Notes under the pieces: generated by a model
What the model saw: the letters and a program-made list of their open reading frames with translations, nothing else
Databases searched by the model: none
Told to the model about the DNA's origin: nothing
Position numbers and translations under genes: made by a program
Assembly (NCBI RefSeq): GCF_001434115.1
Contig: NZ_AZDW01000034.1
Location: 104,231-168,230 of the forward strand
Origin: Levilactobacillus zymae DSM 19395
Lineage (GTDB): Bacteria; Bacillota; Bacilli; Lactobacillales; Lactobacillaceae
DNA length: 64,000 nt
Reading direction: 5' to 3'
Part shown: positions 1-64,000 of the stretch, in pieces
How positions within the stretch are numbered: the stretch's first letter is position 1
Layout: every line of letters begins with the position of its first letter

Positions 1-2
1 TG

Positions 3-722
3 GTTCAGCACTACCGCGATTCGATGCCGGGTGACCAACTGGCCCGCTATCAGCAGCAGGTCGCCCGGGTCAGCGCGGGCGAACCGGCCCAGTACGTCTT
101 AGGGCACGCGCCCTTTTATGGCCGGGAGTTTGCGGTCAACGCCGCGACGCTGATCCCACGGGTCGAGACCGAGGAGCTGGTGGACTGGGTGTTGACGAGT
201 CAGCCGACTGCCGCCCAGCGGGTCCTCGACGTGGGGACCGGTAGTGGGGCCATCGCCGTGACGTTACAGGCGGAACGGACCGCGTGGCAGGTGACGGGGA
301 CGGACATTTCAGCCGCCGCCATTGCCGTGGCGCAGCGTAACGCGCAGACCTGGGCGCCCGCGGTGACCTTAGCCGTGGGGGACCTGTTTGCGCCGGTCCA
401 GGGTCAGCGGTTTGATCTGGTGGTGTCGAACCCCCCGTACATCGACCGGACGGAAACGGCGGTCATGGACGCGTCCGTCAAACGCTACGAACCGCAGAAC
501 GCGTTGTTTGCGGCCCATCACGGACTGGACTTTTACCAGCGCTTCGCGGCCGCCTTGCCGACGGTACTGACGGCGCGGGGAAACTTCTTTGCGGAGATTG
601 GGTACCAGCAGGGCGGTGCGGTGCGTGAGATTTTTCAAACGGCCTTACCGACGGCACAAGTCACCATCCGTCAGGATCTGAGTGGCCACGACCGCATGGT
701 ACGGGTTGAACTCACAGAATAA
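3..722 (+). CDS. prmC: Peptide chain release factor N5-glutamine methyltransferase (partial, 5' end outside window)
   Basis: PrmC methylates the Gln of the GGQ motif in release factors RF1 and RF2, using S-adenosylmethionine. The reading frame is open from base 3, so the N-terminal helical domain starts upstream of the window. A glycine-rich SAM-binding stretch (LDVGTGSGAIA) lies near local residue 75, and the catalytic NPPY motif that holds the target glutamine lies near local residue 143 (VSNPPYID). The next gene, a Sua5-type synthase, starts 12 bp after the stop, which is the usual prfA-prmC-ywlC order in Firmicutes and supports a common transcript. prfA would be expected just upstream of the window. 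The internal ATG at 24 is not needed as a start. Confidence 0.95.
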   Translation, partial: VQHYRDSMPGDQLARYQQQVARVSAGEPAQYVLGHAPFYGREFAVNAATLIPRVETEELVDWVLTSQPTAAQRVLDVGTGSGAIAVTLQAERTAWQVTGTDISAAAIAVAQRNAQTWAPAVTLAVGDLFAPVQGQRFDLVVSNPPYIDRTETAVMDASVKRYEPQNALFAAHHGLDFYQRFAAALPTVLTARGNFFAEIGYQQGGAVREIFQTALPTAQVTIRQDLSGHDRMVRVELTE

Positions 723-734
723 TGGGAGATTATT

Positions 735-1751
735 ATGGAAACACAAATTTTTAAACCGGATCAAATCGAAGCGGCCGCGGCCCTCTTAAAGGCCGGCCAA
801 CTGGTGTCGTTTCCGACCGAAACGGTGTACGGCTTAGGGGCCGATGCCACGAACGAAGCGGCCGTTAAACAGGTTTACGCGGCGAAGGGCCGGCCCAGTG
901 ACAACCCGTTGATCGTGACGGTCACGGGACAGGCCATGGTCGAACAGTACGCCGAACCCTTGTCGGCCAAGGCCCAAGCGTTGATTGACGCCTTTTGGCC
1001 GGGATCGTTGACGTTGATTCTAAACCTGCAACCCGGTAAGCTGTCTAAGGCCGTCACCGGGGGCTTGTCCACGGCGGCCTTCCGGAACCCGGCCAACCAG
1101 ACCACGCTGGCGTTGATTCAAGCCGCCGGCGTGCCCATCGTGGGACCGTCCGCGAATACCTCGGGTAAGCCGAGTCCGACCTTGGCCCAGCACGTCTACC
1201 ACGACCTGAAGGGAAAAATCGCCGGCATCGTGGACGATGGTCCCGCTCAGGTGGGGGTCGAATCCACGATTTTGGATTTGACCGCCGACGTGCCGACCAT
1301 CTTACGGCCGGGCGCGGTCACCGAAGAAGACCTCGAACCCGTGATTGGGACGGTCCGGTCGACCCATCATAAGGTGGGCAAGACCGAAGTTCCGAAGGCC
1401 CCGGGGATGAAGTACAAGCACTACGCGCCGAACGCGCAGGTGTACATCGTGGATCACGAAAGTGATTGGCCGGCAGCCTTGGCTTGGGCCCAGGCGCAAG
1501 CTTACCCGGTCGGCGCCATGGCCCTCGACCACGTGTTGGCCGCCAACCAGTTACCGGCCAACGTGGAAGCCTACACGTTAGGCCCCGACCTGGCCAGTGC
1601 CAGTCACCGGTTGTTTGCCGGCTTACGGCACTTTGACCTGGAGTCACCGGTCAAGGGCATCCTTACGCAAGGGTTTGCCGATAGCGGGTTAGGTGCGGCC
1701 TACATGAACCGGTTGAACAAATCGGCCGGTCAGGTGCATTTTCAACGATAA
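735..1751 (+). CDS. ywlC: L-threonylcarbamoyladenylate synthase (Sua5/YwlC type)
   Basis: This enzyme makes threonylcarbamoyl-AMP from threonine, bicarbonate and ATP, the first step of the t6A37 modification of ANN-decoding tRNAs. At 338 residues it is the long Sua5 type, with an N-terminal YrdC domain (about 1-205; SFPTETVYGLGADA near 25 and KGRPSDNPL near 51 are family motifs) and a C-terminal Sua5 domain (about 225-335), rather than the short TsaC type. The ATG at 735 follows a GGGAG-like ribosome site. It follows prmC by 12 bp and is probably co-transcribed with it. A clear rho-independent terminator follows at 1769-1807. Confidence 0.95.
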   Translation: METQIFKPDQIEAAAALLKAGQLVSFPTETVYGLGADATNEAAVKQVYAAKGRPSDNPLIVTVTGQAMVEQYAEPLSAKAQALIDAFWPGSLTLILNLQPGKLSKAVTGGLSTAAFRNPANQTTLALIQAAGVPIVGPSANTSGKPSPTLAQHVYHDLKGKIAGIVDDGPAQVGVESTILDLTADVPTILRPGAVTEEDLEPVIGTVRSTHHKVGKTEVPKAPGMKYKHYAPNAQVYIVDHESDWPAALAWAQAQAYPVGAMALDHVLAANQLPANVEAYTLGPDLASASHRLFAGLRHFDLESPVKGILTQGFADSGLGAAYMNRLNKSAGQVHFQR

Positions 1752-1768
1752 TCAAGTTTAACGCACGA

Positions 1769-1807
1769 GGCGATTTGCCGGGTCAAACCGGAAAAATCGC
1801 CTTTTTT
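1769..1807 (+). terminator. Rho-independent terminator after ywlC
   Basis: The GGCGATTT arm (1769-1776) pairs with AAATCGCC (1794-1801), with an inner CCGG/CCGG helix, and is followed by six T residues. It separates prmC-ywlC from glyA. Confidence 0.85.
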
Positions 1808-1871
1808 GCGTTTAAAACGGGTAAGTTACCGAAAATAGGGGAATAAAGTCCCTTTTTCCGGATAAATTTGC

Positions 1872-1877
1872 TAGAAT
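1872..1877 (+). promoter_or_regulatory. Probable glyA promoter, extended -10
   Basis: TAGAAT at 1872-1877 is preceded by TGC, giving an extended -10. No good -35 is visible at 17 bp. It lies 33 bp before the chosen glyA start and after the ywlC terminator. Confidence 0.5.
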
Positions 1878-1910
1878 GGAGATTATCATACAGCCCAGGA
1901 GGAATTGCCC

Positions 1911-3152
1911 TTGAACTATCAAACAGAAGATCCGGCCCTGTGGGGGGCCATCGCCCAAGAAGAGCAACGTCAAGAGGACACCATTGAACTCATCGCTTCG
2001 GAAAACATTGTCAGTCACGCCGTCCGGGCCGCCCAGGGGTCGGTCCTGACCAATAAGTACGCCGAGGGTTACCCGCAGAAGCGTTACTACGGGGGCACGC
2101 AGTACATCGACGTGGTGGAACAACTCGCCATCGACCGGGCCAAGCAATTGTTTGGCGCCGAATACGCTAACGTGCAACCCCACTCTGGTTCCCAGGCCAA
2201 CCAAGCCGTGTACGCGGCCTTCCTGAAACCGGGAGACGTGGTCTTAGGGATGGGCTTAGACGCCGGGGGTCACTTGACTCACGGGGCCAAGGTCAATTTC
2301 TCCGGGAAACTCTACCAAAGCTACAGCTACGGGTTGAATCCGGAAACGGAACTGTTAGACTACGCGGCTATTCGGGACTTAGCCTTGAAATTAAAGCCTC
2401 AGATGATCGTGGCCGGCGCCTCGGCGTACTCGCGGATCATCGACTGGCGGGCGTTCCGGGACATCGCCGACGAGGTGGGGGCTTACCTGATGGTCGACAT
2501 GGCCCACATCGCGGGGCTGGTGGCCGCGGGCTTACACCCCAGTCCGGTGGGCATCGCCGACGTGGTGACCACCACGACGCATAAGACCTTGCGGGGACCA
2601 CGGGGCGGCTTGATTTTATCGCAGGCCCAGTACGCCAAACGACTGAATTCGGCGGTCTTTCCGGGCACCCAGGGCGGCCCCCTCGAGCACGTGATTGCGG
2701 GGAAGGCGGCCGCTCTTTTCGAAGACGCGCAACCAGCCTTTACGACCTACGCGCAACAGATCATCACCAACGCCCAGGCCATGGCCGCTGAATTTAGTCA
2801 CGCGGCGCACCTGCGGGTCATCTCGGGCGGGACTGATAACCACCTGCTGACGTTGGACGTGTCCCAGACGGGCTTAAACGGTAAGCAGGCCCAGGACTTA
2901 CTCGATACGGTCATGATTACTACTAATAAGGAAGCAATTCCGAATGAGACCTTAAGCCCGTTCAAGACGTCGGGCATCCGGTTGGGGACCCCCGCTGTGA
3001 CGACCCGGGGCTTCACGGCGGATGATTGCCGTGAGGTCGCCCGCTTGATCAGTCAGACATTAAGTCAACCGACCGACCAAACTAACCTGGATGACGTTCG
3101 GCGGCGAGTTCACGCGCTGACTCAGGCGCACCCCCTAAGCGTTTTACCCTAG
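1911..3152 (+). CDS. glyA: Serine hydroxymethyltransferase
   Basis: GlyA interconverts serine and glycine with tetrahydrofolate/5,10-methylene-tetrahydrofolate and is the main one-carbon source. The protein has 413 residues, normal for the family. The PLP lysine is in the [14 protein letters not shown] motif near residue 225, and the N-terminal LIASEN motif is near residue 27. I chose the TTG at 1911 because AGGAGG at 1897-1902 sits 8 bp before it; the in-frame TTG at 1905 is only 2 bp from that site. It has its own promoter and stands between ywlC and upp, a common Firmicutes order. No glycine-cleavage T, P or L genes are in the window. Confidence 0.96.
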
Positions 3153-3246
3153 AAATTACGAAAAAGCGATTTCATTCCTAAAAAAATCCGCTACGCGCTG
3201 GTAGTTAATGGTACAATTGTAAGAAATACCAAAGGAGCGTTTATTC

Positions 3247-3876
3247 ATGGGGAAGTTTCAAGTACTCGACCACCCGTTGATTCAACACAAACTGACGATT
3301 ATTCGTAACAAAAACTGCGGTACCCGCAGCTTTCGGGAAGTGGTTAACGAGATCTCAACGTTAATGGCTTACGAAGTTTCGCGCGACATGCCATTACAAG
3401 ACAAGGTCATCGAAACGCCAGTTGCTAAGATGACGGCTAAGGAATTGGCTGGGAAGAAAGTTGCAATTGTGCCAATTCTGCGAGCTGGAATTGGCATGGT
3501 CGATGGGATTCTTGAATTGATTCCTGCCGCTAAGGTGGGCCACATTGGGATGTACCGGGACGAAGAGACCCTACAGCCTCATGAATATTTTGTTAAGTTA
3601 CCGTCCGACATCGATCAACGCCAGGTTTTCGTGGTGGACCCGATGTTGGCCACGGGGGGCTCAGCAATTATGGCGATCGACGCGTTAAAGAAGCGTGGCG
3701 CTAGCAACATCAAGTTTGTTTGCTTGGTCTCCGCACCGGAAGGGGTCAAGGCCTTACAAACCAAGCACCCGGACGTAGATATTTATACGGCGGCATTGGA
3801 TGACCATTTGAACGAAGATGGCTACATCGTGCCGGGACTCGGGGATGCCGGGGACCGTTTATTTGGGACGAAATAA
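3247..3876 (+). CDS. upp: Uracil phosphoribosyltransferase
   Basis: Upp salvages uracil by joining it to PRPP to give UMP. The 209-residue protein has the standard length. The PRPP-binding loop is visible as [11 protein letters not shown] near residue 130, and the C-terminal uracil-binding segment [12 protein letters not shown] is near residue 193. AAAGGAG ends 8 bp before the ATG. A TACAAT-like -10 lies near 3212-3217, so it probably has its own transcription start. It is the last gene before the ATP synthase operon, as in Bacillus subtilis, and a terminator follows immediately. Confidence 0.97.
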
Positions 3877-3880
3877 ATCT

Positions 3881-3926
3881 AAAGAGGGGATTCGGCAAGT
3901 TTTGCCGGGTCTCTTCTTTGTTTTTT
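3881..3926 (+). terminator. Terminator after upp
   Basis: The inner stem CGGCAA/TTGCCG and outer AAAGAG/CTTCTTT pairing are followed by a T-run at 3921-3926. Confidence 0.8.
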
Positions 3927-4079
3927 CAACGACCTAATGACGGTGGTGCAACGAATCGTCACGACTTCGCCTGATTGCGCACGCAAATAGCCTTTGCAAA
4001 CGGTCACATTGCCGCTATGACCGAATATCTTGGTTTAAGTCGAAGATGACAGAGCTGTTATATTTCTGTGAAAATTGTT

Positions 4080-4235
4080 TTGTTTTTTAGGGCAATTGGT
4101 GGTATCATTTCCAGTGTATTTGAATGGAGCGCTCGCTTCGTTCACTATTCCGTAGAATCCAGGTGTTTAGCGGGTTTTGCCGGTCGCTAATATTTGGAGG
4201 ATACGTCCATATAGTGTGAAAAGAGGTGATATTCG
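4080..4235 (+). promoter_or_regulatory. ATP synthase operon promoter and untranslated leader
   Basis: The gap 3877-4235 between upp and atpB (359 bp) holds the upp terminator and then this promoter: TTGTTT (4080-4085), 17 bp spacer, TATCAT (4103-4108). That predicts a leader of about 120 nt before atpB. The leader contains a hairpin with arms TTAGCG and CGCTAA around 4168-4191. No convincing gene lies here; I do not see an atpI. The remainder, 3930-4075, shows nothing I can name. Confidence 0.65.
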
Positions 4236-4952
4236 GTGAATGATGGTCCAGTTTCGACCTTCCAATTTCTAGGATTGACATTTAGTACCGCAAATGTCGT
4301 TTCTGGGTTAGTTGTTTTTCTTTTAGTGGTGGCGGTCGTGTTCTTTACGTCACGGCATTTAGCCATGAAACCAACTAAGGGACAAAACTTTCTGGAGTGG
4401 CTGATTGAATTTACCAATGGGATTCTGAAGGGATCAATTCCTTCTAATGAAGTTAGCGGGTTTGGACTTTACGGGTTTACCCTGTTTCTGTTCCTCTTCC
4501 TCTCTAACCAACTGGGGTTATTTCTCCAATTGACGTTCCATAACGCTACCATCGTCCGCAGTCCAACGTCTGATCCAATCGTGACCCTGACGTTCTCACT
4601 GATGACGTTAATGTTAGCGCAATTCGCAGGAGTTCAAAAGCTGGGGTACAAGAAGCACTTTACTAACTACCTCAAGCCATTTGTCTTCTGGTTGCCAATT
4701 AGTATCTTCGAAGAATTCACGAATTTCCTAACGTTAGGTCTTCGTATCTTCGGGGTGATCTTCTCTGGTGAAATGTTGTTAAAGCTGATCTGGGGTTTGG
4801 CAACGTCTCACGGCATCGCAACAATGATTGTCGCAGTTCCAATTGAAATGGTCTGGCAAGGGTTCTCTGCATTCTTGGGGGCCATCCAGGCGTTCGTCTT
4901 TGTTACGTTGTCGTCAGTTTATATTTCTCAAAAGCTTGAAGTCGAGGAATAA
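4236..4952 (+). CDS. atpB: F1Fo ATP synthase subunit a
   Basis: This membrane subunit forms the proton half-channels beside the c-ring. The 238-residue protein has several hydrophobic segments. The essential arginine is in the conserved helix LGLRIFGVIFSGE near residue 170. The GTG start at 4236 has AAGAGGTGA at 4221-4229. It is the first gene of the operon; no atpI precedes it. The operon runs atpB-E-F-H-A-G-D-C without internal terminators. In lactic acid bacteria the complex mostly works in reverse, using ATP to export protons and hold cytoplasmic pH. Confidence 0.96.
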   Translation: MNDGPVSTFQFLGLTFSTANVVSGLVVFLLVVAVVFFTSRHLAMKPTKGQNFLEWLIEFTNGILKGSIPSNEVSGFGLYGFTLFLFLFLSNQLGLFLQLTFHNATIVRSPTSDPIVTLTFSLMTLMLAQFAGVQKLGYKKHFTNYLKPFVFWLPISIFEEFTNFLTLGLRIFGVIFSGEMLLKLIWGLATSHGIATMIVAVPIEMVWQGFSAFLGAIQAFVFVTLSSVYISQKLEVEE

Positions 4953-5201
<249 letters not shown>

Positions 5202-5247
5202 TTGAACTTATTTCTCATTATTTGACAGTAAAAGGAGGTGTCAATAG

Positions 5248-5763
5248 ATGCTCTCACATTTAGTAGTTGGTTCATCGCTTTATTTTGGTGATTCCTTATT
5301 CTACGCCATCTGTTTCTTACTCTTGTTGTGGATTGTTAAGGTCTTGGCTTGGAAGCCAGTCACGAAGATGATGCAAGACCGGGCCGACAAGATCTCCAGT
5401 GATATCGATTCCGCGGAAAAATCCCGGACCGAAGCCGCTGGGTTGGTGGAACAACGGCAGACCGCGTTAAATGCGTCCCGGGGTGAAGCCCAAACGATCG
5501 TCCAAAATGCTAAGACAAATGGTCAGCAACAACGTGATCAGATCATGGCGCAAGCCCAAACTGACGCCCAAACGTTAAAGGCCAATGCCCAAAAGGACAT
5601 TGCCCAAGAACGTGAAGACGCTTTGGCGGGTGCGCGGAACGATGTGGCGGACCTATCTATTGAGATTGCTTCCAAGATCATTCAAAGAGAATTAAACGCT
5701 GATGACCAAAAGGCATTGATTGATTCTTACATTGAAGGGTTGGGGAAGCATCATGAGTCTTGA
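5248..5763 (+). CDS. atpF: F1Fo ATP synthase subunit b
   Basis: This peripheral-stalk subunit of 171 residues has one N-terminal membrane segment (about residues 14-32) followed by a long, charged, Ala/Gln-rich helix typical of the b dimer. AAAGGAGG lies before the ATG. Its last 11 bp overlap the start of atpH, which implies translational coupling. Confidence 0.96.
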
Positions 5764-6295
5764 TAGGACAACTGTAGCTAAACGCTACGCACGCGCATTA
5801 TTTGAATTGTTGTCCGAAAAAGACCAACTGGAGGACGGTTATACCGAACTTCAGCAGCTTCGACGTGTCTTCCAGGACAACCCACAATTGGGTACTGTAC
5901 TCTCAGACGCTAGTCTACAGGCTGCCGACCGGGAAAAATTGGTGGGTCAACTGACCAGCCAAGCTTCCCCGTACATTAAGAACTTGATCCAAATGGTTTA
6001 CGATTACGGCCGCATGGACGTGATGGTTGCCATCATCGATCAGTTCCAGGCCCTGTACGACGAAAAGCACCACACGATTTATGCCCACGTGACGACCGCG
6101 GTCGATCTTTCTGCTGAGCAAAAAGACCAAATTGCCACGGCATACGCCCAACGGGTCGGTGCTCAGAAAGTTATTTTAGACAGTCAAGTCGACCCAACGA
6201 TTCTTGGCGGTGTGATCGTACAATCCGCCGGCATGATTCTTGATGGGAGTCTTAAGACGAAAATCAACAAGTTGCGACGTCAACTGTTGGCATAA
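5753..6295 (+). CDS. atpH: F1Fo ATP synthase subunit delta
   Basis: Delta joins the b-stalk to the top of F1. The ATG at 5753 gives a 180-residue protein that starts with the conserved segment [17 protein letters not shown]-type start at 5720 would add an unconserved 11-residue extension inside atpF, so I rejected it. GGGG upstream (5740-5748) acts as the ribosome site. The start overlaps the atpF stop by 11 bp. Confidence 0.95.
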
Positions 6296-6310
6296 TAAAT
6301 CTGTAGGTAA

Positions 6311-7870
<1,560 letters not shown>

Positions 7871-7900
7871 GATTGCTTGAAGGAAGGATGGTGAGGAACA

Positions 7901-8800
7901 ATGGCTGAATCGATTCATGACGTTCAACGTCGGATTAACTCGACTAAGGCAACCCGCCAAATCACGGCGGCCATGCAAATGGTCTCGACGGCGAAGTTAA
8001 ATAAGATTCAGAAACACGCGACTGGTTACCAAGACTACGTGTCGAAGGTTAAGGCAGTTGTGATGCACCTTTCGCAGTCTCATCTGTTGGATAATTCCTC
8101 AAGCAACCTGCAGTCAGACCGTCCAGTGAAGAAGACCGCTTATTTGATCATTACCTCGGATCGAGGCATGGTGGGGAGCTACAACAGCAGTGTGCTGCGG
8201 GATGCTAACCGCTTTATCGAAGAACGGACGCCCAACCAAGACGACTACATGATTCTAGCCGTCGGGGGAACCGGGGCGGACTTCTACAAGCATCGGGGCG
8301 TCAATGTGGCTTACGAATATCGCGGGGTCAGCGATGTCCCAGAATTCAACGAAGTTCGGGAAATCGTGAAGACCGTGACCACGATGTTCGACAACGAAGT
8401 GTTCGATGAACTCTTCGTGTGCTACAACCACTTTGTGAACCGGATTTCATCCCGTTTTCGGGCTGAAAAGATGCTGCCGGTCGACAAGGAGACCTTGTCG
8501 AGCGACGCAGCTAAGGATACGCCGACTAAGCCGTTGACTGCCGAATACGACACCGAACCTTCGGAAGAAGAAGTGTTGCAGGTGGTCTTACCGCAATACG
8601 CGGAAAGTTTAGTTTATGGTGCGATTCTGGACGCTAAGACTTCTGAACATGCATCCAGCACCAATGCGATGCAATCAGCCACGGATAACGCCGATGATTT
8701 GATCGGGACGTTGCAACTGCACTACAACCGTGCACGGCAAGCAGCGATCACCACTGAAATCACCGAAATTACCGGTGGGCAAGAAGCCTTAAGTAAATAA
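7901..8800 (+). CDS. atpG: F1Fo ATP synthase subunit gamma
   Basis: Central rotor shaft of F1. It has 299 residues, with the expected N-terminal helix ([20 protein letters not shown]) and C-terminal helix ([18 protein letters not shown]) that form the coiled coil inside the alpha3beta3 ring. A polar insert near residues 193-225 is common in lactobacilli. AAGGATGGTGAGG precedes the ATG. Confidence 0.96.
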
Positions 8801-8816
8801 TGACGGGAGGAATTAA

Positions 8817-10238
<1,422 letters not shown>

Positions 10239-10251
10239 GGAGGGATTCTAA

Positions 10252-10671
10252 TTGGCTGATAATGCATCAGTTTTATCCGTTAGTATCGTCACTCCCGATG
10301 GTCGTGTGTACGACAACCAGGGGACTTTCTTAGCCGTGACGACTAAGCTAGGTCAACTGGGGATCATGCCCAATCACGTGCCCGTCATTTCTTCTTTGGA
10401 AGTTGACGTGGTGCGGGTCAAGCATGATGATGAAGAAGACAAGATTGCCGTTAACGGTGGCTTTCTGGAATTCTCCAACAACACGGCTACCATTGTTGCT
10501 GACAGTGCGGAACGTCAAGATGACATTGACGTTGCGCGGGCTGAAAATGCTCGGCAACGGGCCGAAGCGACCATCAAGAAGGCGCAAGCCGCTCACGATG
10601 CGGACAATTTGGCACGGGCACAGGTTGCTTTACGGCGGGCTGTTAACCGAATCAATGTGGCCAAGCACTAA
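10252..10671 (+). CDS. atpC: F1Fo ATP synthase subunit epsilon
   Basis: Epsilon couples the rotor to the c-ring and inhibits ATP hydrolysis through its C-terminal helices. The protein has 139 residues: an N-terminal beta-sandwich (1-85) and a C-terminal Ala/Arg-rich helical hairpin (90-139). It starts at TTG 10252, preceded by GGGAGGG 8 bp upstream; there is no better ATG. It ends the operon, with a strong terminator 11 bp after the stop. Confidence 0.95.
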   Translation: MADNASVLSVSIVTPDGRVYDNQGTFLAVTTKLGQLGIMPNHVPVISSLEVDVVRVKHDDEEDKIAVNGGFLEFSNNTATIVADSAERQDDIDVARAENARQRAEATIKKAQAAHDADNLARAQVALRRAVNRINVAKH

Positions 10672-10681
10672 ATTTTTAACT

Positions 10682-10717
10682 AAAACGGTAATCTCCAAGC
10701 GAGGTTACCGTTTTTTT
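10682..10717 (+). terminator. Terminator of the ATP synthase operon
   Basis: AAACGGTAA (10683-10691) pairs with TTACCGTTT (10705-10713) and is followed by T residues to 10717. Confidence 0.9.
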
Positions 10718-10857
10718 AGTCCCTTAAATTTCAGGCCGATAGGTAACTTGAATAGTTGAATAAGATGCAGCTAAATCACTAATCAACTTATTGGTAAATG
10801 TAATATTACAACTGCCGATTTTAAAGGAATCGCGGGGACAGGGCGCACAAATTATGC

Positions 10858-10863
10858 TATAGT
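10858..10863 (+). promoter_or_regulatory. Probable promoter of the DUF1146-murA unit
   Basis: TATAGT with an upstream TGC (extended -10). A GGGACA hexamer lies 17 bp upstream at 10835-10840. The upstream 10720-10835 is AT-rich and has AGTTGA/TCAACT and GTAATATTAC inverted repeats of unknown role. Confidence 0.55.
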
Positions 10864-10893
10864 TAATGGGAATGTTTGGGAAGGATTGAGCTG

Positions 10894-11124
10894 ATGAAGT
10901 TACTTGGCATCCAAGGAATTTTAACCATTATTAGTCATTTGAGTTTTATTGCGCTGGCCTTTTGGGCGATTTCAGCGCTGCATATCGAACGATTGATGCC
11001 ATTTAACCCCCGGCAGGCACGGGTTTTGATTGTGATGCTGGCCGTGGCAGTAGGCTTTGGCTGCAGTTCATTTTTCCTGGACTTCATTAACAATGTTCGT
11101 AATCTGGGCTACCTGGTGCGGTAG
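10894..11124 (+). CDS. DUF1146 family small membrane protein (YwzB-like)
   Basis: A 76-residue protein with two hydrophobic helices (about 5-30 and 42-65). The family sits between atpC and murA in many Firmicutes, which matches here; the function is unknown. I chose the ATG at 10894 because AAGGA at 10881-10885 is 8 bp before it, rather than the upstream TTG at 10876, which overlaps that site. It probably shares a transcript with murA, which starts 26 bp later. Confidence 0.85.
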
Positions 11125-11150
11125 ACCCATCAAACTTCTGGAGGTATCCC

Positions 11151-12464
11151 ATGGAAAAAATCGTTGTTCATGGTGGGAACCGCTTATCTGGTGTTGTCCA
11201 CATCGAAGGCGCTAAAAATGCCGTTTTGCCAATCCTGGCAGCGTCCATCTTGGCACGTGATGGGGTCACACATTTAGCAAATGTTCCGGTTCTATCTGAC
11301 GTTTACACGATGAATAAAGTGCTGCGGTTCTTAAACCTAACCGTAGATTTTGATGAAGCAAACCGACAAATTACGATTGACGCAACCAAACAATTGTCGA
11401 GCGAAGCGCCCTTTGAGTACGTCTCAAAGATGCGCGCCTCGATCGTGGTCATGGGACCACTTTTGGCGCGGTTGGGTCATGCCCGCGTCGCCTTACCCGG
11501 TGGTTGTGCCATTGGGACGCGACCTATCGACCTGCATTTGAAGGGGTTAGAGGCCTTGGGTGCGCGCATCGAACAGCATGATGGCTACATTGAAGCCTTT
11601 GCGGATCACTTGACGGGGAGCCACATTTACCTGGACTTCCCAAGTGTTGGGGCCACCCAAAACATCATGATGGCGGCTTGTTTAGCCCAGGGGACGACCG
11701 AAGTCGATAACGTCGCTCGCGAACCCGAAATCGTGGATCTGGCCAACGTCTTGAACAAGATGGGGGCCCACGTTCGCGGTGCCGGAACCGAAACGATTCG
11801 GATCGAAGGGGTCAGCGCCATGCACGGGACGGACCATAACGTGGTTCAGGACCGGATCGAAGCGGGGACTTTCATGGTTGCCGCGGCGTTGACGCACGGT
11901 AACGTGTTGATTCAAGACGGCATTGTGGAACACAACAAGCCGTTGATTTCTAAGCTACAAGAAATGGGTGTGCAGGTCACCGAAGAAACCGATGGGATTC
12001 GGGTCATTGGACCGGCCACGCTCCAACCAACTGATGTGAAGACCTTACCTTATCCGGGTTTCCCGACGGACATGCAGCCGCAGATGACGATTTTGCAGTT
12101 GGCGGCTGAGGGGACCAGTACCATGACTGAAACCGTCTTTGAAAACCGTTTCATGCACCTCGAGGAACTCCGGCGGATGAACGCCCAGTTCCAGATCAAT
12201 GGCCGGACGGTCGTGATGCACGGTCCAACCGATTTCAACGGGGCCGAAGTGGCGGCGACCGACTTACGGGCCGCCGCGGCCTTAGTCTTGGCCGGCTTAG
12301 TCGCCGACGGGTACACGCAGGTCACGAACCTGAAGTATCTCGATCGGGGGTATTACGATTTCCACAAGAAGTTAACGGCGTTGGGGGCGGAAGTTAAGCG
12401 AATTACCGTTCCGGATAACGATGCCGTGGTGTTACAGAACAAGCGGATTAATAACGAAGTTTAA
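11151..12464 (+). CDS. murA: UDP-N-acetylglucosamine 1-carboxyvinyltransferase
   Basis: MurA transfers enolpyruvate from PEP to UDP-GlcNAc, the committed step of peptidoglycan precursor synthesis in the cytoplasm. The 437-residue protein carries the N-terminal [10 protein letters not shown] motif (residues 20-29) and the catalytic loop [10 protein letters not shown] with the PEP/fosfomycin-reactive cysteine at about residue 119, so by this residue it would not be intrinsically fosfomycin-resistant. GGAGG precedes the ATG. Position after atpC and the DUF1146 gene is the standard MurA1/MurAA locus. A terminator follows. Confidence 0.96.
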
Positions 12465-12471
12465 ACAACTG

Positions 12472-12496
12472 AGGGTGGCGTAAAGCCGCCTTTTTT
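12472..12496 (+). terminator. Terminator after murA
   Basis: GGTGGC/GCCGCC stem (12474-12479 with 12485-12490) and six T residues. Confidence 0.8.
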
Positions 12497-12538
12497 CTAT
12501 GCGCCGGACAAACCGTTTAGAGTTCAGGTGGATTATGG

Positions 12539-12544
12539 TATAAT
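12539..12544 (+). promoter_or_regulatory. Probable mbl promoter (-10)
   Basis: Consensus TATAAT at 12539-12544, with TTTAGA 17 bp upstream as a weak -35. Confidence 0.6.
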
Positions 12545-12589
12545 GAAATGTTGAAAATTGGCATTTAAAATCAGGAGGAAAACAATAGT

Positions 12590-13594
12590 ATGGCGAAAGA
12601 CATTGGAATTGATCTGGGGACCGCGAACGTTTTAATTTACGTGGTCGGTAAGGGCATCGTATTGAACGAACCCTCAGTGGTGGCGATTGATACGAAGACC
12701 GATAAGGTATTGGCAGTGGGATCCGAAGCCTACCGGATGGTGGGACGGACGCCCGGCAACATCCGGGCGATTCGGCCGTTAAAGGACGGGGTCATTTCCG
12801 ATTTTGATATTACCGAAGCCATGCTTTCCTACTTCATTAATAAACTAAGCGTTAAGGGCTTCTTATCCAAGCCGAACATCATGATCTGTGCACCAACGAA
12901 CATTACCGAAATCGAACGGAAGGCCATCATTCAGGCGGCCGAAAAGTCCGGCGGGGCCAAGGTTTATCTGGAAGCCGAACCTAAGGTGGCCGCTTTAGGT
13001 GCCGGGATGGACATTTTTAAGCCATCCGGCAACATGGTCATCGACATGGGTGGGGGAACTAGTGACATCGCCATCCTGTCGTTAGGCGATATCGTGGCCA
13101 GCCAGTCGATTCGCGTGGCGGGGGACCGGATGAACGCGGAAATCGTCAACTACCTCAAGCACAAGCACAACCTGATTGTCGGGGAACGGACGGCCGAAAC
13201 CATTAAAATCAAGATTGGGACGGCCTACCCGGAACCGGGCAACGACAAGAAGACCATGGCGGTCCGCGGGCGGGATTCCGTCTCGGGGATGCCGACCGAA
13301 ACCACGATCACGGCGACGGAAGTAGAAGAAGCCATTCACGATTCTGTGGACCAGATCATCGAAGCGGCCAAGACCGTTTTGGAGACCACGCCCCCGGAAC
13401 TGGCAGCCGACATCATCGACCGGGGCATCATGCTGACCGGTGGGGGTGCGCTGTTGGACGGTATCGACAAGCTCTTCTCCGAGAAGCTGACCGTTCCGGT
13501 GATCATTTCCGAAGACCCGTTAGATAACGTGGCCAAGGGAGCCGGCGTCTTGCTGGAACACATGAACACCAAGGTCGCAGAACAGAACAACTAG
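12590..13594 (+). CDS. mbl: MreB-family actin-like protein, Mbl type
   Basis: This cytoskeletal ATPase forms membrane-bound filaments that orient lateral-wall synthesis. It has 334 residues with actin-fold motifs: phosphate-1 DLGTANVLIY (residues 6-15), phosphate-2 VIDMGGGTSDIA near 152, and the adenosine loop [11 protein letters not shown] near 284. A second family member, mreB, lies at 40198. The context murA-mbl-yidD-rodA identifies this one as the Mbl paralogue by synteny with B. subtilis; sequence alone cannot assign it firmly. Confidence 0.88.
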   Translation: MAKDIGIDLGTANVLIYVVGKGIVLNEPSVVAIDTKTDKVLAVGSEAYRMVGRTPGNIRAIRPLKDGVISDFDITEAMLSYFINKLSVKGFLSKPNIMICAPTNITEIERKAIIQAAEKSGGAKVYLEAEPKVAALGAGMDIFKPSGNMVIDMGGGTSDIAILSLGDIVASQSIRVAGDRMNAEIVNYLKHKHNLIVGERTAETIKIKIGTAYPEPGNDKKTMAVRGRDSVSGMPTETTITATEVEEAIHDSVDQIIEAAKTVLETTPPELAADIIDRGIMLTGGGALLDGIDKLFSEKLTVPVIISEDPLDNVAKGAGVLLEHMNTKVAEQNN

Positions 13595-13617
13595 CGTCAA
13601 ACAAAGGGGGTCGTTAA

Positions 13618-13917
13618 ATGCGGCGATTATTGATGGGGCTGGTCCGCGGGTATCAACGCTGGATCTCCCCCCTGTTTCCACCTACCTGTCGGTACTACCC
13701 AACGTGCTCGACCTATACGCTCCAAGCGCTGGCCAAGCACGGGGCATTTAAGGGGAGTCTCATGGGAATCGCTCGAATTTTACGCTGTCACCCCTTTGTC
13801 CACGGTGGGGTCGATCCGGTGCCGGATCACTTCACCTTGCGCCGCAACGTGGCGGCAGAACGCGCCTATCGTCGAGAAATGGGATTAGATGATCAGTCGC
13901 GGACCACAACCAAGTAA
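13618..13917 (+). CDS. yidD: Membrane protein insertion efficiency factor YidD
   Basis: YidD is a small membrane-associated protein thought to help YidC/Oxa1-type insertion. At 99 residues it shows the invariant cysteine-rich [10 protein letters not shown] motif near residue 23 and the [11 protein letters not shown] motif near residue 47. The ATG follows AAAGGGGGTCG. In many bacteria yidD sits next to rnpA-yidC; in lactobacilli it is found, as here, between mbl and rodA. Confidence 0.92.
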
Positions 13918-13930
13918 AAGGAGAGTCGGC

Positions 13931-14155
13931 ATGAGTAAACGAGAAAAGGCGGTCCAGGTGACCGTAGACGAACAAAAATTACCTGATGGCACGACGATGT
14001 CGGTGTTGAAGATTGGCAAGGAAACCATCGGAACGGTGCAACCCTTAGCGGACCGCTTCGAAGCCCAATTGACGGACGGCGACGTCTACCACGTCAAGAC
14101 CGTTGATGAAGGCGTGGAAGTCCTCTTACGGGATTACCACCTGCACCAAGGATAG
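13931..14155 (+). CDS. DUF2969 family protein
   Basis: A 74-residue protein of unknown function, belonging to a family found in lactobacilli and placed between yidD and rodA. It is charged and predicted soluble, largely beta-strand, with no signal peptide. The ATG at 13931 has AAAGGAGAG 6-8 bp upstream; an earlier ATG at 13889 lies inside yidD and has no ribosome site. The constant placement among wall-elongation genes suggests a link to that process, but this is only context. Confidence 0.8.
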   Translation: MSKREKAVQVTVDEQKLPDGTTMSVLKIGKETIGTVQPLADRFEAQLTDGDVYHVKTVDEGVEVLLRDYHLHQG

Positions 14156-14172
14156 TAAATTTTGGTAAAATT

Positions 14173-14209
14173 GGCCGGAGTGGAACGTCGAAGTTCCCTG
14201 CGGCCTTTA
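14173..14209 (+). terminator. Hairpin between DUF2969 and rodA (weak terminator or attenuator)
   Basis: GGCC-G-AG-GGAAC pairs with GTTCC-CT-GCGGCC (14173-14205), followed by only three T residues. It may reduce rather than stop read-through into rodA. Confidence 0.45.
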
Positions 14210-14251
14210 TAATAAAGACAAAATCTTGAGTTTGATTAAGGAGCAATCATC

Positions 14252-15457
14252 GTGGCAAAAAATGCGACAAGACAACAAGATGAAGTGGACTCCCGGATTG
14301 ACTGGGGGGTCATCTTCTGTGTGCTGATGTTGGCTTTGATCGGTTTGGCGTCGATCTACGTGGCGGCAACGCACGATTCGAGTGCGACCAGCATTACGTC
14401 GGCCGTGGTTTCCCAACTGGCCTGGTACATCATCGGGACGATCGCGATTGTAATTATTATGCAGTTTGACTCCGAACAGCTGTGGCGGGTGGCCCCGCTA
14501 CTCTACGGCATTGGGCTGTTCCTGTTACTTTCCGTGCTGATCTTCTATAGCCGGGCGTACTACCTGAACACGGGGGCCAAGAGTTGGTTTGCGATTGGAC
14601 CGTTGACCTTCCAACCCTCCGAAGTCATGAAACCAGCCTTTATTTTGATGCTCGCCCGGGTCGTGGCGGACCACAATAACCAGTTTCCGGTTCACACGTT
14701 CAACTCGGACTGGCGGTTGATCGGGAAGGTCATCTTATGGACGTTGCCCGTGGCCGTGGGCTTAAAGCTCCAAAACGACTTTGGGACCATGTTGGTGTTC
14801 TTCGCCATCGCCGGAGGGGTTATTTTGGTTTCCGGGGTGACCTGGAAGATCCTGGCGCCGACGTTTGGGGTCATCGCCGTGGTCGGTGGTGGCGCCCTGA
14901 CGTTGGTGACCACCAGTTGGGGGCGGAAGATCTTGGAGAAGGTCGGGTTTCAGGCCTACCAATTCTCCCGGGTCGACACTTGGTTACACCCGTCAGCCGA
15001 TACGTCTAACCAGGGGTATCAACTCTGGCAGAGTATGAAGGCCGTGGGGTCCGGGAGCATCTTCGGGACCGGGTTCAACACCTCCCACGTGTACGTGCCC
15101 GTGCGGGAATCCGATATGATTTTCTCCGTGATCGGGGAAAACTTCGGGTTCATCGGGGGCTGTGTCTTGATTTTCTTGTACTTCCTGTTGATCTACCAAA
15201 TGATTCGTGTGACCTTCGATACTAAGAACGTCTTTTACGCCTACATCTCGACCGGGGTCATCATGATGATCCTCTTCCACGTGTTCGAAAACATCGGGAT
15301 GAGTATTGGGCTGTTACCGCTGACCGGGATCCCGTTGCCCTTCGTGAGTCAAGGGGGGTCGGCATTGATTGGAAATTTGATTGGGATTGGTTTGATCATG
15401 TCAATGCGGTATCATTATAAGAGTTACATGTTTAGTCGTAACGAATCGTTTAAATAA
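14252..15457 (+). CDS. rodA: Rod-shape peptidoglycan glycosyltransferase RodA (SEDS family)
   Basis: SEDS proteins polymerise lipid II into glycan strands with a partner class B PBP. The 401-residue protein has about ten membrane segments, a typical acidic N-terminus (DSRIDWGVIFC) and the late loop/helix motif GIPLPFVSQGGSALIGN near residue 362. It is preceded by mbl, yidD and DUF2969, which argues for RodA (elongation) rather than FtsW (division). No PBP gene is adjacent. AAGGAG precedes the GTG start at 14252. Confidence 0.92.
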   Translation: MAKNATRQQDEVDSRIDWGVIFCVLMLALIGLASIYVAATHDSSATSITSAVVSQLAWYIIGTIAIVIIMQFDSEQLWRVAPLLYGIGLFLLLSVLIFYSRAYYLNTGAKSWFAIGPLTFQPSEVMKPAFILMLARVVADHNNQFPVHTFNSDWRLIGKVILWTLPVAVGLKLQNDFGTMLVFFAIAGGVILVSGVTWKILAPTFGVIAVVGGGALTLVTTSWGRKILEKVGFQAYQFSRVDTWLHPSADTSNQGYQLWQSMKAVGSGSIFGTGFNTSHVYVPVRESDMIFSVIGENFGFIGGCVLIFLYFLLIYQMIRVTFDTKNVFYAYISTGVIMMILFHVFENIGMSIGLLPLTGIPLPFVSQGGSALIGNLIGIGLIMSMRYHYKSYMFSRNESFK

Positions 15458-15473
15458 AGGAGCTTTTGGAATT

Positions 15474-15776
15474 ATGAGTGAAATGGTAAAGTATTTCTGG
15501 ACTAAGGCGACGACTGACGGAACCCGGATCGGGTTGACCACGGAAGGCCAAGACGAATTGGGAACCATCAAGTTTGCGAAGTTGCCAGCAGTCGGTGATC
15601 AGATCAAAAAGGGCGACAACCTGCTGAACGTTGAAGCGGATAAAGCCGTCTCAGATATTCCAAGTCCCGTTACGGGAAAGGTCACGGCCGTTAACCCGGC
15701 CTTAGCCGATAGTTTCGATGCGTTAAACGGTAGCGATACGGATGCCGCTTGGTTTGTCGACGTACAAGAAGACTAA
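15474..15776 (+). CDS. GcvH-like lipoyl-domain protein (stand-alone)
   Basis: A 100-residue protein with the GcvH/lipoyl fold. The candidate lipoylation lysine is K57 in NVEADKAVSDI, followed by the conserved SPVTGKV hairpin. It is shorter than the usual GcvH (about 125-130 residues). No gcvT, gcvP or lpd lies nearby, so a role in glycine cleavage is not supported here. In B. subtilis GcvH also serves as the octanoyl/lipoyl donor for the lipoyl relay, and a role of that kind is a reasonable inference. It follows rodA by 16 bp with AAAGGAG, so is probably read from the same transcript, and ends at a strong terminator. Confidence 0.85.
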   Translation: MSEMVKYFWTKATTDGTRIGLTTEGQDELGTIKFAKLPAVGDQIKKGDNLLNVEADKAVSDIPSPVTGKVTAVNPALADSFDALNGSDTDAAWFVDVQED

Positions 15777-15787
15777 ACCGAAAAGTC

Positions 15788-15824
15788 ACCGGGTCAACTC
15801 GTCAGAGTTGGCCCGGTTTTTCTT
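15788..15824 (+). terminator. Terminator after the GcvH-like gene
   Basis: ACCGGGTCAACTC/GAGTTGGCCCGGT stem with a GTCA loop and a T-run. Confidence 0.9.
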
Positions 15825-15841
15825 TTCTCCCGGGAGTCGGG

Positions 15842-15847
15842 TATAAT
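15842..15847 (+). promoter_or_regulatory. Probable promoter of the SPFH gene (-10)
   Basis: Consensus TATAAT; the -35 region is weak. It predicts a transcript start near 15854. Confidence 0.55.
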
Positions 15848-15919
15848 GGATATAGTGGATCGAAAATTTAGACCTTAATGAAATCATCCAGTACAGTTAA
15901 GGGGAATGGAGTGAGTCAC

Positions 15920-16774
15920 GTGACGGAAAAAAACGTTTTTCACATTAACGGGTATTTAGGGTTGATTATCGTCTTGGCCCTATTGATCGCGGGCGGTTAC
16001 TGCCTCTTATTGGCGGGGGGCGCCATGGTCTTAGGCGTGCTGCTGATTGTAATCGCTGTCTTAGCGGCCAGCAGTCTGACGATCATCAGTCCCAACCAGT
16101 CGAAGGTACTGACCTTCTTTGGCCGCTACATCGGGACCATCCGGGAAGCGGGGTTGTATCTAACCGTACCGCTGACCAATAAAACCACGGTTTCTCTGCG
16201 AGTCCGTAACTTTAACAGTGCCATCCTGAAGGTCAACGACTTACAGGGGAATCCCGTGGAAATTGCGGCGGTCATCGTGTTTAAAGTCGTGGATACCAGT
16301 AAGGCCTTGTTCGCGGTCGAAGACTACGAGCAATTCGTCGAGATCCAAAGTGAATCCGCCATCCGGCACGTGGCCTCCGAATACGCTTACGATAATTTTG
16401 GGGATGGCGAAGCGTTGACTTTGCGGAGTAATCCCACCGAGGTGTCGGACCACTTGACCGAAGAGCTCCAAGAACGGTTGAACGTGGCCGGCGTTAAGAT
16501 CATCGAAACGCGGTTGACCCACCTGGCTTACGCCACCGAAATCGCTTCGGCCATGTTGCAGCGGCAACAATCGCAAGCCATTTTGTCGGCCCGGAAGATT
16601 ATCGTCGAAGGGGCCGTGTCAATCACCGAGGGCGCGATTAGCCGGCTAGCGTCCGAGACCGACCTGGATTTAACGGACGGTCAGAAATTACAATTGATCA
16701 ATAACATGATGGTTTCCATCATTAACGAACGGGGCTCCCAACCGGTGATCAACACGGGTAAGGTCGAGTCATAG
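15920..16774 (+). CDS. SPFH/band 7 domain membrane protein
   Basis: SPFH proteins (stomatin, flotillin, HflK/C relatives) form large membrane-anchored assemblies, often linked to membrane domains or protease control. This one has two adjacent hydrophobic segments at the N-terminus (about residues 8-45), then the SPFH domain (about 50-230) beginning SPNQSKVLTFFGRYIGT, and a helical tail. I chose the GTG at 15920, 8 bp after GGAG; GTG 15911 and ATG 15878 are in frame too, but the ATG lacks a ribosome site. It is not followed by an NfeD partner. The next gene, an uncharacterised DUF2785-like protein, starts 33 bp later and is probably co-transcribed. Confidence 0.88.
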   Translation: MTEKNVFHINGYLGLIIVLALLIAGGYCLLLAGGAMVLGVLLIVIAVLAASSLTIISPNQSKVLTFFGRYIGTIREAGLYLTVPLTNKTTVSLRVRNFNSAILKVNDLQGNPVEIAAVIVFKVVDTSKALFAVEDYEQFVEIQSESAIRHVASEYAYDNFGDGEALTLRSNPTEVSDHLTEELQERLNVAGVKIIETRLTHLAYATEIASAMLQRQQSQAILSARKIIVEGAVSITEGAISRLASETDLDLTDGQKLQLINNMMVSIINERGSQPVINTGKVES

Positions 16775-16807
16775 TCAAGATAACGGAAAATATTGGAGGA
16801 TTCTTTG

Positions 16808-17782
16808 ATGGACGAGCAGATTGAGACGTTACAGCAACACTTACAGGACTTGCGGCACCAGCTCCACGCCGGGACGGTGTATCAATCGTTGGGCAACCGG
16901 ATCGGGCAACTGATCGACGGCGTGCACCGGCAGCGCCGGACCCCGATTGCCTTACCGGACGAACGGGATGGGATTCGTGACCTGTTAAAAGACGTCAGTC
17001 AGGGGCTAGAAGGGGATCGGGAGGTTCACCTGACCCTAGCCGAACTCGATCACTTGCTCCAGCATCTGCGGTCGACCAATCCTAAAATCCGGTATCTGGG
17101 CGTTCATTTTACGCTTTACGACGCGCTCGAAGACGGGGTCTTTTCGGCGGCTCAGATTCAGTGGTTGGTCACCCAACTCTTACGGGACGACCGGTTGTTT
17201 GACCACATCCTAGAACCCAGCAACCAGGGGGTCTACGGCCGCTCGGCAGCGACGTCGTTTCTAGCGACGCTGATCCATTACAGTAACGACCACCCCAAGC
17301 TGGTGCAACTGGACTACGACGAAATCGTGGTCAAGGTCGCCACTTACATCTGTCTGGAAACGGACACCAGGGGGTTCATCAACCAGCAGGGGTGGGCGCA
17401 CGCGTTCACGTCCATCACGGAATTACTGACCACGTTAGGCGACGGGGTTCAGTTGACCCGCGCGGATAAACTATTTTTGATGGTCACGTTGTTGGAACGG
17501 TTCAAACGGTTGACGACCCCGTTGATTTACGGGGAGACGGAGCGCATGGGCGGCTATCTGGTCCTACTGACTAACCGGCACCCCATCTATGAATCGGCCT
17601 GTCTGACCGCGTTGAAGCAGTGGCGCCAGCAGGTCGCCTTACACCGGCGCGCCACGGAAACCGCAGCCGGGTGGAATCAATTCTATAACCGCCGGCGCTT
17701 ACTCGATGCCATGCGCCTCCAACGGGACCTTTCGCCGCAGATTCGGGCGTATTTATCCTCCGCGATTGATTTTTTAGCATAA
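16808..17782 (+). CDS. Uncharacterised DUF2785-like protein
   Basis: A 324-residue, probably soluble, helix-rich protein without signal peptide or membrane segment. The segment DTRGFINQQGWAHAFTSI near residues 190-207 resembles the conserved core of DUF2785, so I assign it there with moderate certainty; no activity is known to me. It starts at ATG 16808 with TGGAGGA 7 bp upstream; the TTG at 16793 overlaps that site. It sits directly after the SPFH gene and before ddl, whose own promoter begins just downstream. Confidence 0.7.
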   Translation: MDEQIETLQQHLQDLRHQLHAGTVYQSLGNRIGQLIDGVHRQRRTPIALPDERDGIRDLLKDVSQGLEGDREVHLTLAELDHLLQHLRSTNPKIRYLGVHFTLYDALEDGVFSAAQIQWLVTQLLRDDRLFDHILEPSNQGVYGRSAATSFLATLIHYSNDHPKLVQLDYDEIVVKVATYICLETDTRGFINQQGWAHAFTSITELLTTLGDGVQLTRADKLFLMVTLLERFKRLTTPLIYGETERMGGYLVLLTNRHPIYESACLTALKQWRQQVALHRRATETAAGWNQFYNRRRLLDAMRLQRDLSPQIRAYLSSAIDFLA

Positions 17783-17810
17783 AGATATACTAATATTTTT
17801 TGAGAAATGG

Positions 17811-17816
17811 TATACT
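17811..17816 (+). promoter_or_regulatory. Probable ddl promoter (-10)
   Basis: TATACT at 17811-17816 places the transcript start near 17823. This excludes ddl starts upstream of that point. The -35 is weak. Confidence 0.55.
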
Positions 17817-17856
17817 GAAGGCTAACCGAAATACACACGTAAGGATGAGTGACATC

Positions 17857-18996
17857 ATGGAAAAAAATAAGTTACACGTCGGTTTATTATTCGGTGGAAA
17901 TTCCTCCGAGCACGACGTTTCGAAACGGTCGGCTCGCAACATTTACGACGCAATGGACAAGACGCGTTACACGGTAAGTTTGTTCTTACTGACCCGTGAC
18001 GGCTTTGTGTTGAGCGATGCAGCCTCCCAGCGGGTCTTCAACGGTGAAGACGAAGCCACGGTGGCGGCAGAGGAACAAGCCAAGATCGATTCGGCAAATC
18101 CATTGGCACCCATTTGGAATCTCTCGCAAGCGAAGGACATTGATGTTTTCTTCCCAATTATCCACGGTAATTTGGGCGAAGACGGGACTATCCAGGGGCT
18201 TTTCCGGTTGTTGAAAAAACCCTATGTTGGTAGTGACGTCTTAGCATCAGCCACGTCCTTTGATAAGGATCGGACCAAGCAAGTCTTGACGGCTAACGGT
18301 ATTCGGAATACCAAGTACGTCGTTGTCACCCCCGCTAACCGCGACGCGATGGACTACGCCACCGTTCAGGCTAAGCTGGGGACCGATGTCTTCATTAAGC
18401 CCGCCAACCAAGGCTCTTCGGTGGGGATCCACAAGGCCAGCAACGAACAAGAATACCTGGACGGGTTAGAAGACGCGTTCCGGTACGATTACAAGGTGCT
18501 GGTGGAAGAAACCATTTCGGGCTTGCAAGAAGTCGAGATTTCCATTTTGGGTAACGAACATCCCCAAGCCTCGAAGCTCGGGGCCATCCGGGTACCGGAA
18601 AAGGACGTGTTCTACGACTACAACAACAAGTTTGTGGACGCCAGTGGCGTGACCTTTGAAGTGCCCGTGCAATTACCAGCCGCTTTAGCCGAAGAAATCA
18701 CCACGATGGGCCTACAGACCTACGCGGCGTTAGGCTTAAAGGGCATGGCGCGGATCGATTACTTGGTCTCCAAGGACAATGTGCCGTACGTGGGTGAGGT
18801 CAACACCTTACCTGGCTTTACCAACATCAGCCTGTACCCTCAACTCTGGGAGGCTTCCGGAATCAGTTACACGGAACTGATCGACCGGCTGATCGACCTG
18901 GCCATTGCGGAATTCAACCGTGAAGACCGGTTGGCTTACGACTTCGTGCCGTTAGACGACAATTCGGCCGCTTCAACGTATCAATTGAAGAAGTAG
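17857..18996 (+). CDS. ddl: D-alanine--D-alanine/D-lactate ligase
   Basis: Ddl joins D-Ala to D-Ala or D-lactate for the end of the peptidoglycan stem peptide. It is an ATP-grasp enzyme of 379 residues, with LLFGGNSSEHDVSKRSA near the N-terminus and the metal-binding PYVGEVNTLPGFT motif near 312. In the omega loop, FYDYNNKF, the residue aligned with E. coli DdlB Tyr216 is phenylalanine (F259). Phe at this place marks D-Ala-D-lactate ligases of intrinsically vancomycin-resistant lactobacilli and Leuconostoc. I chose ATG 17857, preceded by TAAGGA; ATG 17845 is possible. Confidence 0.95.
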   Translation: MEKNKLHVGLLFGGNSSEHDVSKRSARNIYDAMDKTRYTVSLFLLTRDGFVLSDAASQRVFNGEDEATVAAEEQAKIDSANPLAPIWNLSQAKDIDVFFPIIHGNLGEDGTIQGLFRLLKKPYVGSDVLASATSFDKDRTKQVLTANGIRNTKYVVVTPANRDAMDYATVQAKLGTDVFIKPANQGSSVGIHKASNEQEYLDGLEDAFRYDYKVLVEETISGLQEVEISILGNEHPQASKLGAIRVPEKDVFYDYNNKFVDASGVTFEVPVQLPAALAEEITTMGLQTYAALGLKGMARIDYLVSKDNVPYVGEVNTLPGFTNISLYPQLWEASGISYTELIDRLIDLAIAEFNREDRLAYDFVPLDDNSAASTYQLKK

Positions 18997-19009
18997 ACGA
19001 GAAATTCGA

Positions 19010-19047
19010 GTCGGTGAGACGCTTTGGCGGACTCATCGGCTTTTTTT
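19010..19047 (+). terminator. Terminator after ddl
   Basis: GTCGGTGAG (19010-19018) pairs with CTCATCGGC (19032-19040, two G-U pairs), with an inner CGC/GCG helix, then seven T residues. It abuts the ribosome site of the next gene. Confidence 0.8.
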
Positions 19048-19063
19048 GTGGGGAGATGGGAAG

Positions 19064-20641
19064 TTGCGAACGAAACGACAGGAACTTTACCGGGCATGGC
19101 ACTGGGGCTTAACGGCACCGCGCCTGTTGGCCGGCTGGACGGGATTGATCGCGGGGCTCGGACTGTTGCGCTGGGCGGGGCAGTTTGCGGGCTGGTCGGT
19201 CGGCTGGTTACTCGTCATCGGGGCCGAACTCGGCCTAGCGGTCTGGCAACTACGCCAACTCGCGCGGGTCTATGGGGCTCAATTGGCGCTGAAGACCGGT
19301 TGGCGGCGCTGGGGGACCGGGCTGGGCTTAGGCGTTAGTCTGGGCCTGTTGAGCCTGCCTTGGGGCCTCTGGGGCCTGGGGAGCCGGTTGCTGGTCCGTT
19401 TACGGTTGCCGGCGGCTTGGGTCAACTGGGTGGGCCTACACCGCCACGGCTTGGCCGGCATCGTGGTGGTGGCCTACCTGGTCCTATTGGCCTACAGCCT
19501 GATCTGGGGACCGCGACACTGGCGGGTGACCCGCCAGGGCGGTACGCCGCGGCAGATGCTGGGGAGTTTGCTGGTCTTGGCTGGCGGGATGGCCCTGTGG
19601 TTTTTGGGCAGTTGCTTACTGGTGGTCCTGAACCGGCAGTTAGCAACCACCCTGACGGGGACCGCAATCACCTGGCTAACGGCCGGCTCACTGGGGCTGA
19701 TCCTGGGGGGCTACACGTTAGTTAGCCTGTTAGGGACGCTCACGGTGGTCTGGAGTTGGTGCGGGCAACCGGCGTTACCGGTTGCGCCGCGCTGGCCTCG
19801 GACCAGTGGCTGGGGGCTGGTGCTGGTCTGGCTAGTGGTCAGCGGTGGGGTCATCACCCAGACCTTACAGCAACCGCGGTTGCAGGCTACCGTTTTGATC
19901 AGTCATCGCGGCGTGGACCGGGGAGTCGGGGTGCAAAATACCCTGGGCGCGTTACGCCACGTTAGTCGCCAGCATCCCCGTTACGTGGAGATGGACTTAC
20001 ATGAGACGCGCGACCATCAGTGGGTGGTCTTGCATGACGAGAACCTCCGGGAGTTAGCGGGGGTGAACGTGACGCCGCACCAGTGGACGTTACGGCAGTT
20101 GACGCGATTGACGCTCCACGAACACGGCCAACGTGCGCGCTTAGTGGGGTGGGACCAGTATCTGCGCACGGCCGAACGGTTACACCAGCCGTTATTGGTG
20201 GAGCTCAAAACGACGCCGACGGATTCGGCGGGGATGGTGCGCCGCTTTGCCCAGCGGTACGGGACGCGCTTGCACCGGGACCATTCGGCGGTCCATTCGC
20301 TGGATTACCGGGTCGTGGCGGGGCTCCGCCGGGATAGTCCACAACTGCGGGTCGGCTACATTACACCGTTTAATTTCGTTGCGCCGGCCTCGGTTCCCGC
20401 CGACTTTTATTCTTTCCAGCGCCTATCGGTCAGCGACCAGTTTATTCAGGCGGCCCACCGGGCTCACGCGCCCGCTTACCTGTGGACGCCCGACACCCGC
20501 TTAGCGATGACCCAAGCCTGGGCTCTCGGGGCGGACGGCCAAATTACTAATCAGGTGAGTCGGCTGCGCCACGTGGTAACCCAGCGACCGTCTGCGGCGA
20601 TGTGGGCGGTGCTCTGGAATTTTACGTTAAGCTATATTTGA
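19064..20641 (+). CDS. Membrane-anchored glycerophosphodiester phosphodiesterase
   Basis: This enzyme family hydrolyses glycerophosphodiesters to glycerol-3-phosphate and an alcohol. The 525-residue protein has a long N-terminal membrane part (about residues 15-275, roughly eight hydrophobic helices rich in Gly, Leu and Trp) followed by a GDPD TIM-barrel. The catalytic motifs are ISHRGV near 285, EMD (VEMDLHE) near 309 and LHDENL near 322. The substrate could be lipid headgroups or glycerol-phosphate teichoic acid. The TTG at 19064 is 8 bp after GGGGAG; the alternative TTG at 19046 lies in the ddl terminator T-run. No clear terminator follows. Confidence 0.88.
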   Translation: MRTKRQELYRAWHWGLTAPRLLAGWTGLIAGLGLLRWAGQFAGWSVGWLLVIGAELGLAVWQLRQLARVYGAQLALKTGWRRWGTGLGLGVSLGLLSLPWGLWGLGSRLLVRLRLPAAWVNWVGLHRHGLAGIVVVAYLVLLAYSLIWGPRHWRVTRQGGTPRQMLGSLLVLAGGMALWFLGSCLLVVLNRQLATTLTGTAITWLTAGSLGLILGGYTLVSLLGTLTVVWSWCGQPALPVAPRWPRTSGWGLVLVWLVVSGGVITQTLQQPRLQATVLISHRGVDRGVGVQNTLGALRHVSRQHPRYVEMDLHETRDHQWVVLHDENLRELAGVNVTPHQWTLRQLTRLTLHEHGQRARLVGWDQYLRTAERLHQPLLVELKTTPTDSAGMVRRFAQRYGTRLHRDHSAVHSLDYRVVAGLRRDSPQLRVGYITPFNFVAPASVPADFYSFQRLSVSDQFIQAAHRAHAPAYLWTPDTRLAMTQAWALGADGQITNQVSRLRHVVTQRPSAAMWAVLWNFTLSYI

Positions 20642-20967
20642 ATGAGCAAGCAATTGACTAAATGGATAAAATACGAACATTACGAAAAGGTTGAGCAATC
20701 CGGTTAATGCGTATCAAGCGGGTTATGTAAAAATGATAAAATGGTATAGATAGATTAAAGTTCATTAATAAAGCGCCATATTACTTGTGTTTCCGGCTGA
20801 ATCACTTATTATTATAATTAATGATAAAGCGATTGGGGACTGCTGATAAGCACTTATTGGTAAGACACAAAGAAAGTTATGTTAATATATTAATTTCTTT
20901 GTAGATAAACGTTCGTCTTTATCAAGAAACTGTTGATTACCAGACAAGTTTTCAGAGGAGATATGAG
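20642..20967 (+). promoter_or_regulatory. AT-rich intergenic leader of the XRE-TPR regulator, with promoter and palindrome
   Basis: This 326-bp stretch without a gene is clearly more AT-rich than its surroundings. It holds a consensus TATAAT at 20813-20818 (poor -35) and, downstream, a composite inverted repeat: CAAAGAAA (20868-20875) and TTTCTTTG (20894-20901) around the perfect 12-bp palindrome TTAATATATTAA (20882-20893). The position between promoter and gene suits an operator or RNA structure. Short open frames here (20662-20694, 20821-20904) lack ribosome sites. Confidence 0.5.
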
Positions 20968-21825
20968 ATGCGCTTACTAGGGGACAAGCTCAAACAATAC
21001 CGCAAGCAAAAGAATTTATCGCAACAGGAATTAGCCGAAGGCATTTGTACGCAAGCCACGGTCAGCCTCATGGAAAAGAAGAATAAGGTGCCGAGCATTA
21101 AGATCATTCTACAGATCTGTCGGCGTCTGAACGTGTCGTTGGAGGACATTTTAGCCGGCATGGGGAGCGGGCTGGATGATCAATTTAGCCGAATTTCACG
21201 GGCCGTGCGCTTTGGCGACTACCACGGGGCCGACCGGTTGCTCGACCAGATGGACATGGGCAGCGTGCAAAACGCCTTTGACCGGGAACGTTACCACTAC
21301 TACCGGGGCTTTGTCGAAATCGGGGCCCGGCAACGGCCCGACGAAGCCATTTTCCACTTCAACCTGTTGCTCCATCGCTCGTACCGCATGCCGTGGGATC
21401 TCTACGCCATCGTGGGGAACGTGGGGATGGCCGCGGCGTACTTAGAACGCAAAGAATACGAGAAGGTCCACTATTACTTACGCGAAGCCATGACGTATCT
21501 GGATAGTTACGAATGGCACGAAGAAGAGGAATTCAAGCGGTTGGTGTGGGCCCGGTACCGCATCGCACAGCTGTACCTGCAGTTAGAACAACCGCAACTG
21601 GTCAACGAAAACGTGGAGGCCGCCTTACAGGTGGTCAAACAACAAGATTCCTTGTACCTGATTGATGTTTTGTACGAATTAAAGGGCCAAGCGGAACAGG
21701 CACTGTTGGCCACGACGGCGGCTAAACGCAGTCTGGCGATTGCCCAGACGCTGGCCGTGGTTACGCACAACGTGGCCTTACAACAACGCTTAGGGCAAAC
21801 CGTGGGGTCCTTGCTGCCGGACTAA
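20968..21825 (+). CDS. XRE-family regulator with TPR-like C-terminal domain
   Basis: A 285-residue cytoplasmic regulator. Residues 5-62 form an XRE helix-turn-helix (LKQYRKQKNLSQQELAEG near residue 8; the recognition helix covers CTQATVSLMEK). The rest is all-helical with TPR-like repeats, the architecture of PlcR/Rgg-type regulators that bind short peptides. Whether it senses a peptide cannot be told from sequence; I found no cognate signal-peptide gene beside it. AGAGGAG precedes the ATG. It is monocistronic: the next gene converges from the other strand. Confidence 0.85.
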   Translation: MRLLGDKLKQYRKQKNLSQQELAEGICTQATVSLMEKKNKVPSIKIILQICRRLNVSLEDILAGMGSGLDDQFSRISRAVRFGDYHGADRLLDQMDMGSVQNAFDRERYHYYRGFVEIGARQRPDEAIFHFNLLLHRSYRMPWDLYAIVGNVGMAAAYLERKEYEKVHYYLREAMTYLDSYEWHEEEEFKRLVWARYRIAQLYLQLEQPQLVNENVEAALQVVKQQDSLYLIDVLYELKGQAEQALLATTAAKRSLAIAQTLAVVTHNVALQQRLGQTVGSLLPD

Positions 21826-21845
21826 CGGGAGTCAACGTCCGTTAA

Positions 21846-21889
21846 AAAGACGACCGCTCAGAAGGGGAAACTTCTGGGTGGTCGTCTTT
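21846..21889. terminator. Strong hairpin between the XRE-TPR regulator and usp
   Basis: AAAGACGACC pairs with GGTCGTCTTT and continues through CTCAGAAG/CTTCTGGG. The T-run is on the minus strand (AAAAA at 21844-21848), while the plus strand has only the stem's own CTTT. It may work in both directions. Confidence 0.7.
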
Positions 21890-21913
21890 GAGTAGTTGCC
21901 GTTAATTTTCAAC

Positions 21914-21950
21914 AAAAAAACCGGTTGAGGGACGACCCCTCGACCGGTTG
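21914..21950 (-). terminator. Terminator of the universal stress protein gene
   Basis: Read on the minus strand: AACCGGT-GAGGGG/CCCTC-ACCGGTT stem followed by seven T residues (AAAAAAA at 21914-21920 on the plus strand). Confidence 0.9.
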
Positions 21951-21962
21951 AATAATGGCTGG

Positions 21963-22439
21963 TTAGTTTTGTGTCGTGGCCTTGGCGGGCTTGTTGTTGA
22001 GATCCGTCCGAACCACAATCACGTCACAGATGGCGGTCCGTGTCACGTATTCTGTGACGGACCCGATTAAGAGTCGTTCGACCGCGTTAAGTCCGGTCGC
22101 CCCAATCATGATGAGGTCAGTATCGTTATCCCGGGGAACGTCACGGGCAATGATCGTCTTGGGTGCCCCGTATTCGATGGCGTAGTCAATCTTTTCCAGA
22201 CCATCGGCTTTGGCATCCGCAACGTACTTGTCTAACGTCTTTTTCGCCGTCTCGGTCACTTGTTCCACCATACTGGTATCGAAGCTCGAGATGTTTTGAA
22301 AAGCGCGGGTATCGACAACGTGAACGAGATGTAAATCAGCATCGTTACGCTTAGCCACGGCAACGGCTTTCTTGAAGGCTAATTCGGCTTCGTAAGAACC
22401 ATCAACGGGGACTAAAATGTGCTTGTATTGTTGTAACAT
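21963..22439 (-). CDS. Universal stress protein UspA family
   Basis: A 158-residue single-domain Usp. The N-terminal strand YKHILVPVDGSYEAELA and the ATP-binding signature GATGLNAVERLLIGSVTEYV (G-2x-G-9x-G-S/T, near residues 114-133) mark it as an ATP-binding type. Such proteins are induced by acid, starvation and other stress in lactobacilli, but the specific role is unknown. GAGAGGTGA lies before the ATG on the minus strand. It is monocistronic with its own terminator. Confidence 0.93.
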   Translation of the reverse strand: MLQQYKHILVPVDGSYEAELAFKKAVAVAKRNDADLHLVHVVDTRAFQNISSFDTSMVEQVTETAKKTLDKYVADAKADGLEKIDYAIEYGAPKTIIARDVPRDNDTDLIMIGATGLNAVERLLIGSVTEYVTRTAICDVIVVRTDLNNKPAKATTQN

Positions 22440-22535
22440 ATATATTCACCTCTCATTACTTGATACTTTCATGATACGTTATTTGACCTGAAATAAAAAG
22501 TAAAATGGCAAAAAAGAGGGAAAATTTGTAACCGG

Positions 22536-22826
22536 TTACTCGCCCTTGGGGAACCAGTGGACCAGAATCAACTGTAAGCTGATGATGGCGATGACCCCGA
22601 CCAAGAGGATCATGGAAATGAAAATAAAGTTATTCATGATCGTGGCGATGGCCGAAACGAGACCAATCACCATAAGCACGATGCCGCCCCCCGTCAGGAC
22701 GTGACTGAGCGCCGGCGTATTTTCGGGATGGAAGACTAAAAAGGATTTTTGGCGGTGACTGAAGAAGTACCAGCCCAGACCAAAGGACAGTAGGGTGTAA
22801 CAGATCATTAATATCGTAATTGCCAC
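22536..22826 (-). CDS. Small uncharacterised membrane protein
   Basis: A 96-residue protein with three hydrophobic segments (about residues 2-20, 40-60 and 62-85) and a short basic loop after the first. I do not recognise a family. The GTG at 22826 has AAGGAGG 9-10 bp upstream; a GTG at 22853 is in frame but would place that ribosome site inside the coding region. A perfect 12-bp palindrome, GTAACCGGTTAC (22528-22539), covers its stop codon; its role is unknown. It lies downstream of the 6S RNA terminator and is probably transcribed separately. Confidence 0.75.
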   Translation of the reverse strand: MAITILMICYTLLSFGLGWYFFSHRQKSFLVFHPENTPALSHVLTGGGIVLMVIGLVSAIATIMNNFIFISMILLVGVIAIISLQLILVHWFPKGE

Positions 22827-22910
22827 GGGAACGTTTCCTCCTTGAGTAGACACGTTAAGCTGAAAACTAGTTTACTAGTCCGGCCGGGTTTGCGCAAGCC
22901 GCCGGGCGGG

Positions 22911-22945
22911 CAAAAAGAAAAGGGCCATTCAAAGGAATGGTCCTC
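22911..22945 (-). terminator. Terminator of the 6S RNA
   Basis: On the minus strand, GGACCATTC-CTTT-GAATGGCCC is followed by TTTTCTTTTT. Confidence 0.88.
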
Positions 22946-22956
22946 AAAGCACGAGG

Positions 22957-23150
22957 CTTTAGTGATCTAAGTGGTGCCGTTAATTGTCCAGTCATGTTGA
23001 CCCGCGATGACAATGCAGGGGGGAAAGCGAAATAACGTTGCTGACTACCAAGTGAAAAGGCTTGTCATTGACGCTATCATATGGCGATCCCGTTTAAGAA
23101 TTACTTGTTCGGCAACTTGTAGTAAGACAACGCGTACACCTTAGAGTCAC
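22957..23150 (-). ncRNA. ssrS: 6S RNA
   Basis: 6S RNA binds the housekeeping RNA polymerase holoenzyme by mimicking an open promoter. On the minus strand, directly after rarA, the predicted 5' end AGTGACTCTAAGGTG pairs with the 3' segment CACCACTTAGATCACT (plus-strand 22961-22976), forming the closing stem; the length of about 190 nt fits. It has its own promoter at 23155-23183 and a terminator at 22911-22945. In B. subtilis, bsrA lies near yrvN (the rarA homologue), so the location agrees. The exact ends are estimates and the central bubble was not modelled. Confidence 0.82.
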
Positions 23151-23154
23151 TTGT

Positions 23155-23183
23155 ATCTTAGCATATAAATTTTTAAATATCAA
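23155..23183 (-). promoter_or_regulatory. 6S RNA promoter overlapping the rarA stop codon
   Basis: On the minus strand: TTGATA (23183-23178), exact 17-bp spacer, TAAGAT (23160-23155) with an upstream TGC. The -35 contains the TGA stop of rarA. Confidence 0.85.
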
Positions 23184-24463
23184 TTATCGTGATAGTTGGC
23201 CCGCCGCAGTCGTTGATACTGGGCACCGAGTTGCTGCTCAAATTTCCCGTTAGCTTTGGGCTCGTAGTATTGGGCGTGCCGCAGGGTATCGGGTAAATAC
23301 TGTTGCTGGACCCAGTCGTTGGGAAAGTCGTGGGGGAACTTATAGTCCGTCCCGTGACCTAATTTTTTGGCTCCCGCGTAGTGGGCGTCCTTGAGGTGGT
23401 CGGGGACGATGCCACTGTGGCCGTTTTGCACGTCGGCTAATGCGGCGTCGATGGCACTGATCCCGGAATTAGATTTCGGTGACAGGCACAGCTCAATCAC
23501 GGCGTCGGCCAGCGGGATGCGCCCCTCGGGAAGCCCCAATTGTTGGGCGGCTTGCACCGCTTGTACGGTCCGGGCCGCGGCGGGGAGGTTGGCCAGGCCC
23601 ACGTCTTCGTAGGCGATGACCATTAGCCGCCGACAGATCGACGGTAGGTCGCCGGCCGCAACCAGCTGGGCCAGGTAGTGCAGCGCGGCGTCGGTGTCGC
23701 TTCCCCGAATCGACTTTTGAAAGGCCGAGATTACGTCGTAGTGCGCGTCACCGTTCTTATCGCCCATCAAGGCCTTACGCTGGAAGCATTCCTCGGCCAC
23801 GGGTAACGTCACGTGGATCTGCTGGTCCGTCTCGGCGGGCGGTGTCGACTGGGCGGCCAGCTCTAACCCGTTAAGGGCGCTCCGCAGATCGCCGTTGGTG
23901 GCGTCGGCCATGAAGTCTAAGGCCGCTTCGTCGACGGTCAGGGGGAGTTGCCCCAATCCCCGGTCGGCGTCGGTCAGGGCCCGTTTTAGGGCGGTGACGA
24001 TGTCGTCGTGGGTCAGGGGATGGACCTCGAAGATCTGTGTGCGGCTCCGGATGGCCGGATTAATGTTGAGATATGGATTTTCGGTGGTGGCGCCAATCAA
24101 AATGATGCGGCCGCTTTCCAGGTGGGGCAGTAAGAAGTCCTGCTTGGTCTTGTCCAACCGGTGAATTTCGTCGAGTAACAAAATCACGGTCCCACTCATC
24201 TTAGCCTCTTCGGCCACGACCTGCAGATCCTTTTTGGAATCGGTCGCGGCGTTGAGCTTGCGAAAAGCGTACTTGGTCGACCCGGCAATGGCGCTGGCGA
24301 TACTGGTTTTACCGGTGCCGGGTGGTCCGTAGAGAATCATGGATGACAGGAGCTTAGCGGCGACCATCCGGGCGATGATCTTCCCGGGGCCCACCAAGTC
24401 CTGCTGTCCGACCACGTCTTCTAGGCGTTGGGGTCGCATGCGGTAGGCTAAAGGTTGTGCCAA
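23180..24463 (-). CDS. rarA: Replication-associated recombination protein A (AAA+ ATPase)
   Basis: RarA (MgsA/YrvN) is a clamp-loader-like ATPase that acts at stalled forks. The 427-residue protein starts MAQPLAYRMRPQRLEDVVGQQDLVGPG, typical for the family, with Walker A GPPGTGKTS near residue 46, Walker B LLLDEIHRLD near 95 and sensor-1 GATTEN near 121. The C-terminal half holds the helical lid and tetramerisation region. The upstream gene, yueI, is on the same strand. The 6S RNA promoter overlaps its stop codon. Confidence 0.95.
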   Translation of the reverse strand: MAQPLAYRMRPQRLEDVVGQQDLVGPGKIIARMVAAKLLSSMILYGPPGTGKTSIASAIAGSTKYAFRKLNAATDSKKDLQVVAEEAKMSGTVILLLDEIHRLDKTKQDFLLPHLESGRIILIGATTENPYLNINPAIRSRTQIFEVHPLTHDDIVTALKRALTDADRGLGQLPLTVDEAALDFMADATNGDLRSALNGLELAAQSTPPAETDQQIHVTLPVAEECFQRKALMGDKNGDAHYDVISAFQKSIRGSDTDAALHYLAQLVAAGDLPSICRRLMVIAYEDVGLANLPAAARTVQAVQAAQQLGLPEGRIPLADAVIELCLSPKSNSGISAIDAALADVQNGHSGIVPDHLKDAHYAGAKKLGHGTDYKFPHDFPNDWVQQQYLPDTLRHAQYYEPKANGKFEQQLGAQYQRLRRANYHDN

Positions 24464-24487
24464 AATAAAAACTCCTTTTTCAAAAGC

Positions 24488-24943
24488 TTAGTGGTTCAAG
24501 AGGTGACCCAGCCAACCCGGTTTCTTGGTCGGTTGGGCGGTCGGTGCGGCTTCGTCCGGGTATTTCTTGGCTAGCGCGATGGGGGACTGGTTGATTGCCG
24601 TTTCGGCGGCGACCACTAACCCTAAATCGCTGTCGGCCAACCCGTAGATGGTATCCTGCCGAATCGTGAACTTAACGTTGTGTTGACTGGCCACCTTGAG
24701 GTACGGTCCCAGGTCGCTTTGGGCGATGTGACCGTTTAAGATGACTTGGTAGTCGGGGTGGTCGGTAATCTCGGTGATGAAGGCCGCTAAGTTCTGATGA
24801 TCAACGACTTCGGCGATGGTCATGGCGAGCGAAACGCGCTCCCGGAAGGTCCCCAGGTAGTGTCGCTGTTCGTCGGGCTTGATCTTCGGTGTCCCGTACA
24901 TTGCGGCATCGAGATGCTGTTCCATCGAACTTTTTTCCGTCAT
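24488..24943 (-). CDS. yueI: YueI family protein (DUF1694)
   Basis: A 151-residue protein of the DUF1694/YueI family with unknown function. The segment YLGTFRERVSLAMT near residue 26 is characteristic. The middle part looks like an alpha/beta fold; the end is a flexible Pro/Ala/Thr linker plus a short KPGWLGHLLNH tail, which could be an amphipathic membrane-touching helix (inference). ATG 24943 has AAAGAGGG 6 bp upstream. It precedes rarA by 24 bp on the same strand and is likely co-transcribed. The adjacent plus-strand gene is divergent. Confidence 0.85.
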   Translation of the reverse strand: MTEKSSMEQHLDAAMYGTPKIKPDEQRHYLGTFRERVSLAMTIAEVVDHQNLAAFITEITDHPDYQVILNGHIAQSDLGPYLKVASQHNVKFTIRQDTIYGLADSDLGLVVAAETAINQSPIALAKKYPDEAAPTAQPTKKPGWLGHLLNH

Positions 24944-25026
24944 GTAAATCCCTCTTTTCAACGTAGTGGCATTAGTATAACATGGAATGGAAACGAACCG
25001 TGAGCAAAGACCTAGGGGGTGTTCGC

Positions 25027-25626
25027 ATGTATCAAGATAGTGATTTTGCGGTGTTCGACGACGTGACGCTGCCGGGCCGGTTGACGAAGATTCGCGCCAT
25101 CATCGACCCCAAATTCACGGCGACCGTGGCCGCCTTACAACCGCAATTGGCGGAAGTGGGGGTGCCGGTTTATCCGCATCTGGCGTTACATAGACGGCGC
25201 ACGAAGAATCCGCCGCCGGATACCTGGGTGGCCTTGAGTACGTCCAAGCGCGGCTATAAGATGTTGCCGCACTTTGAAATTGGCTTGTGGGACGATCAGC
25301 TCTATATCTGGCTGGTGGTCTTACAAGAAGCCAAGGACCGGCAAACCGTGATCGACCGGGTCGACCCACAAACGGTGGCCACGTTACCCGCGACTTTCGA
25401 GTGGGGCAACGACCACACCGATAAGACAAACCATCACCCGTTGACCGCGGCCGGGTGGCAACAACTCAAAACGGCGCAAACGGCCAAGCACGCCGAGTGG
25501 TTGATTGGCCGGACGTTTGCCCAGGGGAGTGCCTTCTTTACCGGCGACGTGGCCACGCAATTAACCACCATTCAGGCCACGATTGCGGCGTTAGTCCCGG
25601 TCTACCGGGAACTGATTGGTGTTTAA
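25027..25626 (+). CDS. DUF1054 family protein (YktB/UPF0637)
   Basis: A 199-residue protein of the UPF0637/DUF1054 family; a B. subtilis member is YktB. Its biochemical role is unknown. Family features include the opening YQDSDFAVFD, the PHLALHRRRTKNPPPDTW segment near residue 48 and KMLPHFEIGLWDDQLYIWL near 78. I chose ATG 25027, preceded by AGGGGGTG; an upstream ATG at 24982 has no ribosome site. It is divergent from yueI and convergent with rpsD, so it is a single-gene unit ending at a shared bidirectional terminator. Confidence 0.85.
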   Translation: MYQDSDFAVFDDVTLPGRLTKIRAIIDPKFTATVAALQPQLAEVGVPVYPHLALHRRRTKNPPPDTWVALSTSKRGYKMLPHFEIGLWDDQLYIWLVVLQEAKDRQTVIDRVDPQTVATLPATFEWGNDHTDKTNHHPLTAAGWQQLKTAQTAKHAEWLIGRTFAQGSAFFTGDVATQLTTIQATIAALVPVYRELIGV

Positions 25627-25636
25627 CGCCTAACGC

Positions 25637-25671
25637 AAAAAAAGCTTCCGCCAATTGGCAGAAGCTTTTTT
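25637..25671. terminator. Bidirectional terminator between the DUF1054 gene and rpsD
   Basis: AAGCTTC-C-GCC/GGC-A-GAAGCTT stem with an AATT loop, flanked by A-run and T-run, so it serves both converging genes. Confidence 0.9.
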
Positions 25672-25691
25672 GATAACCGAAGATTGCAATC

Positions 25692-26297
25692 TTAACGGTT
25701 GTAGTATTCAACGATTAAGGAGTCGTCAAGTTCAGCATCGAGTTCTTCACGTTGAGGAAGACGAGTCAATGAACCTTCCAACTTGTCAGCGTCGAAGTCA
25801 ACGTATTGTGGACGACCCACAACGGCTTCAACGGCACCCTTGATCACGGCTAAGTCCTTGGACTTTTCGCGAACGCTGACCACTTGGCCAACCTTGACTT
25901 CGTATGAAGGAATGTCCACACGCTTGCCATCAACGGTGATGTGACCATGGTTAACCAATTGACGAGCTTGACGACGAGTCGTTGCCAAACCTAAACGGTA
26001 AACCACGTTGTCTAAACGACGTTCGAGCAAGATCATGAAGTTGGTCCCGTGGGTACCTTCCTTGATCTTACCAGCGCGCTTGAACAAGTTGTAGAATTGA
26101 CGTTCAGTTAAGCCGTAGGTGAACCGCAGCTTTTGCTTTTCGCGTAATTGCGTTCCGTATTCGGAAAGCTTTTGACGACGGCCTTGACCGTGGTCACCAG
26201 GGGCGTAAGGACGCCGTGCTAATTCTTTACCAGTGCCGGAAAGGGAAACCCCTAAACGACGTGAAATCCGCCAACTTGGGCCAGTATAACGTGACAT
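25692..26297 (-). CDS. rpsD: 30S ribosomal protein S4
   Basis: Primary 16S rRNA-binding protein of the small subunit. At 201 residues it has the conserved N-terminus [22 protein letters not shown] and the S4 RNA-binding domain ([28 protein letters not shown] near residues 92-120). The N-terminus lacks the zinc-binding four-cysteine motif, so it is the C-minus (zinc-independent) form. It is monocistronic, away from the main ribosomal operon, as in other Firmicutes, with a long 5' leader suited to autoregulation. Confidence 0.98.
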
Positions 26298-26502
26298 AAA
26301 TTGAATCCTCCAATAAATATTATTTGGAGTAAAATAACGATTTATGGGTTTAGTATTCGTGCAGATCGTTTTGCAAGTTTCACCCTTGCAGCCGCAGGTT
26401 ACTTCTTGAGCTTAACGCAACGACCTGTTGACGAGCTTACCACCCATTGCTGCATTATTTTACACGACGACCAGTATAACCGGAAACCCTAGGCCTTGTC
26501 AA
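26298..26502 (-). promoter_or_regulatory. rpsD promoter and about 170-nt leader, candidate S4 autoregulatory RNA
   Basis: On the minus strand: TTGACA (26502-26497), 18 bp, TATACT (26478-26473); the predicted start is near 26466. The leader to the rpsD ATG has no gene. In B. subtilis S4 represses its own mRNA through a structured leader, so this region is the expected place for such an element. The -35 lies inside the end of msrC. Confidence 0.7.
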
Positions 26503-26959
26503 CATGCGCGAGCAAAACCCGGGCAAATTCCTCCAGGACGGCCTGGTCGGCGGCCGAAAAGCGGTCCTTTTCCGGGGAATCGATGTCCATGACCCCCAGC
26601 TTCGTCCCGTCGGCTAAGGTCAACGGCACCACGATTTCAGCATTACTGGCCGAATCACAGGCAATGTGGCCGGCAAATTCGTGAACGTCGGCGATTCGTT
26701 GCGTGGCTTGGGTGGCTAAGGCCGTGCCACACACCCCGTGGTGATTTTCGATGTGCACGCAGGCGACGTTACCCTGAAAGGGGCCTAAGATCAGGTCGTC
26801 GGTAGCGGGCTGGTACTGGTAGAAACCGGCCCAGTTGATGGCGGGAATGGTCTGCATCAGCAGTGCCGAGGCGTTAGCCAGGTTGGCCGTCAGATTGGTT
26901 TCGCCGTGTAGCAAAGCGTCTAATTGTTCAGTGATTAAAGGGTTGATTGGTTGTGCCAT
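26489..26959 (-). CDS. msrC: Free methionine-(R)-sulfoxide reductase (GAF domain)
   Basis: fRMsr reduces free methionine-R-sulfoxide in the cytoplasm using thioredoxin-type electrons. The 156-residue protein is a single GAF domain with the three family cysteines, seen in GNVACVHI, HHGVCGTA and HIACDSAS, plus the acidic NAEIVVPL segment. ATG 26959 has GGAGG 6 bp upstream. It is upstream of rpsD on the same strand, but rpsD has its own promoter inside the end of this gene. Confidence 0.9.
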   Translation of the reverse strand: MAQPINPLITEQLDALLHGETNLTANLANASALLMQTIPAINWAGFYQYQPATDDLILGPFQGNVACVHIENHHGVCGTALATQATQRIADVHEFAGHIACDSASNAEIVVPLTLADGTKLGVMDIDSPEKDRFSAADQAVLEEFARVLLAHVDKA

Positions 26960-27051
26960 ATAAAAACCTCCAATGGTCAATTCAGCAATTACATAGGTAG
27001 AAAATGCTTACAGAATCGCAAAACCTAGTGAAGCCCACGCGGGACTTATGC

Positions 27052-27057
27052 TATAAT
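27052..27057 (+). promoter_or_regulatory. Probable ezrA promoter (extended -10)
   Basis: Consensus TATAAT with an upstream TGC; a separate -35 is unclear. Confidence 0.6.
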
Positions 27058-27142
27058 CGAAATTAGATTAAATTGTAAAATGAACCGAGTGGTTTTGCAA
27101 CTCGTTAAACTAGTTAATTGTGGATGAAGGATGGGGTCAATC

Positions 27143-28876
27143 ATGGTAGTGGTGCTAATTGGAATCGTCATACTTGCGATTATCGTCTATGTGGGCATTC
27201 TCGCGTATCAACAACGGATTCGCCAACAAGTCGCAGCCTTGGCGGATAAGAAGGCGTCGTTAGTCGCCATTCCCTTAGCGGACGAAGTGAAGTTGGTCAG
27301 TCAGTTGAGTCTGACCGGTCAATCTCTCGAACGGTTCGAAACGTTACAAAACGACTACGCCGACATCACTAAGGAACGGTTCCCGCGCATCGATACCCAG
27401 TTAAAAGCCATCAAGGATGCCTCGCGGGGGATGAACCTGATGCAACTGCGCCAAGACCTAGCGAAGGCCACCATCCTGGTGAACCAGACCGACGAACTCG
27501 TGCAGACCGTTCAGGCTAAATTAGCGGAGTTACAGGAGATCGATAAGCAGCACCGGCAGGCCGTTCACGACCTGGAACAAAAATACCAAGATCTCCGCAA
27601 AACGTTATTGGCGAAGAACTTTGCCTTTGGCCCCAGCATCGATGGGCTGGAGGAACGCCTCAGTGAATTAGAAGACAACTTCGACACCTTTACCAAGTTG
27701 ACCCAGACGGGCGACCACGAGCGAGCCACCGACGTCTTGACCCAATTGCAGGAAGATACGGCCTCGCTGGAAGACCTGATCAAGGCCATCCCACCGCTGT
27801 ATAAGGATCTAACGGCGATCTATCCCGACCAAATCAGCGAGTTGAAGAGCGGCTACGAGCAATTAACGGCGCAACACTACCGTTTCGGGGACACGGATAT
27901 TCCGGGCCTGATCCAAAAGGTGGCCGACCAAGTTAGCGGCAACTTAGCCACTCTGGCTGATTTACGGCCCGCCGACGCTAAGGTTATCAACGAACGCATC
28001 GCCGATCAGATCGACCGCCTGTACGCGCGGATGCAGACCGAAATCGACGCCAAGGAGCCGGTCGAAAAGAACTTGGACAACGTGGCCCGCTTTATCGCCC
28101 ACGCCCAGAATCAAAATCAAAGCCTGTTGACCGAGCTGGACCGGCTGAGTCAGAACTACACGTTGGATCATCAGGAGTTAGAGACGACCCGCGAACTCAA
28201 CGAACAGTTGCGCGCCATCGATGGCATCTACCAACGGGACGTCCAGGACCTCACGGGCAAGTCGGCGACCTTCTCGGAAGTGCTGGCCCACCAGCAACAA
28301 CAGGAAAAGGATTTAAAACAAATCGAAGAACAACAGGCGCAGATTTTAAAGAGCGTGGCGGGGTTAGCCGACGAAGAACGGCAGGCCCGCGAGACGTTGC
28401 GGCAGTTCGATTTTAAATTACATAGTTTACGGCGGCAGGTCGAAAACTTAAATTTACCGGGAGTTCCCCAGGAGTACCTGGACTACTTCTTCGTGGTGCG
28501 TGACGAGGTCGAACAACTGGCCACGGACATGGACCAACCGCAGATCGACATGGAAAAGATCACCAAGCAGTTATTGATCATCCAGACGGACCTGGATACG
28601 TTGGGCGAAAAGACCGACGATTTGTTAGATAGTGCCGAGTTGGCGGAACAACTCTTGCAGTACGCCAACCGCTACCAGGCCAGTCACACCGACGTGGCCC
28701 AGGCCAGTCAGCAGGCCAAACAACTGTTTGAACAGGATCACCAATACGCTAAGGCCCTAGAAACCATCGCCACGGTCTTAGACCAGGTCGAACCGGGCTC
28801 GTACAAACGATTAGAAGACGCGTATTACCAACGTAAGGGGAAAACTAAGCCCCGAGCGGACGACCAATCGAAATAA
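27143..28876 (+). CDS. ezrA: Septation ring formation regulator EzrA
   Basis: EzrA is a membrane-anchored, spectrin-like protein that restrains FtsZ assembly away from midcell and helps localise wall enzymes. It has 577 residues: one N-terminal membrane segment (about 1-22, VVVLIGIVILAIIVYVGILAY), then almost continuous charged coiled coil with Gln/Leu/Asp heptads. I chose ATG 27143 because AAGG (27127-27130) directly abuts the ATG at 27131. It is followed by a terminator and then nifS-thiI, the usual ezrA-nifZ-thiI order. Confidence 0.93.
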   Translation: MVVVLIGIVILAIIVYVGILAYQQRIRQQVAALADKKASLVAIPLADEVKLVSQLSLTGQSLERFETLQNDYADITKERFPRIDTQLKAIKDASRGMNLMQLRQDLAKATILVNQTDELVQTVQAKLAELQEIDKQHRQAVHDLEQKYQDLRKTLLAKNFAFGPSIDGLEERLSELEDNFDTFTKLTQTGDHERATDVLTQLQEDTASLEDLIKAIPPLYKDLTAIYPDQISELKSGYEQLTAQHYRFGDTDIPGLIQKVADQVSGNLATLADLRPADAKVINERIADQIDRLYARMQTEIDAKEPVEKNLDNVARFIAHAQNQNQSLLTELDRLSQNYTLDHQELETTRELNEQLRAIDGIYQRDVQDLTGKSATFSEVLAHQQQQEKDLKQIEEQQAQILKSVAGLADEERQARETLRQFDFKLHSLRRQVENLNLPGVPQEYLDYFFVVRDEVEQLATDMDQPQIDMEKITKQLLIIQTDLDTLGEKTDDLLDSAELAEQLLQYANRYQASHTDVAQASQQAKQLFEQDHQYAKALETIATVLDQVEPGSYKRLEDAYYQRKGKTKPRADDQSK

Positions 28877-28884
28877 CTTCATCA

Positions 28885-28929
28885 CGCTAATTTTCCGCGA
28901 GTTAACTTACGAAAAATTAGCGTTTTTTT
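28885..28929 (+). terminator. Terminator after ezrA
   Basis: CGCTAATTTT pairs with AAAATTAGCG, followed by seven T residues. Confidence 0.9.
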
Positions 28930-28951
28930 AGTGGGAGTCGCGCCGCAAGGC

Positions 28952-28980
28952 TTGTGGGATTTTCGGAATGTGTTTATAAT
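28952..28980 (+). promoter_or_regulatory. nifS-thiI promoter
   Basis: TTGTGG (28952-28957), 17-bp spacer, TATAAT (28975-28980). Confidence 0.75.
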
Positions 28981-29034
28981 AAGTGAGAATTTCTATCGGA
29001 GTCGAACCAATAGAAAAAGATAAGAGGGTTCAGC

Positions 29035-30180
29035 ATGATTTATTTTGATAACAGTGCGACCACCAAAGCCGCACCGGAAGTTGTCGATACCTACGCCAAG
29101 GTCAGTGCCAACTACTGGGGGAACCCGTCTAGTTTGCACAACTTTGGGGAACAGGCCTTCAACCTCCTCGAACAGTCGCGCCAACAGATTGCCGATCTCA
29201 TCGGGGCCAAGCTCAGTGAGATTCTATTCACCAGCGGGGGGACCGAGGGCGATAATTGGGCCATCAAGGGTACCGCGATGGCCAAACGCGAATTCGGGAA
29301 CCACCTGATCACCACGGCGGTCGAACATCCCGCCGTGCACAACTCCATGGAACAGTTGAAACAACTGGGCTTTGAAGTGACCTATTTACCGGTCGACGCT
29401 AACGGGCGGGTCTCCGCGGACGACTTACGGGCCGCCATTCGGCCGACCACGATTTTGGTGTCCACCATGGCGGTGAACAACGAAATCGGTGCCGTTCAAC
29501 CACTGGCCGAGATTGCCGACGTGATGCGCGACTTTCCCAAGATTCATTGGCACATCGATGCCGTGCAGGGAATCGGGAAGGGCTTAGCCGACCTGATTTT
29601 TAACGATCGGGTCGACTTTGTGACCTTCTCGGGCCACAAGTTCCACGCACCCCGGGGCATCGGCTTCATGTACAAGCGCCAGGGCCGGAAGATTGCCCCG
29701 TTGATGGCCGGTGGGGGTCAGGAACGCAACCTGCGTTCCGGGACCGAAAACCTGCCCGCAATTGCCGCGATGGCGAAGGCCTTACGGATGTTGCTGACCG
29801 ACGAAGCGGCCAAGGTCCAACGGCAACGCGAGATTCGGTTGGCCATCCTGCACCACATCGAGACCTTTGCGCACGTCACGATTTTCTCCAAGGACCTGCC
29901 CGTTTTCGCTCCGCACATCTTGTGCTTTGCCATCGAGGGCGTCCGGGGAGAAACCATCGTCCACGCGTTTGAGGAACACAATATCTACATTTCGACGACC
30001 AGTGCCTGCTCGTCGAAAAAGCACGTTGAATCCAGCACGCTACAAGCCATGTCGATCGACGAGGGGATTGCCACCAGTGCGGTGCGTATCTCGTTAGACG
30101 AACATAACACCATGGCGGAAGCTGAGGAATTCAACCGGGTCTTTGACCAACTCTATCAACAATTTGCGAAATTACGCTAA
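29035..30180 (+). CDS. Cysteine desulfurase (NifS/NifZ type)
   Basis: This PLP enzyme takes sulfur from cysteine as an enzyme-bound persulfide. The 381-residue protein begins [16 protein letters not shown]; the PLP lysine is in [12 protein letters not shown] near residue 203 and the persulfide cysteine in TTSACSSKK near residue 324. It starts 21 bp before thiI in the same operon. In B. subtilis the paired NifZ supplies sulfur for ThiI, so its main job here is probably tRNA 4-thiouridine rather than general Fe-S assembly. Confidence 0.93.
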
Positions 30181-30200
30181 ATCACGAAAGGGGTCGCGCA

Positions 30201-31418
30201 ATGGAATATAGCGAAATTATGGTCCGCTACGGTGAATTGTCGACGAAGGGCAAGAACAAAAAGGACTTTATCAAGCAACTGGGACACAACGTCCGCAAGG
30301 CGCTCAGCAGTTTTGAAAGCCTCGAAGTCCGGGCCCAACACGACCGGTTACACGTGACCTTGAACGGCGCCGATTCGGCCGCCGTCATGGATCGATTAAA
30401 GGGCGTGTTCGGCATCGAAAACTTTTCGCCGGCCGTCAAGGTTGACAAGGACCTCGACACCATCAAGGCTGCCGTGGTCGCCATGGCCAAGGAAGACTTT
30501 CAGCCGGGGATGACCTTTAAGATCAACACCCGGCGGCAGGACAAGGAATTTGCCTACGACACCTACCAACTCAACGACCTGTTGGGGGGCGCGGTATTGG
30601 ATAACGTGCCGGGGATTCAGGTCCAGATGAAGCACCCGGACCTGGAACTGCGAGTCGAAATCCGGATGAACGGGGCCTTTATCTCGGGTCAAACCATCCA
30701 GGGAGCCGGGGGCTTACCCGTCGGCACTGGGGGCAAGGCCGTGATGATGCTGTCCGGGGGGATCGATTCACCGGTGGCTTCGTACTACGGGATGCGCCGG
30801 GGCGTGAAACTGGACATGGTCCACTTCTTCAGTCCGCCGTACACCTCCGAACAGGCCTTAGCCAAGGCCAAGGAATTGACCGCTAAGTTGGCGAAATATT
30901 CCGGGGGCATCCAATTCATTCAGGTGCCGTTCACCAAGATTCAAGAGACCATTAAGGAAGCCGTGCCGGAGGGGTATTTGATGACCATCCAGCGGCGGAT
31001 GATGCTGCGCTTAGCCGTGGCCGTGGCCGAAATGCGCCACGCCAAGGGGATTTTCAACGGTGAATCGTTGGGCCAAGTGGCCTCGCAGACGTTGGAAAGT
31101 ATGGCGGCCATCAACGATGTGACCTCGATGCCTATCCTGCGGCCGTTACTGTCCATGGATAAGACGGAAATCATCAAGGTGGCCGAGGACATCGACACCT
31201 ATGATCTGTCGATCTTACCTTACGAAGACTGCTGCACGATTTTCACACCGCCCGCACCTAAGACGCGGCCGGACCTGAAAAAGTCGCGGAAATTCGAAAA
31301 GAACATCGACGTGGAAGGCCTGATGAAGGAAGCTTTGGACGGAATTACGATCACCGAAATCCGACCGGGCGACAACTTCTTGAACCAAAACGAAGACGTT
31401 TTTGCGGAATTACTGTAA
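30201..31418 (+). CDS. thiI: tRNA 4-thiouridine synthase ThiI
   Basis: ThiI adenylates U8 of tRNA and replaces its oxygen with sulfur, giving s4U8. The 405-residue protein has an N-terminal ferredoxin-like/THUMP region (about 1-165) and a PP-loop ATPase domain with [12 protein letters not shown] near residue 183. It lacks the C-terminal rhodanese domain of the enterobacterial protein, as in Bacillus, which explains the dedicated desulfurase directly upstream. AAAGGGG precedes the ATG, and a terminator follows. Confidence 0.96.
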
Positions 31419-31443
31419 ATCGGGGCATTAACTAAGCTAATAC

Positions 31444-31478
31444 GGGAGCCTGGGCGTTTTTTGCCGGGTTCCTTTTTT
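31444..31478 (+). terminator. Terminator after thiI
   Basis: GGAGCC-GGGC pairs with GCC-GGGTTCC around a T-rich loop and is followed by six T residues. Confidence 0.8.
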
Positions 31479-31564
31479 GCAAGATTAGAATTTTCTCATA
31501 CTTTGTGATGGTTGATATGTGGGAGATCGAGCAGTTTTTGCGGTCAAAACCACCTAAAATCAGC

Positions 31565-31592
31565 TTGACAATTCGTTAAAAACTCCTAAAAT
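31565..31592 (+). promoter_or_regulatory. Promoter of the T-box/oppA operon
   Basis: TTGACA (31565-31570), 16-bp spacer, TAAAAT (31587-31592). Confidence 0.75.
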
Positions 31593-31598
31593 GAATTT

Positions 31599-31873
31599 TA
31601 AATTAGAAATGCAACGAGTAGTCAAAGTAAATTCTAACCTTAAGAGATCACCCGCACGGCTGAAAGGGTGAAACCAGAATTGAAACACAGCTACCAGCAG
31701 TCAGTCTGAACGGGTCACGCTTAGTAGGATTGAACGGACCTCGCCGTTAACCGGGGGGAGTTTTTTTGAAAACTCACTGAGGTAATGGCTGTGAGGCCAT
31801 TACGAAGTTAGAGGTGGAACCACGCTATTGAGTCGTCCTCGCAAAGATTAACGTCTTTGCGGGGACTTTTTTT
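31599..31873 (+). promoter_or_regulatory. T-box riboswitch, histidine (CAC) specifier
   Basis: T-box leaders bind a specific uncharged tRNA and switch from terminator to antiterminator. Here AGTA (31626-31629) and GAA (31682-31684) form the specifier-loop motif, and the triplet in the specifier place is CAC (31686-31688) followed by A. This is the same GAA-N-codon-A arrangement as in the valS T-box, where the triplet is GTA. The T-box sequence AGGTGGAACCACG is at 31812-31824, and the terminator is GTCCTCGCAAAGA/TCTTTGCGGGGAC plus seven T residues (to 31873). CAC indicates tRNA-His. Together with the thiI terminator, this accounts for the gap 31419-31896. Confidence 0.85.
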
Positions 31874-31896
31874 ATGAAAGAAAGGATGATGACTAG

Positions 31897-31986
31897 ATGT
31901 TTCAATTGATGATGTTTAATTTAATCGCGACCCTTGCTGAGCAAAAGCGACATCATCGGCATACGGTCCATAGTCTGCACCGGTAA
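31897..31986 (+). CDS. Short histidine-rich reading frame (candidate leader peptide)
   Basis: A 29-codon frame from ATG 31897 to TAA 31984-31986, beginning 24 bp after the T-box terminator. AAAGGA at 31881-31886 is 10 bp upstream, a plausible ribosome site. The first 14 residues are hydrophobic (MFQLMMFNLIATLA); the end is basic and histidine-rich, with His at 19, 20, 22, 25 and 28 (five in the last eleven residues). A hairpin with arms TGAC (32005-32008) and GTCA (32025-32028) lies just before the oppA ribosome site. Histidine enrichment under a histidine T-box suggests a translation-sensing leader, but a small functional peptide is also possible. I recognise no family. Confidence 0.6.
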   Translation: MFQLMMFNLIATLAEQKRHHRHTVHSLHR

Positions 31987-32045
31987 TCGTTGTCAAGACA
32001 GGAGTGACGGTCAGAAGATCGTCGGTCATCAAGGAGGAAAAACCT

Positions 32046-33686
32046 ATGCCAAATCAATTGAAACGTTTTGTCGGAATCAGTGTCGTCTTCGTCAGTGGTC
32101 TCGCGTTAGCGGGCTGTGGGCGAACGGCGGATGCCAGCCCGAAACAGAGTGCCACCATCATGGAACAGGCCGATATCTCATCGTTAGACTCGACCATGAT
32201 CACGGATGTGGGGGCCTTAGAAACCATTAACAACGCCGAAGAGGGCCTGTACCGGATGAAAAACAGCACCACGGTCGAACCGGGATTGGCCACGGCCATC
32301 GTGACCCCCACGGCGAACCAGACCGTCTACACCTTCCACCTGCGCAAGGGCCTGAAATGGAGCAACGGGGACGCGTTAACGGCCAACGACTTCGTCTATA
32401 CCTGGCGCCGGGCGGTCACGCCGAGCACCAAGGCGGCCCACGCCTACCAGTTCTTACCGATTAAGAATGCCAAGGCCATTGAAAACGGAAAGCTATCCGC
32501 TAAGAAATTAGGGGTCCAAGCCGTTAACGCGACGACGTTAAAGGTGACCCTCACGGCGCCGACCCCGTACTTCAAGTACCTGGTCGCCTCCGCGCCGTTT
32601 CTCCCGTTGAATCCCAAAGCCGTGGCTAAATACGGCCAGGGCTACGGGACCTCAGCGCAGAAAACGGTCTATGACGGGCCGTTTACCGTTCAGAATTGGA
32701 CGGCCTCGTCGACGAGTTGGACGTTGAAGAAGAACCCGAACTATTGGGACCAGCGGCACGTGAAGTTAGCCACCGTCAAATTTCAGGTGGCCAAGTCGCC
32801 ACAGACGGCCCTGTCGTTATACCAATCTAAGAAACTCGACAACATCGTTTTATCCGGTCAACAGGCCGCCCAGGAAAAGACCAACCCCGGTTATTTGACC
32901 TATCCCAGTGGGGAGACCGACTATCTGGCCTACAACTTTAATCACAAGGCCATGCGCAACCGGAACATTCGCCGCGCCATTTCGTTGGCCATCGACCGGC
33001 AAAGCCTGGTGGACGACGTGTTGAAGAACGGCGCCAAGGTCCCCACGGGCATGGCCCCGGCCGATATCGCCAAGAACCCCAAGACCGGCCGCGACTTTAC
33101 GCAGGACGCTAAGGTGGCCAGTGCCGTGGCGTACAATCCCAAGTTAGCTAAGCGTTATTGGGCCAAGGGCTTACGGCAGCTAGGGGTAAAACGCCTGACG
33201 CTAAACTTAGTCTGTTACGACGTGGACACCTTTAAGAACGCCGCCGAATACGTGCAGGCCAACACGGAGAAGTATCTGAAGGGCCTCAGCTTAAAGGTCA
33301 ACGTTCAGCCCAAGGTCCAAGCCATCACCACCATGCAGAAGAAGCAGGGCTACGACATTGGCTTTTCCAACTGGATCTCGTCTTATCCGGAACTCAACGA
33401 ATTCTTCCAGTTGCTGAATACCGGAAATTACAACAACGCCGGCAGCTATTCCAACGCCGCCTTCGACCGGGTTTACACCCGCGCCAACGGAACGGACGCC
33501 GGCAACGCGACGCAACGCTATGCCGACTTTAAACAAGCCAACCAGATTGCCATGACCGATCAAGCCGTGGCGGTTCTGAATCAGGGCCAAATCGCGCGGC
33601 TCAACAATCCACAACTCAAGGGGGTGGCCTACGCGGCGGCCCAGGGCATCTCGTTAAAGACGGCTTACAAGACCAGTCAGAAATAG
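32046..33686 (+). CDS. Peptide ABC transporter substrate-binding lipoprotein (OppA family)
   Basis: A family-5 extracellular solute-binding protein of 546 residues. The signal peptide ends in lipobox LALAGC (Cys at about residue 23), so it is anchored to the outer face of the membrane. Family features include TYTFHLRKGLKWSNGDALTANDFVYTW-type sequence near residues 95-120. ATG 32046 has AAGGAGG 9 bp upstream. No permease or ATPase genes are adjacent, so it must share a transporter encoded elsewhere. It is controlled by the histidine-type T-box and followed 11 bp later by an M20 hydrolase, suggesting capture of histidine-yielding peptides. Confidence 0.92.
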   Translation: MPNQLKRFVGISVVFVSGLALAGCGRTADASPKQSATIMEQADISSLDSTMITDVGALETINNAEEGLYRMKNSTTVEPGLATAIVTPTANQTVYTFHLRKGLKWSNGDALTANDFVYTWRRAVTPSTKAAHAYQFLPIKNAKAIENGKLSAKKLGVQAVNATTLKVTLTAPTPYFKYLVASAPFLPLNPKAVAKYGQGYGTSAQKTVYDGPFTVQNWTASSTSWTLKKNPNYWDQRHVKLATVKFQVAKSPQTALSLYQSKKLDNIVLSGQQAAQEKTNPGYLTYPSGETDYLAYNFNHKAMRNRNIRRAISLAIDRQSLVDDVLKNGAKVPTGMAPADIAKNPKTGRDFTQDAKVASAVAYNPKLAKRYWAKGLRQLGVKRLTLNLVCYDVDTFKNAAEYVQANTEKYLKGLSLKVNVQPKVQAITTMQKKQGYDIGFSNWISSYPELNEFFQLLNTGNYNNAGSYSNAAFDRVYTRANGTDAGNATQRYADFKQANQIAMTDQAVAVLNQGQIARLNNPQLKGVAYAAAQGISLKTAYKTSQK

Positions 33687-33697
33687 GAGGGATTTAG

Positions 33698-34822
33698 ATG
33701 ATTCAGCCAATTACAGTGAACGACCAACAAATTTATACTGACTTTGACCAATTAGGGGCCCGCGCGGAGGTGGCCTTTCAGGAGGTGCGCACCACGGCCT
33801 ACCTGGCCCAACGCTTAGACGAGCTAGGCGTCTCCTATCAACGCTTTCCCCAGATGACGGGGTTGATTGCGACCTTGAATCCGGGCCAACCGGTGACCAT
33901 CGGGTTACGGACGGATATCGACGCCCTCAAGCAGGTCTATCAGGGCAAGACCCAAGTCCTCCACTCCTGTGGGCACAACGCCCACATGGCCATCGTGCTG
34001 GCGGTCGTAACCTACTTTGCGGCCCACCCGGACGACCTGCCGGGGACGTTAAAGGTGATCTTCCAACCCGCCGAGGAGACCGTGACCGGAGCGGAAAAGG
34101 TGATTCAAAGCGGGTTACTCGGTCCGCTTGACGTTTTATACGGGCTGCACGTGTGCCCAGACAGTGAGGTGGGCGACCACCAGGCCGAGGCCATCTTACC
34201 CGACATCGCCACGCGGACCTACTGGGTGACCATCACCGGTAAGACGGCCCACGCCGGGCGGCCCTGGTTGGGGGCCAACGTGATCGACGCGTTTAGCACC
34301 CTTAACGAACGGTTCAAACAAATCAAACTAGCGACCGATTCGCCGTATTCGGTGACCACCACCATGTTTCAGGCCGGTGAGTCCTCCAACATCGTGCCGG
34401 ACAAAGGGACCTTTGCCGTGGATTTGCGAGCTCGAACCAATGACCTGATGGACCAACTGCAAGACCAGGCCTTTCAAGCGATGCGCGCGGTCTCGACCGG
34501 CGACATTCAGGTGACCCTCGACGGTAATGACCTATCGCCGGCCGCGATTCCCGACGACCAAGCCATCGCGACCATGGGTCAGGCCATCACGGCGGTCTTG
34601 GGGACCGACGGGTTGGTCGCGCCGGTACCCACGCAGGGGGGCGACGACTTTCACTTTTACGCCTACGACGGACTGGCCAAGCGCAGCACCATGCTGGGCC
34701 TGGGTTGCGGCTTAACGCCGGGCTTACACGTCCCGGGAATGACGTTTGACCACACCGCCATGCTGAGCGGGGCGAAAATCCTGATCAACGCCGTGCGGTT
34801 GACCCCGACCACACTGGCTTAA
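33698..34822 (+). CDS. M20 family amidohydrolase/peptidase
   Basis: A 374-residue cytoplasmic metallohydrolase of the M20 aminoacylase/hippurate hydrolase group. The metal site includes RTDIDAL near residue 70, HSCGHNAHMA near 88 with the metal-bridging cysteine, and QPAEETVTGAEKVI near 124; the dimerisation domain begins near 175. Members release amino acids from N-acyl amino acids or small peptides, and the exact substrate is not visible. It is the second structural gene of the T-box operon after oppA, so a role in freeing histidine from an imported conjugate or peptide is a plausible inference. The inverted repeat TGACCCC/GGGGTCA spans its stop but lacks a T-run. Confidence 0.88.
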   Translation: MIQPITVNDQQIYTDFDQLGARAEVAFQEVRTTAYLAQRLDELGVSYQRFPQMTGLIATLNPGQPVTIGLRTDIDALKQVYQGKTQVLHSCGHNAHMAIVLAVVTYFAAHPDDLPGTLKVIFQPAEETVTGAEKVIQSGLLGPLDVLYGLHVCPDSEVGDHQAEAILPDIATRTYWVTITGKTAHAGRPWLGANVIDAFSTLNERFKQIKLATDSPYSVTTTMFQAGESSNIVPDKGTFAVDLRARTNDLMDQLQDQAFQAMRAVSTGDIQVTLDGNDLSPAAIPDDQAIATMGQAITAVLGTDGLVAPVPTQGGDDFHFYAYDGLAKRSTMLGLGCGLTPGLHVPGMTFDHTAMLSGAKILINAVRLTPTTLA

Positions 34823-34871
34823 GCCTGGGGTCAAAATCCGGCAATTAACGTGAATTTATCCTTCAAATTAC

Positions 34872-34901
34872 TTGTTTTTTAGGCGTCCTCTGCGTCATAA
34901 T
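34872..34901 (+). promoter_or_regulatory. Probable tpx promoter
   Basis: TTGTTT (34872-34877), 18-bp spacer, CATAAT (34896-34901). An inverted repeat CCGGT-CACG-ACCGG lies downstream in the leader (34913-34926). Confidence 0.6.
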
Positions 34902-34949
34902 TAACCTAATAGCCGGTCACGACCGGTTAAACATTAAGGAGTGATCTGT

Positions 34950-35459
34950 GTGGATGTCACGAGACTCGGTAAGAAGATGGCCTTAGCGGGCGATCTCCCT
35001 GAAGTAGGGGATCAGTTACCTAAGTTTAAGCTGTTTGATCAACAGAATAACAAGGTGAAAACGGCCAATCTGATTGGTCAGGTGAGCCTGATTAGTGTCG
35101 TTCCCGATTTGGATACCCCGGTATGCACGCTGCAAACGCGTAAGTTTGTGCAACAGGCGGACCACTATCCGGCGGCCAAGTTCTACACGGTGTCGAATAA
35201 TTCCGTGGCGGAACAGACCGGATGGTGTGCGGCCGAAGGGGTGCAAAACGTGGACCTGTTATCCGACGAAGAATTATCTTTCGGGTATGAAACCGGGTTA
35301 TACGTGCCCAATGCCGGGAATCTGGCGCGGTCCATCTGGATCATTGACGAGACCGGTAAGATCGTTTACCGGCAGGTCGTGATTGAACAGTCCGAAGAAC
35401 CCGACTACTTAGCCGCGTTGACGGCCCTCGAAAAGTTGGTGCCGCGAGTTGACGCTTAG
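34950..35459 (+). CDS. tpx: Thiol peroxidase (Tpx, atypical 2-Cys peroxiredoxin)
   Basis: Tpx reduces hydrogen peroxide and organic peroxides with thioredoxin. In the 169-residue protein the peroxidatic cysteine lies in VVPDLDTPVCTLQTRKF near residue 60 and the resolving cysteine in GWCAAEGV near residue 94. I chose GTG 34950, 8 bp after AAGGAG; the GTG at 34941 overlaps that site. It is monocistronic. The valS T-box promoter starts inside its last codons. Confidence 0.93.
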   Translation: MDVTRLGKKMALAGDLPEVGDQLPKFKLFDQQNNKVKTANLIGQVSLISVVPDLDTPVCTLQTRKFVQQADHYPAAKFYTVSNNSVAEQTGWCAAEGVQNVDLLSDEELSFGYETGLYVPNAGNLARSIWIIDETGKIVYRQVVIEQSEEPDYLAALTALEKLVPRVDA

Positions 35460-35477
35460 CCCAAAATTGGGTACACT
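35449..35477 (+). promoter_or_regulatory. valS promoter, starting inside tpx
   Basis: TTGACG (35449-35454) overlaps the last codons of tpx; 17-bp spacer; TACACT (35472-35477). Confidence 0.75.
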
Positions 35478-35483
35478 ACAGAG

Positions 35484-35723
35484 TAACTAGCGATGAGCAA
35501 GAGAGTAACGGTGACCACTTGAGGCAGAGAATCACGGGTGCTGGAACGTGGTGAAGGGGTCACCGGGAAAGTAACTTGTGAGCTGATCGACTGAACGAAT
35601 AAGTAGGTCGGTACCGGAGCACACTCCGTTAACAACGAAGATAAGTGGGGTTTAAACGCCCAATTTAGGTGGTACCGCGAAGGAAGCTTCGTCCTAATGT
35701 GAGATTAGGACGAAGCTTTTTTT
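35484..35723 (+). promoter_or_regulatory. T-box riboswitch, valine (GTA) specifier
   Basis: Leader of valS. The specifier-loop motif is AGTA with GAA, and the specifier triplet GTA is at 35571-35573, reading valine as expected for valS. The T-box sequence AGGTGGTACCGCG is at 35667-35679; its TGGT matches the A73 discriminator expected for tRNA-Val. The terminator AAGCTTCGTCCTAAT/ATTAGGACGAAGCTT (35684-35718) with T-run completes it. This element serves as internal calibration for the two histidine T-boxes. Confidence 0.95.
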
Positions 35724-35763
35724 CGTGCCATTGTGACCGGCAAAGAGAAAGGATATGACCATT

Positions 35764-38430
35764 ATGGCAGACAAGCCAGTAGAAATGCCGACGAAGTATG
35801 ACCCGACCGCCGTTGAAGCGGGCCGGTATCAGACTTGGTTAGACCAAGATGTTTTTAAACCCAGCGGCGACCCGCAGGCTAAACCGTATTCCATCGTGTT
35901 ACCGCCACCGAACGTGACCGGGAAACTCCACTTGGGGCACGCCTGGGACACCACGTTACAGGATATGTTGATCCGCCAAAAGCGGATGCAGGGCTACGAC
36001 ACCCTGTGGTTACCGGGGATGGACCACGCCGGTATCGCCACGCAGGCCAAGGTGGAAGCCAAGTTACGGGAACAAGGTATTTCGCGTTACGATTTAGGCC
36101 GGGAAGAATTCATCAAGAAGGTTTGGGAATGGAAGGACGAATACGCCGACACCATTCACCAACAATGGGCCAAGATGGGCTTATCGTTAGACTACTCACG
36201 CGAACGGTTCACCCTGGACGAAGGGTTCTCCGACGCTGTCAAGAAGGTCTTCGTGGCCCTGTACAAGCAAGGCCTGATCTACCGGGGCGAATACATTATC
36301 AACTGGGATCCGCAAGCCCGGACCGCGTTATCCGACATCGAAGTCATTCATAAGGACGACAAGGGCGCCTTCTACCACGTCAAGTACCCGTTTGCCGACA
36401 AGGACCAAACCTTTAACGGCAAGCACTACATCGAAATCGCCACGACGCGGCCAGAAACCATGATGGGGGACACGGCCGTGGCCGTTAACCCGAGTGACGA
36501 CCGGTACAAGGAACTGGTGGGCACCAAGGTCATCTTGCCGTTAGCCAACCGGGAAATCCCAATCATCGCGGACCAGTACGTAGATCCCGAATTTGGGACC
36601 GGGATGGTGAAGATCACACCCGCCCACGACCCGAACGACTTCCAAGTCGGCAACCGGCATAACCTGGAACGGATCAACACCATGAACGAAGACGCCAGTA
36701 TGAACGAAAAGGCCGGCAAGTACAACGGTATGGACCGGTTCGAGGCCCGCAAGGCCATGGTCGCCGACCTCGATGAACAGGGCTTACTGTTGAAGGTCGA
36801 CCCGATCGTCCACTCCGTTGGGCATTCCGAACGGACCGGGGTACAGGTCGAAGCGCGCTTGTCCACGCAATGGTTCGTGAAGATGCAACCCCTCGCCGAA
36901 AAGGCTATGGCGAACCAAAAGGGTGATAACGCCGTGGACTTCGTGCCCAAGCGGTTCGAACACACCTTCATGCAATGGATGGATAACGCCCACGACTGGG
37001 TCATCTCACGGCAACTCTGGTGGGGTCACCAGATTCCGGCCTGGTACCACAAGCAGACCGGCGAGATCTACGTCGGCGAGACCGCCCCGAAGGATCCCGA
37101 AAACTGGGACCGCGACCCAGACGTCTTGGACACCTGGTTCTCCAGTGCCTTGTGGCCATTTGGGACCATGGGTTGGCCGGACGAAAACAGCGCCGATTAC
37201 CAACGCTACTTCCCGACCAATACCTTGGTCACCGGTTACGACATCATCTTCTTCTGGGTTTCTCGGATGATCTTCCAAAGCCTTGAATTCACCGGCAAAC
37301 GGCCGTTCAAACACGTGCTGTTACACGGATTGATTCGGGATGAAGAAGGTCGCAAGATGAGTAAGTCCCTGGGTAACGGAATCGATCCCATGGACGTCAT
37401 CCAAAAGTACGGGGCCGACGCGTTACGGTGGTTCCTGTCGACCGGCTCGACGGCTGGTCAAGACGTCCGCTTCAGCTACAAGAAGATGGACGCGGCCTGG
37501 AACTTCATTAACAAGATCTGGAACGCCAGTCGTTTCGTGATCATGAACCTGGGAGCGGACACGAAACCGGTCGTTCCCGCTAAGGACCAATGGGACCTGA
37601 CCGACAAGTGGATCTTGAGTCGCTTGAACGCCACGGTCAAGCACGTGACCGAGATGTTCGACAAGTTCGACTTCGGTGAAGCGGGCCGGGCCCTATACAA
37701 CTTCATCTGGAACGACTTCTGTGACTGGTACATCGAAATGAGTAAGAGCGTGCTGACCGGGGATGACGAAGCGGCGAAGGCCGTTAAGCAAGACCTGCTA
37801 GCCTACGTCTTAGACCAGACGTTGCGGCTCTTACAACCAATCATGCCGTTCGTCACGGAAGCTATCTGGCAGGCGATGCCGCATGACGGCAAGTCGCTGG
37901 TCACGGCCGCTTACCCGGTTGACCACCCCGACTTTGACGATGCCCCGGCGGAAAGCGATATGACCAGTCTGATCGACCTGATTAAGGCGGTCCGGAACAT
38001 TCGGGCGGAAGCTAACGCCCCGATGTCCACGCCAATCGACTTGCAGATCAAGACTAGCGACGCCAAGTTACAGGCCGTCTTCGACAACAACCGCGACTAC
38101 ATCGACCGGTTCGTCCACCCGAAGGCCTTAGAAATCGGGGCCGACCTGGTCGCGCCGAAGTTGGCCATGACGGCGGTCATCACGTCGGCCGAAATTTCCG
38201 TGCCGTTAGCCGAACTGGTGGACCTCAAGGAAGAAGTGGCACGCTTGGACAAGGAAGTCGCCAAGTACACGGCCGAAGTCCAACGGGCCACGAAGAAACT
38301 CGGCAACGAGCGGTTCGTGGCTAACGCGCCCGAAGACGTGGTCAATGCCGAACGCGAAAAGCAAGCGGACAACCAAAAGAAGCTGGCCGCTACGCAGGAC
38401 CGCTTAACTGAAATCAAAGCGCAACTTTAA
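35764..38430 (+). CDS. valS: Valine--tRNA ligase
   Basis: Class I aminoacyl-tRNA synthetase charging tRNA-Val. The 888-residue protein shows the HIGH-type motif [13 protein letters not shown] near residue 48, the CP1 editing domain (about 150-420, with [15 protein letters not shown]), KMSKS ([10 protein letters not shown] near 528) and a C-terminal coiled-coil arm typical of ValRS (about 820-888). ATG 35764 is 10 bp after AAAGGA; ATG 35755 is only 1 bp away from that site. Expression is controlled by the valine T-box directly upstream. Confidence 0.97.
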
Positions 38431-38434
38431 ATGA

Positions 38435-38539
38435 ATGGTTGACGGGGGCGGCTTTAAAGCATCAGTATTGGTTAGCAGAACCAGTCGTTGTTTTCTAGTC
38501 CGGAAGCACGGAGCGGCCCCTAGTTAGCTCATTAACCAT
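38435..38539 (+). other. Structured intergenic element between valS and folC
   Basis: A 105-nt stretch closed by ATGGTT (38435-38440) and AACCAT (38534-38539), with an inner GGGGGC/GCGGCCCC pairing and a small hairpin TGGTT-AGCAG-AACCA (38469-38483). It is followed at once by a terminator. No open reading frame. It could be a 3'-UTR-derived RNA or simply stabilise the valS mRNA; I do not recognise it. Confidence 0.4.
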
Positions 38540-38542
38540 AGA

Positions 38543-38583
38543 AAGTCCCCGTTTCTGGTGCAAACCAGCGACGGGGACTTTTT
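38543..38583 (+). terminator. Terminator after valS
   Basis: AAGTCCCCGT/ACGGGGACTT plus inner CTGG/CCAG, followed by T residues. Confidence 0.9.
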
Positions 38584-38651
38584 GGCGTTAACGGTTTAGC
38601 CTAAAATCTGCTACACTGAAACACAGAGAATTTAGCGGGAGGTAAGTAGCT

Positions 38652-39977
38652 TTGATCACAACGTATGCCGAAGCATTGCGCTTCATCCACGGCCGCGACC
38701 AATTTAAAAAGGCCCCGACGTTACGGCGGATGCGGCACTTCATGGAACTGTTAGGAAATCCCCAGGAACACCTGAAGATGATTCACGTGGCGGGCACCAA
38801 CGGGAAGGGGTCCACCGTGGCCTTCTTACGCGACCTCTTAATGGCCGCGGGGAACACCGTGGGGACCTTCACCTCACCGTTTATCACCCGGTTCAACGAA
38901 CGGATCAGCTGCGACGGGCAACCCATTAGCGATGCGGAGCTGATCGACCTGGTCAACCGGGTCCAACCCATCGTGCAACAGCTAGACGCCGAGCTGGCCG
39001 AGAAGGGCCCCACCGAGTTTGAAATCGACACGGCCCTGATGTTTTGCTACTTCGCCACCCACCCGGTCGACGTGGTGGTGGTCGAAGTCGGGTTGGGCGG
39101 GTTGTACGATTCGACCAACATCATCACGCCAATGGTCTCGGTAATCACCACCATCGGCATGGATCACATGAAGATCTTGGGCGACACGATTCCGAAGATT
39201 GCGGCCCAAAAGGCGGGGATCATCAAGCCCAACGTGCCCGTCGTGTGTGGCCGCCTGTCCCCGGACGCCTTGGCCGTGATGGACCGGACCGCGGCGGAAA
39301 AACACACCCAGGTGGTCGCTTTGGCCCGGGACTTTCAGGTGACCAACCAGCCCGAGGCCCAGTGGGGGGAACGGTTTACCTACCAGTACGGGACGCTGAA
39401 ATTAACGCATTTACAGATTGACTTGTTGGGGGCCTACCAGATTGACAACGCCGCGACGGCCCTGAGTGCGTTTGTGACCTATCAGCGGCTGCAGGGACTC
39501 AGCACGACCACGGCCACGTTGCGCCGGGGCTTAGCCCATACGGCGTGGCCGGGGCGGTTTGAACGGTTAAATAACCAACCGCTGATCGCCATTGACGGGG
39601 CGCACAACGAGCCGGCCATGGTGGAGTTGGCGCAGTTACTCCGGCAACACTTTGCGACCAACGACGTTTACATCGTCTTAGCCGTGCTGGCCGATAAACA
39701 ATACGGCCAAATGGTGCAGACCTTACTAACCGTGCCCAACGTGCACCTGATTGTGACGCAGTTCAGCGGGCCGGGTAAGCGTAGCGCGGCGACGCCCACC
39801 GAGCTGGAGGCCGCGGCGGCCCAGTCCGAGCGGATGACCATGGCGCCTAACTGGCCGGCGGCGTTAAAACAGGCGCTGGGGACCATGTCAGCCGAGGACT
39901 TGTTGCTGCTGACGGGGTCGCTGTACTTTATCTCGGAAGTCCGGCATTACTTTAAGGACGCTCCCGCGGAAAATTAA
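38652..39977 (+). CDS. folC: Bifunctional folylpolyglutamate/dihydrofolate synthase
   Basis: FolC adds glutamates to folates (and may join dihydropteroate to glutamate). The 441-residue Mur-ligase-like protein has the P-loop VAGTNGKGST near residue 46, the TSPFITRFNERI segment near 74 and the FGDGIDGAHN-type stretch LIAIDGAHNEPAM near 312. It starts at TTG 38652 with GGGAGGTAA 9 bp upstream; there is no earlier ATG. It follows valS as in B. subtilis, but a terminator and a TACACT -10 (38612-38617) show separate transcription. Confidence 0.94.
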   Translation: MITTYAEALRFIHGRDQFKKAPTLRRMRHFMELLGNPQEHLKMIHVAGTNGKGSTVAFLRDLLMAAGNTVGTFTSPFITRFNERISCDGQPISDAELIDLVNRVQPIVQQLDAELAEKGPTEFEIDTALMFCYFATHPVDVVVVEVGLGGLYDSTNIITPMVSVITTIGMDHMKILGDTIPKIAAQKAGIIKPNVPVVCGRLSPDALAVMDRTAAEKHTQVVALARDFQVTNQPEAQWGERFTYQYGTLKLTHLQIDLLGAYQIDNAATALSAFVTYQRLQGLSTTTATLRRGLAHTAWPGRFERLNNQPLIAIDGAHNEPAMVELAQLLRQHFATNDVYIVLAVLADKQYGQMVQTLLTVPNVHLIVTQFSGPGKRSAATPTELEAAAAQSERMTMAPNWPAALKQALGTMSAEDLLLLTGSLYFISEVRHYFKDAPAEN

Positions 39978-40098
39978 CGACCGCAAAGGGCCGTGAACCG
40001 CGAGCTACCGGGAGAATGAGTCGAAGTCTTAAAATCTAATTAAAATCACCTTTTGCTATTTCTTTCTGCTGTAAAGTTCGGTATTCTTATCGTTGACG

Positions 40099-40139
40099 AC
40101 GTGTTTTCACGTAGATAGGTATGTTATAATACGTCTATC
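40099..40139 (+). promoter_or_regulatory. mreB operon promoter with nested inverted repeats
   Basis: TATAAT (40125-40130) with upstream TGT; TGTTTT (40102-40107) at 17 bp. The hairpin ACGTG-TTTT-CACGT (40099-40112) covers the -35, and GATAG/CTATC (40114-40118, 40135-40139) flank the -10 symmetrically. The upstream 39978-40098 has no other clear feature. Confidence 0.6.
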
Positions 40140-40197
40140 AATGAATAAGACAAAAATCCATTAATATATTTTGTTGACAATGAAGGGATGAAACACA

Positions 40198-41202
40198 GTG
40201 TTCGGATTAGGAACGAAAAATATTGGAATCGATTTGGGTACCGCCAATACGATTGTCTACGTTGACGGTAAGGGAATCGTTCTACGCGAACCTTCCGTTG
40301 TCGCCAAGAACACAAAGTCTGGGGAAATTGTGTCCGTTGGTGAAGACGCACGGGCAATGATTGGTCGGACGCCAGCTAGCATCGTCGCTATTCGGCCCAT
40401 GAAAGACGGGGTCATTGCGGATTACGATACCACGGTCGCCATGATGAAGTACTTCATCGAAAAGACGGTTGGTCGTTCTGGTGGCAAGCCTTACGTGATG
40501 GTTTGTGTCCCAAGCGGTGTAACGGAAGTTGAAAAGCGGGCCGTGATTGACGCAACGCGGGTCGCCGGTGCACGTGACGCTTACGTGATTGAAGAACCAT
40601 TTGCTGCGGCTATCGGGGCCGGACTTCCCGTCATGGACCCAACTGGGAGCATGGTCGTTGACATGGGTGGTGGGACCACCGATGTGGCAACGATTTCTCT
40701 CGGGGGAATCGTGTCCAGCCGGTCCATTCGGGTCGCCGGTGACAAGTTAGACGACGCCATCGCCACTTACGTGCGGACGAACTTTAACCTGTTGATTGGG
40801 GAACGGACGGCTGAAAAGCTGAAGATGGACATTGGCTCGGCTTCCGTTGCCGAAGCCGAAAAGATCAAGGGTGCGACCATTCGGGGCCGTGACCTGGTCA
40901 CCGGCTTACCGAAGGCCGTTGAAGTTTCCGCGGTCGACGTGGCCAAGGCCATTCAAGAACCCGTTCAAAGCGTGATTACGGCCATCAAGGAAACGTTGGA
41001 AGAAACGTCTCCTGAAATTGCCGCCGACGTGATCGATCACGGGATCGTGTTGACGGGTGGCGGGGCGCTACTTAAAAACTTATCTGAAGTGATTGCTGAT
41101 GCAACCAAGGTTCCCGTTTCCATTGCAAACGATCCGCTGGATTGCGTGGCAACCGGTACCGGTGAGTCCTTAAAGAGTATCGATGTCATGAAGAAAAAAT
41201 AG
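40198..41202 (+). CDS. mreB: Rod-shape-determining protein MreB
   Basis: Actin-like ATPase that guides the elongation machinery. It has 334 residues and starts with [17 protein letters not shown]; phosphate-2 is [18 protein letters not shown] near 156 and the adenosine motif is [12 protein letters not shown] near 282. It starts at GTG 40198, 8 bp after AAGGGATG. The association with mreC and mreD identifies it as the true MreB, while the paralogue at 12590 is the Mbl type. Confidence 0.96.
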
Positions 41203-41293
41203 GGACTAGCGGGAAGGCAGCTTCCCGCTTCTTTATTGTTACCGGTTCGTCCGTCACCGTTGGGCAACCGGATAAACAAGATGGAGGTCAAAC

Positions 41294-42145
41294 ATGCAAA
41301 AATTTTCTTTCAATCGGCGATTGGTGATCATCATTGTTTGCTTGATTGTTAGCTTTGCTTTGATGACGGTGTCCGTCGCGGTTCGAAATAAGCGTTCGAC
41401 ACCACCGCTGATTCAACAGTTCGGCAACGACATTGTTGGCCTGACTGACCGGATCGTGGCTTTACCGGCTAACGGTCTGAGTGGCTCCGTGAGTTCGATT
41501 TCGGAACTCCTCAACACCTATCAAGAAAACCAGCAGTTGAAAAAACAGGTGGGTGAACTGGCCCAAACGAAGGTCCGCGACCAAACCCTCGCTAAAGAAA
41601 ATAAGCAGTTAAAGCAGCAGATCAAACTCAACGACTCGCTGACCGACTATTCGGCGATTTCGGCGGCCGTCATTACCCGGACGCCCTCGTCCTGGCAAAA
41701 CCAAGTCGTGATCAATAAAGGGTCTTCGGCTGGCGTGGTCAAGAACATGCCGGTGATGTCTGGTTCGGGCCTCGTAGGACGGGTCGCCGAAGTCAATAAG
41801 ACCAATTCGAAGGTCGAGTTGATTACGGATAACAACGATTCAGCCAACCGGTTTGCCGTGCAGATCACCACCAAGTCCGGCAAGACGGTCAACGGGGTCT
41901 TGAGCGGCTTTAACGCCAACTCCGGTCAGATCACCATGAACAACATCACGACCAAGGCGAAGATCAGTAAGGGTGATAAGGTTGTCACCAGCGGTTTGGG
42001 TGGCGTGACGCCGAAGGGCTTATACGTCGGTCAAGTGGCGAAGGCCAGTGGTGACGACTACGGGTTGTCAACGAAACTGTACATCACGCCTGCGACCGAT
42101 CTGAGCGATTTGAACATCGTGACGGTTGCCGTGACGAAACAATAG
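41294..42145 (+). CDS. mreC: Rod-shape-determining protein MreC
   Basis: MreC is a bitopic membrane protein that links MreB to the extracellular synthases. The 283-residue protein has one membrane helix (about 10-30), a coiled coil (about 65-110, with KENKQLKQQIKLND) and an extracellular beta-barrel domain containing the VVINKGSSAGVVKNMPVM motif near 136. It starts 92 bp after mreB in the same direction and precedes mreD by 12 bp. Confidence 0.95.
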   Translation: MQKFSFNRRLVIIIVCLIVSFALMTVSVAVRNKRSTPPLIQQFGNDIVGLTDRIVALPANGLSGSVSSISELLNTYQENQQLKKQVGELAQTKVRDQTLAKENKQLKQQIKLNDSLTDYSAISAAVITRTPSSWQNQVVINKGSSAGVVKNMPVMSGSGLVGRVAEVNKTNSKVELITDNNDSANRFAVQITTKSGKTVNGVLSGFNANSGQITMNNITTKAKISKGDKVVTSGLGGVTPKGLYVGQVAKASGDDYGLSTKLYITPATDLSDLNIVTVAVTKQ

Positions 42146-42157
42146 GAGGGACGACGC

Positions 42158-42679
42158 GTGTACCGATTATCTAAATTACGGTTCGGGTTCCCCATTGGGT
42201 TATTACTCATGTTGTTTTTGGACGGATCGATCAGCCAGATTTTTAGTACCCACCTGTTTCGGCCCTCGGCCATCATGGTGAGTCACCTGGTCGTTTTGTG
42301 GTTGATTGCGGCCGTTTTATTTGAAGATCAATATGACATTCCGATTGCGCGGTGGGCCGCCGCTGCCGGGGCGATTTTTGACCTGTACTATACGGGAATC
42401 TTTGGCGTGTACGTCTTTATTTTTCCGTTAGCAGTCTACCTGACCCGGTTGATGGTGGCGTATATCAGTCCGAACTTTTTGAGTGGGCTCCTGATTTACT
42501 TTATCGATATCACCATGGTCGAAGCGTTGGGGTATTTAGCGAGTCGTATGGTGCATTTGACCAGTATGGCGGGGAGCACCTTTTTGGTGACGACCCTCGG
42601 GCCAACGTTAGCCTTAAATTTAGCGCTATTTGTGGTGTTATATTTCCCCATTCGTTGGGTGTACAATTGGTTAAAATAG
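42158..42679 (+). CDS. mreD: Rod-shape-determining protein MreD
   Basis: An integral membrane protein of 173 residues with five or six hydrophobic helices, the third partner of MreBC. It starts at GTG 42158 with TAGGAGGGACG upstream. FDLYYTGIFGVYVFIFPL near residue 71 resembles the family's conserved core. It is followed by minC 19 bp later, so shape and division-site genes share one operon. Confidence 0.93.
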   Translation: MYRLSKLRFGFPIGLLLMLFLDGSISQIFSTHLFRPSAIMVSHLVVLWLIAAVLFEDQYDIPIARWAAAAGAIFDLYYTGIFGVYVFIFPLAVYLTRLMVAYISPNFLSGLLIYFIDITMVEALGYLASRMVHLTSMAGSTFLVTTLGPTLALNLALFVVLYFPIRWVYNWLK

Positions 42680-42698
42680 GTTGAAGGGAACGAACGCT

Positions 42699-43367
42699 AT
42701 GCAAGCTGCCGTATTACGTGGAACGCAAGACGGCTATGACCTGGTGATCAAACAGTCCGCGAGTCTGGATCAGGTCATGGTTGATTTGAAAACATTGTTG
42801 GAGAATTTAAAGGCGGATGCTCAGGCGCCAACGGAGCGGGTCTCGTTAGACGTGCTGACGGAAGACCGCATCTTAACGCCCGAGGAGAAGCACCGAATCG
42901 AGCAACTGGTGGGCCAATACCCCCGGTTTGAAATTCACAAAATTACGGCCAACGTCATGACGATCGCAGACGCTCTCCAACTGAAGGAACGGGAAAACGT
43001 TCATTTATTGAGCAAGGTGATTCGTAACGGGCAGGACGTTCAGATGCAAGGTGACGTCCTGTTTTTGGGCACCATCCATGAGGGGGGTAAACTCTGCACC
43101 ACGGGGAATATCTTCTCGATGGGCAACGTAACGGGTATCTTACAGGCTGGGTATCCCGATGACGAGTCAAAGCTGGTGATGGGAAATTTACAAACCGCTC
43201 AGCAGGTGCGCATCGCCGAACAGTTTGATATTGTAGAACAGGGCGAACTGGCCGCTTCGCAACAGACAATCGCCTACGTCAACGACTTACACGTGTTGTC
43301 GTACGGTAATCTCAATCAGTTGAAGAAGATTAACCCCAAGTTGTATAACCAGATCGGAGGAATTTAG
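42699..43367 (+). CDS. minC: Septum site-determining protein MinC
   Basis: MinC blocks FtsZ ring formation near the poles. In the 222-residue protein the N-terminal FtsZ-inhibiting domain is divergent, and the C-terminal beta-helix domain is visible from about residue 105 (VIRNGQDVQMQGDVLFLGTIHEGG). I chose ATG 42699, 9 bp after GAAGGGA; the TTG at 42681 overlaps this site. It is followed directly by minD, with a 1-bp gap. Confidence 0.93.
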   Translation: MQAAVLRGTQDGYDLVIKQSASLDQVMVDLKTLLENLKADAQAPTERVSLDVLTEDRILTPEEKHRIEQLVGQYPRFEIHKITANVMTIADALQLKERENVHLLSKVIRNGQDVQMQGDVLFLGTIHEGGKLCTTGNIFSMGNVTGILQAGYPDDESKLVMGNLQTAQQVRIAEQFDIVEQGELAASQQTIAYVNDLHVLSYGNLNQLKKINPKLYNQIGGI

Positions 43368-43368
43368 A

Positions 43369-44175
43369 ATGGGAAAAGCAATTGTGATCACCTCTGGTAA
43401 GGGGGGCGTCGGTAAGACCACGACCAGTGCGAACATTGGGACCGCTTTGGCCTTGATGGGCAAGCGGGTCTGCCTGATGGATCTAGACATCGGGTTGCGG
43501 AACCTCGACGTGGTCTTGGGGCTAGACAACCGGATCATCTACGATATCGTGGATGTGGCGGAAGGTCGGGCAAAACTCCCCCAAGCGTTGGTCAAAGACA
43601 AGCGCTTTGACGACAAGCTTTACTTGTTACCCGCCGCTCAAAATACCGATAAGACGGCGTTGAAGCCGGAACAGGTCAAGGCCATCGTGGACGAACTCAA
43701 ACCGGAATACGATTACGTGTTGATCGACTGCCCGGCCGGGATCGAACAAGGCTTCATGAACGCCGTGGCCGGGGCGGATGCCGCCATCGTGGTCACCACG
43801 CCGGAAATCTCGGCGGTCCGGGATGCCGACCGGGTCGTGGGCCTGTTGGAACAACACCCGTTGGTTGAAGCGCCCCGGTTACTGATCAACCGGATTCGGC
43901 GGAACATGATGCAGGACGGGACCATGATGGATATCGACGAGATCACCCATCACCTGGGCATCGAACTGCTGGGCATTATCTTTGACGACGACGCGGTAAT
44001 CACCACGTCGAACAAGGGGGAACCCATCGTCATGGATACGGACAATCCCGCTTCGCAAGGTTACCGGAACGTGGCTCGCCGGCTAGAAGGCGAGACCGTG
44101 CCGTTGATGAAGTTAGAAGACCAAGAGGAACCCGGGTTCTGGCACCGCGTCAGCAACTGGTTCCATCGGGGTTAA
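43369..44175 (+). CDS. minD: Septum site-determining protein MinD
   Basis: Membrane-associated ParA-type ATPase that recruits MinC. The 268-residue protein has the deviant Walker A ITSGKGGVGKTTTSANIG at residues 6-23, switch I/II regions (LMDLDIGLRNLDVVLG, LIDCPAGIEQGF) and a C-terminal amphipathic membrane helix (GFWHRVSNWFHRG). No minE lies nearby, consistent with the DivIVA-type static Min system of Firmicutes. A terminator follows. Confidence 0.97.
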   Translation: MGKAIVITSGKGGVGKTTTSANIGTALALMGKRVCLMDLDIGLRNLDVVLGLDNRIIYDIVDVAEGRAKLPQALVKDKRFDDKLYLLPAAQNTDKTALKPEQVKAIVDELKPEYDYVLIDCPAGIEQGFMNAVAGADAAIVVTTPEISAVRDADRVVGLLEQHPLVEAPRLLINRIRRNMMQDGTMMDIDEITHHLGIELLGIIFDDDAVITTSNKGEPIVMDTDNPASQGYRNVARRLEGETVPLMKLEDQEEPGFWHRVSNWFHRG

Positions 44176-44187
44176 AAAAGAATGTAA

Positions 44188-44217
44188 GGGCCGGGACCGT
44201 TTGGGGACCGGCTTTTT
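44188..44217 (+). terminator. Terminator after minD
   Basis: GCCGG (44190-44194) pairs with CCGGC (44208-44212), followed by five T residues. Confidence 0.8.
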
Positions 44218-44274
44218 GCTTGCCTGAACGTAAGCGAATGACCCGAATTGATCCCAAAATTTGGGGGATGGGGG

Positions 44275-44303
44275 TTGACGGTGTTCGCAAAAAATCGTAG
44301 TAT
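44275..44303 (+). promoter_or_regulatory. Promoter of the amino-acid ABC transporter T-box
   Basis: TTGACG (44275-44280), 17-bp spacer, TAGTAT (44298-44303). The palindrome CCCAAA-A-TTTGGG (44253-44265) lies just upstream and could be an operator. Confidence 0.7.
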
Positions 44304-44309
44304 ATTGGC

Positions 44310-44572
44310 AATGAAACAAAACGTTGAGCAGAAGAGTAGCGCAGCAGTGAGACAACAGAAAGCCCGGATGATGGAAACGGGTGTCGCTGGTGACGTGAAG
44401 CACATCTGTGAGTTGGTCGTCTGAAGATTGAGTAGGATGATTCGGGTTAGCCCGTTATCGCTGGAGTTGCTTGCAACTCACTGAGGTTGGTTTAGTGATA
44501 GACCAACGAACAGGGGTGGAACCACGATGTGATCGTCCTCTTAGGCCTACGGGTCTAGGAGGGCGTTTTTTA
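44310..44572 (+). promoter_or_regulatory. T-box riboswitch, histidine (CAC) specifier
   Basis: A full T-box. The specifier loop carries AGTA (5' side, AGAGTAGCG) and GAA; the triplet in the calibrated GAA-N-codon-A position is CAC at 44401-44403. The T-box sequence GGGTGGAACCACG ends at 44525. The terminator (CGTCCTC-TAG-CC/GG-CTA-GAGGGCG plus six T) ends near 44572. It resembles the oppA T-box in its 3' module (AACTCACTGAGG, GGTGGAACCACG, CGTCCTC). Confidence 0.85.
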
Positions 44573-44693
44573 TTTCAGGGGTTCTAACGGTGCGAGCAAC
44601 TCCCTGAGTCGGCGTGGCGTGAGCCCGTCGAAAATTGAGGTGGCACCGCGGTCAAACGTCCTCTTGGATTAAGTTCCAAGTGGGCGTTTTTTA
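44573..44693 (+). promoter_or_regulatory. Second, partial T-box module without stem I
   Basis: A duplicated 3' half of the preceding T-box. GCAACTC-CTGAG, CC-CGAA, GGTGGCACCGCG (AGGTGGCACCGCGG at 44638-44651) and CGTCCTCTT recur in the same order. It ends in its own terminator, CGTCC-TCTTGGA/TTCCAAG-GGGCG with T-run (44657-44692). There is no room for stem I or a specifier. The two modules, the minD terminator and the promoter account for the gap 44176-44713. Confidence 0.8.
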
Positions 44694-44713
44694 GTTGAGA
44701 AGGAGGAATTGGT

Positions 44714-45355
44714 ATGCACTACGTTAGCGAAATTTTACCCTCACTGATTTCCGGAACCGGAATGACGTTATCGATTTTCTTTTGGACCATTATTATTTCC
44801 ATTCCCTTAGGGATTCTGGTGGGCCTGGGCATGTTGACCAAGTTTAAGCCCTTAACCTGGGTGATCAACATTTACGTGTGGTTGATGCGGGGAACCCCAT
44901 TGTTACTGCAATTAATTTTTGTTTTTTACGGGTTACCGATTATTGGGGTGGTCTTTCCCCGTTACGAGGCGGCGCTGTTCGCCTTTATCTTGAACTACAC
45001 GGCCTACTTCGCCGAAATCTTCCGGGGTGGACTCCAGGCCATTCCCGTGGGGCAGTACGAAAGTGCTCGGGTTCTGCGGTTGACCAACTGGCAGACCTTA
45101 CGCAAGATCGTGATTCCCCAAGTGGTCAAGATCGTGTTACCGTCAATCGGGAACGAAGTCATCAACCTGGTCAAGGATTCCTCGTTGGTGTACGTGATCG
45201 GGTTGGGCGATCTGCTGCGGGCCGGTAACGTGGCCATGGCGCGCGACGTTACGCTGTTACCGATGGTCCTAGTCGCCGTCATCTACTTACTACTGACGGC
45301 GGTTTGCACGTTGGTTCTGCGACGGTTGGAAAAGCACTACAGCTATTGGCGTTAG
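44714..45355 (+). CDS. Polar amino acid ABC transporter permease (probably histidine)
   Basis: A 213-residue HisM/GlnP-type permease with about five membrane helices. The EAA loop that contacts the ATPase is visible as SARVLRLTNWQTLRKIVIPQ near residue 117. AAGGAGG lies 9 bp before the ATG. It is the first gene of a permease-ATPase-binding protein operon. The histidine-type T-box upstream indicates histidine as substrate; sequence alone gives only polar amino acids. A single permease gene implies a homodimeric channel. Confidence 0.92.
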   Translation: MHYVSEILPSLISGTGMTLSIFFWTIIISIPLGILVGLGMLTKFKPLTWVINIYVWLMRGTPLLLQLIFVFYGLPIIGVVFPRYEAALFAFILNYTAYFAEIFRGGLQAIPVGQYESARVLRLTNWQTLRKIVIPQVVKIVLPSIGNEVINLVKDSSLVYVIGLGDLLRAGNVAMARDVTLLPMVLVAVIYLLLTAVCTLVLRRLEKHYSYWR

Positions 45356-45373
45356 AGAAAGGATGGTCAGCAT

Positions 45374-46012
45374 ATGCTGGAACTAAAAAATATTTCTAAG
45401 AAATTTGATGGCAAGGTCATCCTGGACAACGTGAACTTGACCGTAAAGGACGGTCAGATCTTGACCATCGTGGGACCGTCCGGGGCCGGGAAAACCACGT
45501 TACTTCGTTGTATCAGTGGTTTAGCGCCGGTGGACGGGGGCCAGTTTTTACTCGACGGTAAGGCCTTTGACCCCGCGACCAACCGGGATAACGATTCCGT
45601 GATTGGCGTGGTCTTCCAAGACTTTCAGTTGTTCCCGAATTTGACGGTCTTACAAAACGTGACCTTAGCGCCGACCATGGTGCTGAAGAAGGACGCCCAG
45701 GCCGTGACCACTGAGGCCCGTAACCTGTTAAAACGGTTGAACTTGGACGGCAAGGCGGACCTGTACCCCTACGAATTATCCGGGGGCCAGAAGCAGCGGG
45801 TGGCCATCGTTCGGGCGTTGGCCATGCACCCCAAACTCCTGTGTTACGATGAACCCACGTCGGCACTGGATCCGGATCTGCGGCACGAAGTGGAACAAAT
45901 CATCTTGAACTTGAAGCAGGAGGGCATGACCCAGATCGTGGTCACCCACGATATTCCGTTCGCGGAAAACATCGCCGACCAGATGCTTCGGGTGGAACCC
46001 AAGCAAAACTAA
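45374..46012 (+). CDS. Polar amino acid ABC transporter ATP-binding protein
   Basis: A 212-residue cytoplasmic ATPase. Walker A GPSGAGKTT is at residues 34-42, the Q-loop is in VFQDFQLFPNL near 82, the signature LSGGQKQRVAI is near 136 and Walker B LLCYDEPTSALD near 155, with the H-loop in VVTHDIPFA. It starts 18 bp after the permease with AAAGGATGG upstream. It is slightly shorter than the usual 240 residues for the family, with the C-terminal end trimmed, but all motifs are intact. Confidence 0.95.
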   Translation: MLELKNISKKFDGKVILDNVNLTVKDGQILTIVGPSGAGKTTLLRCISGLAPVDGGQFLLDGKAFDPATNRDNDSVIGVVFQDFQLFPNLTVLQNVTLAPTMVLKKDAQAVTTEARNLLKRLNLDGKADLYPYELSGGQKQRVAIVRALAMHPKLLCYDEPTSALDPDLRHEVEQIILNLKQEGMTQIVVTHDIPFAENIADQMLRVEPKQN

Positions 46013-46024
46013 GGAGGACGCCAT

Positions 46025-46876
46025 ATGAAGATGAAACGGTTAGTGCGCTGGGTCTTAAGCATCGGCCTCCTGGTTGGGTTAGGGGTCAGCCTCGCGGGGT
46101 GTAGCAACGTCACGCAGCGGGCCAATACCCAAGACACCTGGTCCAAGATGCAAAAGCGTGGTCACGTGGTCGTGGGTCTCGACGACACCTTCGTGCCCAT
46201 GGGCTTTCGGCAAAAGAGTGGGAAGTTGGTCGGTTACGATATCGACCTCGCCCGCGCCGTGTTTAAGCTCTACCACATTAAGGTCGACTTTCAGTCCATC
46301 GATTGGTCGATGAACGCTACCGAGTTGCACAACGGCACGATCGATTTGATTTGGAACGGTTTTTCCATTACGCCGGAACGGGCTAAGAAGGTGGCGTTCT
46401 CCGACGTTTACCTCAACAACGACCAGGTCTTAGTCACCTTGAAGAAGGACCACATCACCTCGTTTGCTGGGATGACGGGCAAGGTCTTAGGGGCCCAGAG
46501 TGGCTCGTCCGGGTATAATGATATCGATACTTACCCCAAGGTCTTGAAGAACCGCATCAAGAATCACAGCGCGATTCAGTACGATTCCTTCACCAACGCC
46601 TTTATCGACCTGAACTCGGGCCGGATTCAGGGGTTATTGATCGACAGTACCTACGCCAACTACTACGTTAAGCACCAGGCCCACCCCGAAGACTACCGGG
46701 TCATTCAGGGAAGTTTCCCCAAGGAACAATTCGCGGTGGGGTTACGGAAGGGTGACGTGACCATGCGGCGGAAGATCAATCGGGGGTTACAACGGTTAGC
46801 CGCCAACGGGACCCTCGAAAAAATCAACGCCAAATGGTTCGGCAGCAACGTCGATACGCCGTTATTAAAAAAATAG
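46025..46876 (+). CDS. Amino acid ABC transporter substrate-binding lipoprotein
   Basis: A family-3 extracellular solute-binding protein of 283 residues. The signal peptide ends in lipobox VSLAGC (Cys near residue 27). The binding domain begins KRGHVVVGLDDTFVPMGF and has YDIDLARAVFKLY near 75. AAGGAGG precedes the ATG. It is the third gene of the histidine-type T-box operon, and a strong terminator follows. Confidence 0.93.
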   Translation: MKMKRLVRWVLSIGLLVGLGVSLAGCSNVTQRANTQDTWSKMQKRGHVVVGLDDTFVPMGFRQKSGKLVGYDIDLARAVFKLYHIKVDFQSIDWSMNATELHNGTIDLIWNGFSITPERAKKVAFSDVYLNNDQVLVTLKKDHITSFAGMTGKVLGAQSGSSGYNDIDTYPKVLKNRIKNHSAIQYDSFTNAFIDLNSGRIQGLLIDSTYANYYVKHQAHPEDYRVIQGSFPKEQFAVGLRKGDVTMRRKINRGLQRLAANGTLEKINAKWFGSNVDTPLLKK

Positions 46877-46891
46877 TGAAAAGTAAATCTT

Positions 46892-46925
46892 AACCGGGTG
46901 AGACCGCGTGTCTCCCCGGTTTTTG
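46892..46925 (+). terminator. Terminator of the amino-acid ABC operon
   Basis: AACCGG-GAGAC/GTCTC-CCGGTT stem followed by a T-run. Confidence 0.85.
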
Positions 46926-46939
46926 CGTGGGGGGATTGC

Positions 46940-46968
46940 TTGTATTTCCGGGGCGCTTCCCTTATCAT
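46940..46968 (+). promoter_or_regulatory. Promoter of the ymfF-ymfH unit
   Basis: TTGTAT (46940-46945), 17-bp spacer, TATCAT (46963-46968). Confidence 0.7.
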
Positions 46969-47007
46969 TAAACATCGTTAGGTTTTTTGCGAAGGAGGCA
47001 ATTGCGC

Positions 47008-48279
47008 GTGCATTTACGCATTAAAGACGGGGTAACCCTAGACTTGTTACCCACTAAACAATTTAAAACCGTTGGCATTAAGGTCGACTTTGTGACGCCC
47101 TTACGCGCAACGGCGATTACGGCGCGAGCCTTGCTGGCACAGGTCTTAGAGACCAGTACCGCCACGTATCCCACCCAAACGGCCTTGGCGCGGCAACTGT
47201 CCGCCATGTACGGGGCCAACTTTGGCATTACCGTGTTGAAGGCCGGCACGCAACACATCGTGCGCTTGACCTGCTCGGTCGTGGATGAGCAGTATCTGAG
47301 TAGTTACGCGGACCAACAGCCGTTATTTGAACGGGGGATGGCCCTCTTAAAGGCCGTCTTGTTTGCGCCGTTGCTGCCTAACGGGCACTTCGACCCGACG
47401 ACCTTCACCCAGCAACGGCAAAACTTGCTGACGGCGATTAAATCCTTGGACGACGATAAACAATATTTAGCCAACCGGCGGCTACAGGAGTTACTGTTTG
47501 CCGGTCAACCCACCCAGGCCATGAGCGCACTGGGGGACATCACCACGTTAGGCGAGCTGACCGCCGACGACATCTTGACCACGTACCACGAGATGCTGGC
47601 CCACGATGCCGTACACGTGGCCGTGATTGGGGACGTGACGGCGCAACGGGCGCAAACGGCGCTGGCGACCTGGCCATTGACGGCCCGGTCGGTCCACGAC
47701 ACGTTACCCTATTACCACTGGGAAGCCCGGCCGACCGTGCAGGTGGGCGATGACGTGGCGCCGGTTACCCAGGCCAAGTTGAATCTGGCTTACCGGATCC
47801 CGGTCTACCGCAACGATGCGGACTTCATGGCCACGGTGGTCTTTAATGCGGTCTTCGGCGGCACGCCGTTGTCGCTACTCTTCACCAACGTACGGGAAAA
47901 GGCCAGTCTGGCGTACTATGCCAGCAGTAGTTATAGCCCGTACACCGGGACCATTAGTGTCCAGACGGGGATTCAGACCCAAAATCAACAACGGGTGCTG
48001 GCCATCATTGCCGAACAGCTCGCGACCCTGCAACGTGGCGACCTCCAATCGGACCTACTGGCCGAGATCAAGGCCAGTCTGGCCAACGCGCGGTTAACGG
48101 TGTTGGATAGTCCGCAACGCCTGTTAGACGGCCGGTTGAACGCACAATTGACCCACGTCACCACGTCGCTAGCGGATTGGCAAGCCGCGTTAGCCGCCGT
48201 GACGGTGGCCGACATCCAGCGGGTGGCCCGACAGGTCACGTTACAAGCCACGTATTGTTTACACGGAGGTGAGCACTAA
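47008..48279 (+). CDS. ymfF: M16 peptidase-like protein YmfF (non-catalytic partner)
   Basis: A 423-residue member of the insulinase/M16 family. The N-terminal domain lacks the zinc-binding HxxEH motif, while the C-terminal part keeps the substrate-site stretch VREKASLAYYASSSY near residue 294. This division fits a heterodimer with the next gene product, which has HxxEH. I chose GTG 47008, 9 bp after AAGGAGG; TTG 47002 is only 3 bp away. Its stop overlaps the next start (TAATG). The B. subtilis neighbour ymfI is absent here. Confidence 0.88.
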   Translation: MHLRIKDGVTLDLLPTKQFKTVGIKVDFVTPLRATAITARALLAQVLETSTATYPTQTALARQLSAMYGANFGITVLKAGTQHIVRLTCSVVDEQYLSSYADQQPLFERGMALLKAVLFAPLLPNGHFDPTTFTQQRQNLLTAIKSLDDDKQYLANRRLQELLFAGQPTQAMSALGDITTLGELTADDILTTYHEMLAHDAVHVAVIGDVTAQRAQTALATWPLTARSVHDTLPYYHWEARPTVQVGDDVAPVTQAKLNLAYRIPVYRNDADFMATVVFNAVFGGTPLSLLFTNVREKASLAYYASSSYSPYTGTISVQTGIQTQNQQRVLAIIAEQLATLQRGDLQSDLLAEIKASLANARLTVLDSPQRLLDGRLNAQLTHVTTSLADWQAALAAVTVADIQRVARQVTLQATYCLHGGEH

Positions 48280-49586
48280 TGTTGACACAACAAGCTTACG
48301 ACCGGTTAGGTGAGACGGTCTACCGGACCACATTGGCCAACGGGCTGCAGGTGGTCTTGGTGCCAAAGGCCGGGTTTCACAAGACGTTTGCCATTATGAC
48401 CACCGACTACGGGTCCATCGACAATCACTTTGTGCCCCGGGGGCAACAAGCCGCGGTGCGGTTTCCCGACGGAATCGCCCACTTCTTGGAACATAAGCTC
48501 TTCGAAAAAAAGGACCACGATGCCTTCGATTTGTTCGGCAAGTACGGCGCCAGTTCCAACGCCTTTACTAGCTTCACGCAAACCAGCTACCTCTTTGCCA
48601 CGACCAGTCAACTACACGCCAACCTCGATATCTTGTTAGACTTCGTGCAGGACCCGTACTTCACCCCAGAAACGGTCAACAAGGAAAAGGGCATCATCGG
48701 TCAGGAAATTCAAATGTACGACGATGATCCGGGGTGGCAGAGCTACTTTGGGATGATCGGGAACCTGTACCCCAAGGAACCCCTGAGTATCGACATTGCC
48801 GGGACGGTAGCGTCGATTGACCAAATCACCGCCGATGACCTTTACGCGGCCTACCGGACCTTCTATCACCCCAGCAACATGAGTTTGGTGTTGGTCGGTC
48901 AACTCGATCCAGCCGAAACGTTGGACTGGATCACCGCCAACCAGGCCAAGAAGACCTTTGCCCCGGCTAGTCCGCTGCAACGGATCGCTAGCCCGGTCAC
49001 GGCCCCAGACCAAGTTGTCGCCCAGACTACGCGGTATTTGGCCGTGACGCGACCGAAAGTCAGCCTGGGAATTCGGGGCTACGACGCCGTTCCCGCGGGC
49101 CGGGCGGGGTTGCGGTATAACGTGGCGCTTTCGCTGGTGTTTGATCTGTTGTTCAACGATACCAGTGATAATTACTTGCGTCTGTACGACGCCAACGTGA
49201 TCGATGACAGTTTCGGCTACGATTTCTTAGTTCAACGGGGGGCGCACTTCGGTCAGTTGGCTGGCGACACGGATCACCCCGAACTCTTCGTGAGCGAGCT
49301 GCAGGCCATCTTAGCGGACGTCATGCCCCAGCTGCAAGCGGCCCAACCCCAGTTTGAGTTGGTCAAACGCGAAGCCATTGGCCGGCTGATTGGTGCCGTG
49401 AATTCGGTGGAAGCCATCGCCAACCAATATTCGGGACCGTTGTTTGCGGGGTCGACATTATTTGATGAACTAACTATTCTGGAGGACCTCCAGTTCGCCG
49501 ACCTTCTACCGCTGGCCCAGGCCTTCTTTACGCAGGGGCGGCAGACCGTGGCGACCATCTTACCAGAAGGTTTAAGAAACCGTTAA
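48279..49586 (+). CDS. ymfH: M16 zinc peptidase YmfH
   Basis: A 435-residue M16 family protein with the inverted zinc motif HxxEH in GIAHFLEHKLFEKKD (near residue 70) and the distal zinc-ligand glutamate region IIGQEIQMYDDDPGW near 140. It is translationally coupled to ymfF through the TAATG overlap. These paired proteins are conserved upstream of ymfM-pgsA-cinA-recA in Firmicutes; their natural substrate is not settled. I infer a cytoplasmic heterodimeric peptidase. Confidence 0.9.
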   Translation: MLTQQAYDRLGETVYRTTLANGLQVVLVPKAGFHKTFAIMTTDYGSIDNHFVPRGQQAAVRFPDGIAHFLEHKLFEKKDHDAFDLFGKYGASSNAFTSFTQTSYLFATTSQLHANLDILLDFVQDPYFTPETVNKEKGIIGQEIQMYDDDPGWQSYFGMIGNLYPKEPLSIDIAGTVASIDQITADDLYAAYRTFYHPSNMSLVLVGQLDPAETLDWITANQAKKTFAPASPLQRIASPVTAPDQVVAQTTRYLAVTRPKVSLGIRGYDAVPAGRAGLRYNVALSLVFDLLFNDTSDNYLRLYDANVIDDSFGYDFLVQRGAHFGQLAGDTDHPELFVSELQAILADVMPQLQAAQPQFELVKREAIGRLIGAVNSVEAIANQYSGPLFAGSTLFDELTILEDLQFADLLPLAQAFFTQGRQTVATILPEGLRNR

Positions 49587-49678
49587 ATCCAGAATTCTAG
49601 GCGCTGACGCTGAAAATGACGCGGTGCCTATGCTATACTGCAATAGAGAAAACTGAAATTAGATGGAGAGTTTACAAC

Positions 49679-50623
49679 ATGAGTGAGAACAACAAAATTA
49701 CACTGGGAAAGACGTTAAAGGATGCGCGGATTGCCAAGGGGTATACGTTAGACGACTTGCAACAGGCAACCAAGATTCAAAAGCGTTACCTGATTGCGAT
49801 TGAAGATCAACAATTTGATGAATTACCGGGGGACTTTTATGTCCGGGCGTTCATCAAGCAATATGCTGATATGGTTGATTTGGACGGGGCCGAACTGTTA
49901 AAGCAATTTGACAGTGCGCTCCCGAGTACGCAGACACAGGAATACGTCGATAAGGTCAACGAGAGTAATCCGGAGACCCGCTCGCAACAGCGAAAGGTCG
50001 ACGACCGGTCCCTCCAACTGCGCCGCTTGATCCCCATCACGGGAATCGTGGTCGTGGTCCTGGTGGTCTTGGTCGGCATCTGGGTCGCCGCCGCGAAGAG
50101 TGGCCATTCGACGGCTAAGCAAAACGTTGACAGTAGCTCGGTCAGTGTGTCGGGGAGCAGTTCTTCAAGTTCGTCGAGTAGCTCTTCGTCGGCGAAGAAG
50201 AAATCGTCTTCCAAGAAGAAAACCACGGCGACCTTTAAACAACTGAGTGCCACCACGTCCGGGTCGACTTGGGAAATGAAAAATGCGCCTAGCAAGCGGA
50301 CGGTGAAGTTGGCCGCTACCGGGAGCAGTTGGATGTCCGTCACGGTAGGTGGCTCAACGACCTGGCAAGGCACCTTGTCGGCCAGCACGTCACACACCTT
50401 GACGATTCCAAGTTCCGCGACGAGTGTGACCTTTAAGTTTGGGAACGCCCCCGTGACGACGGTGACCGTCAACGGCAAGAAGTTTAACTTCAGTTCGGCG
50501 ACGGCGACGAGTTCGGCCACGAGCAGTAGTAGCAGTAGTACCACCACGGGGACCACGACGACCAGCAGTAGTTCAAGTACGAACACCACGCAGGTCCAAG
50601 AGGTCACGTTGGAATTTAAGTAA
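49679..50623 (+). CDS. ymfM: RodZ-like helix-turn-helix membrane protein (YmfM)
   Basis: A cell-shape factor that links MreB to the membrane in species studied. The 314-residue protein has an N-terminal HTH_25 domain (about 8-75, TLGKTLKDARIAKGYTLDDL), one membrane helix (about 120-142), a serine-rich linker with Lys-rich blocks (about 148-182), a DUF4115-like beta domain (about 185-270) and a second Ser/Thr-rich tail. I chose ATG 49679; a TATACT -10 at 49634-49639 rules out the ATG-type start near 49616. Ser codons are mixed (agt, agc, tct, tcg, tca), so the tracts are not a simple DNA repeat. Confidence 0.9.
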   Translation: MSENNKITLGKTLKDARIAKGYTLDDLQQATKIQKRYLIAIEDQQFDELPGDFYVRAFIKQYADMVDLDGAELLKQFDSALPSTQTQEYVDKVNESNPETRSQQRKVDDRSLQLRRLIPITGIVVVVLVVLVGIWVAAAKSGHSTAKQNVDSSSVSVSGSSSSSSSSSSSSAKKKSSSKKKTTATFKQLSATTSGSTWEMKNAPSKRTVKLAATGSSWMSVTVGGSTTWQGTLSASTSHTLTIPSSATSVTFKFGNAPVTTVTVNGKKFNFSSATATSSATSSSSSSTTTGTTTTSSSSSTNTTQVQEVTLEFK

Positions 50624-50630
50624 CCATCAG

Positions 50631-50668
50631 AAAGCGGGTCGGTCCGTCACGATCGGCGCGCTTTTTTT
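50631..50668 (+). terminator. Terminator between ymfM and pgsA
   Basis: AAAGCG/CGCTTT outer arms with inner CGGTC/GATCG pairing, then a T-run of seven. Confidence 0.75.
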
Positions 50669-50695
50669 GTGAGTGATTTGAAGGAGGAAAAGGTT

Positions 50696-51283
50696 GTGAA
50701 CGTACCTAATCGTTTAACCATCATGCGTATCATCTTGATTCCCATCTTTTTGTTGATTTTAGTGTTGCCCCTGAATTGGGGGACGGTCACCTGGTTAGGG
50801 ACCAGCATTCCCGTGACTCACGTCTGGGGGGCGTTGATCTTTGCGGTCGCCTCCATCACCGACTTTTTAGATGGGCAGATTGCCCGGCGGCAACACCTGG
50901 TGACAAACTTCGGTAAGTTCGCCGATCCGTTGGCCGACAAGATGATCGTGATGACGGCCTTTATCTTACTGGTCGCCATGAAGGCCGTTCCCGCTTGGGG
51001 GGTCGCCATCATCGTTTGCCGGGAATTAGCCGTGACCGGCTTGCGCTTGATCGTGGTGGAGACCGGGGGTCGGGTCTTAGCCGCCGCTTGGCCGGGAAAA
51101 ATCAAGACCACCACGCAGATGGTCGGAATTATTCTGTTGTTACTAAACAACATTGGCTTCGGGGCCATCAACGTGCCAATGGCGTTGATTTTCTTCTACA
51201 TCTGCCTGTTCTTTACCATTTACTCGGGCATCGATTACTTTGTTCAAAACCGGCAAGTCTTTGCCGAATCATCGGCGGAATAA
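50696..51283 (+). CDS. pgsA: CDP-diacylglycerol--glycerol-3-phosphate 3-phosphatidyltransferase
   Basis: PgsA makes phosphatidylglycerol phosphate, the precursor of phosphatidylglycerol and of lipoteichoic-acid glycerol phosphate. The 195-residue membrane protein carries the CDP-alcohol phosphotransferase signature DG-x2-AR-x8-G-x3-D-x3-D in FLDGQIARRQHLV...GKFADPLAD (near residues 54-82). I chose GTG 50696, 8 bp after AAGGAGG; the upstream GTG at 50669 lies at the end of the terminator T-run. A terminator follows. Confidence 0.95.
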   Translation: MNVPNRLTIMRIILIPIFLLILVLPLNWGTVTWLGTSIPVTHVWGALIFAVASITDFLDGQIARRQHLVTNFGKFADPLADKMIVMTAFILLVAMKAVPAWGVAIIVCRELAVTGLRLIVVETGGRVLAAAWPGKIKTTTQMVGIILLLLNNIGFGAINVPMALIFFYICLFFTIYSGIDYFVQNRQVFAESSAE

Positions 51284-51297
51284 GCGTGCCACTTAAC

Positions 51298-51336
51298 GAA
51301 GCTTTCCCAGTTGTGTATCGACGGGAAGGCTTTTTT
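51298..51336 (+). terminator. Terminator after pgsA
   Basis: AAGCTTTCCC pairs with GGGAA-GGCTT, followed by six T residues. Confidence 0.8.
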
Positions 51337-51402
51337 AACGGTCGATGAAAAAATAATGGTATGCTTGACGGAGTTACTTAAGATTGCTGAGGAGGGGTGA
51401 CC

Positions 51403-52653
51403 ATGCAAGCGGAAATTATTGCAGTGGGAACGGAAATTTTACTAGGACAAGTCGTCGATACAAATTCGGCCTTTATCGCCCAGGAGCTCGCGAGTGCGGG
51501 CATTGAGGTGTACTACCATTCGCTAGTGGGCGACAATGCCGACCGACTAACGGCCGTGCTGGAACAGGCACGGTCGCGCAGTGATCTGGTGGTGATCAGC
51601 GGTGGGCTGGGACCGACCAAGGACGATTTGACCAAGCAGACGGTCGCCCAACTCCTAGGCGTCAAGCTGGTCGAAGACGCGGCGGCTATGACCAAGATTC
51701 AGGCCCACTTTGCCACGACGGACCGGCCGTTGACGCCCAATAACCGGCTCCAGGCGTTGTATTTGGCCGGGAGCCAACCCTTAAAGAACCTGACGGGGAT
51801 GGCGGTAGGAGCCTTCTATCAAGACCCCCACGGCGCGGATATGATGTTATTACCCGGGCCGCCGAGTGAACTAGAACCAATGTTTATTCACGAAGCGTTA
51901 CCGGCCCTAAAGCACGCCTACGAACGGCACGAATACTTGACGTCACGCGTGTTACGATTCTTTGGCATCGGGGAGAGTCAACTGGTGACCCAGCTGAGTG
52001 ACCTGATCGATGGGCAGACCAACCCGACGATTGCTCCGTACGCTAAACGCAATGAGGTGACCCTGCGGTTAACGGCCCAGACTACGGAAACGGCGTCGGC
52101 GGAAGCGTTATTGGACCAAATGACGGCCACCATCCAGGAACGTGTCGGCGACTACCTCTACGGGTACGGTGACGATAATAGCCTAGCCAACGTGGTGGTC
52201 CACCAGTTGATTGCGCAGCACCTGACGATTACGGGGGCTGAGAGTTTAACGGCCGGTGAGTTTCAGAGTACGATTGGGAGCGTGCCGGGGGTCTCGGCCG
52301 TCTTTCCGGGGGGATTCGTGACGTACGCCAATCGCGCCAAACACCAATTACTCGGGATTCCGCAACACATCATCGATACCCAGGGCGTGGTCAGTGAGGC
52401 CACGGCCAAGGAAATGGCCGAACGCGCCCGGCAATTGCTGGATACCGATTTGGCGTTGAGCTTTACGGGAGCGGCCGGGCCGGATAGCCTGGAAGGCCAC
52501 CCCGCCGGGACCGTGTGGCTAGGCTTAGCCCAACGGGGACAAGCGCCCCAGGCGAAGTTGATGCACTTTGCGGGCACCCGCAGCGACGTGCGCATGCGGT
52601 CCGTTTTGAGTGGTTTGGATTGGCTACGGCGAACGCTCCCGACCGAAAAATAA
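51403..52653 (+). CDS. cinA: CinA family protein (NMN deamidase / competence-damage protein)
   Basis: A 416-residue two-domain protein: N-terminal MoeA/MogA-like COG1058 domain (about 1-170; IIAVGTEILLGQVVDTNS at the start, ISGGLGPTKDD near 65) and C-terminal CinA domain (about 255-415; AESLTAGEFQSTI and FTGAAGPD). The C-terminal domain of relatives deamidates nicotinamide mononucleotide. ATG 51403 follows GAGGAGGGG; the GTG at 51397 overlaps that site. The cinA-recA order is widely conserved; here recA also has its own promoter. Confidence 0.94.
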   Translation: MQAEIIAVGTEILLGQVVDTNSAFIAQELASAGIEVYYHSLVGDNADRLTAVLEQARSRSDLVVISGGLGPTKDDLTKQTVAQLLGVKLVEDAAAMTKIQAHFATTDRPLTPNNRLQALYLAGSQPLKNLTGMAVGAFYQDPHGADMMLLPGPPSELEPMFIHEALPALKHAYERHEYLTSRVLRFFGIGESQLVTQLSDLIDGQTNPTIAPYAKRNEVTLRLTAQTTETASAEALLDQMTATIQERVGDYLYGYGDDNSLANVVVHQLIAQHLTITGAESLTAGEFQSTIGSVPGVSAVFPGGFVTYANRAKHQLLGIPQHIIDTQGVVSEATAKEMAERARQLLDTDLALSFTGAAGPDSLEGHPAGTVWLGLAQRGQAPQAKLMHFAGTRSDVRMRSVLSGLDWLRRTLPTEK

Positions 52654-52656
52654 GGG

Positions 52657-52668
52657 GAACTTTTGTTC
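52657..52668 (+). promoter_or_regulatory. LexA/DinR-type SOS box upstream of recA
   Basis: GAAC-TTTT-GTTC, a perfect match to the Firmicutes GAACN4GTTC core. It lies 3 bp after the cinA stop and 9 bp before the recA -35. Confidence 0.75.
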
Positions 52669-52677
52669 TCTTTTCGC

Positions 52678-52706
52678 TTGCATTCTGGGAACAAAATCGG
52701 TATAGT
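52678..52706 (+). promoter_or_regulatory. recA promoter
   Basis: TTGCAT (52678-52683), exact 17-bp spacer, TATAGT (52701-52706). Confidence 0.8.
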
Positions 52707-52745
52707 ATTACTTGAATATTTAAGAGCAACTAAAGGAGGATTTGG

Positions 52746-53918
52746 ATGGCTGACGAACGACAAGCAGCGTTAGACAAAGCGCTGAAGAAGATCGAAAAGG
52801 ACTTCGGTAAGGGGTCCATCATGCGGATGGGCGACGATACCAAGATGCAAATCTTGACCGTCCCATCTGGCTCGTTGGCTTTAGACGTAGCCTTAGGAGT
52901 CGGCGGTTACCCGCGGGGACGGATTGTAGAAATCTACGGTCCCGAATCGTCTGGGAAAACCACGGTGGCCTTACACGCGGTTGCCGAAGTGCAAAAGCGT
53001 GGGGGCACGGCGGCTTACATTGATGCCGAAAACGCCCTCGATCCCGCCTATGCGACGGCTTTAGGTGTCGATATCGACAACTTACTGTTATCCCAACCAG
53101 ATACCGGGGAACAGGGACTCCAAATCACGGATGCCCTGGTGTCCTCCGGAGCCGTGGATATCGTGGTCGTCGATTCGGTGGCGGCCTTAGTACCACGGGC
53201 CGAAATTGAAGGCGAAATGGGTGACGCCCACGTGGGGTTGCAGGCCCGGTTAATGTCACAAGCGCTCCGGAAGTTATCGGGGACCATTAACAAGACCAAG
53301 ACCATTGCGTTGTTCATTAACCAAATTCGGGAAAAAGTCGGCGTGATGTTCGGGAACCCCGAAGTAACGCCCGGTGGCCGGGCCTTGAAGTTCTACTCGA
53401 CGATTCGTTTGGAAGTTCGTCGGGCCGAACAGATCAAGAACGGGACGGACGTCATTGGGAACCGGACCCGAATCAAGGTCGTGAAGAACAAGGTTGCGCC
53501 GCCGTTTAAGAAGGCCGAAGTGGACATCATGTACGGTCACGGGATTTCCCAAACGGGTGAACTGCTCGACATGGCGGTGGAAAAAGACATCGTGGATAAG
53601 AGTGGCTCATGGTACTCGTACGGTGAAGACCGGATCGGCCAAGGCCGGGAGAACGCCAAGCAATACCTAGCGGATCATCCGGACATGATGGCGGAAGTCA
53701 ATCAACGGGTGCGGGCCGCGTATGGGGTAGCCGATGAGGACGCTGCTACGACCGACACGAAGGATACTAAGGCGGATAAGACCAAGGACGGCGCTAAAGC
53801 CGATACCAAGGCAACGCCTAAGGATGCCGCGACGAAGCCGGCGCCCAAGGTGGATACCACGCCCGGGACGCCCGGTAATTCCGGCGCCACGGTGATTCAA
53901 CCCAATCATCATAAATAA
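52746..53918 (+). CDS. recA: Recombinase RecA
   Basis: RecA forms the strand-exchange filament and triggers LexA self-cleavage. In the 390-residue protein Walker A is GPESSGKTT near residue 66, Walker B is [11 protein letters not shown] near 140 and the family motif [14 protein letters not shown] is near 214. The C-terminal tail (about 335-390) is a low-complexity run rich in Thr, Lys, Asp, Ala and Pro, longer than in most RecA proteins. AAAGGAGG precedes the ATG. Expression is probably SOS-inducible through the box at 52657. Confidence 0.98.
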
Positions 53919-53928
53919 CGTCAAAAAT

Positions 53929-53959
53929 GGTTTGAGCCGGTGAGCTCAAGCCTTTTTTT
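53929..53959 (+). terminator. Terminator after recA
   Basis: GGTTTGAGC/GCTCAAGCC stem followed by seven T residues. Confidence 0.9.
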
Positions 53960-54088
53960 GTGGGGTCAAGTGGCCCCAATAACGCCTCCATGACCCCCTA
54001 GTTGGCCGGTCAAGGGTGGAGATTGACGGCTTCAGCTGCAGAATAGGGAACTGGTGGTGAACTTCGTGCGGCTTTCTGGTGAGTTTAG

Positions 54089-54117
54089 TTGACAGGCTTG
54101 GTGGCAACTATTAAAAT
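54089..54117 (+). promoter_or_regulatory. rny promoter
   Basis: TTGACA (54089-54094), 17-bp spacer, TAAAAT (54112-54117). Confidence 0.85.
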
Positions 54118-54199
54118 TGAATTTGTGTCAGTTATCATACAAACATCTTAAAAAGTCTGATTTTTAATTAGTCATTTTTGATGATGCGGAGGTGGAATC

Positions 54200-55759
54200 A
54201 TGAGTGTTCCAAGCATAATCCTCGCAATCATCGCTATCGTTGTTGGTGTCGTGGGTGGTTATTATCTACGGAAATCCGTCCATGAACGCAAGTTAGATGC
54301 TGCTAAGTACACGGCCAAGGGTGTGTTAGCAGAGGCTCACAAGCAAGCCGAGACGGCTACTAAAGAGGCACTACTCAGTGCTAAAGAGGACAGTCATCAG
54401 TATCGTGCGGAAGTCGAACAGGAGCTCAAGCAACGCCGAGCCGAAGTTCAGAAGCAAGAAGATCGGTTGATTCAACGGGAAGAAACGTTGGATCGCAAAG
54501 ACAACTCGTTGGAGAAGCGTGAAAACGCCTTGAACCGACGGGATAAAAAGTTGAGCGCTGAAGAGCAGAATTTGACCAAAAAGCAACAACAAGCAGACTC
54601 ACTGATTGAAAAACGGCAGACGGCGGTTGAATCCGTCGCTGCTCTCTCCCAGGAAGACGCACGTGACCTGATCATTTCCGAAGCCAAAACGGCTTTGGCC
54701 GGGGAACGGGCAAAAATGATTAAGGAAAGCGAAGAAACCGCTCGCAAGACGGCCCAGGCCAACGCCAAGGACTTGATTGTTTCCGCGATTCAACGGAGTG
54801 CCGCCGATATGGTGACCGAAACCACGATTACCGTGGTCACGTTACCTAACGACGACATGAAGGGTCGAATCATCGGTCGGGAAGGTCGGAATATTCGGAC
54901 CTTAGAGACGTTGACCGGAATCGATTTAATTATCGACGATACGCCGGAAGCCGTCGTCTTGAGTGGCTTCGATCCGTTACGACGCGAAGTCGCGAAGATT
55001 GCGTTAGAGAAATTGATTCAAGACGGCCGGATTCATCCGGCACGAATCGAAGAAATGGTGGCCAAAGCCAAGAAGGAGCTGGGCGAACACGTCCGCGAAC
55101 TCGGGGAACAGGCAACCTTTGATTTGGGAATTCATTCCATGCATCCCGAGTTGATCAAACTCGTGGGCCGGTTGAATTTCCGGATTTCTCATGGGCAAAA
55201 TGCGTTAGCCCATTCCATTGAAGTGGCGAAGATCACTGGGGTCTTAGCCGCCGAACTCGGTGAGGATGTTACGTTAGCAAAACGTGCAGGATTACTACAT
55301 GATATTGGCCGCGCTGCAGAGCACGAAGATGATAGTTCGTACATCACGCTCGGAACTGAACTGGCGAAGAAGTACCGGGAAAGTTCGACCGTGGTGAACG
55401 CCATCGCCGCTCAAGCAGACCAAACGGCGCCGCAATCCGTAATTGCGGAACTGGTCAGCACCGCGGATACGATTTCCGCGACCCGACCAGGCGCACGGTC
55501 GGATTCCCTGGAAAGTTACATTCACCGCTTAGACAAGCTAGAAACGATCGCCAACCAGTTTGACGGCGTCGATCATAGTTTTGCCATCCAAGCGGGCCGG
55601 GAAGTTCGCGTGATTGTGCGGCCGGAGAAGATTTCCGATACGGATGCCGTGGTCTTGGCCCGCGACATCAAGAAACAAATTGAAGGCGACCTGGATTACC
55701 CAGGCCACGTCAAGGTTTCCGTGATTCGGGAAGTTCGGTCAGTTGAATATGCAAAATAA
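54200..55759 (+). CDS. rny: Ribonuclease Y
   Basis: Membrane-bound endoribonuclease that starts mRNA decay in Firmicutes. The 519-residue protein has an N-terminal membrane helix (about 4-25), a long charged coiled coil (about 35-195), a KH domain (about 205-270, with [15 protein letters not shown]) and an HD domain with [14 protein letters not shown] near 368. GGAGGTGG precedes the ATG. It has its own promoter downstream of the recA terminator, and a terminator follows. Confidence 0.97.
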
Positions 55760-55766
55760 GTCAGAG

Positions 55767-55796
55767 AAGCTAGGCCAATTGGTCCTAGCTTTTTTA
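55767..55796 (+). terminator. Terminator after rny
   Basis: AAGCTAGG pairs with CCTAGCTT, with a T-run to 55796. Confidence 0.88.
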
Positions 55797-55887
55797 CGTC
55801 ATGGACGAAAAAAGCATGGTAAAATAGACAATATTTATAACGACGGGGGTCGCCGCTAGAGTGGCCCGTCAAGATAGGGGTACAAAG

Positions 55888-56685
55888 ATGCGTATTTTGT
55901 TTGTTGGTGACGTGGTTGGAAACGTTGGGCAGGCCATGATTCACGAGTATTTGCCACAACTCAAGCGGGATTTGAAACCGCAAGTCACCATCGTTAACGG
56001 TGAAAATTCCACGCCGGTGGGCCGGGGAATCAGTTACAAGATTTATAAGCAACTCTTAAAGGACGGCGCCGATGTAGTCACCATGGGCAATCACACCTGG
56101 GATAACGCCGAACTGTTTGACTTCATCGATGACGCCAACCGGTTGGTCCGCCCCGCTAATTTCCCGGGACCAACGCCCGGTCAGGGGTGGACCAAGATTA
56201 AGGTCAACCAACAGACGCTCGCCGTGGTCAACTTACAGGGCCGGGTCTTCATGAATCAGTTAGTCGACGATCCGTTTGCCATGATGGCCGACTTAGTGGA
56301 CGAGCTCGACACGCCGTTTGTCTTCGTTGACTTCCACGGGGAGGTCACCAGCGAGAAACGGGCCTTTGCCATGCGCTTCACCGGTGACGTGTCGGCGGTG
56401 GTCGGCACCCACACCCACGTGCAGACCAGCGACGCGCAGGTCTTAGACCACCAGACGGCCTTTTTGACCGAGGTGGGGATGACCGGTCCGGCCGATAGCA
56501 TCTTAGGCATGCAGGCCGATAGCGTCATTACTAAATTCGAAAACCAACGTCCGGCGCGGTATACGGTCCAAGAACAGGGTCCCGGACTCCTCTCCGGTTG
56601 TGTGATCGATCTCAACGACAAGACGGGCCACGCGACCGCCATTCACGAGATTCTGATCAGCCCGCAACACCCGTACCAAAGCTAA
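55888..56685 (+). CDS. ymdB: YmdB family metallophosphoesterase
   Basis: A 265-residue calcineurin-like phosphoesterase of the TIGR00282 group; B. subtilis YmdB hydrolyses 2',3'-cyclic nucleotides and affects biofilm genes. Metal-binding motifs are visible: FVGDVVG at residues 5-11, VNGENS near 38, TMGNHTWDN near 64 and GTHTHVQT near 175. I chose ATG 55888, preceded by AGGGG; the in-frame GTG at 55861 lacks a ribosome site. The order rny-ymdB is that of B. subtilis. Confidence 0.93.
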   Translation: MRILFVGDVVGNVGQAMIHEYLPQLKRDLKPQVTIVNGENSTPVGRGISYKIYKQLLKDGADVVTMGNHTWDNAELFDFIDDANRLVRPANFPGPTPGQGWTKIKVNQQTLAVVNLQGRVFMNQLVDDPFAMMADLVDELDTPFVFVDFHGEVTSEKRAFAMRFTGDVSAVVGTHTHVQTSDAQVLDHQTAFLTEVGMTGPADSILGMQADSVITKFENQRPARYTVQEQGPGLLSGCVIDLNDKTGHATAIHEILISPQHPYQS

Positions 56686-56716
56686 GCGCTAAAAACGGAA
56701 GGATGACACATTTTTC

Positions 56717-59416
56717 ATGAGTAGTACACCAAAACAAACGCCAATGATGGCCCAGTACCAGAAAATCAAGGATCAATATCCCGACGCCTTTCTGTTTTAC
56801 CGGCTGGGGGACTTTTACGAGATGTTTAACGAGGACGCCGTCAAAGGGTCCCAACTCCTGGAACTGACCCTGACCACCCGGAGCCATAGCGCGAAGAACC
56901 CGATTCCCATGTGTGGGGTGCCGCACAAGGCCGTGCAAAACTACATTGATATCCTGGTGGACCAGGGGTATAAGGTCGCCATCTGCGAACAGATGGAGGA
57001 CCCGAAGCTGGCCAAGGGCATGGTCAAACGTGAGGTCATTCAACTGGTCACCCCCGGGACCCAGACCGATACCGGGGCGGCCGGCGCCAAGCGCAACAAC
57101 TATTTAACGGCGCTGATCATGCCCCAACCCGACCATTACGGGTTGGCCTACACCGACCTGTCGACCGGGGAACTGAAAGTGGCCGCCATCGACAATCTGA
57201 CCACGGTGATGAACGAACTCATGAGCCTGCAGACCAAGGAAGTCGTGGTGGACGCCAGCGTCCCGACCGACCTCACGGACCGGCTGAAAAAGCTGGGCCT
57301 GTTGGTCTCCCAACAGTTGGCCGTGCAACCGAGTTCGGAAGTCAGCTACGTGGAACAGGACCTGACCGACCCGCGGCTCATCCAGGTCGTGGGCCTGCTG
57401 GTGACCTACGTGACCGTGACGCAAAAGCGCAGCCTCGCGCACCTGCAACGGGCCCTGGCTTACCGCCCGACGGCATTTTTGAAGTTCGACCACTCGTCGC
57501 AGGTCAATCTGGAACTGACCCAGAACCTGCGGACCAAGAAAAAGTCCGGGACGTTGTTGTGGTTGTTAGACGAGACCAAGACCGCGATGGGTGGCCGACT
57601 GCTCAAACAATGGTTGGACCGGCCCTTGATCGACCGGGCCCAGATTGAAGACCGTCAAGCCAAGGTCGGGGCGTTACTCGACCACTATTTCGAACGCAAC
57701 AGCCTCCAAGACGAACTGGTCAAGGTCTATGACCTAGAACGGTTAGCCGGGCGGGTGGCCTTCGGTAGTGTCAACGGGCGCGACCTGATCCAACTGCAAA
57801 CGTCGCTGGAACAGGTTCCCCAAATTAAGCACACTTTAGAAGAGCTCGACGAGGCCGTCTTTGACCCGATGCTCGACCAGCTCGACCCGGTCAGTGACGT
57901 GGCCGCGGCGATTCGGGCGGCCATCGTGCCGGAACCGCCGCTGTCGGTGACCGACGGTGGGGTGATTCGCGACGGGTATAACGACCAGCTCGACACCTAC
58001 CGCGACGCCATGCGCAACGGCAAGAAGTGGCTGGCCGAGATGGAGGCTCACGAACGCGAGGTCACGGGCATCAATAACCTGAAGATCGGGTACAATCACG
58101 TTTTCGGTTACTACATCGAAGTCACCAAGGTTAACCTGAATAAGCTACCGGCCGACCGTTACGAACGCAAACAAACGTTGGCCAACGCCGAACGGTTTTC
58201 CACGCCGGAACTCAAGGAAAAGGAACGCCTGATCTTAGAGGCCGAAGAAAAGTCGGTCGCCCTGGAATACCAGCTGTTCGTGGACCTGCGCGAACAGGTC
58301 AAGCAGGCCATCACCCGGCTACAAACGCTGGCCGCCGCAATTGCCAGCTTAGACGTGCTCCAAAGTTTTGCGGTGGTCAGCGAAGACTACCACTTTGTGA
58401 AGCCGACCTTTACGCCGGACCACGTCTTAGACATCCAGCAGGGCCGACACCCCGTGGTCGAAAAGGTGCTGGGCCGCCAATCTTACGTACCCAACGACGT
58501 GACCATGCCCGACGATACCAATATTTTGCTGATCACCGGGCCCAACATGTCCGGGAAGAGTACCTACATGCGGCAACTGGCCTTGACCGTGATCATCGCG
58601 CAGATGGGCTGTTTCGTGCCCGCCGAAAAGGCGCAAATGCCGATTTTTGACCAGATCTTTACGCGTATCGGGGCGGCCGACGACCTGATCTCGGGCCAGA
58701 GTACCTTCATGGTCGAAATGCAGGAGGCCAACCGGGCGTTAAGCCAGGCGACGGCCAACAGTCTGATCCTGTTCGACGAGATTGGGCGGGGAACGGCGAC
58801 CTACGACGGGATGGCGTTAGCCCAGGCCATCGTGGAATACGTCCACAACAAGGTCCACGCCAAGACCCTGTTTTCGACCCACTACCACGAACTGACGGCG
58901 CTGGACACGGTCCTCCCGCAATTGAAAAACGTGCACGTGGGGGCCGTGGAACAAGACGGCGACCTGGTCTTCTTGCACCAAGTGCAGCCTGGTCCGGCCG
59001 ATAAGTCCTACGGGATCCACGTGGCCAAGTTAGCGGGGATGCCGGATTCGCTCCTGCACCGCGCCGACGTGATCTTACAAGAACTCGAACAACAGGCGGC
59101 CGCGGCGCCGACCGTGACCAAAGCCGTGATCACGGGGCAGGAGACCGCGGCCGTTGCCCCGGTAACCGCGCCGGTAAATCCGCCGGCCGGCCCAGCTTCG
59201 GCGGCGCCAGAACCAACGGTCACCGCCCCCGAACCGGCCGCTACCGACGCGACCGTTGGCGCCGACCAACAGTTGTCGCTATTTACGGACGAACCGGAAC
59301 TCAACCCCACGCAGGCCAAGGTCTTAGACCAATTGAAGGACCTGAACCTGATGGGGATGACGCCGATGGCCATCATGAACCAGGTTTATCAGTGGCAACA
59401 GAAGCTCAATAAATAA
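56717..59416 (+). CDS. mutS: DNA mismatch repair protein MutS
   Basis: MutS finds mismatches and recruits MutL. The 899-residue protein has the mismatch-reading motif [11 protein letters not shown] near residue 28 (Phe-x-Glu type), the core/clamp domains, Walker [11 protein letters not shown] near 617 and Walker [11 protein letters not shown] near 693. After the ATPase, an Ala/Pro/Thr-rich linker of about 70 residues (about 790-850) leads to a canonical beta-clamp motif QLSLF and a C-terminal helix region. mutL follows after 29 bp. Confidence 0.97.
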
Positions 59417-59445
59417 AGTTTAATCACACGAAAGGAAGGGTCACA

Positions 59446-61464
59446 ATGGCGAAAATTCATGAATTAGCCTCGGTGTTAGCCGATCAGATTGCGGCGGGTG
59501 AAGTGGTGGAACGCCCCGCCTCCGTGGTCAAGGAATTAGTGGAAAACGCCATTGACGCCCACAGTACCCAAATCGACATCACGGTCGAAGAGGCCGGTCT
59601 CAAACGCATCTCGGTGGTCGACGACGGCGACGGGATCGCCGATGACGACACCGAAATGGCGTTCAAACGGCACGCGACCAGTAAGATCACCGACCGCCGC
59701 GACCTGTTCAAGGTCCAGTCTTTGGGCTTTCGGGGCGAAGCGTTACCCAGTATTGCTTCCGTGGCGGACGTGACGCTGACCACCTCGACCGGCGGTGTGG
59801 GGACTCTGATCCACAACGTGGGCGGCCACATCGTCGCCCACGAACCCGCGGCGGCGCGGAAGGGGACCGACATTACGGTCACCGACCTGTTCGGCAACGT
59901 GCCAGCGCGACTGAAATACCTGAAGTCGCCGACCACCGAACTGTCAAAGATCACCGATATCGTGAACCGTATCGCGCTGAGTTATCCCGACATCGCGTTT
60001 TCGCTGGTGCATAACGGCCGGGAACTGACCCGGACCAGTGGGCGCGGCGACCTCCAACAGGTGATCGCCGGTATCTACGGGGTGCAGAGTGCCCGGAAGA
60101 TGGTGGCGATTGCCGGGGAGAATTCCGACTTTAAGGTGACCGGTTACGTTAGCTTACCCGAATTGACGCGGGCCAGTCGCCAGTACATTTCCATCCTGCT
60201 CAACGGCCGCTACATCCACAACTACCAGCTCAGTAAGGCCTTGGTGGCGGGGTACGGGTCGAAACTCATGGTCGGGCGTTACCCGTTAGCGGTGCTCGCC
60301 ATCACCATGGACCCGCTATTGGTCGACGTGAACGTGCACCCGACCAAGCAGGAGGTCCGAATCAGTCAGGAACCCGAGTTGACCCAGTTGATTCAAAAAA
60401 CGGTGTTCGACCGGTTGGCTCAGGAGAATTTGATTCCGGACGTCTTTAACGAACTACCGCAGACCAAGTCGCACGAACGCGCTAGCGACCAGCTGACCAT
60501 GGCGTTAAACGACGCGTCGCAGAAGTACACGCCGACCACGGGCCCGACCTTGACGCACCGCGAGCCGGCACCGCGACCGACCGCAACGCCCACGTCTCAA
60601 TCGGCCCCCACGACCGCGCAACCGACGCCCTCAGCGCCGATTGCGGCGGGTCCGGCCCCGTTGAGTACCCCGGCGACCAGTCCGGTGGAACCCGTGATGG
60701 TGCAGAAAAAAGCGGAGTTAAACTTGCCGCTGGTGCAACAGTTTGACGCCAAGTACCAACACGAGGGGAAGGTCTGGGCGTTGGGTACGCCGGCGCCGGA
60801 ATCAGCCGCCCCGGCGAAGACCGCGGCCACGCCGCTCCCGACGACTCCGCGGTTTCCGCAGTTGCGTTATCTGGGACAGGTCCACGGCACCTACCTGTTG
60901 GCCGAGGCCGACGATGGGTTGTATCTGATCGACCAACACGCCGCCCAAGAACGGGTGAACTACGAGTTCTACCGGCAGGCGATTGGGGAGGTCAGCGACG
61001 ACGAACAGAAGCTTTTAGTGCCCATCGTGCTGGATTACCCCACCACCGACGTCTTGGCCTTAAACGACCACCTAGACACCTTAGCCAGCGTGGGGCTCAA
61101 CCTCGAATCGTTTGGTCCGAACAGCTTTATCGTCCACGAACACCCGACCTGGTTTAAGGCGGGGCAGGAGACCGACACCATCAAGGAAATGATCGACTGG
61201 GTCTTACGGGATGGTAAGCTGACCGTGGCAGCGTTTCGGGAAAAGACGGCCATCATGATGAGCTGTAAACGCGCCATCAAGGCCAACCACCACTTAGACG
61301 ATCAGCAGGCCCGGGCCTTACTGGTCAAGCTGGCCACGGCCGAAAACCCGTTTAACTGCCCGCACGGTCGCCCCGTGTTGGTCCACCTGACCGACCAGGA
61401 CCTGGAACGCCTGTTCAAACGCATCCAGGATCCGCACCACAGCGGGGATGACTGGGGCGAGTAG
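59446..61464 (+). CDS. mutL: DNA mismatch repair protein MutL
   Basis: MutL links MutS to strand nicking. The 672-residue protein has GHKL ATPase motifs near the N-terminus ([26 protein letters not shown]), a Pro/Thr/Ala-rich linker (about 355-470) and a C-terminal endonuclease domain with DQHA-x2-E-x4-E ([14 protein letters not shown] near 498). A QKLLVPI stretch just after resembles a beta-clamp contact. It is the endonuclease type found in Firmicutes, which lack MutH. GAAAGGAAGG precedes the ATG. Confidence 0.97.
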
Positions 61465-61492
61465 TCCATCTTAATTTTTTCCGGAATTATGG

Positions 61493-61518
61493 TACAATTT
61501 AAATGCAAACATACGTTT
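61493..61518 (+). promoter_or_regulatory. ruvAB promoter with a degenerate LexA-like site
   Basis: TACAAT -10 (61493-61498). AAAC-ATAC-GTTT (61507-61518) lies right after it and differs from GAACN4GTTC at the outer base of each half-site. ruvAB is SOS-controlled in B. subtilis, so this is plausible but weak. Confidence 0.45.
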
Positions 61519-61539
61519 TCTTAAAGGAGCTAAACTGGC

Positions 61540-62142
61540 ATGTATGAATACCTGCGGGGAACCGTGGCGGCGGTGACGCCCGACCATATCGTGGTGGACG
61601 TTCACGGCGTCGGCTACCTGGTCAACACGGCTAACCCCTACCGCTACACGGTCGACGAGCAAGTGACCATCTATGTTTATCAGGCTGTCAGCGATTCGGC
61701 CCAGACCCTTTACGGGTTTAGTGACTACGCGGAAAAGCAACTCTTCTTGAAATTGATCGCGGTCAGCGGCATTGGGCCGAAGAGTGCCCTGGCGATTCTC
61801 GCCAACCCGGACCATCAAGGGTTGATGCTGGCTATCAAGACCAACGACGTCAGTTTTCTGACCAAGTTTCCCGGCGTGGGCAAGAAGACGGCCGGCCAGC
61901 TGGTCTTGGATCTGCAAGGCAAGCTCGACGATTTGGCTCCGGCCGAGACGCCGGACCTCTTCGAACCGGAGACCGTCACGACTGGCGAGGGCAACGCCCA
62001 ACTCGACGACGCCTTAGCTGCGTTACTGGCGCTTGGCTACCGCGAAACGGCCATCAAGAAGGTGACCCCCAAGTTACGGCAATTTGCGGGGCACGATACC
62101 AACGATTATCTCAGTGAAGGGTTACGTTTATTGACCAAGTAA
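61540..62142 (+). CDS. ruvA: Holliday junction DNA helicase subunit RuvA
   Basis: RuvA binds four-way junctions and loads RuvB. The 200-residue protein shows the N-terminal OB-fold ([21 protein letters not shown]), two helix-hairpin-helix motifs ([13 protein letters not shown] near 78 and [16 protein letters not shown] near 108) and the C-terminal RuvB-binding domain after a flexible linker. AAAGGAG precedes the ATG, and ruvB starts 22 bp later. Confidence 0.97.
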
Positions 62143-62164
62143 GGTCAGAAAGGAGGGGTCGGTC

Positions 62165-63181
62165 ATGGCAGACGACGACCGGATAGTGTCACCAGAACCG
62201 GAGGACGCCAGAGAAGATTCCGTGGAGAAATCCTTACGACCCCAAACGCTGGGGCAATACATCGGGCAAGCACCGATCAAACACGAATTAAACGTCTACA
62301 TCCAAGCGGCGAAGCAACGCGAAGAGTCCCTGGACCACGTGTTGCTGTACGGCCCACCCGGCTTAGGGAAGACCACCCTAGCTTGGGTGATCGCCAACGA
62401 GATGGGCGTGCAGGTGCGCACGACCAGTGGTCCGGCCATTGAAAAGCCGGGGGACCTGGTCGCCTTGTTAAACGAGCTACAACCTGGGGACATCTTATTT
62501 ATCGACGAAATTCACCGGTTGCCGAAGGTCGTGGAAGAAATGCTATATTCGGCGATGGAAGACTTCTACATCGATATCGTGGTGGGGCAAGGCCCGACCG
62601 CGCATCCGGTGCATTTTCCGTTACCGCCGTTTACCCTGATTGGGGCCACGACGCGGGCGGGGCTATTATCGGCACCGCTACGGGACCGGTTCGGCATCGT
62701 CGAACACATGGCTTACTACAACGCCGACGACCTGGAAGAGATCGTTTTGCGGTCGGCCGACATTTTTCAAACGCCGATCGCCCCGGCCGGCGCGCACGCC
62801 ATCGCGTTACGTTCTCGCGGGACCCCGCGGATCGCCAACCGGTTATTGAAGCGGGTCCGCGACTTCGCGGAAGTTTCCCCGGATCACGACACCATCGATC
62901 CGGAAATCGTGGACCACGCGTTGACCCTGTTACGCGTGGATTCCGCGGGGCTAGACTCGACGGATATCAAGTTACTGACCACCATGATCGACTACTATAA
63001 CGGCGGTCCGGTGGGCCTTAACACCCTGGCGGCCAACATCGGTGAAGAAACCGAAACGGTGGCGGCCATGTACGAACCCTACCTGTTACAACGCGGATTT
63101 CTGAAGCGTACGGCCAAGGGGCGCGTGGTCACCGAAGCCGGCTACCGCCACCTGGGACGACCGTTGCCCACCGATGATTAG
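62165..63181 (+). CDS. ruvB: Holliday junction branch migration ATPase RuvB
   Basis: Hexameric AAA+ motor that drives branch migration. In the 338-residue protein Walker A is [10 protein letters not shown] near residue 61, Walker B is LFIDEIHRL near 111, sensor 1 is [11 protein letters not shown] near 159 and the C-terminal winged helix includes [26 protein letters not shown] precedes the ATG. It is followed 25 bp later by queA, the usual ruvAB-queA order. Confidence 0.98.
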
Positions 63182-63206
63182 ACTGGCTTAAAAGGAGGAC
63201 TTCACC

Positions 63207-64000
63207 ATGACGGAGACCTTAGCGGATTTTGATTACGATTTGCCGCATGAATTGATTGCCCAGACCCCAATCAAACAACGGGATACGTCCCGCTTGCTGG
63301 TGCTCGATCACCAGACCGGTGACTTGGCCGATAAGCATTTTTACGACATTTTAGCTGAACTACACCCCGGGGATGCCGTCGTGCTGAATAATTCGCGCGT
63401 CATGCCCGCCCGGTTGTACGGCGTGAAACCGGAAACCGGCGGCCACGTCGAGGTCCTCCTCTTACACAACGTCGCAGGTGACGTGTGGGAGACCCTGATG
63501 AAGCCCGCCAAGCGCCTGCGGGTGGGGACCACGGTCAGCTTTGGTGACGGGCAACTGACGGCGACCATCACCGAGGAACGTGAGGACGGGATTCGCTTGA
63601 TTGAGTTTCACTACGACGGGATTTTTATGGAAATCCTGGAGCGCCTGGGTGAGACGCCGTTACCGCCCTACATTAAGGCCAAGCTCGACGATCCGGACCG
63701 CTACCAGACGATTTACGCCAAGGAAAATGGGTCGGCGGCCGCCCCCACGGCCGGGCTGCATTGGACGCAAGAGTTGCTCAATCAAGTGGTCGCCAAGGGT
63801 GTGAAGCTGGTTTACCTGACGCTGCACGTGGGGTTAGGAACGTTTCGGCCCGTGGAAGAGCGCAACATCGACGACCACAAGATGCATAGCGAGTTCTACC
63901 GCCTCGATGAGCAGGCCGCCCGGACGTTAAACGACGTTCGGGCCCACGGTGGTCGCATCGTCGCGACCGGGACCACGTCGATTCGCACGCTGGAGACCAT
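63207..64000 (+). CDS. queA: S-adenosylmethionine:tRNA ribosyltransferase-isomerase (partial, 3' end outside window)
   Basis: QueA transfers and rearranges the ribosyl part of SAM onto 7-aminomethyl-7-deazaguanine in tRNA, giving epoxyqueuosine. The frame opens at ATG 63207 with AAAGGAGG upstream and runs to the end of the window without a stop (264 codons of an expected 340 or so). Family motifs seen are [12 protein letters not shown] at the start, [11 protein letters not shown] near 60, [10 protein letters not shown] near 182 and [13 protein letters not shown] near 206. Confidence 0.96.

Follow-up and report, generated by a model that had tools for sequence, protein, structure and literature searches.

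A putative translational histidine attenuator stacked behind a histidine T-box upstream of oppA in Levilactobacillus and Secundilactobacillus

In erm leader peptides, ribosome stalling within the leader frame exposes the start of the gene behind it, and at rtpA of Bacillus, where the leader stop lies near the next Shine-Dalgarno (SD) sequence, a ribosome terminating at that stop blocks the SD. According to the summary in PMC11255114 (citing Chen and Yanofsky 2003, 2004), B. subtilis rtpA is preceded by a tryptophan T-box and then by a leader peptide at which ribosome stalling is tRNA-dependent. As far as the openly licensed literature shows, this combination of a T-box with a leader peptide for the same tRNA has previously been described for tryptophan at Bacillus rtpA only. 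Histidine leader peptides in Firmicutes have been reported only where HisR and histidine T-boxes are absent (PMC9413887); an oppA-M20 operon is absent from the histidine T-box targets listed in that work, and oppA goes unmentioned in PMC2494555.

Here we describe a locus of Levilactobacillus zymae DSM 19395 at which a histidine-type T-box is followed by a short histidine-rich frame and then by oppA. From conservation and RNA modelling, we consider it likely that this frame acts as a translational histidine attenuator stacked behind the transcriptional histidine T-box. The features of the locus, within the 64,000-nucleotide stretch of DNA that was analysed (hereafter the window), are as follows.

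31565-31592, + strand: probable sigma-70-type promoter (TTGACA, 16 nt, TAAAAT), read by eye from the sequence.
31605-31843, + strand: T-box leader RF00230, histidine type, transcriptional (Rfam 92.5 bits, E 5.9e-21).
31686-31688, + strand: T-box specifier triplet CAC (His), placed by its position relative to GAA+1.
31837-31873, + strand: T-box terminator hairpin CCTCGCAAAG / CTTTGCGGGG plus U run (sequence).
31881-31886, + strand: leader peptide ribosome site AAAGGA (sequence, orthologs).
31897-31986, + strand: 29-codon histidine-rich leader frame (in-frame conservation in Levilactobacillus and Secundilactobacillus).
31908-31916, + strand: helix P1 5' strand GATGATGTT, codons 4-7 (partner 31949-31957).
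31949-31957, + strand: helix P1 3' strand GACATCATC, codons 18-21 (alignment pairing in 9 orthologs).
31951-31980, + strand: His codon cluster, codons 19-28 (ribosome footprint scan).
31958-31967, + strand: helix P2 5' strand GGCATA-C-GGT, which includes the His22 CAT (folding, ortholog alignment).
32031-32037, + strand: oppA Shine-Dalgarno AAGGAGG (sequence).
32042-32050, + strand: helix P2 3' strand ACCTATGCC, which includes the oppA start codon (folding, alignment).
32046-33686, + strand: oppA, lipoprotein solute-binding protein of family 5 (SBP_bac_5), 546 aa (Pfam PF00496, E 8.5e-74).
33698-34822, + strand: M20 family amidohydrolase (TIGR01891, 219 bits, above cut-off; PF01546).

The T-box score lies 0.5 bits below the gathering score of 93, with the covariance model matching the full element, and orthologous T-boxes at four Secundilactobacillus loci score 95.5-103.6 bits, above the gathering score. 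The specifier CAC is in register with the GUA of the valS T-box (35484-35699) and with the CAC of the hisYZX-type transporter T-box (44315-44543), both in the same window, and by this position it appears to match the regulated pathway. The M20 amidohydrolase gene probably belongs to the same operon as oppA (an M20-type frame also lies downstream of oppA at the Secundilactobacillus loci), and uptake of histidine-yielding peptides is a reasonable reading of what the operon does; in the plasmid collection, the oppA search found distant genes only. Among the 27 T-box loci evaluated in the genome, the oppA locus alone has a clear leader frame matched to the amino acid, no comparable frame being present behind the T-boxes of the HisRS-like gene or the His-type transporter; T-box and gene stand 233 nt apart here, where the separation elsewhere is mostly 60-160 nt.

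Past the terminator of the hisYZX-type transporter T-box (Rfam 107.6 bits, CAC at the specifier position), and within 44315-44714, lies another antiterminator/terminator unit that has a T-box sequence of its own, GAGGTGGCACCGCGG, and apparently lacks Stem I; this second T-box-like unit was not reported by Rfam, and G011 and G023 (L005, L006) have the double arrangement too. Upstream of oppA in Lentilactobacillus G301 (L112), two tandem T-boxes precede both a frame of 12 codons, MRSSNRHLNPLT, and a 9-bp hairpin with perfect pairing (CCCTCTTAC/GTAAGAGGG), possibly another leader arrangement. In the genome to which the window belongs, two T-boxes lie more than 300 nt upstream of MetE-like genes (L157 and L168), and the spacers between them and the MetE-like genes contain no short frame with a ribosome site.

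The leader frame runs from ATG through 29 amino acids (MFQLMMFNLIATLAEQKRHHRHTVHSLHR) to TAA, with histidines at positions 19, 20, 22, 25 and 28; it starts 23 nt past the T-box terminator U run and stops 59 nt before oppA. When both strands of the window were scanned, giving 851 frames of 15-60 aa, it alone had at least five His in any 11 residues. A reading made from the letters of the window before our analysis (the sequence-only reading) had reported this frame, an AAAGGA 10 nt before its ATG, the five His positions and a controlling T-box with specifier CAC, and all of these were confirmed, the last by the RF00230 match at 31605-31843 and the triplet at 31686-31688. It had further proposed to align the T-box to oppA interval across Lactobacillaceae as a check for a leader peptide, and among the orthologs the start, frame and His codons are kept while neighbouring bases drift.

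Using OppA orthologs gathered from species genomes, we found orthologous frames, 29 or 34 codons long, that begin alike and have a ribosome site, between a His-type T-box and oppA at four Levilactobacillus loci (the window, G035, L. acidifarinae and L. suantsaii) and five Secundilactobacillus loci (S. collinoides, S. odoratitofui, S. silagincola, S. angelensis and S. yichangensis). The upstream ribosome site is a purine-rich box containing AGG in all orthologs. Residues M1, F2, Q3, M5, M6, H19 and H22 are invariant (an MFQ-MM start), residues 7-17 drift, in-frame length differences are whole codons, and the stop-to-ATG spacer is 27-72 nt in the nine close orthologs. The short frames carry four to six His codons and are rich in the cognate codon; a drifting middle beside a persisting ribosome site, start and His codons is what would be expected of a leader peptide. 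These His codons are CAT in 37 cases and CAC in 12, against 83 and 307 in the long frames of the window, and the His22 codon is CAT in 9 of 9 orthologs. Codon 18 (31948-31950), directly before His19-His20, is the rare Arg codon CGA (56 of 856 Arg codons in the long frames of the window), which is kept in six of nine orthologs and may slow the ribosome or have a role in helix P1.

A profile of the peptide, run against 398 Lactobacillaceae genomes, matched at the oppA locus alone; weak matches in other genera (L121-L125, L128 and L133) and within the genus (L092) lay antisense to or out of frame of unrelated genes and were discarded. S. folii has a rearranged, longer and otherwise different frame with the C-terminal end HQVHSLHHRF. 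S. similis (L035, 2453-5244) keeps the His segment in a shifted reading frame; the case says little, because frameshifts in that assembly interrupt oppA and the M20 gene behind it as well, from either decay of the locus or homopolymer errors in assembly. Lentilactobacillus relatives keep the T-box and oppA and lack the leader frame, and one fully supported branch of the OppA tree separates the rows that bear the leader from those of Lentilactobacillus.

Folding of the interval pairs the His-codon segment 31958-31967 with 32042-32050, which includes the oppA start codon, and the His22 CAU is predicted to pair with the oppA AUG itself; in the window, this helix P2 extends over the AUG and the four preceding positions (-1 to -4), with the SD left uncovered. 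The P2 strands are TGCATATG and CATATGCA in Secundilactobacillus, and TGCATTTGCG and CGCATATGCA in S. silagincola and S. angelensis. Helix P1 adjoins P2 and lies within the frame, joining codons 4-7 (GATGATGT) to codons 18-21 (ACATCATC). Across the alignment of nine orthologs, 89.5% of P1/P2 cells are paired, compared with 20-52% in slid versions; most P1/P2 pairs are invariant. A single pair differs on both sides (G-C to U-A), and covariation is thin because the two strands scarcely vary. The S. folii counterparts are CCCC and AGGTCCA, located ahead of and within the His region, which pair with GGGG of the SD and with TGGACTT. Swapping leaders and oppA starts between species gave -11.3 on average against -15.1 for native combinations, a mild support only because several swaps pair better than native.

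A further candidate helix, P0, between 31897-31910 and 32053-32066, is strong in both the window and G035 but does not hold its position in Secundilactobacillus; on average it was only slightly better in native (-11.3) than in swapped combinations (-10.1), and we make no claim for it. The small hairpin at 32005-32028 that the sequence-only reading placed before the oppA ribosome site does form in the minimum-energy fold of the window, but it is not a conserved regulatory element, because the spacer of 27-72 nt leaves no room for it in three orthologs.

Translation of the frame was modelled with the ribosome as a 28-nt unpairable stretch, stepped codon by codon, and each step yielded an opening energy for the oppA start region (-14 to +6). 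In the model, the oppA start is closed with no ribosome, with a ribosome mid-frame and with a ribosome at the stop codon, and open with the P site at about codons 17-26, where the A site is at or close to a His codon. Opening energy ran 10, 4, 10 in S. odoratitofui and 10, 2, 10 in S. folii, which opens at codons 26-37, holding or adjoining its own His codons (31-38); opening at His codons recurs there with peptide, paired sequences and target (the SD, not the AUG) all different.

Summed over ten orthologs, the contrast reached 32.0 kcal/mol, whereas dinucleotide-shuffled intervals gave -2.2 +/- 3.8 and at most 4.6; the sum does not represent ten independent tests because the orthologs share ancestry, with about six effective independent lineages. 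Synonymous recodings of the same peptide in eight orthologs gave 6.1 +/- 4.1 (maximum 13.8) against 31.1 for the natural sequences, and the base sequence therefore carries more than the peptide requires. The contrast is insensitive to the exact footprint; the observed value was reached by 1 of 300 shuffles for the window alone and by 1 of 200 for S. odoratitofui, and the sum for the His positions (17.7) was matched by 0 of 5000 circular shifts of the His labels. The modelled gain in the window is modest (about 3 kcal/mol), and a convincing contrast is absent in two of the ten orthologs modelled, G035 (L002, D 0.5) and S. yichangensis (L014, D 0.4). Lentilactobacillus starts without a leader had opening energies of 3.4-5.4, compared with 4.6-10.1 for those with one, an unfair comparison because the RNA compared is shorter in the former. 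By computation, the His-codon strand masks the oppA start in 8 of the 10 modelled orthologs; together with the conservation of the frame, this argues for the second, translation-level histidine sensor behind the T-box that the sequence-only reading had suggested.

In the stacked arrangement that we consider likely, charged tRNA-His would lead the T-box to end transcription in most cases; on the remaining, read-through transcripts, the ribosome would traverse the frame and depart, with P1 and P2 closing over the oppA start. With histidine short, uncharged tRNA-His would cause T-box readthrough, and the leading ribosome would wait at codons 19-28, covering P1 and P2 and freeing the oppA start. 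As serial sensors, the T-box and the leader peptide would push oppA the same way, upwards under histidine shortage; together they could make the OFF state tighter and the response steeper for the uptake of peptides that probably yield histidine. On balance, we also lean towards the view that a gene under T-box control acquired, in one lineage, a self-masking sensor: the strand covering the next start would consist of the histidine-reading codons themselves, CAU on AUG, and one tRNA would be read twice, at transcription and at translation. If true, this would explain the short frame skipped by annotation, and Lentilactobacillus, with the T-box and oppA and without the leader, would offer a natural comparison for what the second sensor adds.

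The alternative that survives best, although we regard it as unlikely, is plain translational coupling, in which any translation of the frame opens the oppA start with no histidine-specific response and the His codons matter only via CAU-AUG pairing. The pairing between frame and oppA start would be identical, and passing ribosomes would open the start briefly too. However, the open stretch falls on the His codons, including those of S. folii, where the SD is the target and there is no CAU-AUG constraint; orthologs retain or have gained His codons beyond the P2 core (25, 28 and 29); the modelled start recloses when the ribosome reaches the stop; and the upstream T-box is His-specific.

It is far less probable that RNA structure is all that matters, with the conserved bases serving P1 and P2 and the frame untranslated or due to chance: the P1 and P2 strands are strongly conserved at the nucleotide level, but the length changes are in-frame, the ribosome site and start are conserved, S. 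folii keeps a His-rich frame despite its different sequence, and no other of the 851 short frames of the window resembles it in His content. We give equally little credence to a small secreted or membrane peptide. Its own ribosome site and a hydrophobic stretch would fit such a product, and the hydrophobic first half pointed out by the sequence-only reading is present in the window copy; yet residues 7-17 are unconserved and the hydrophobicity is lost in orthologs (e.g., DNTNTAGIK and RHSTNTVTEL), the peptide has no family match, and constraint at synonymous positions serves RNA pairing. Arrest by a His-rich nascent chain or by metal binding, and not by the charging of tRNA-His, would halt the ribosome and open oppA in a manner suited to the His-rich end and to a family 5 of solute-binding proteins that includes nickel binders (weak NikA matches), but it is just as improbable, as His spacing and flanking residues vary, the transcript already has a His T-box, and oppA is followed by an amidohydrolase and not by metal transport parts.

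The proposed attenuator behind the T-box shares its histidine logic, stalling at His codons of a short frame, with the his attenuators of enterobacteria (RF00514) and those of the B. cereus group, Peptostreptococcaceae and Erysipelotrichales (PMC9413887). The sequence-only reading drew its comparison with the enterobacterial systems; those his leader peptides, however, act on a transcription terminator, and the RF00514 covariance model has no match in the window at the gathering score or at E 1. A closer precedent is rtpA, with its T-box and leader peptide. The first sensor belongs with the His T-boxes of Lactobacillales (his operon, hisYZX; PMC9413887), although here, unlike in those listed, a second sensor follows.

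Like rtpLP-rtpA (anti-TRAP, yczA), as outlined in PMC11255114, the locus would sense the same uncharged tRNA twice, with the T-box first and leader-peptide stalling second; judged from the specifier CAC and the His codons, both sensors appear to read the same tRNA. The amino acid is histidine here and tryptophan there, the peptide here is longer, and the target here is a peptide-binding protein with an amidohydrolase, whereas the rtpA target is a regulator. A terminating ribosome cannot block the SD in the manner of rtpA, because the stop lies well before the gene (59 nt from the ATG in the window and 27-72 nt in the nine close orthologs); here the His-codon strand itself pairs with the gene start. 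If true, the arrangement would have evolved again with a different mechanism, this time for histidine and in front of a lactobacillar uptake operon. As in the erm translational attenuators, a stalled ribosome would free the start of the next gene, the signal being an antibiotic there and amino-acid supply here.
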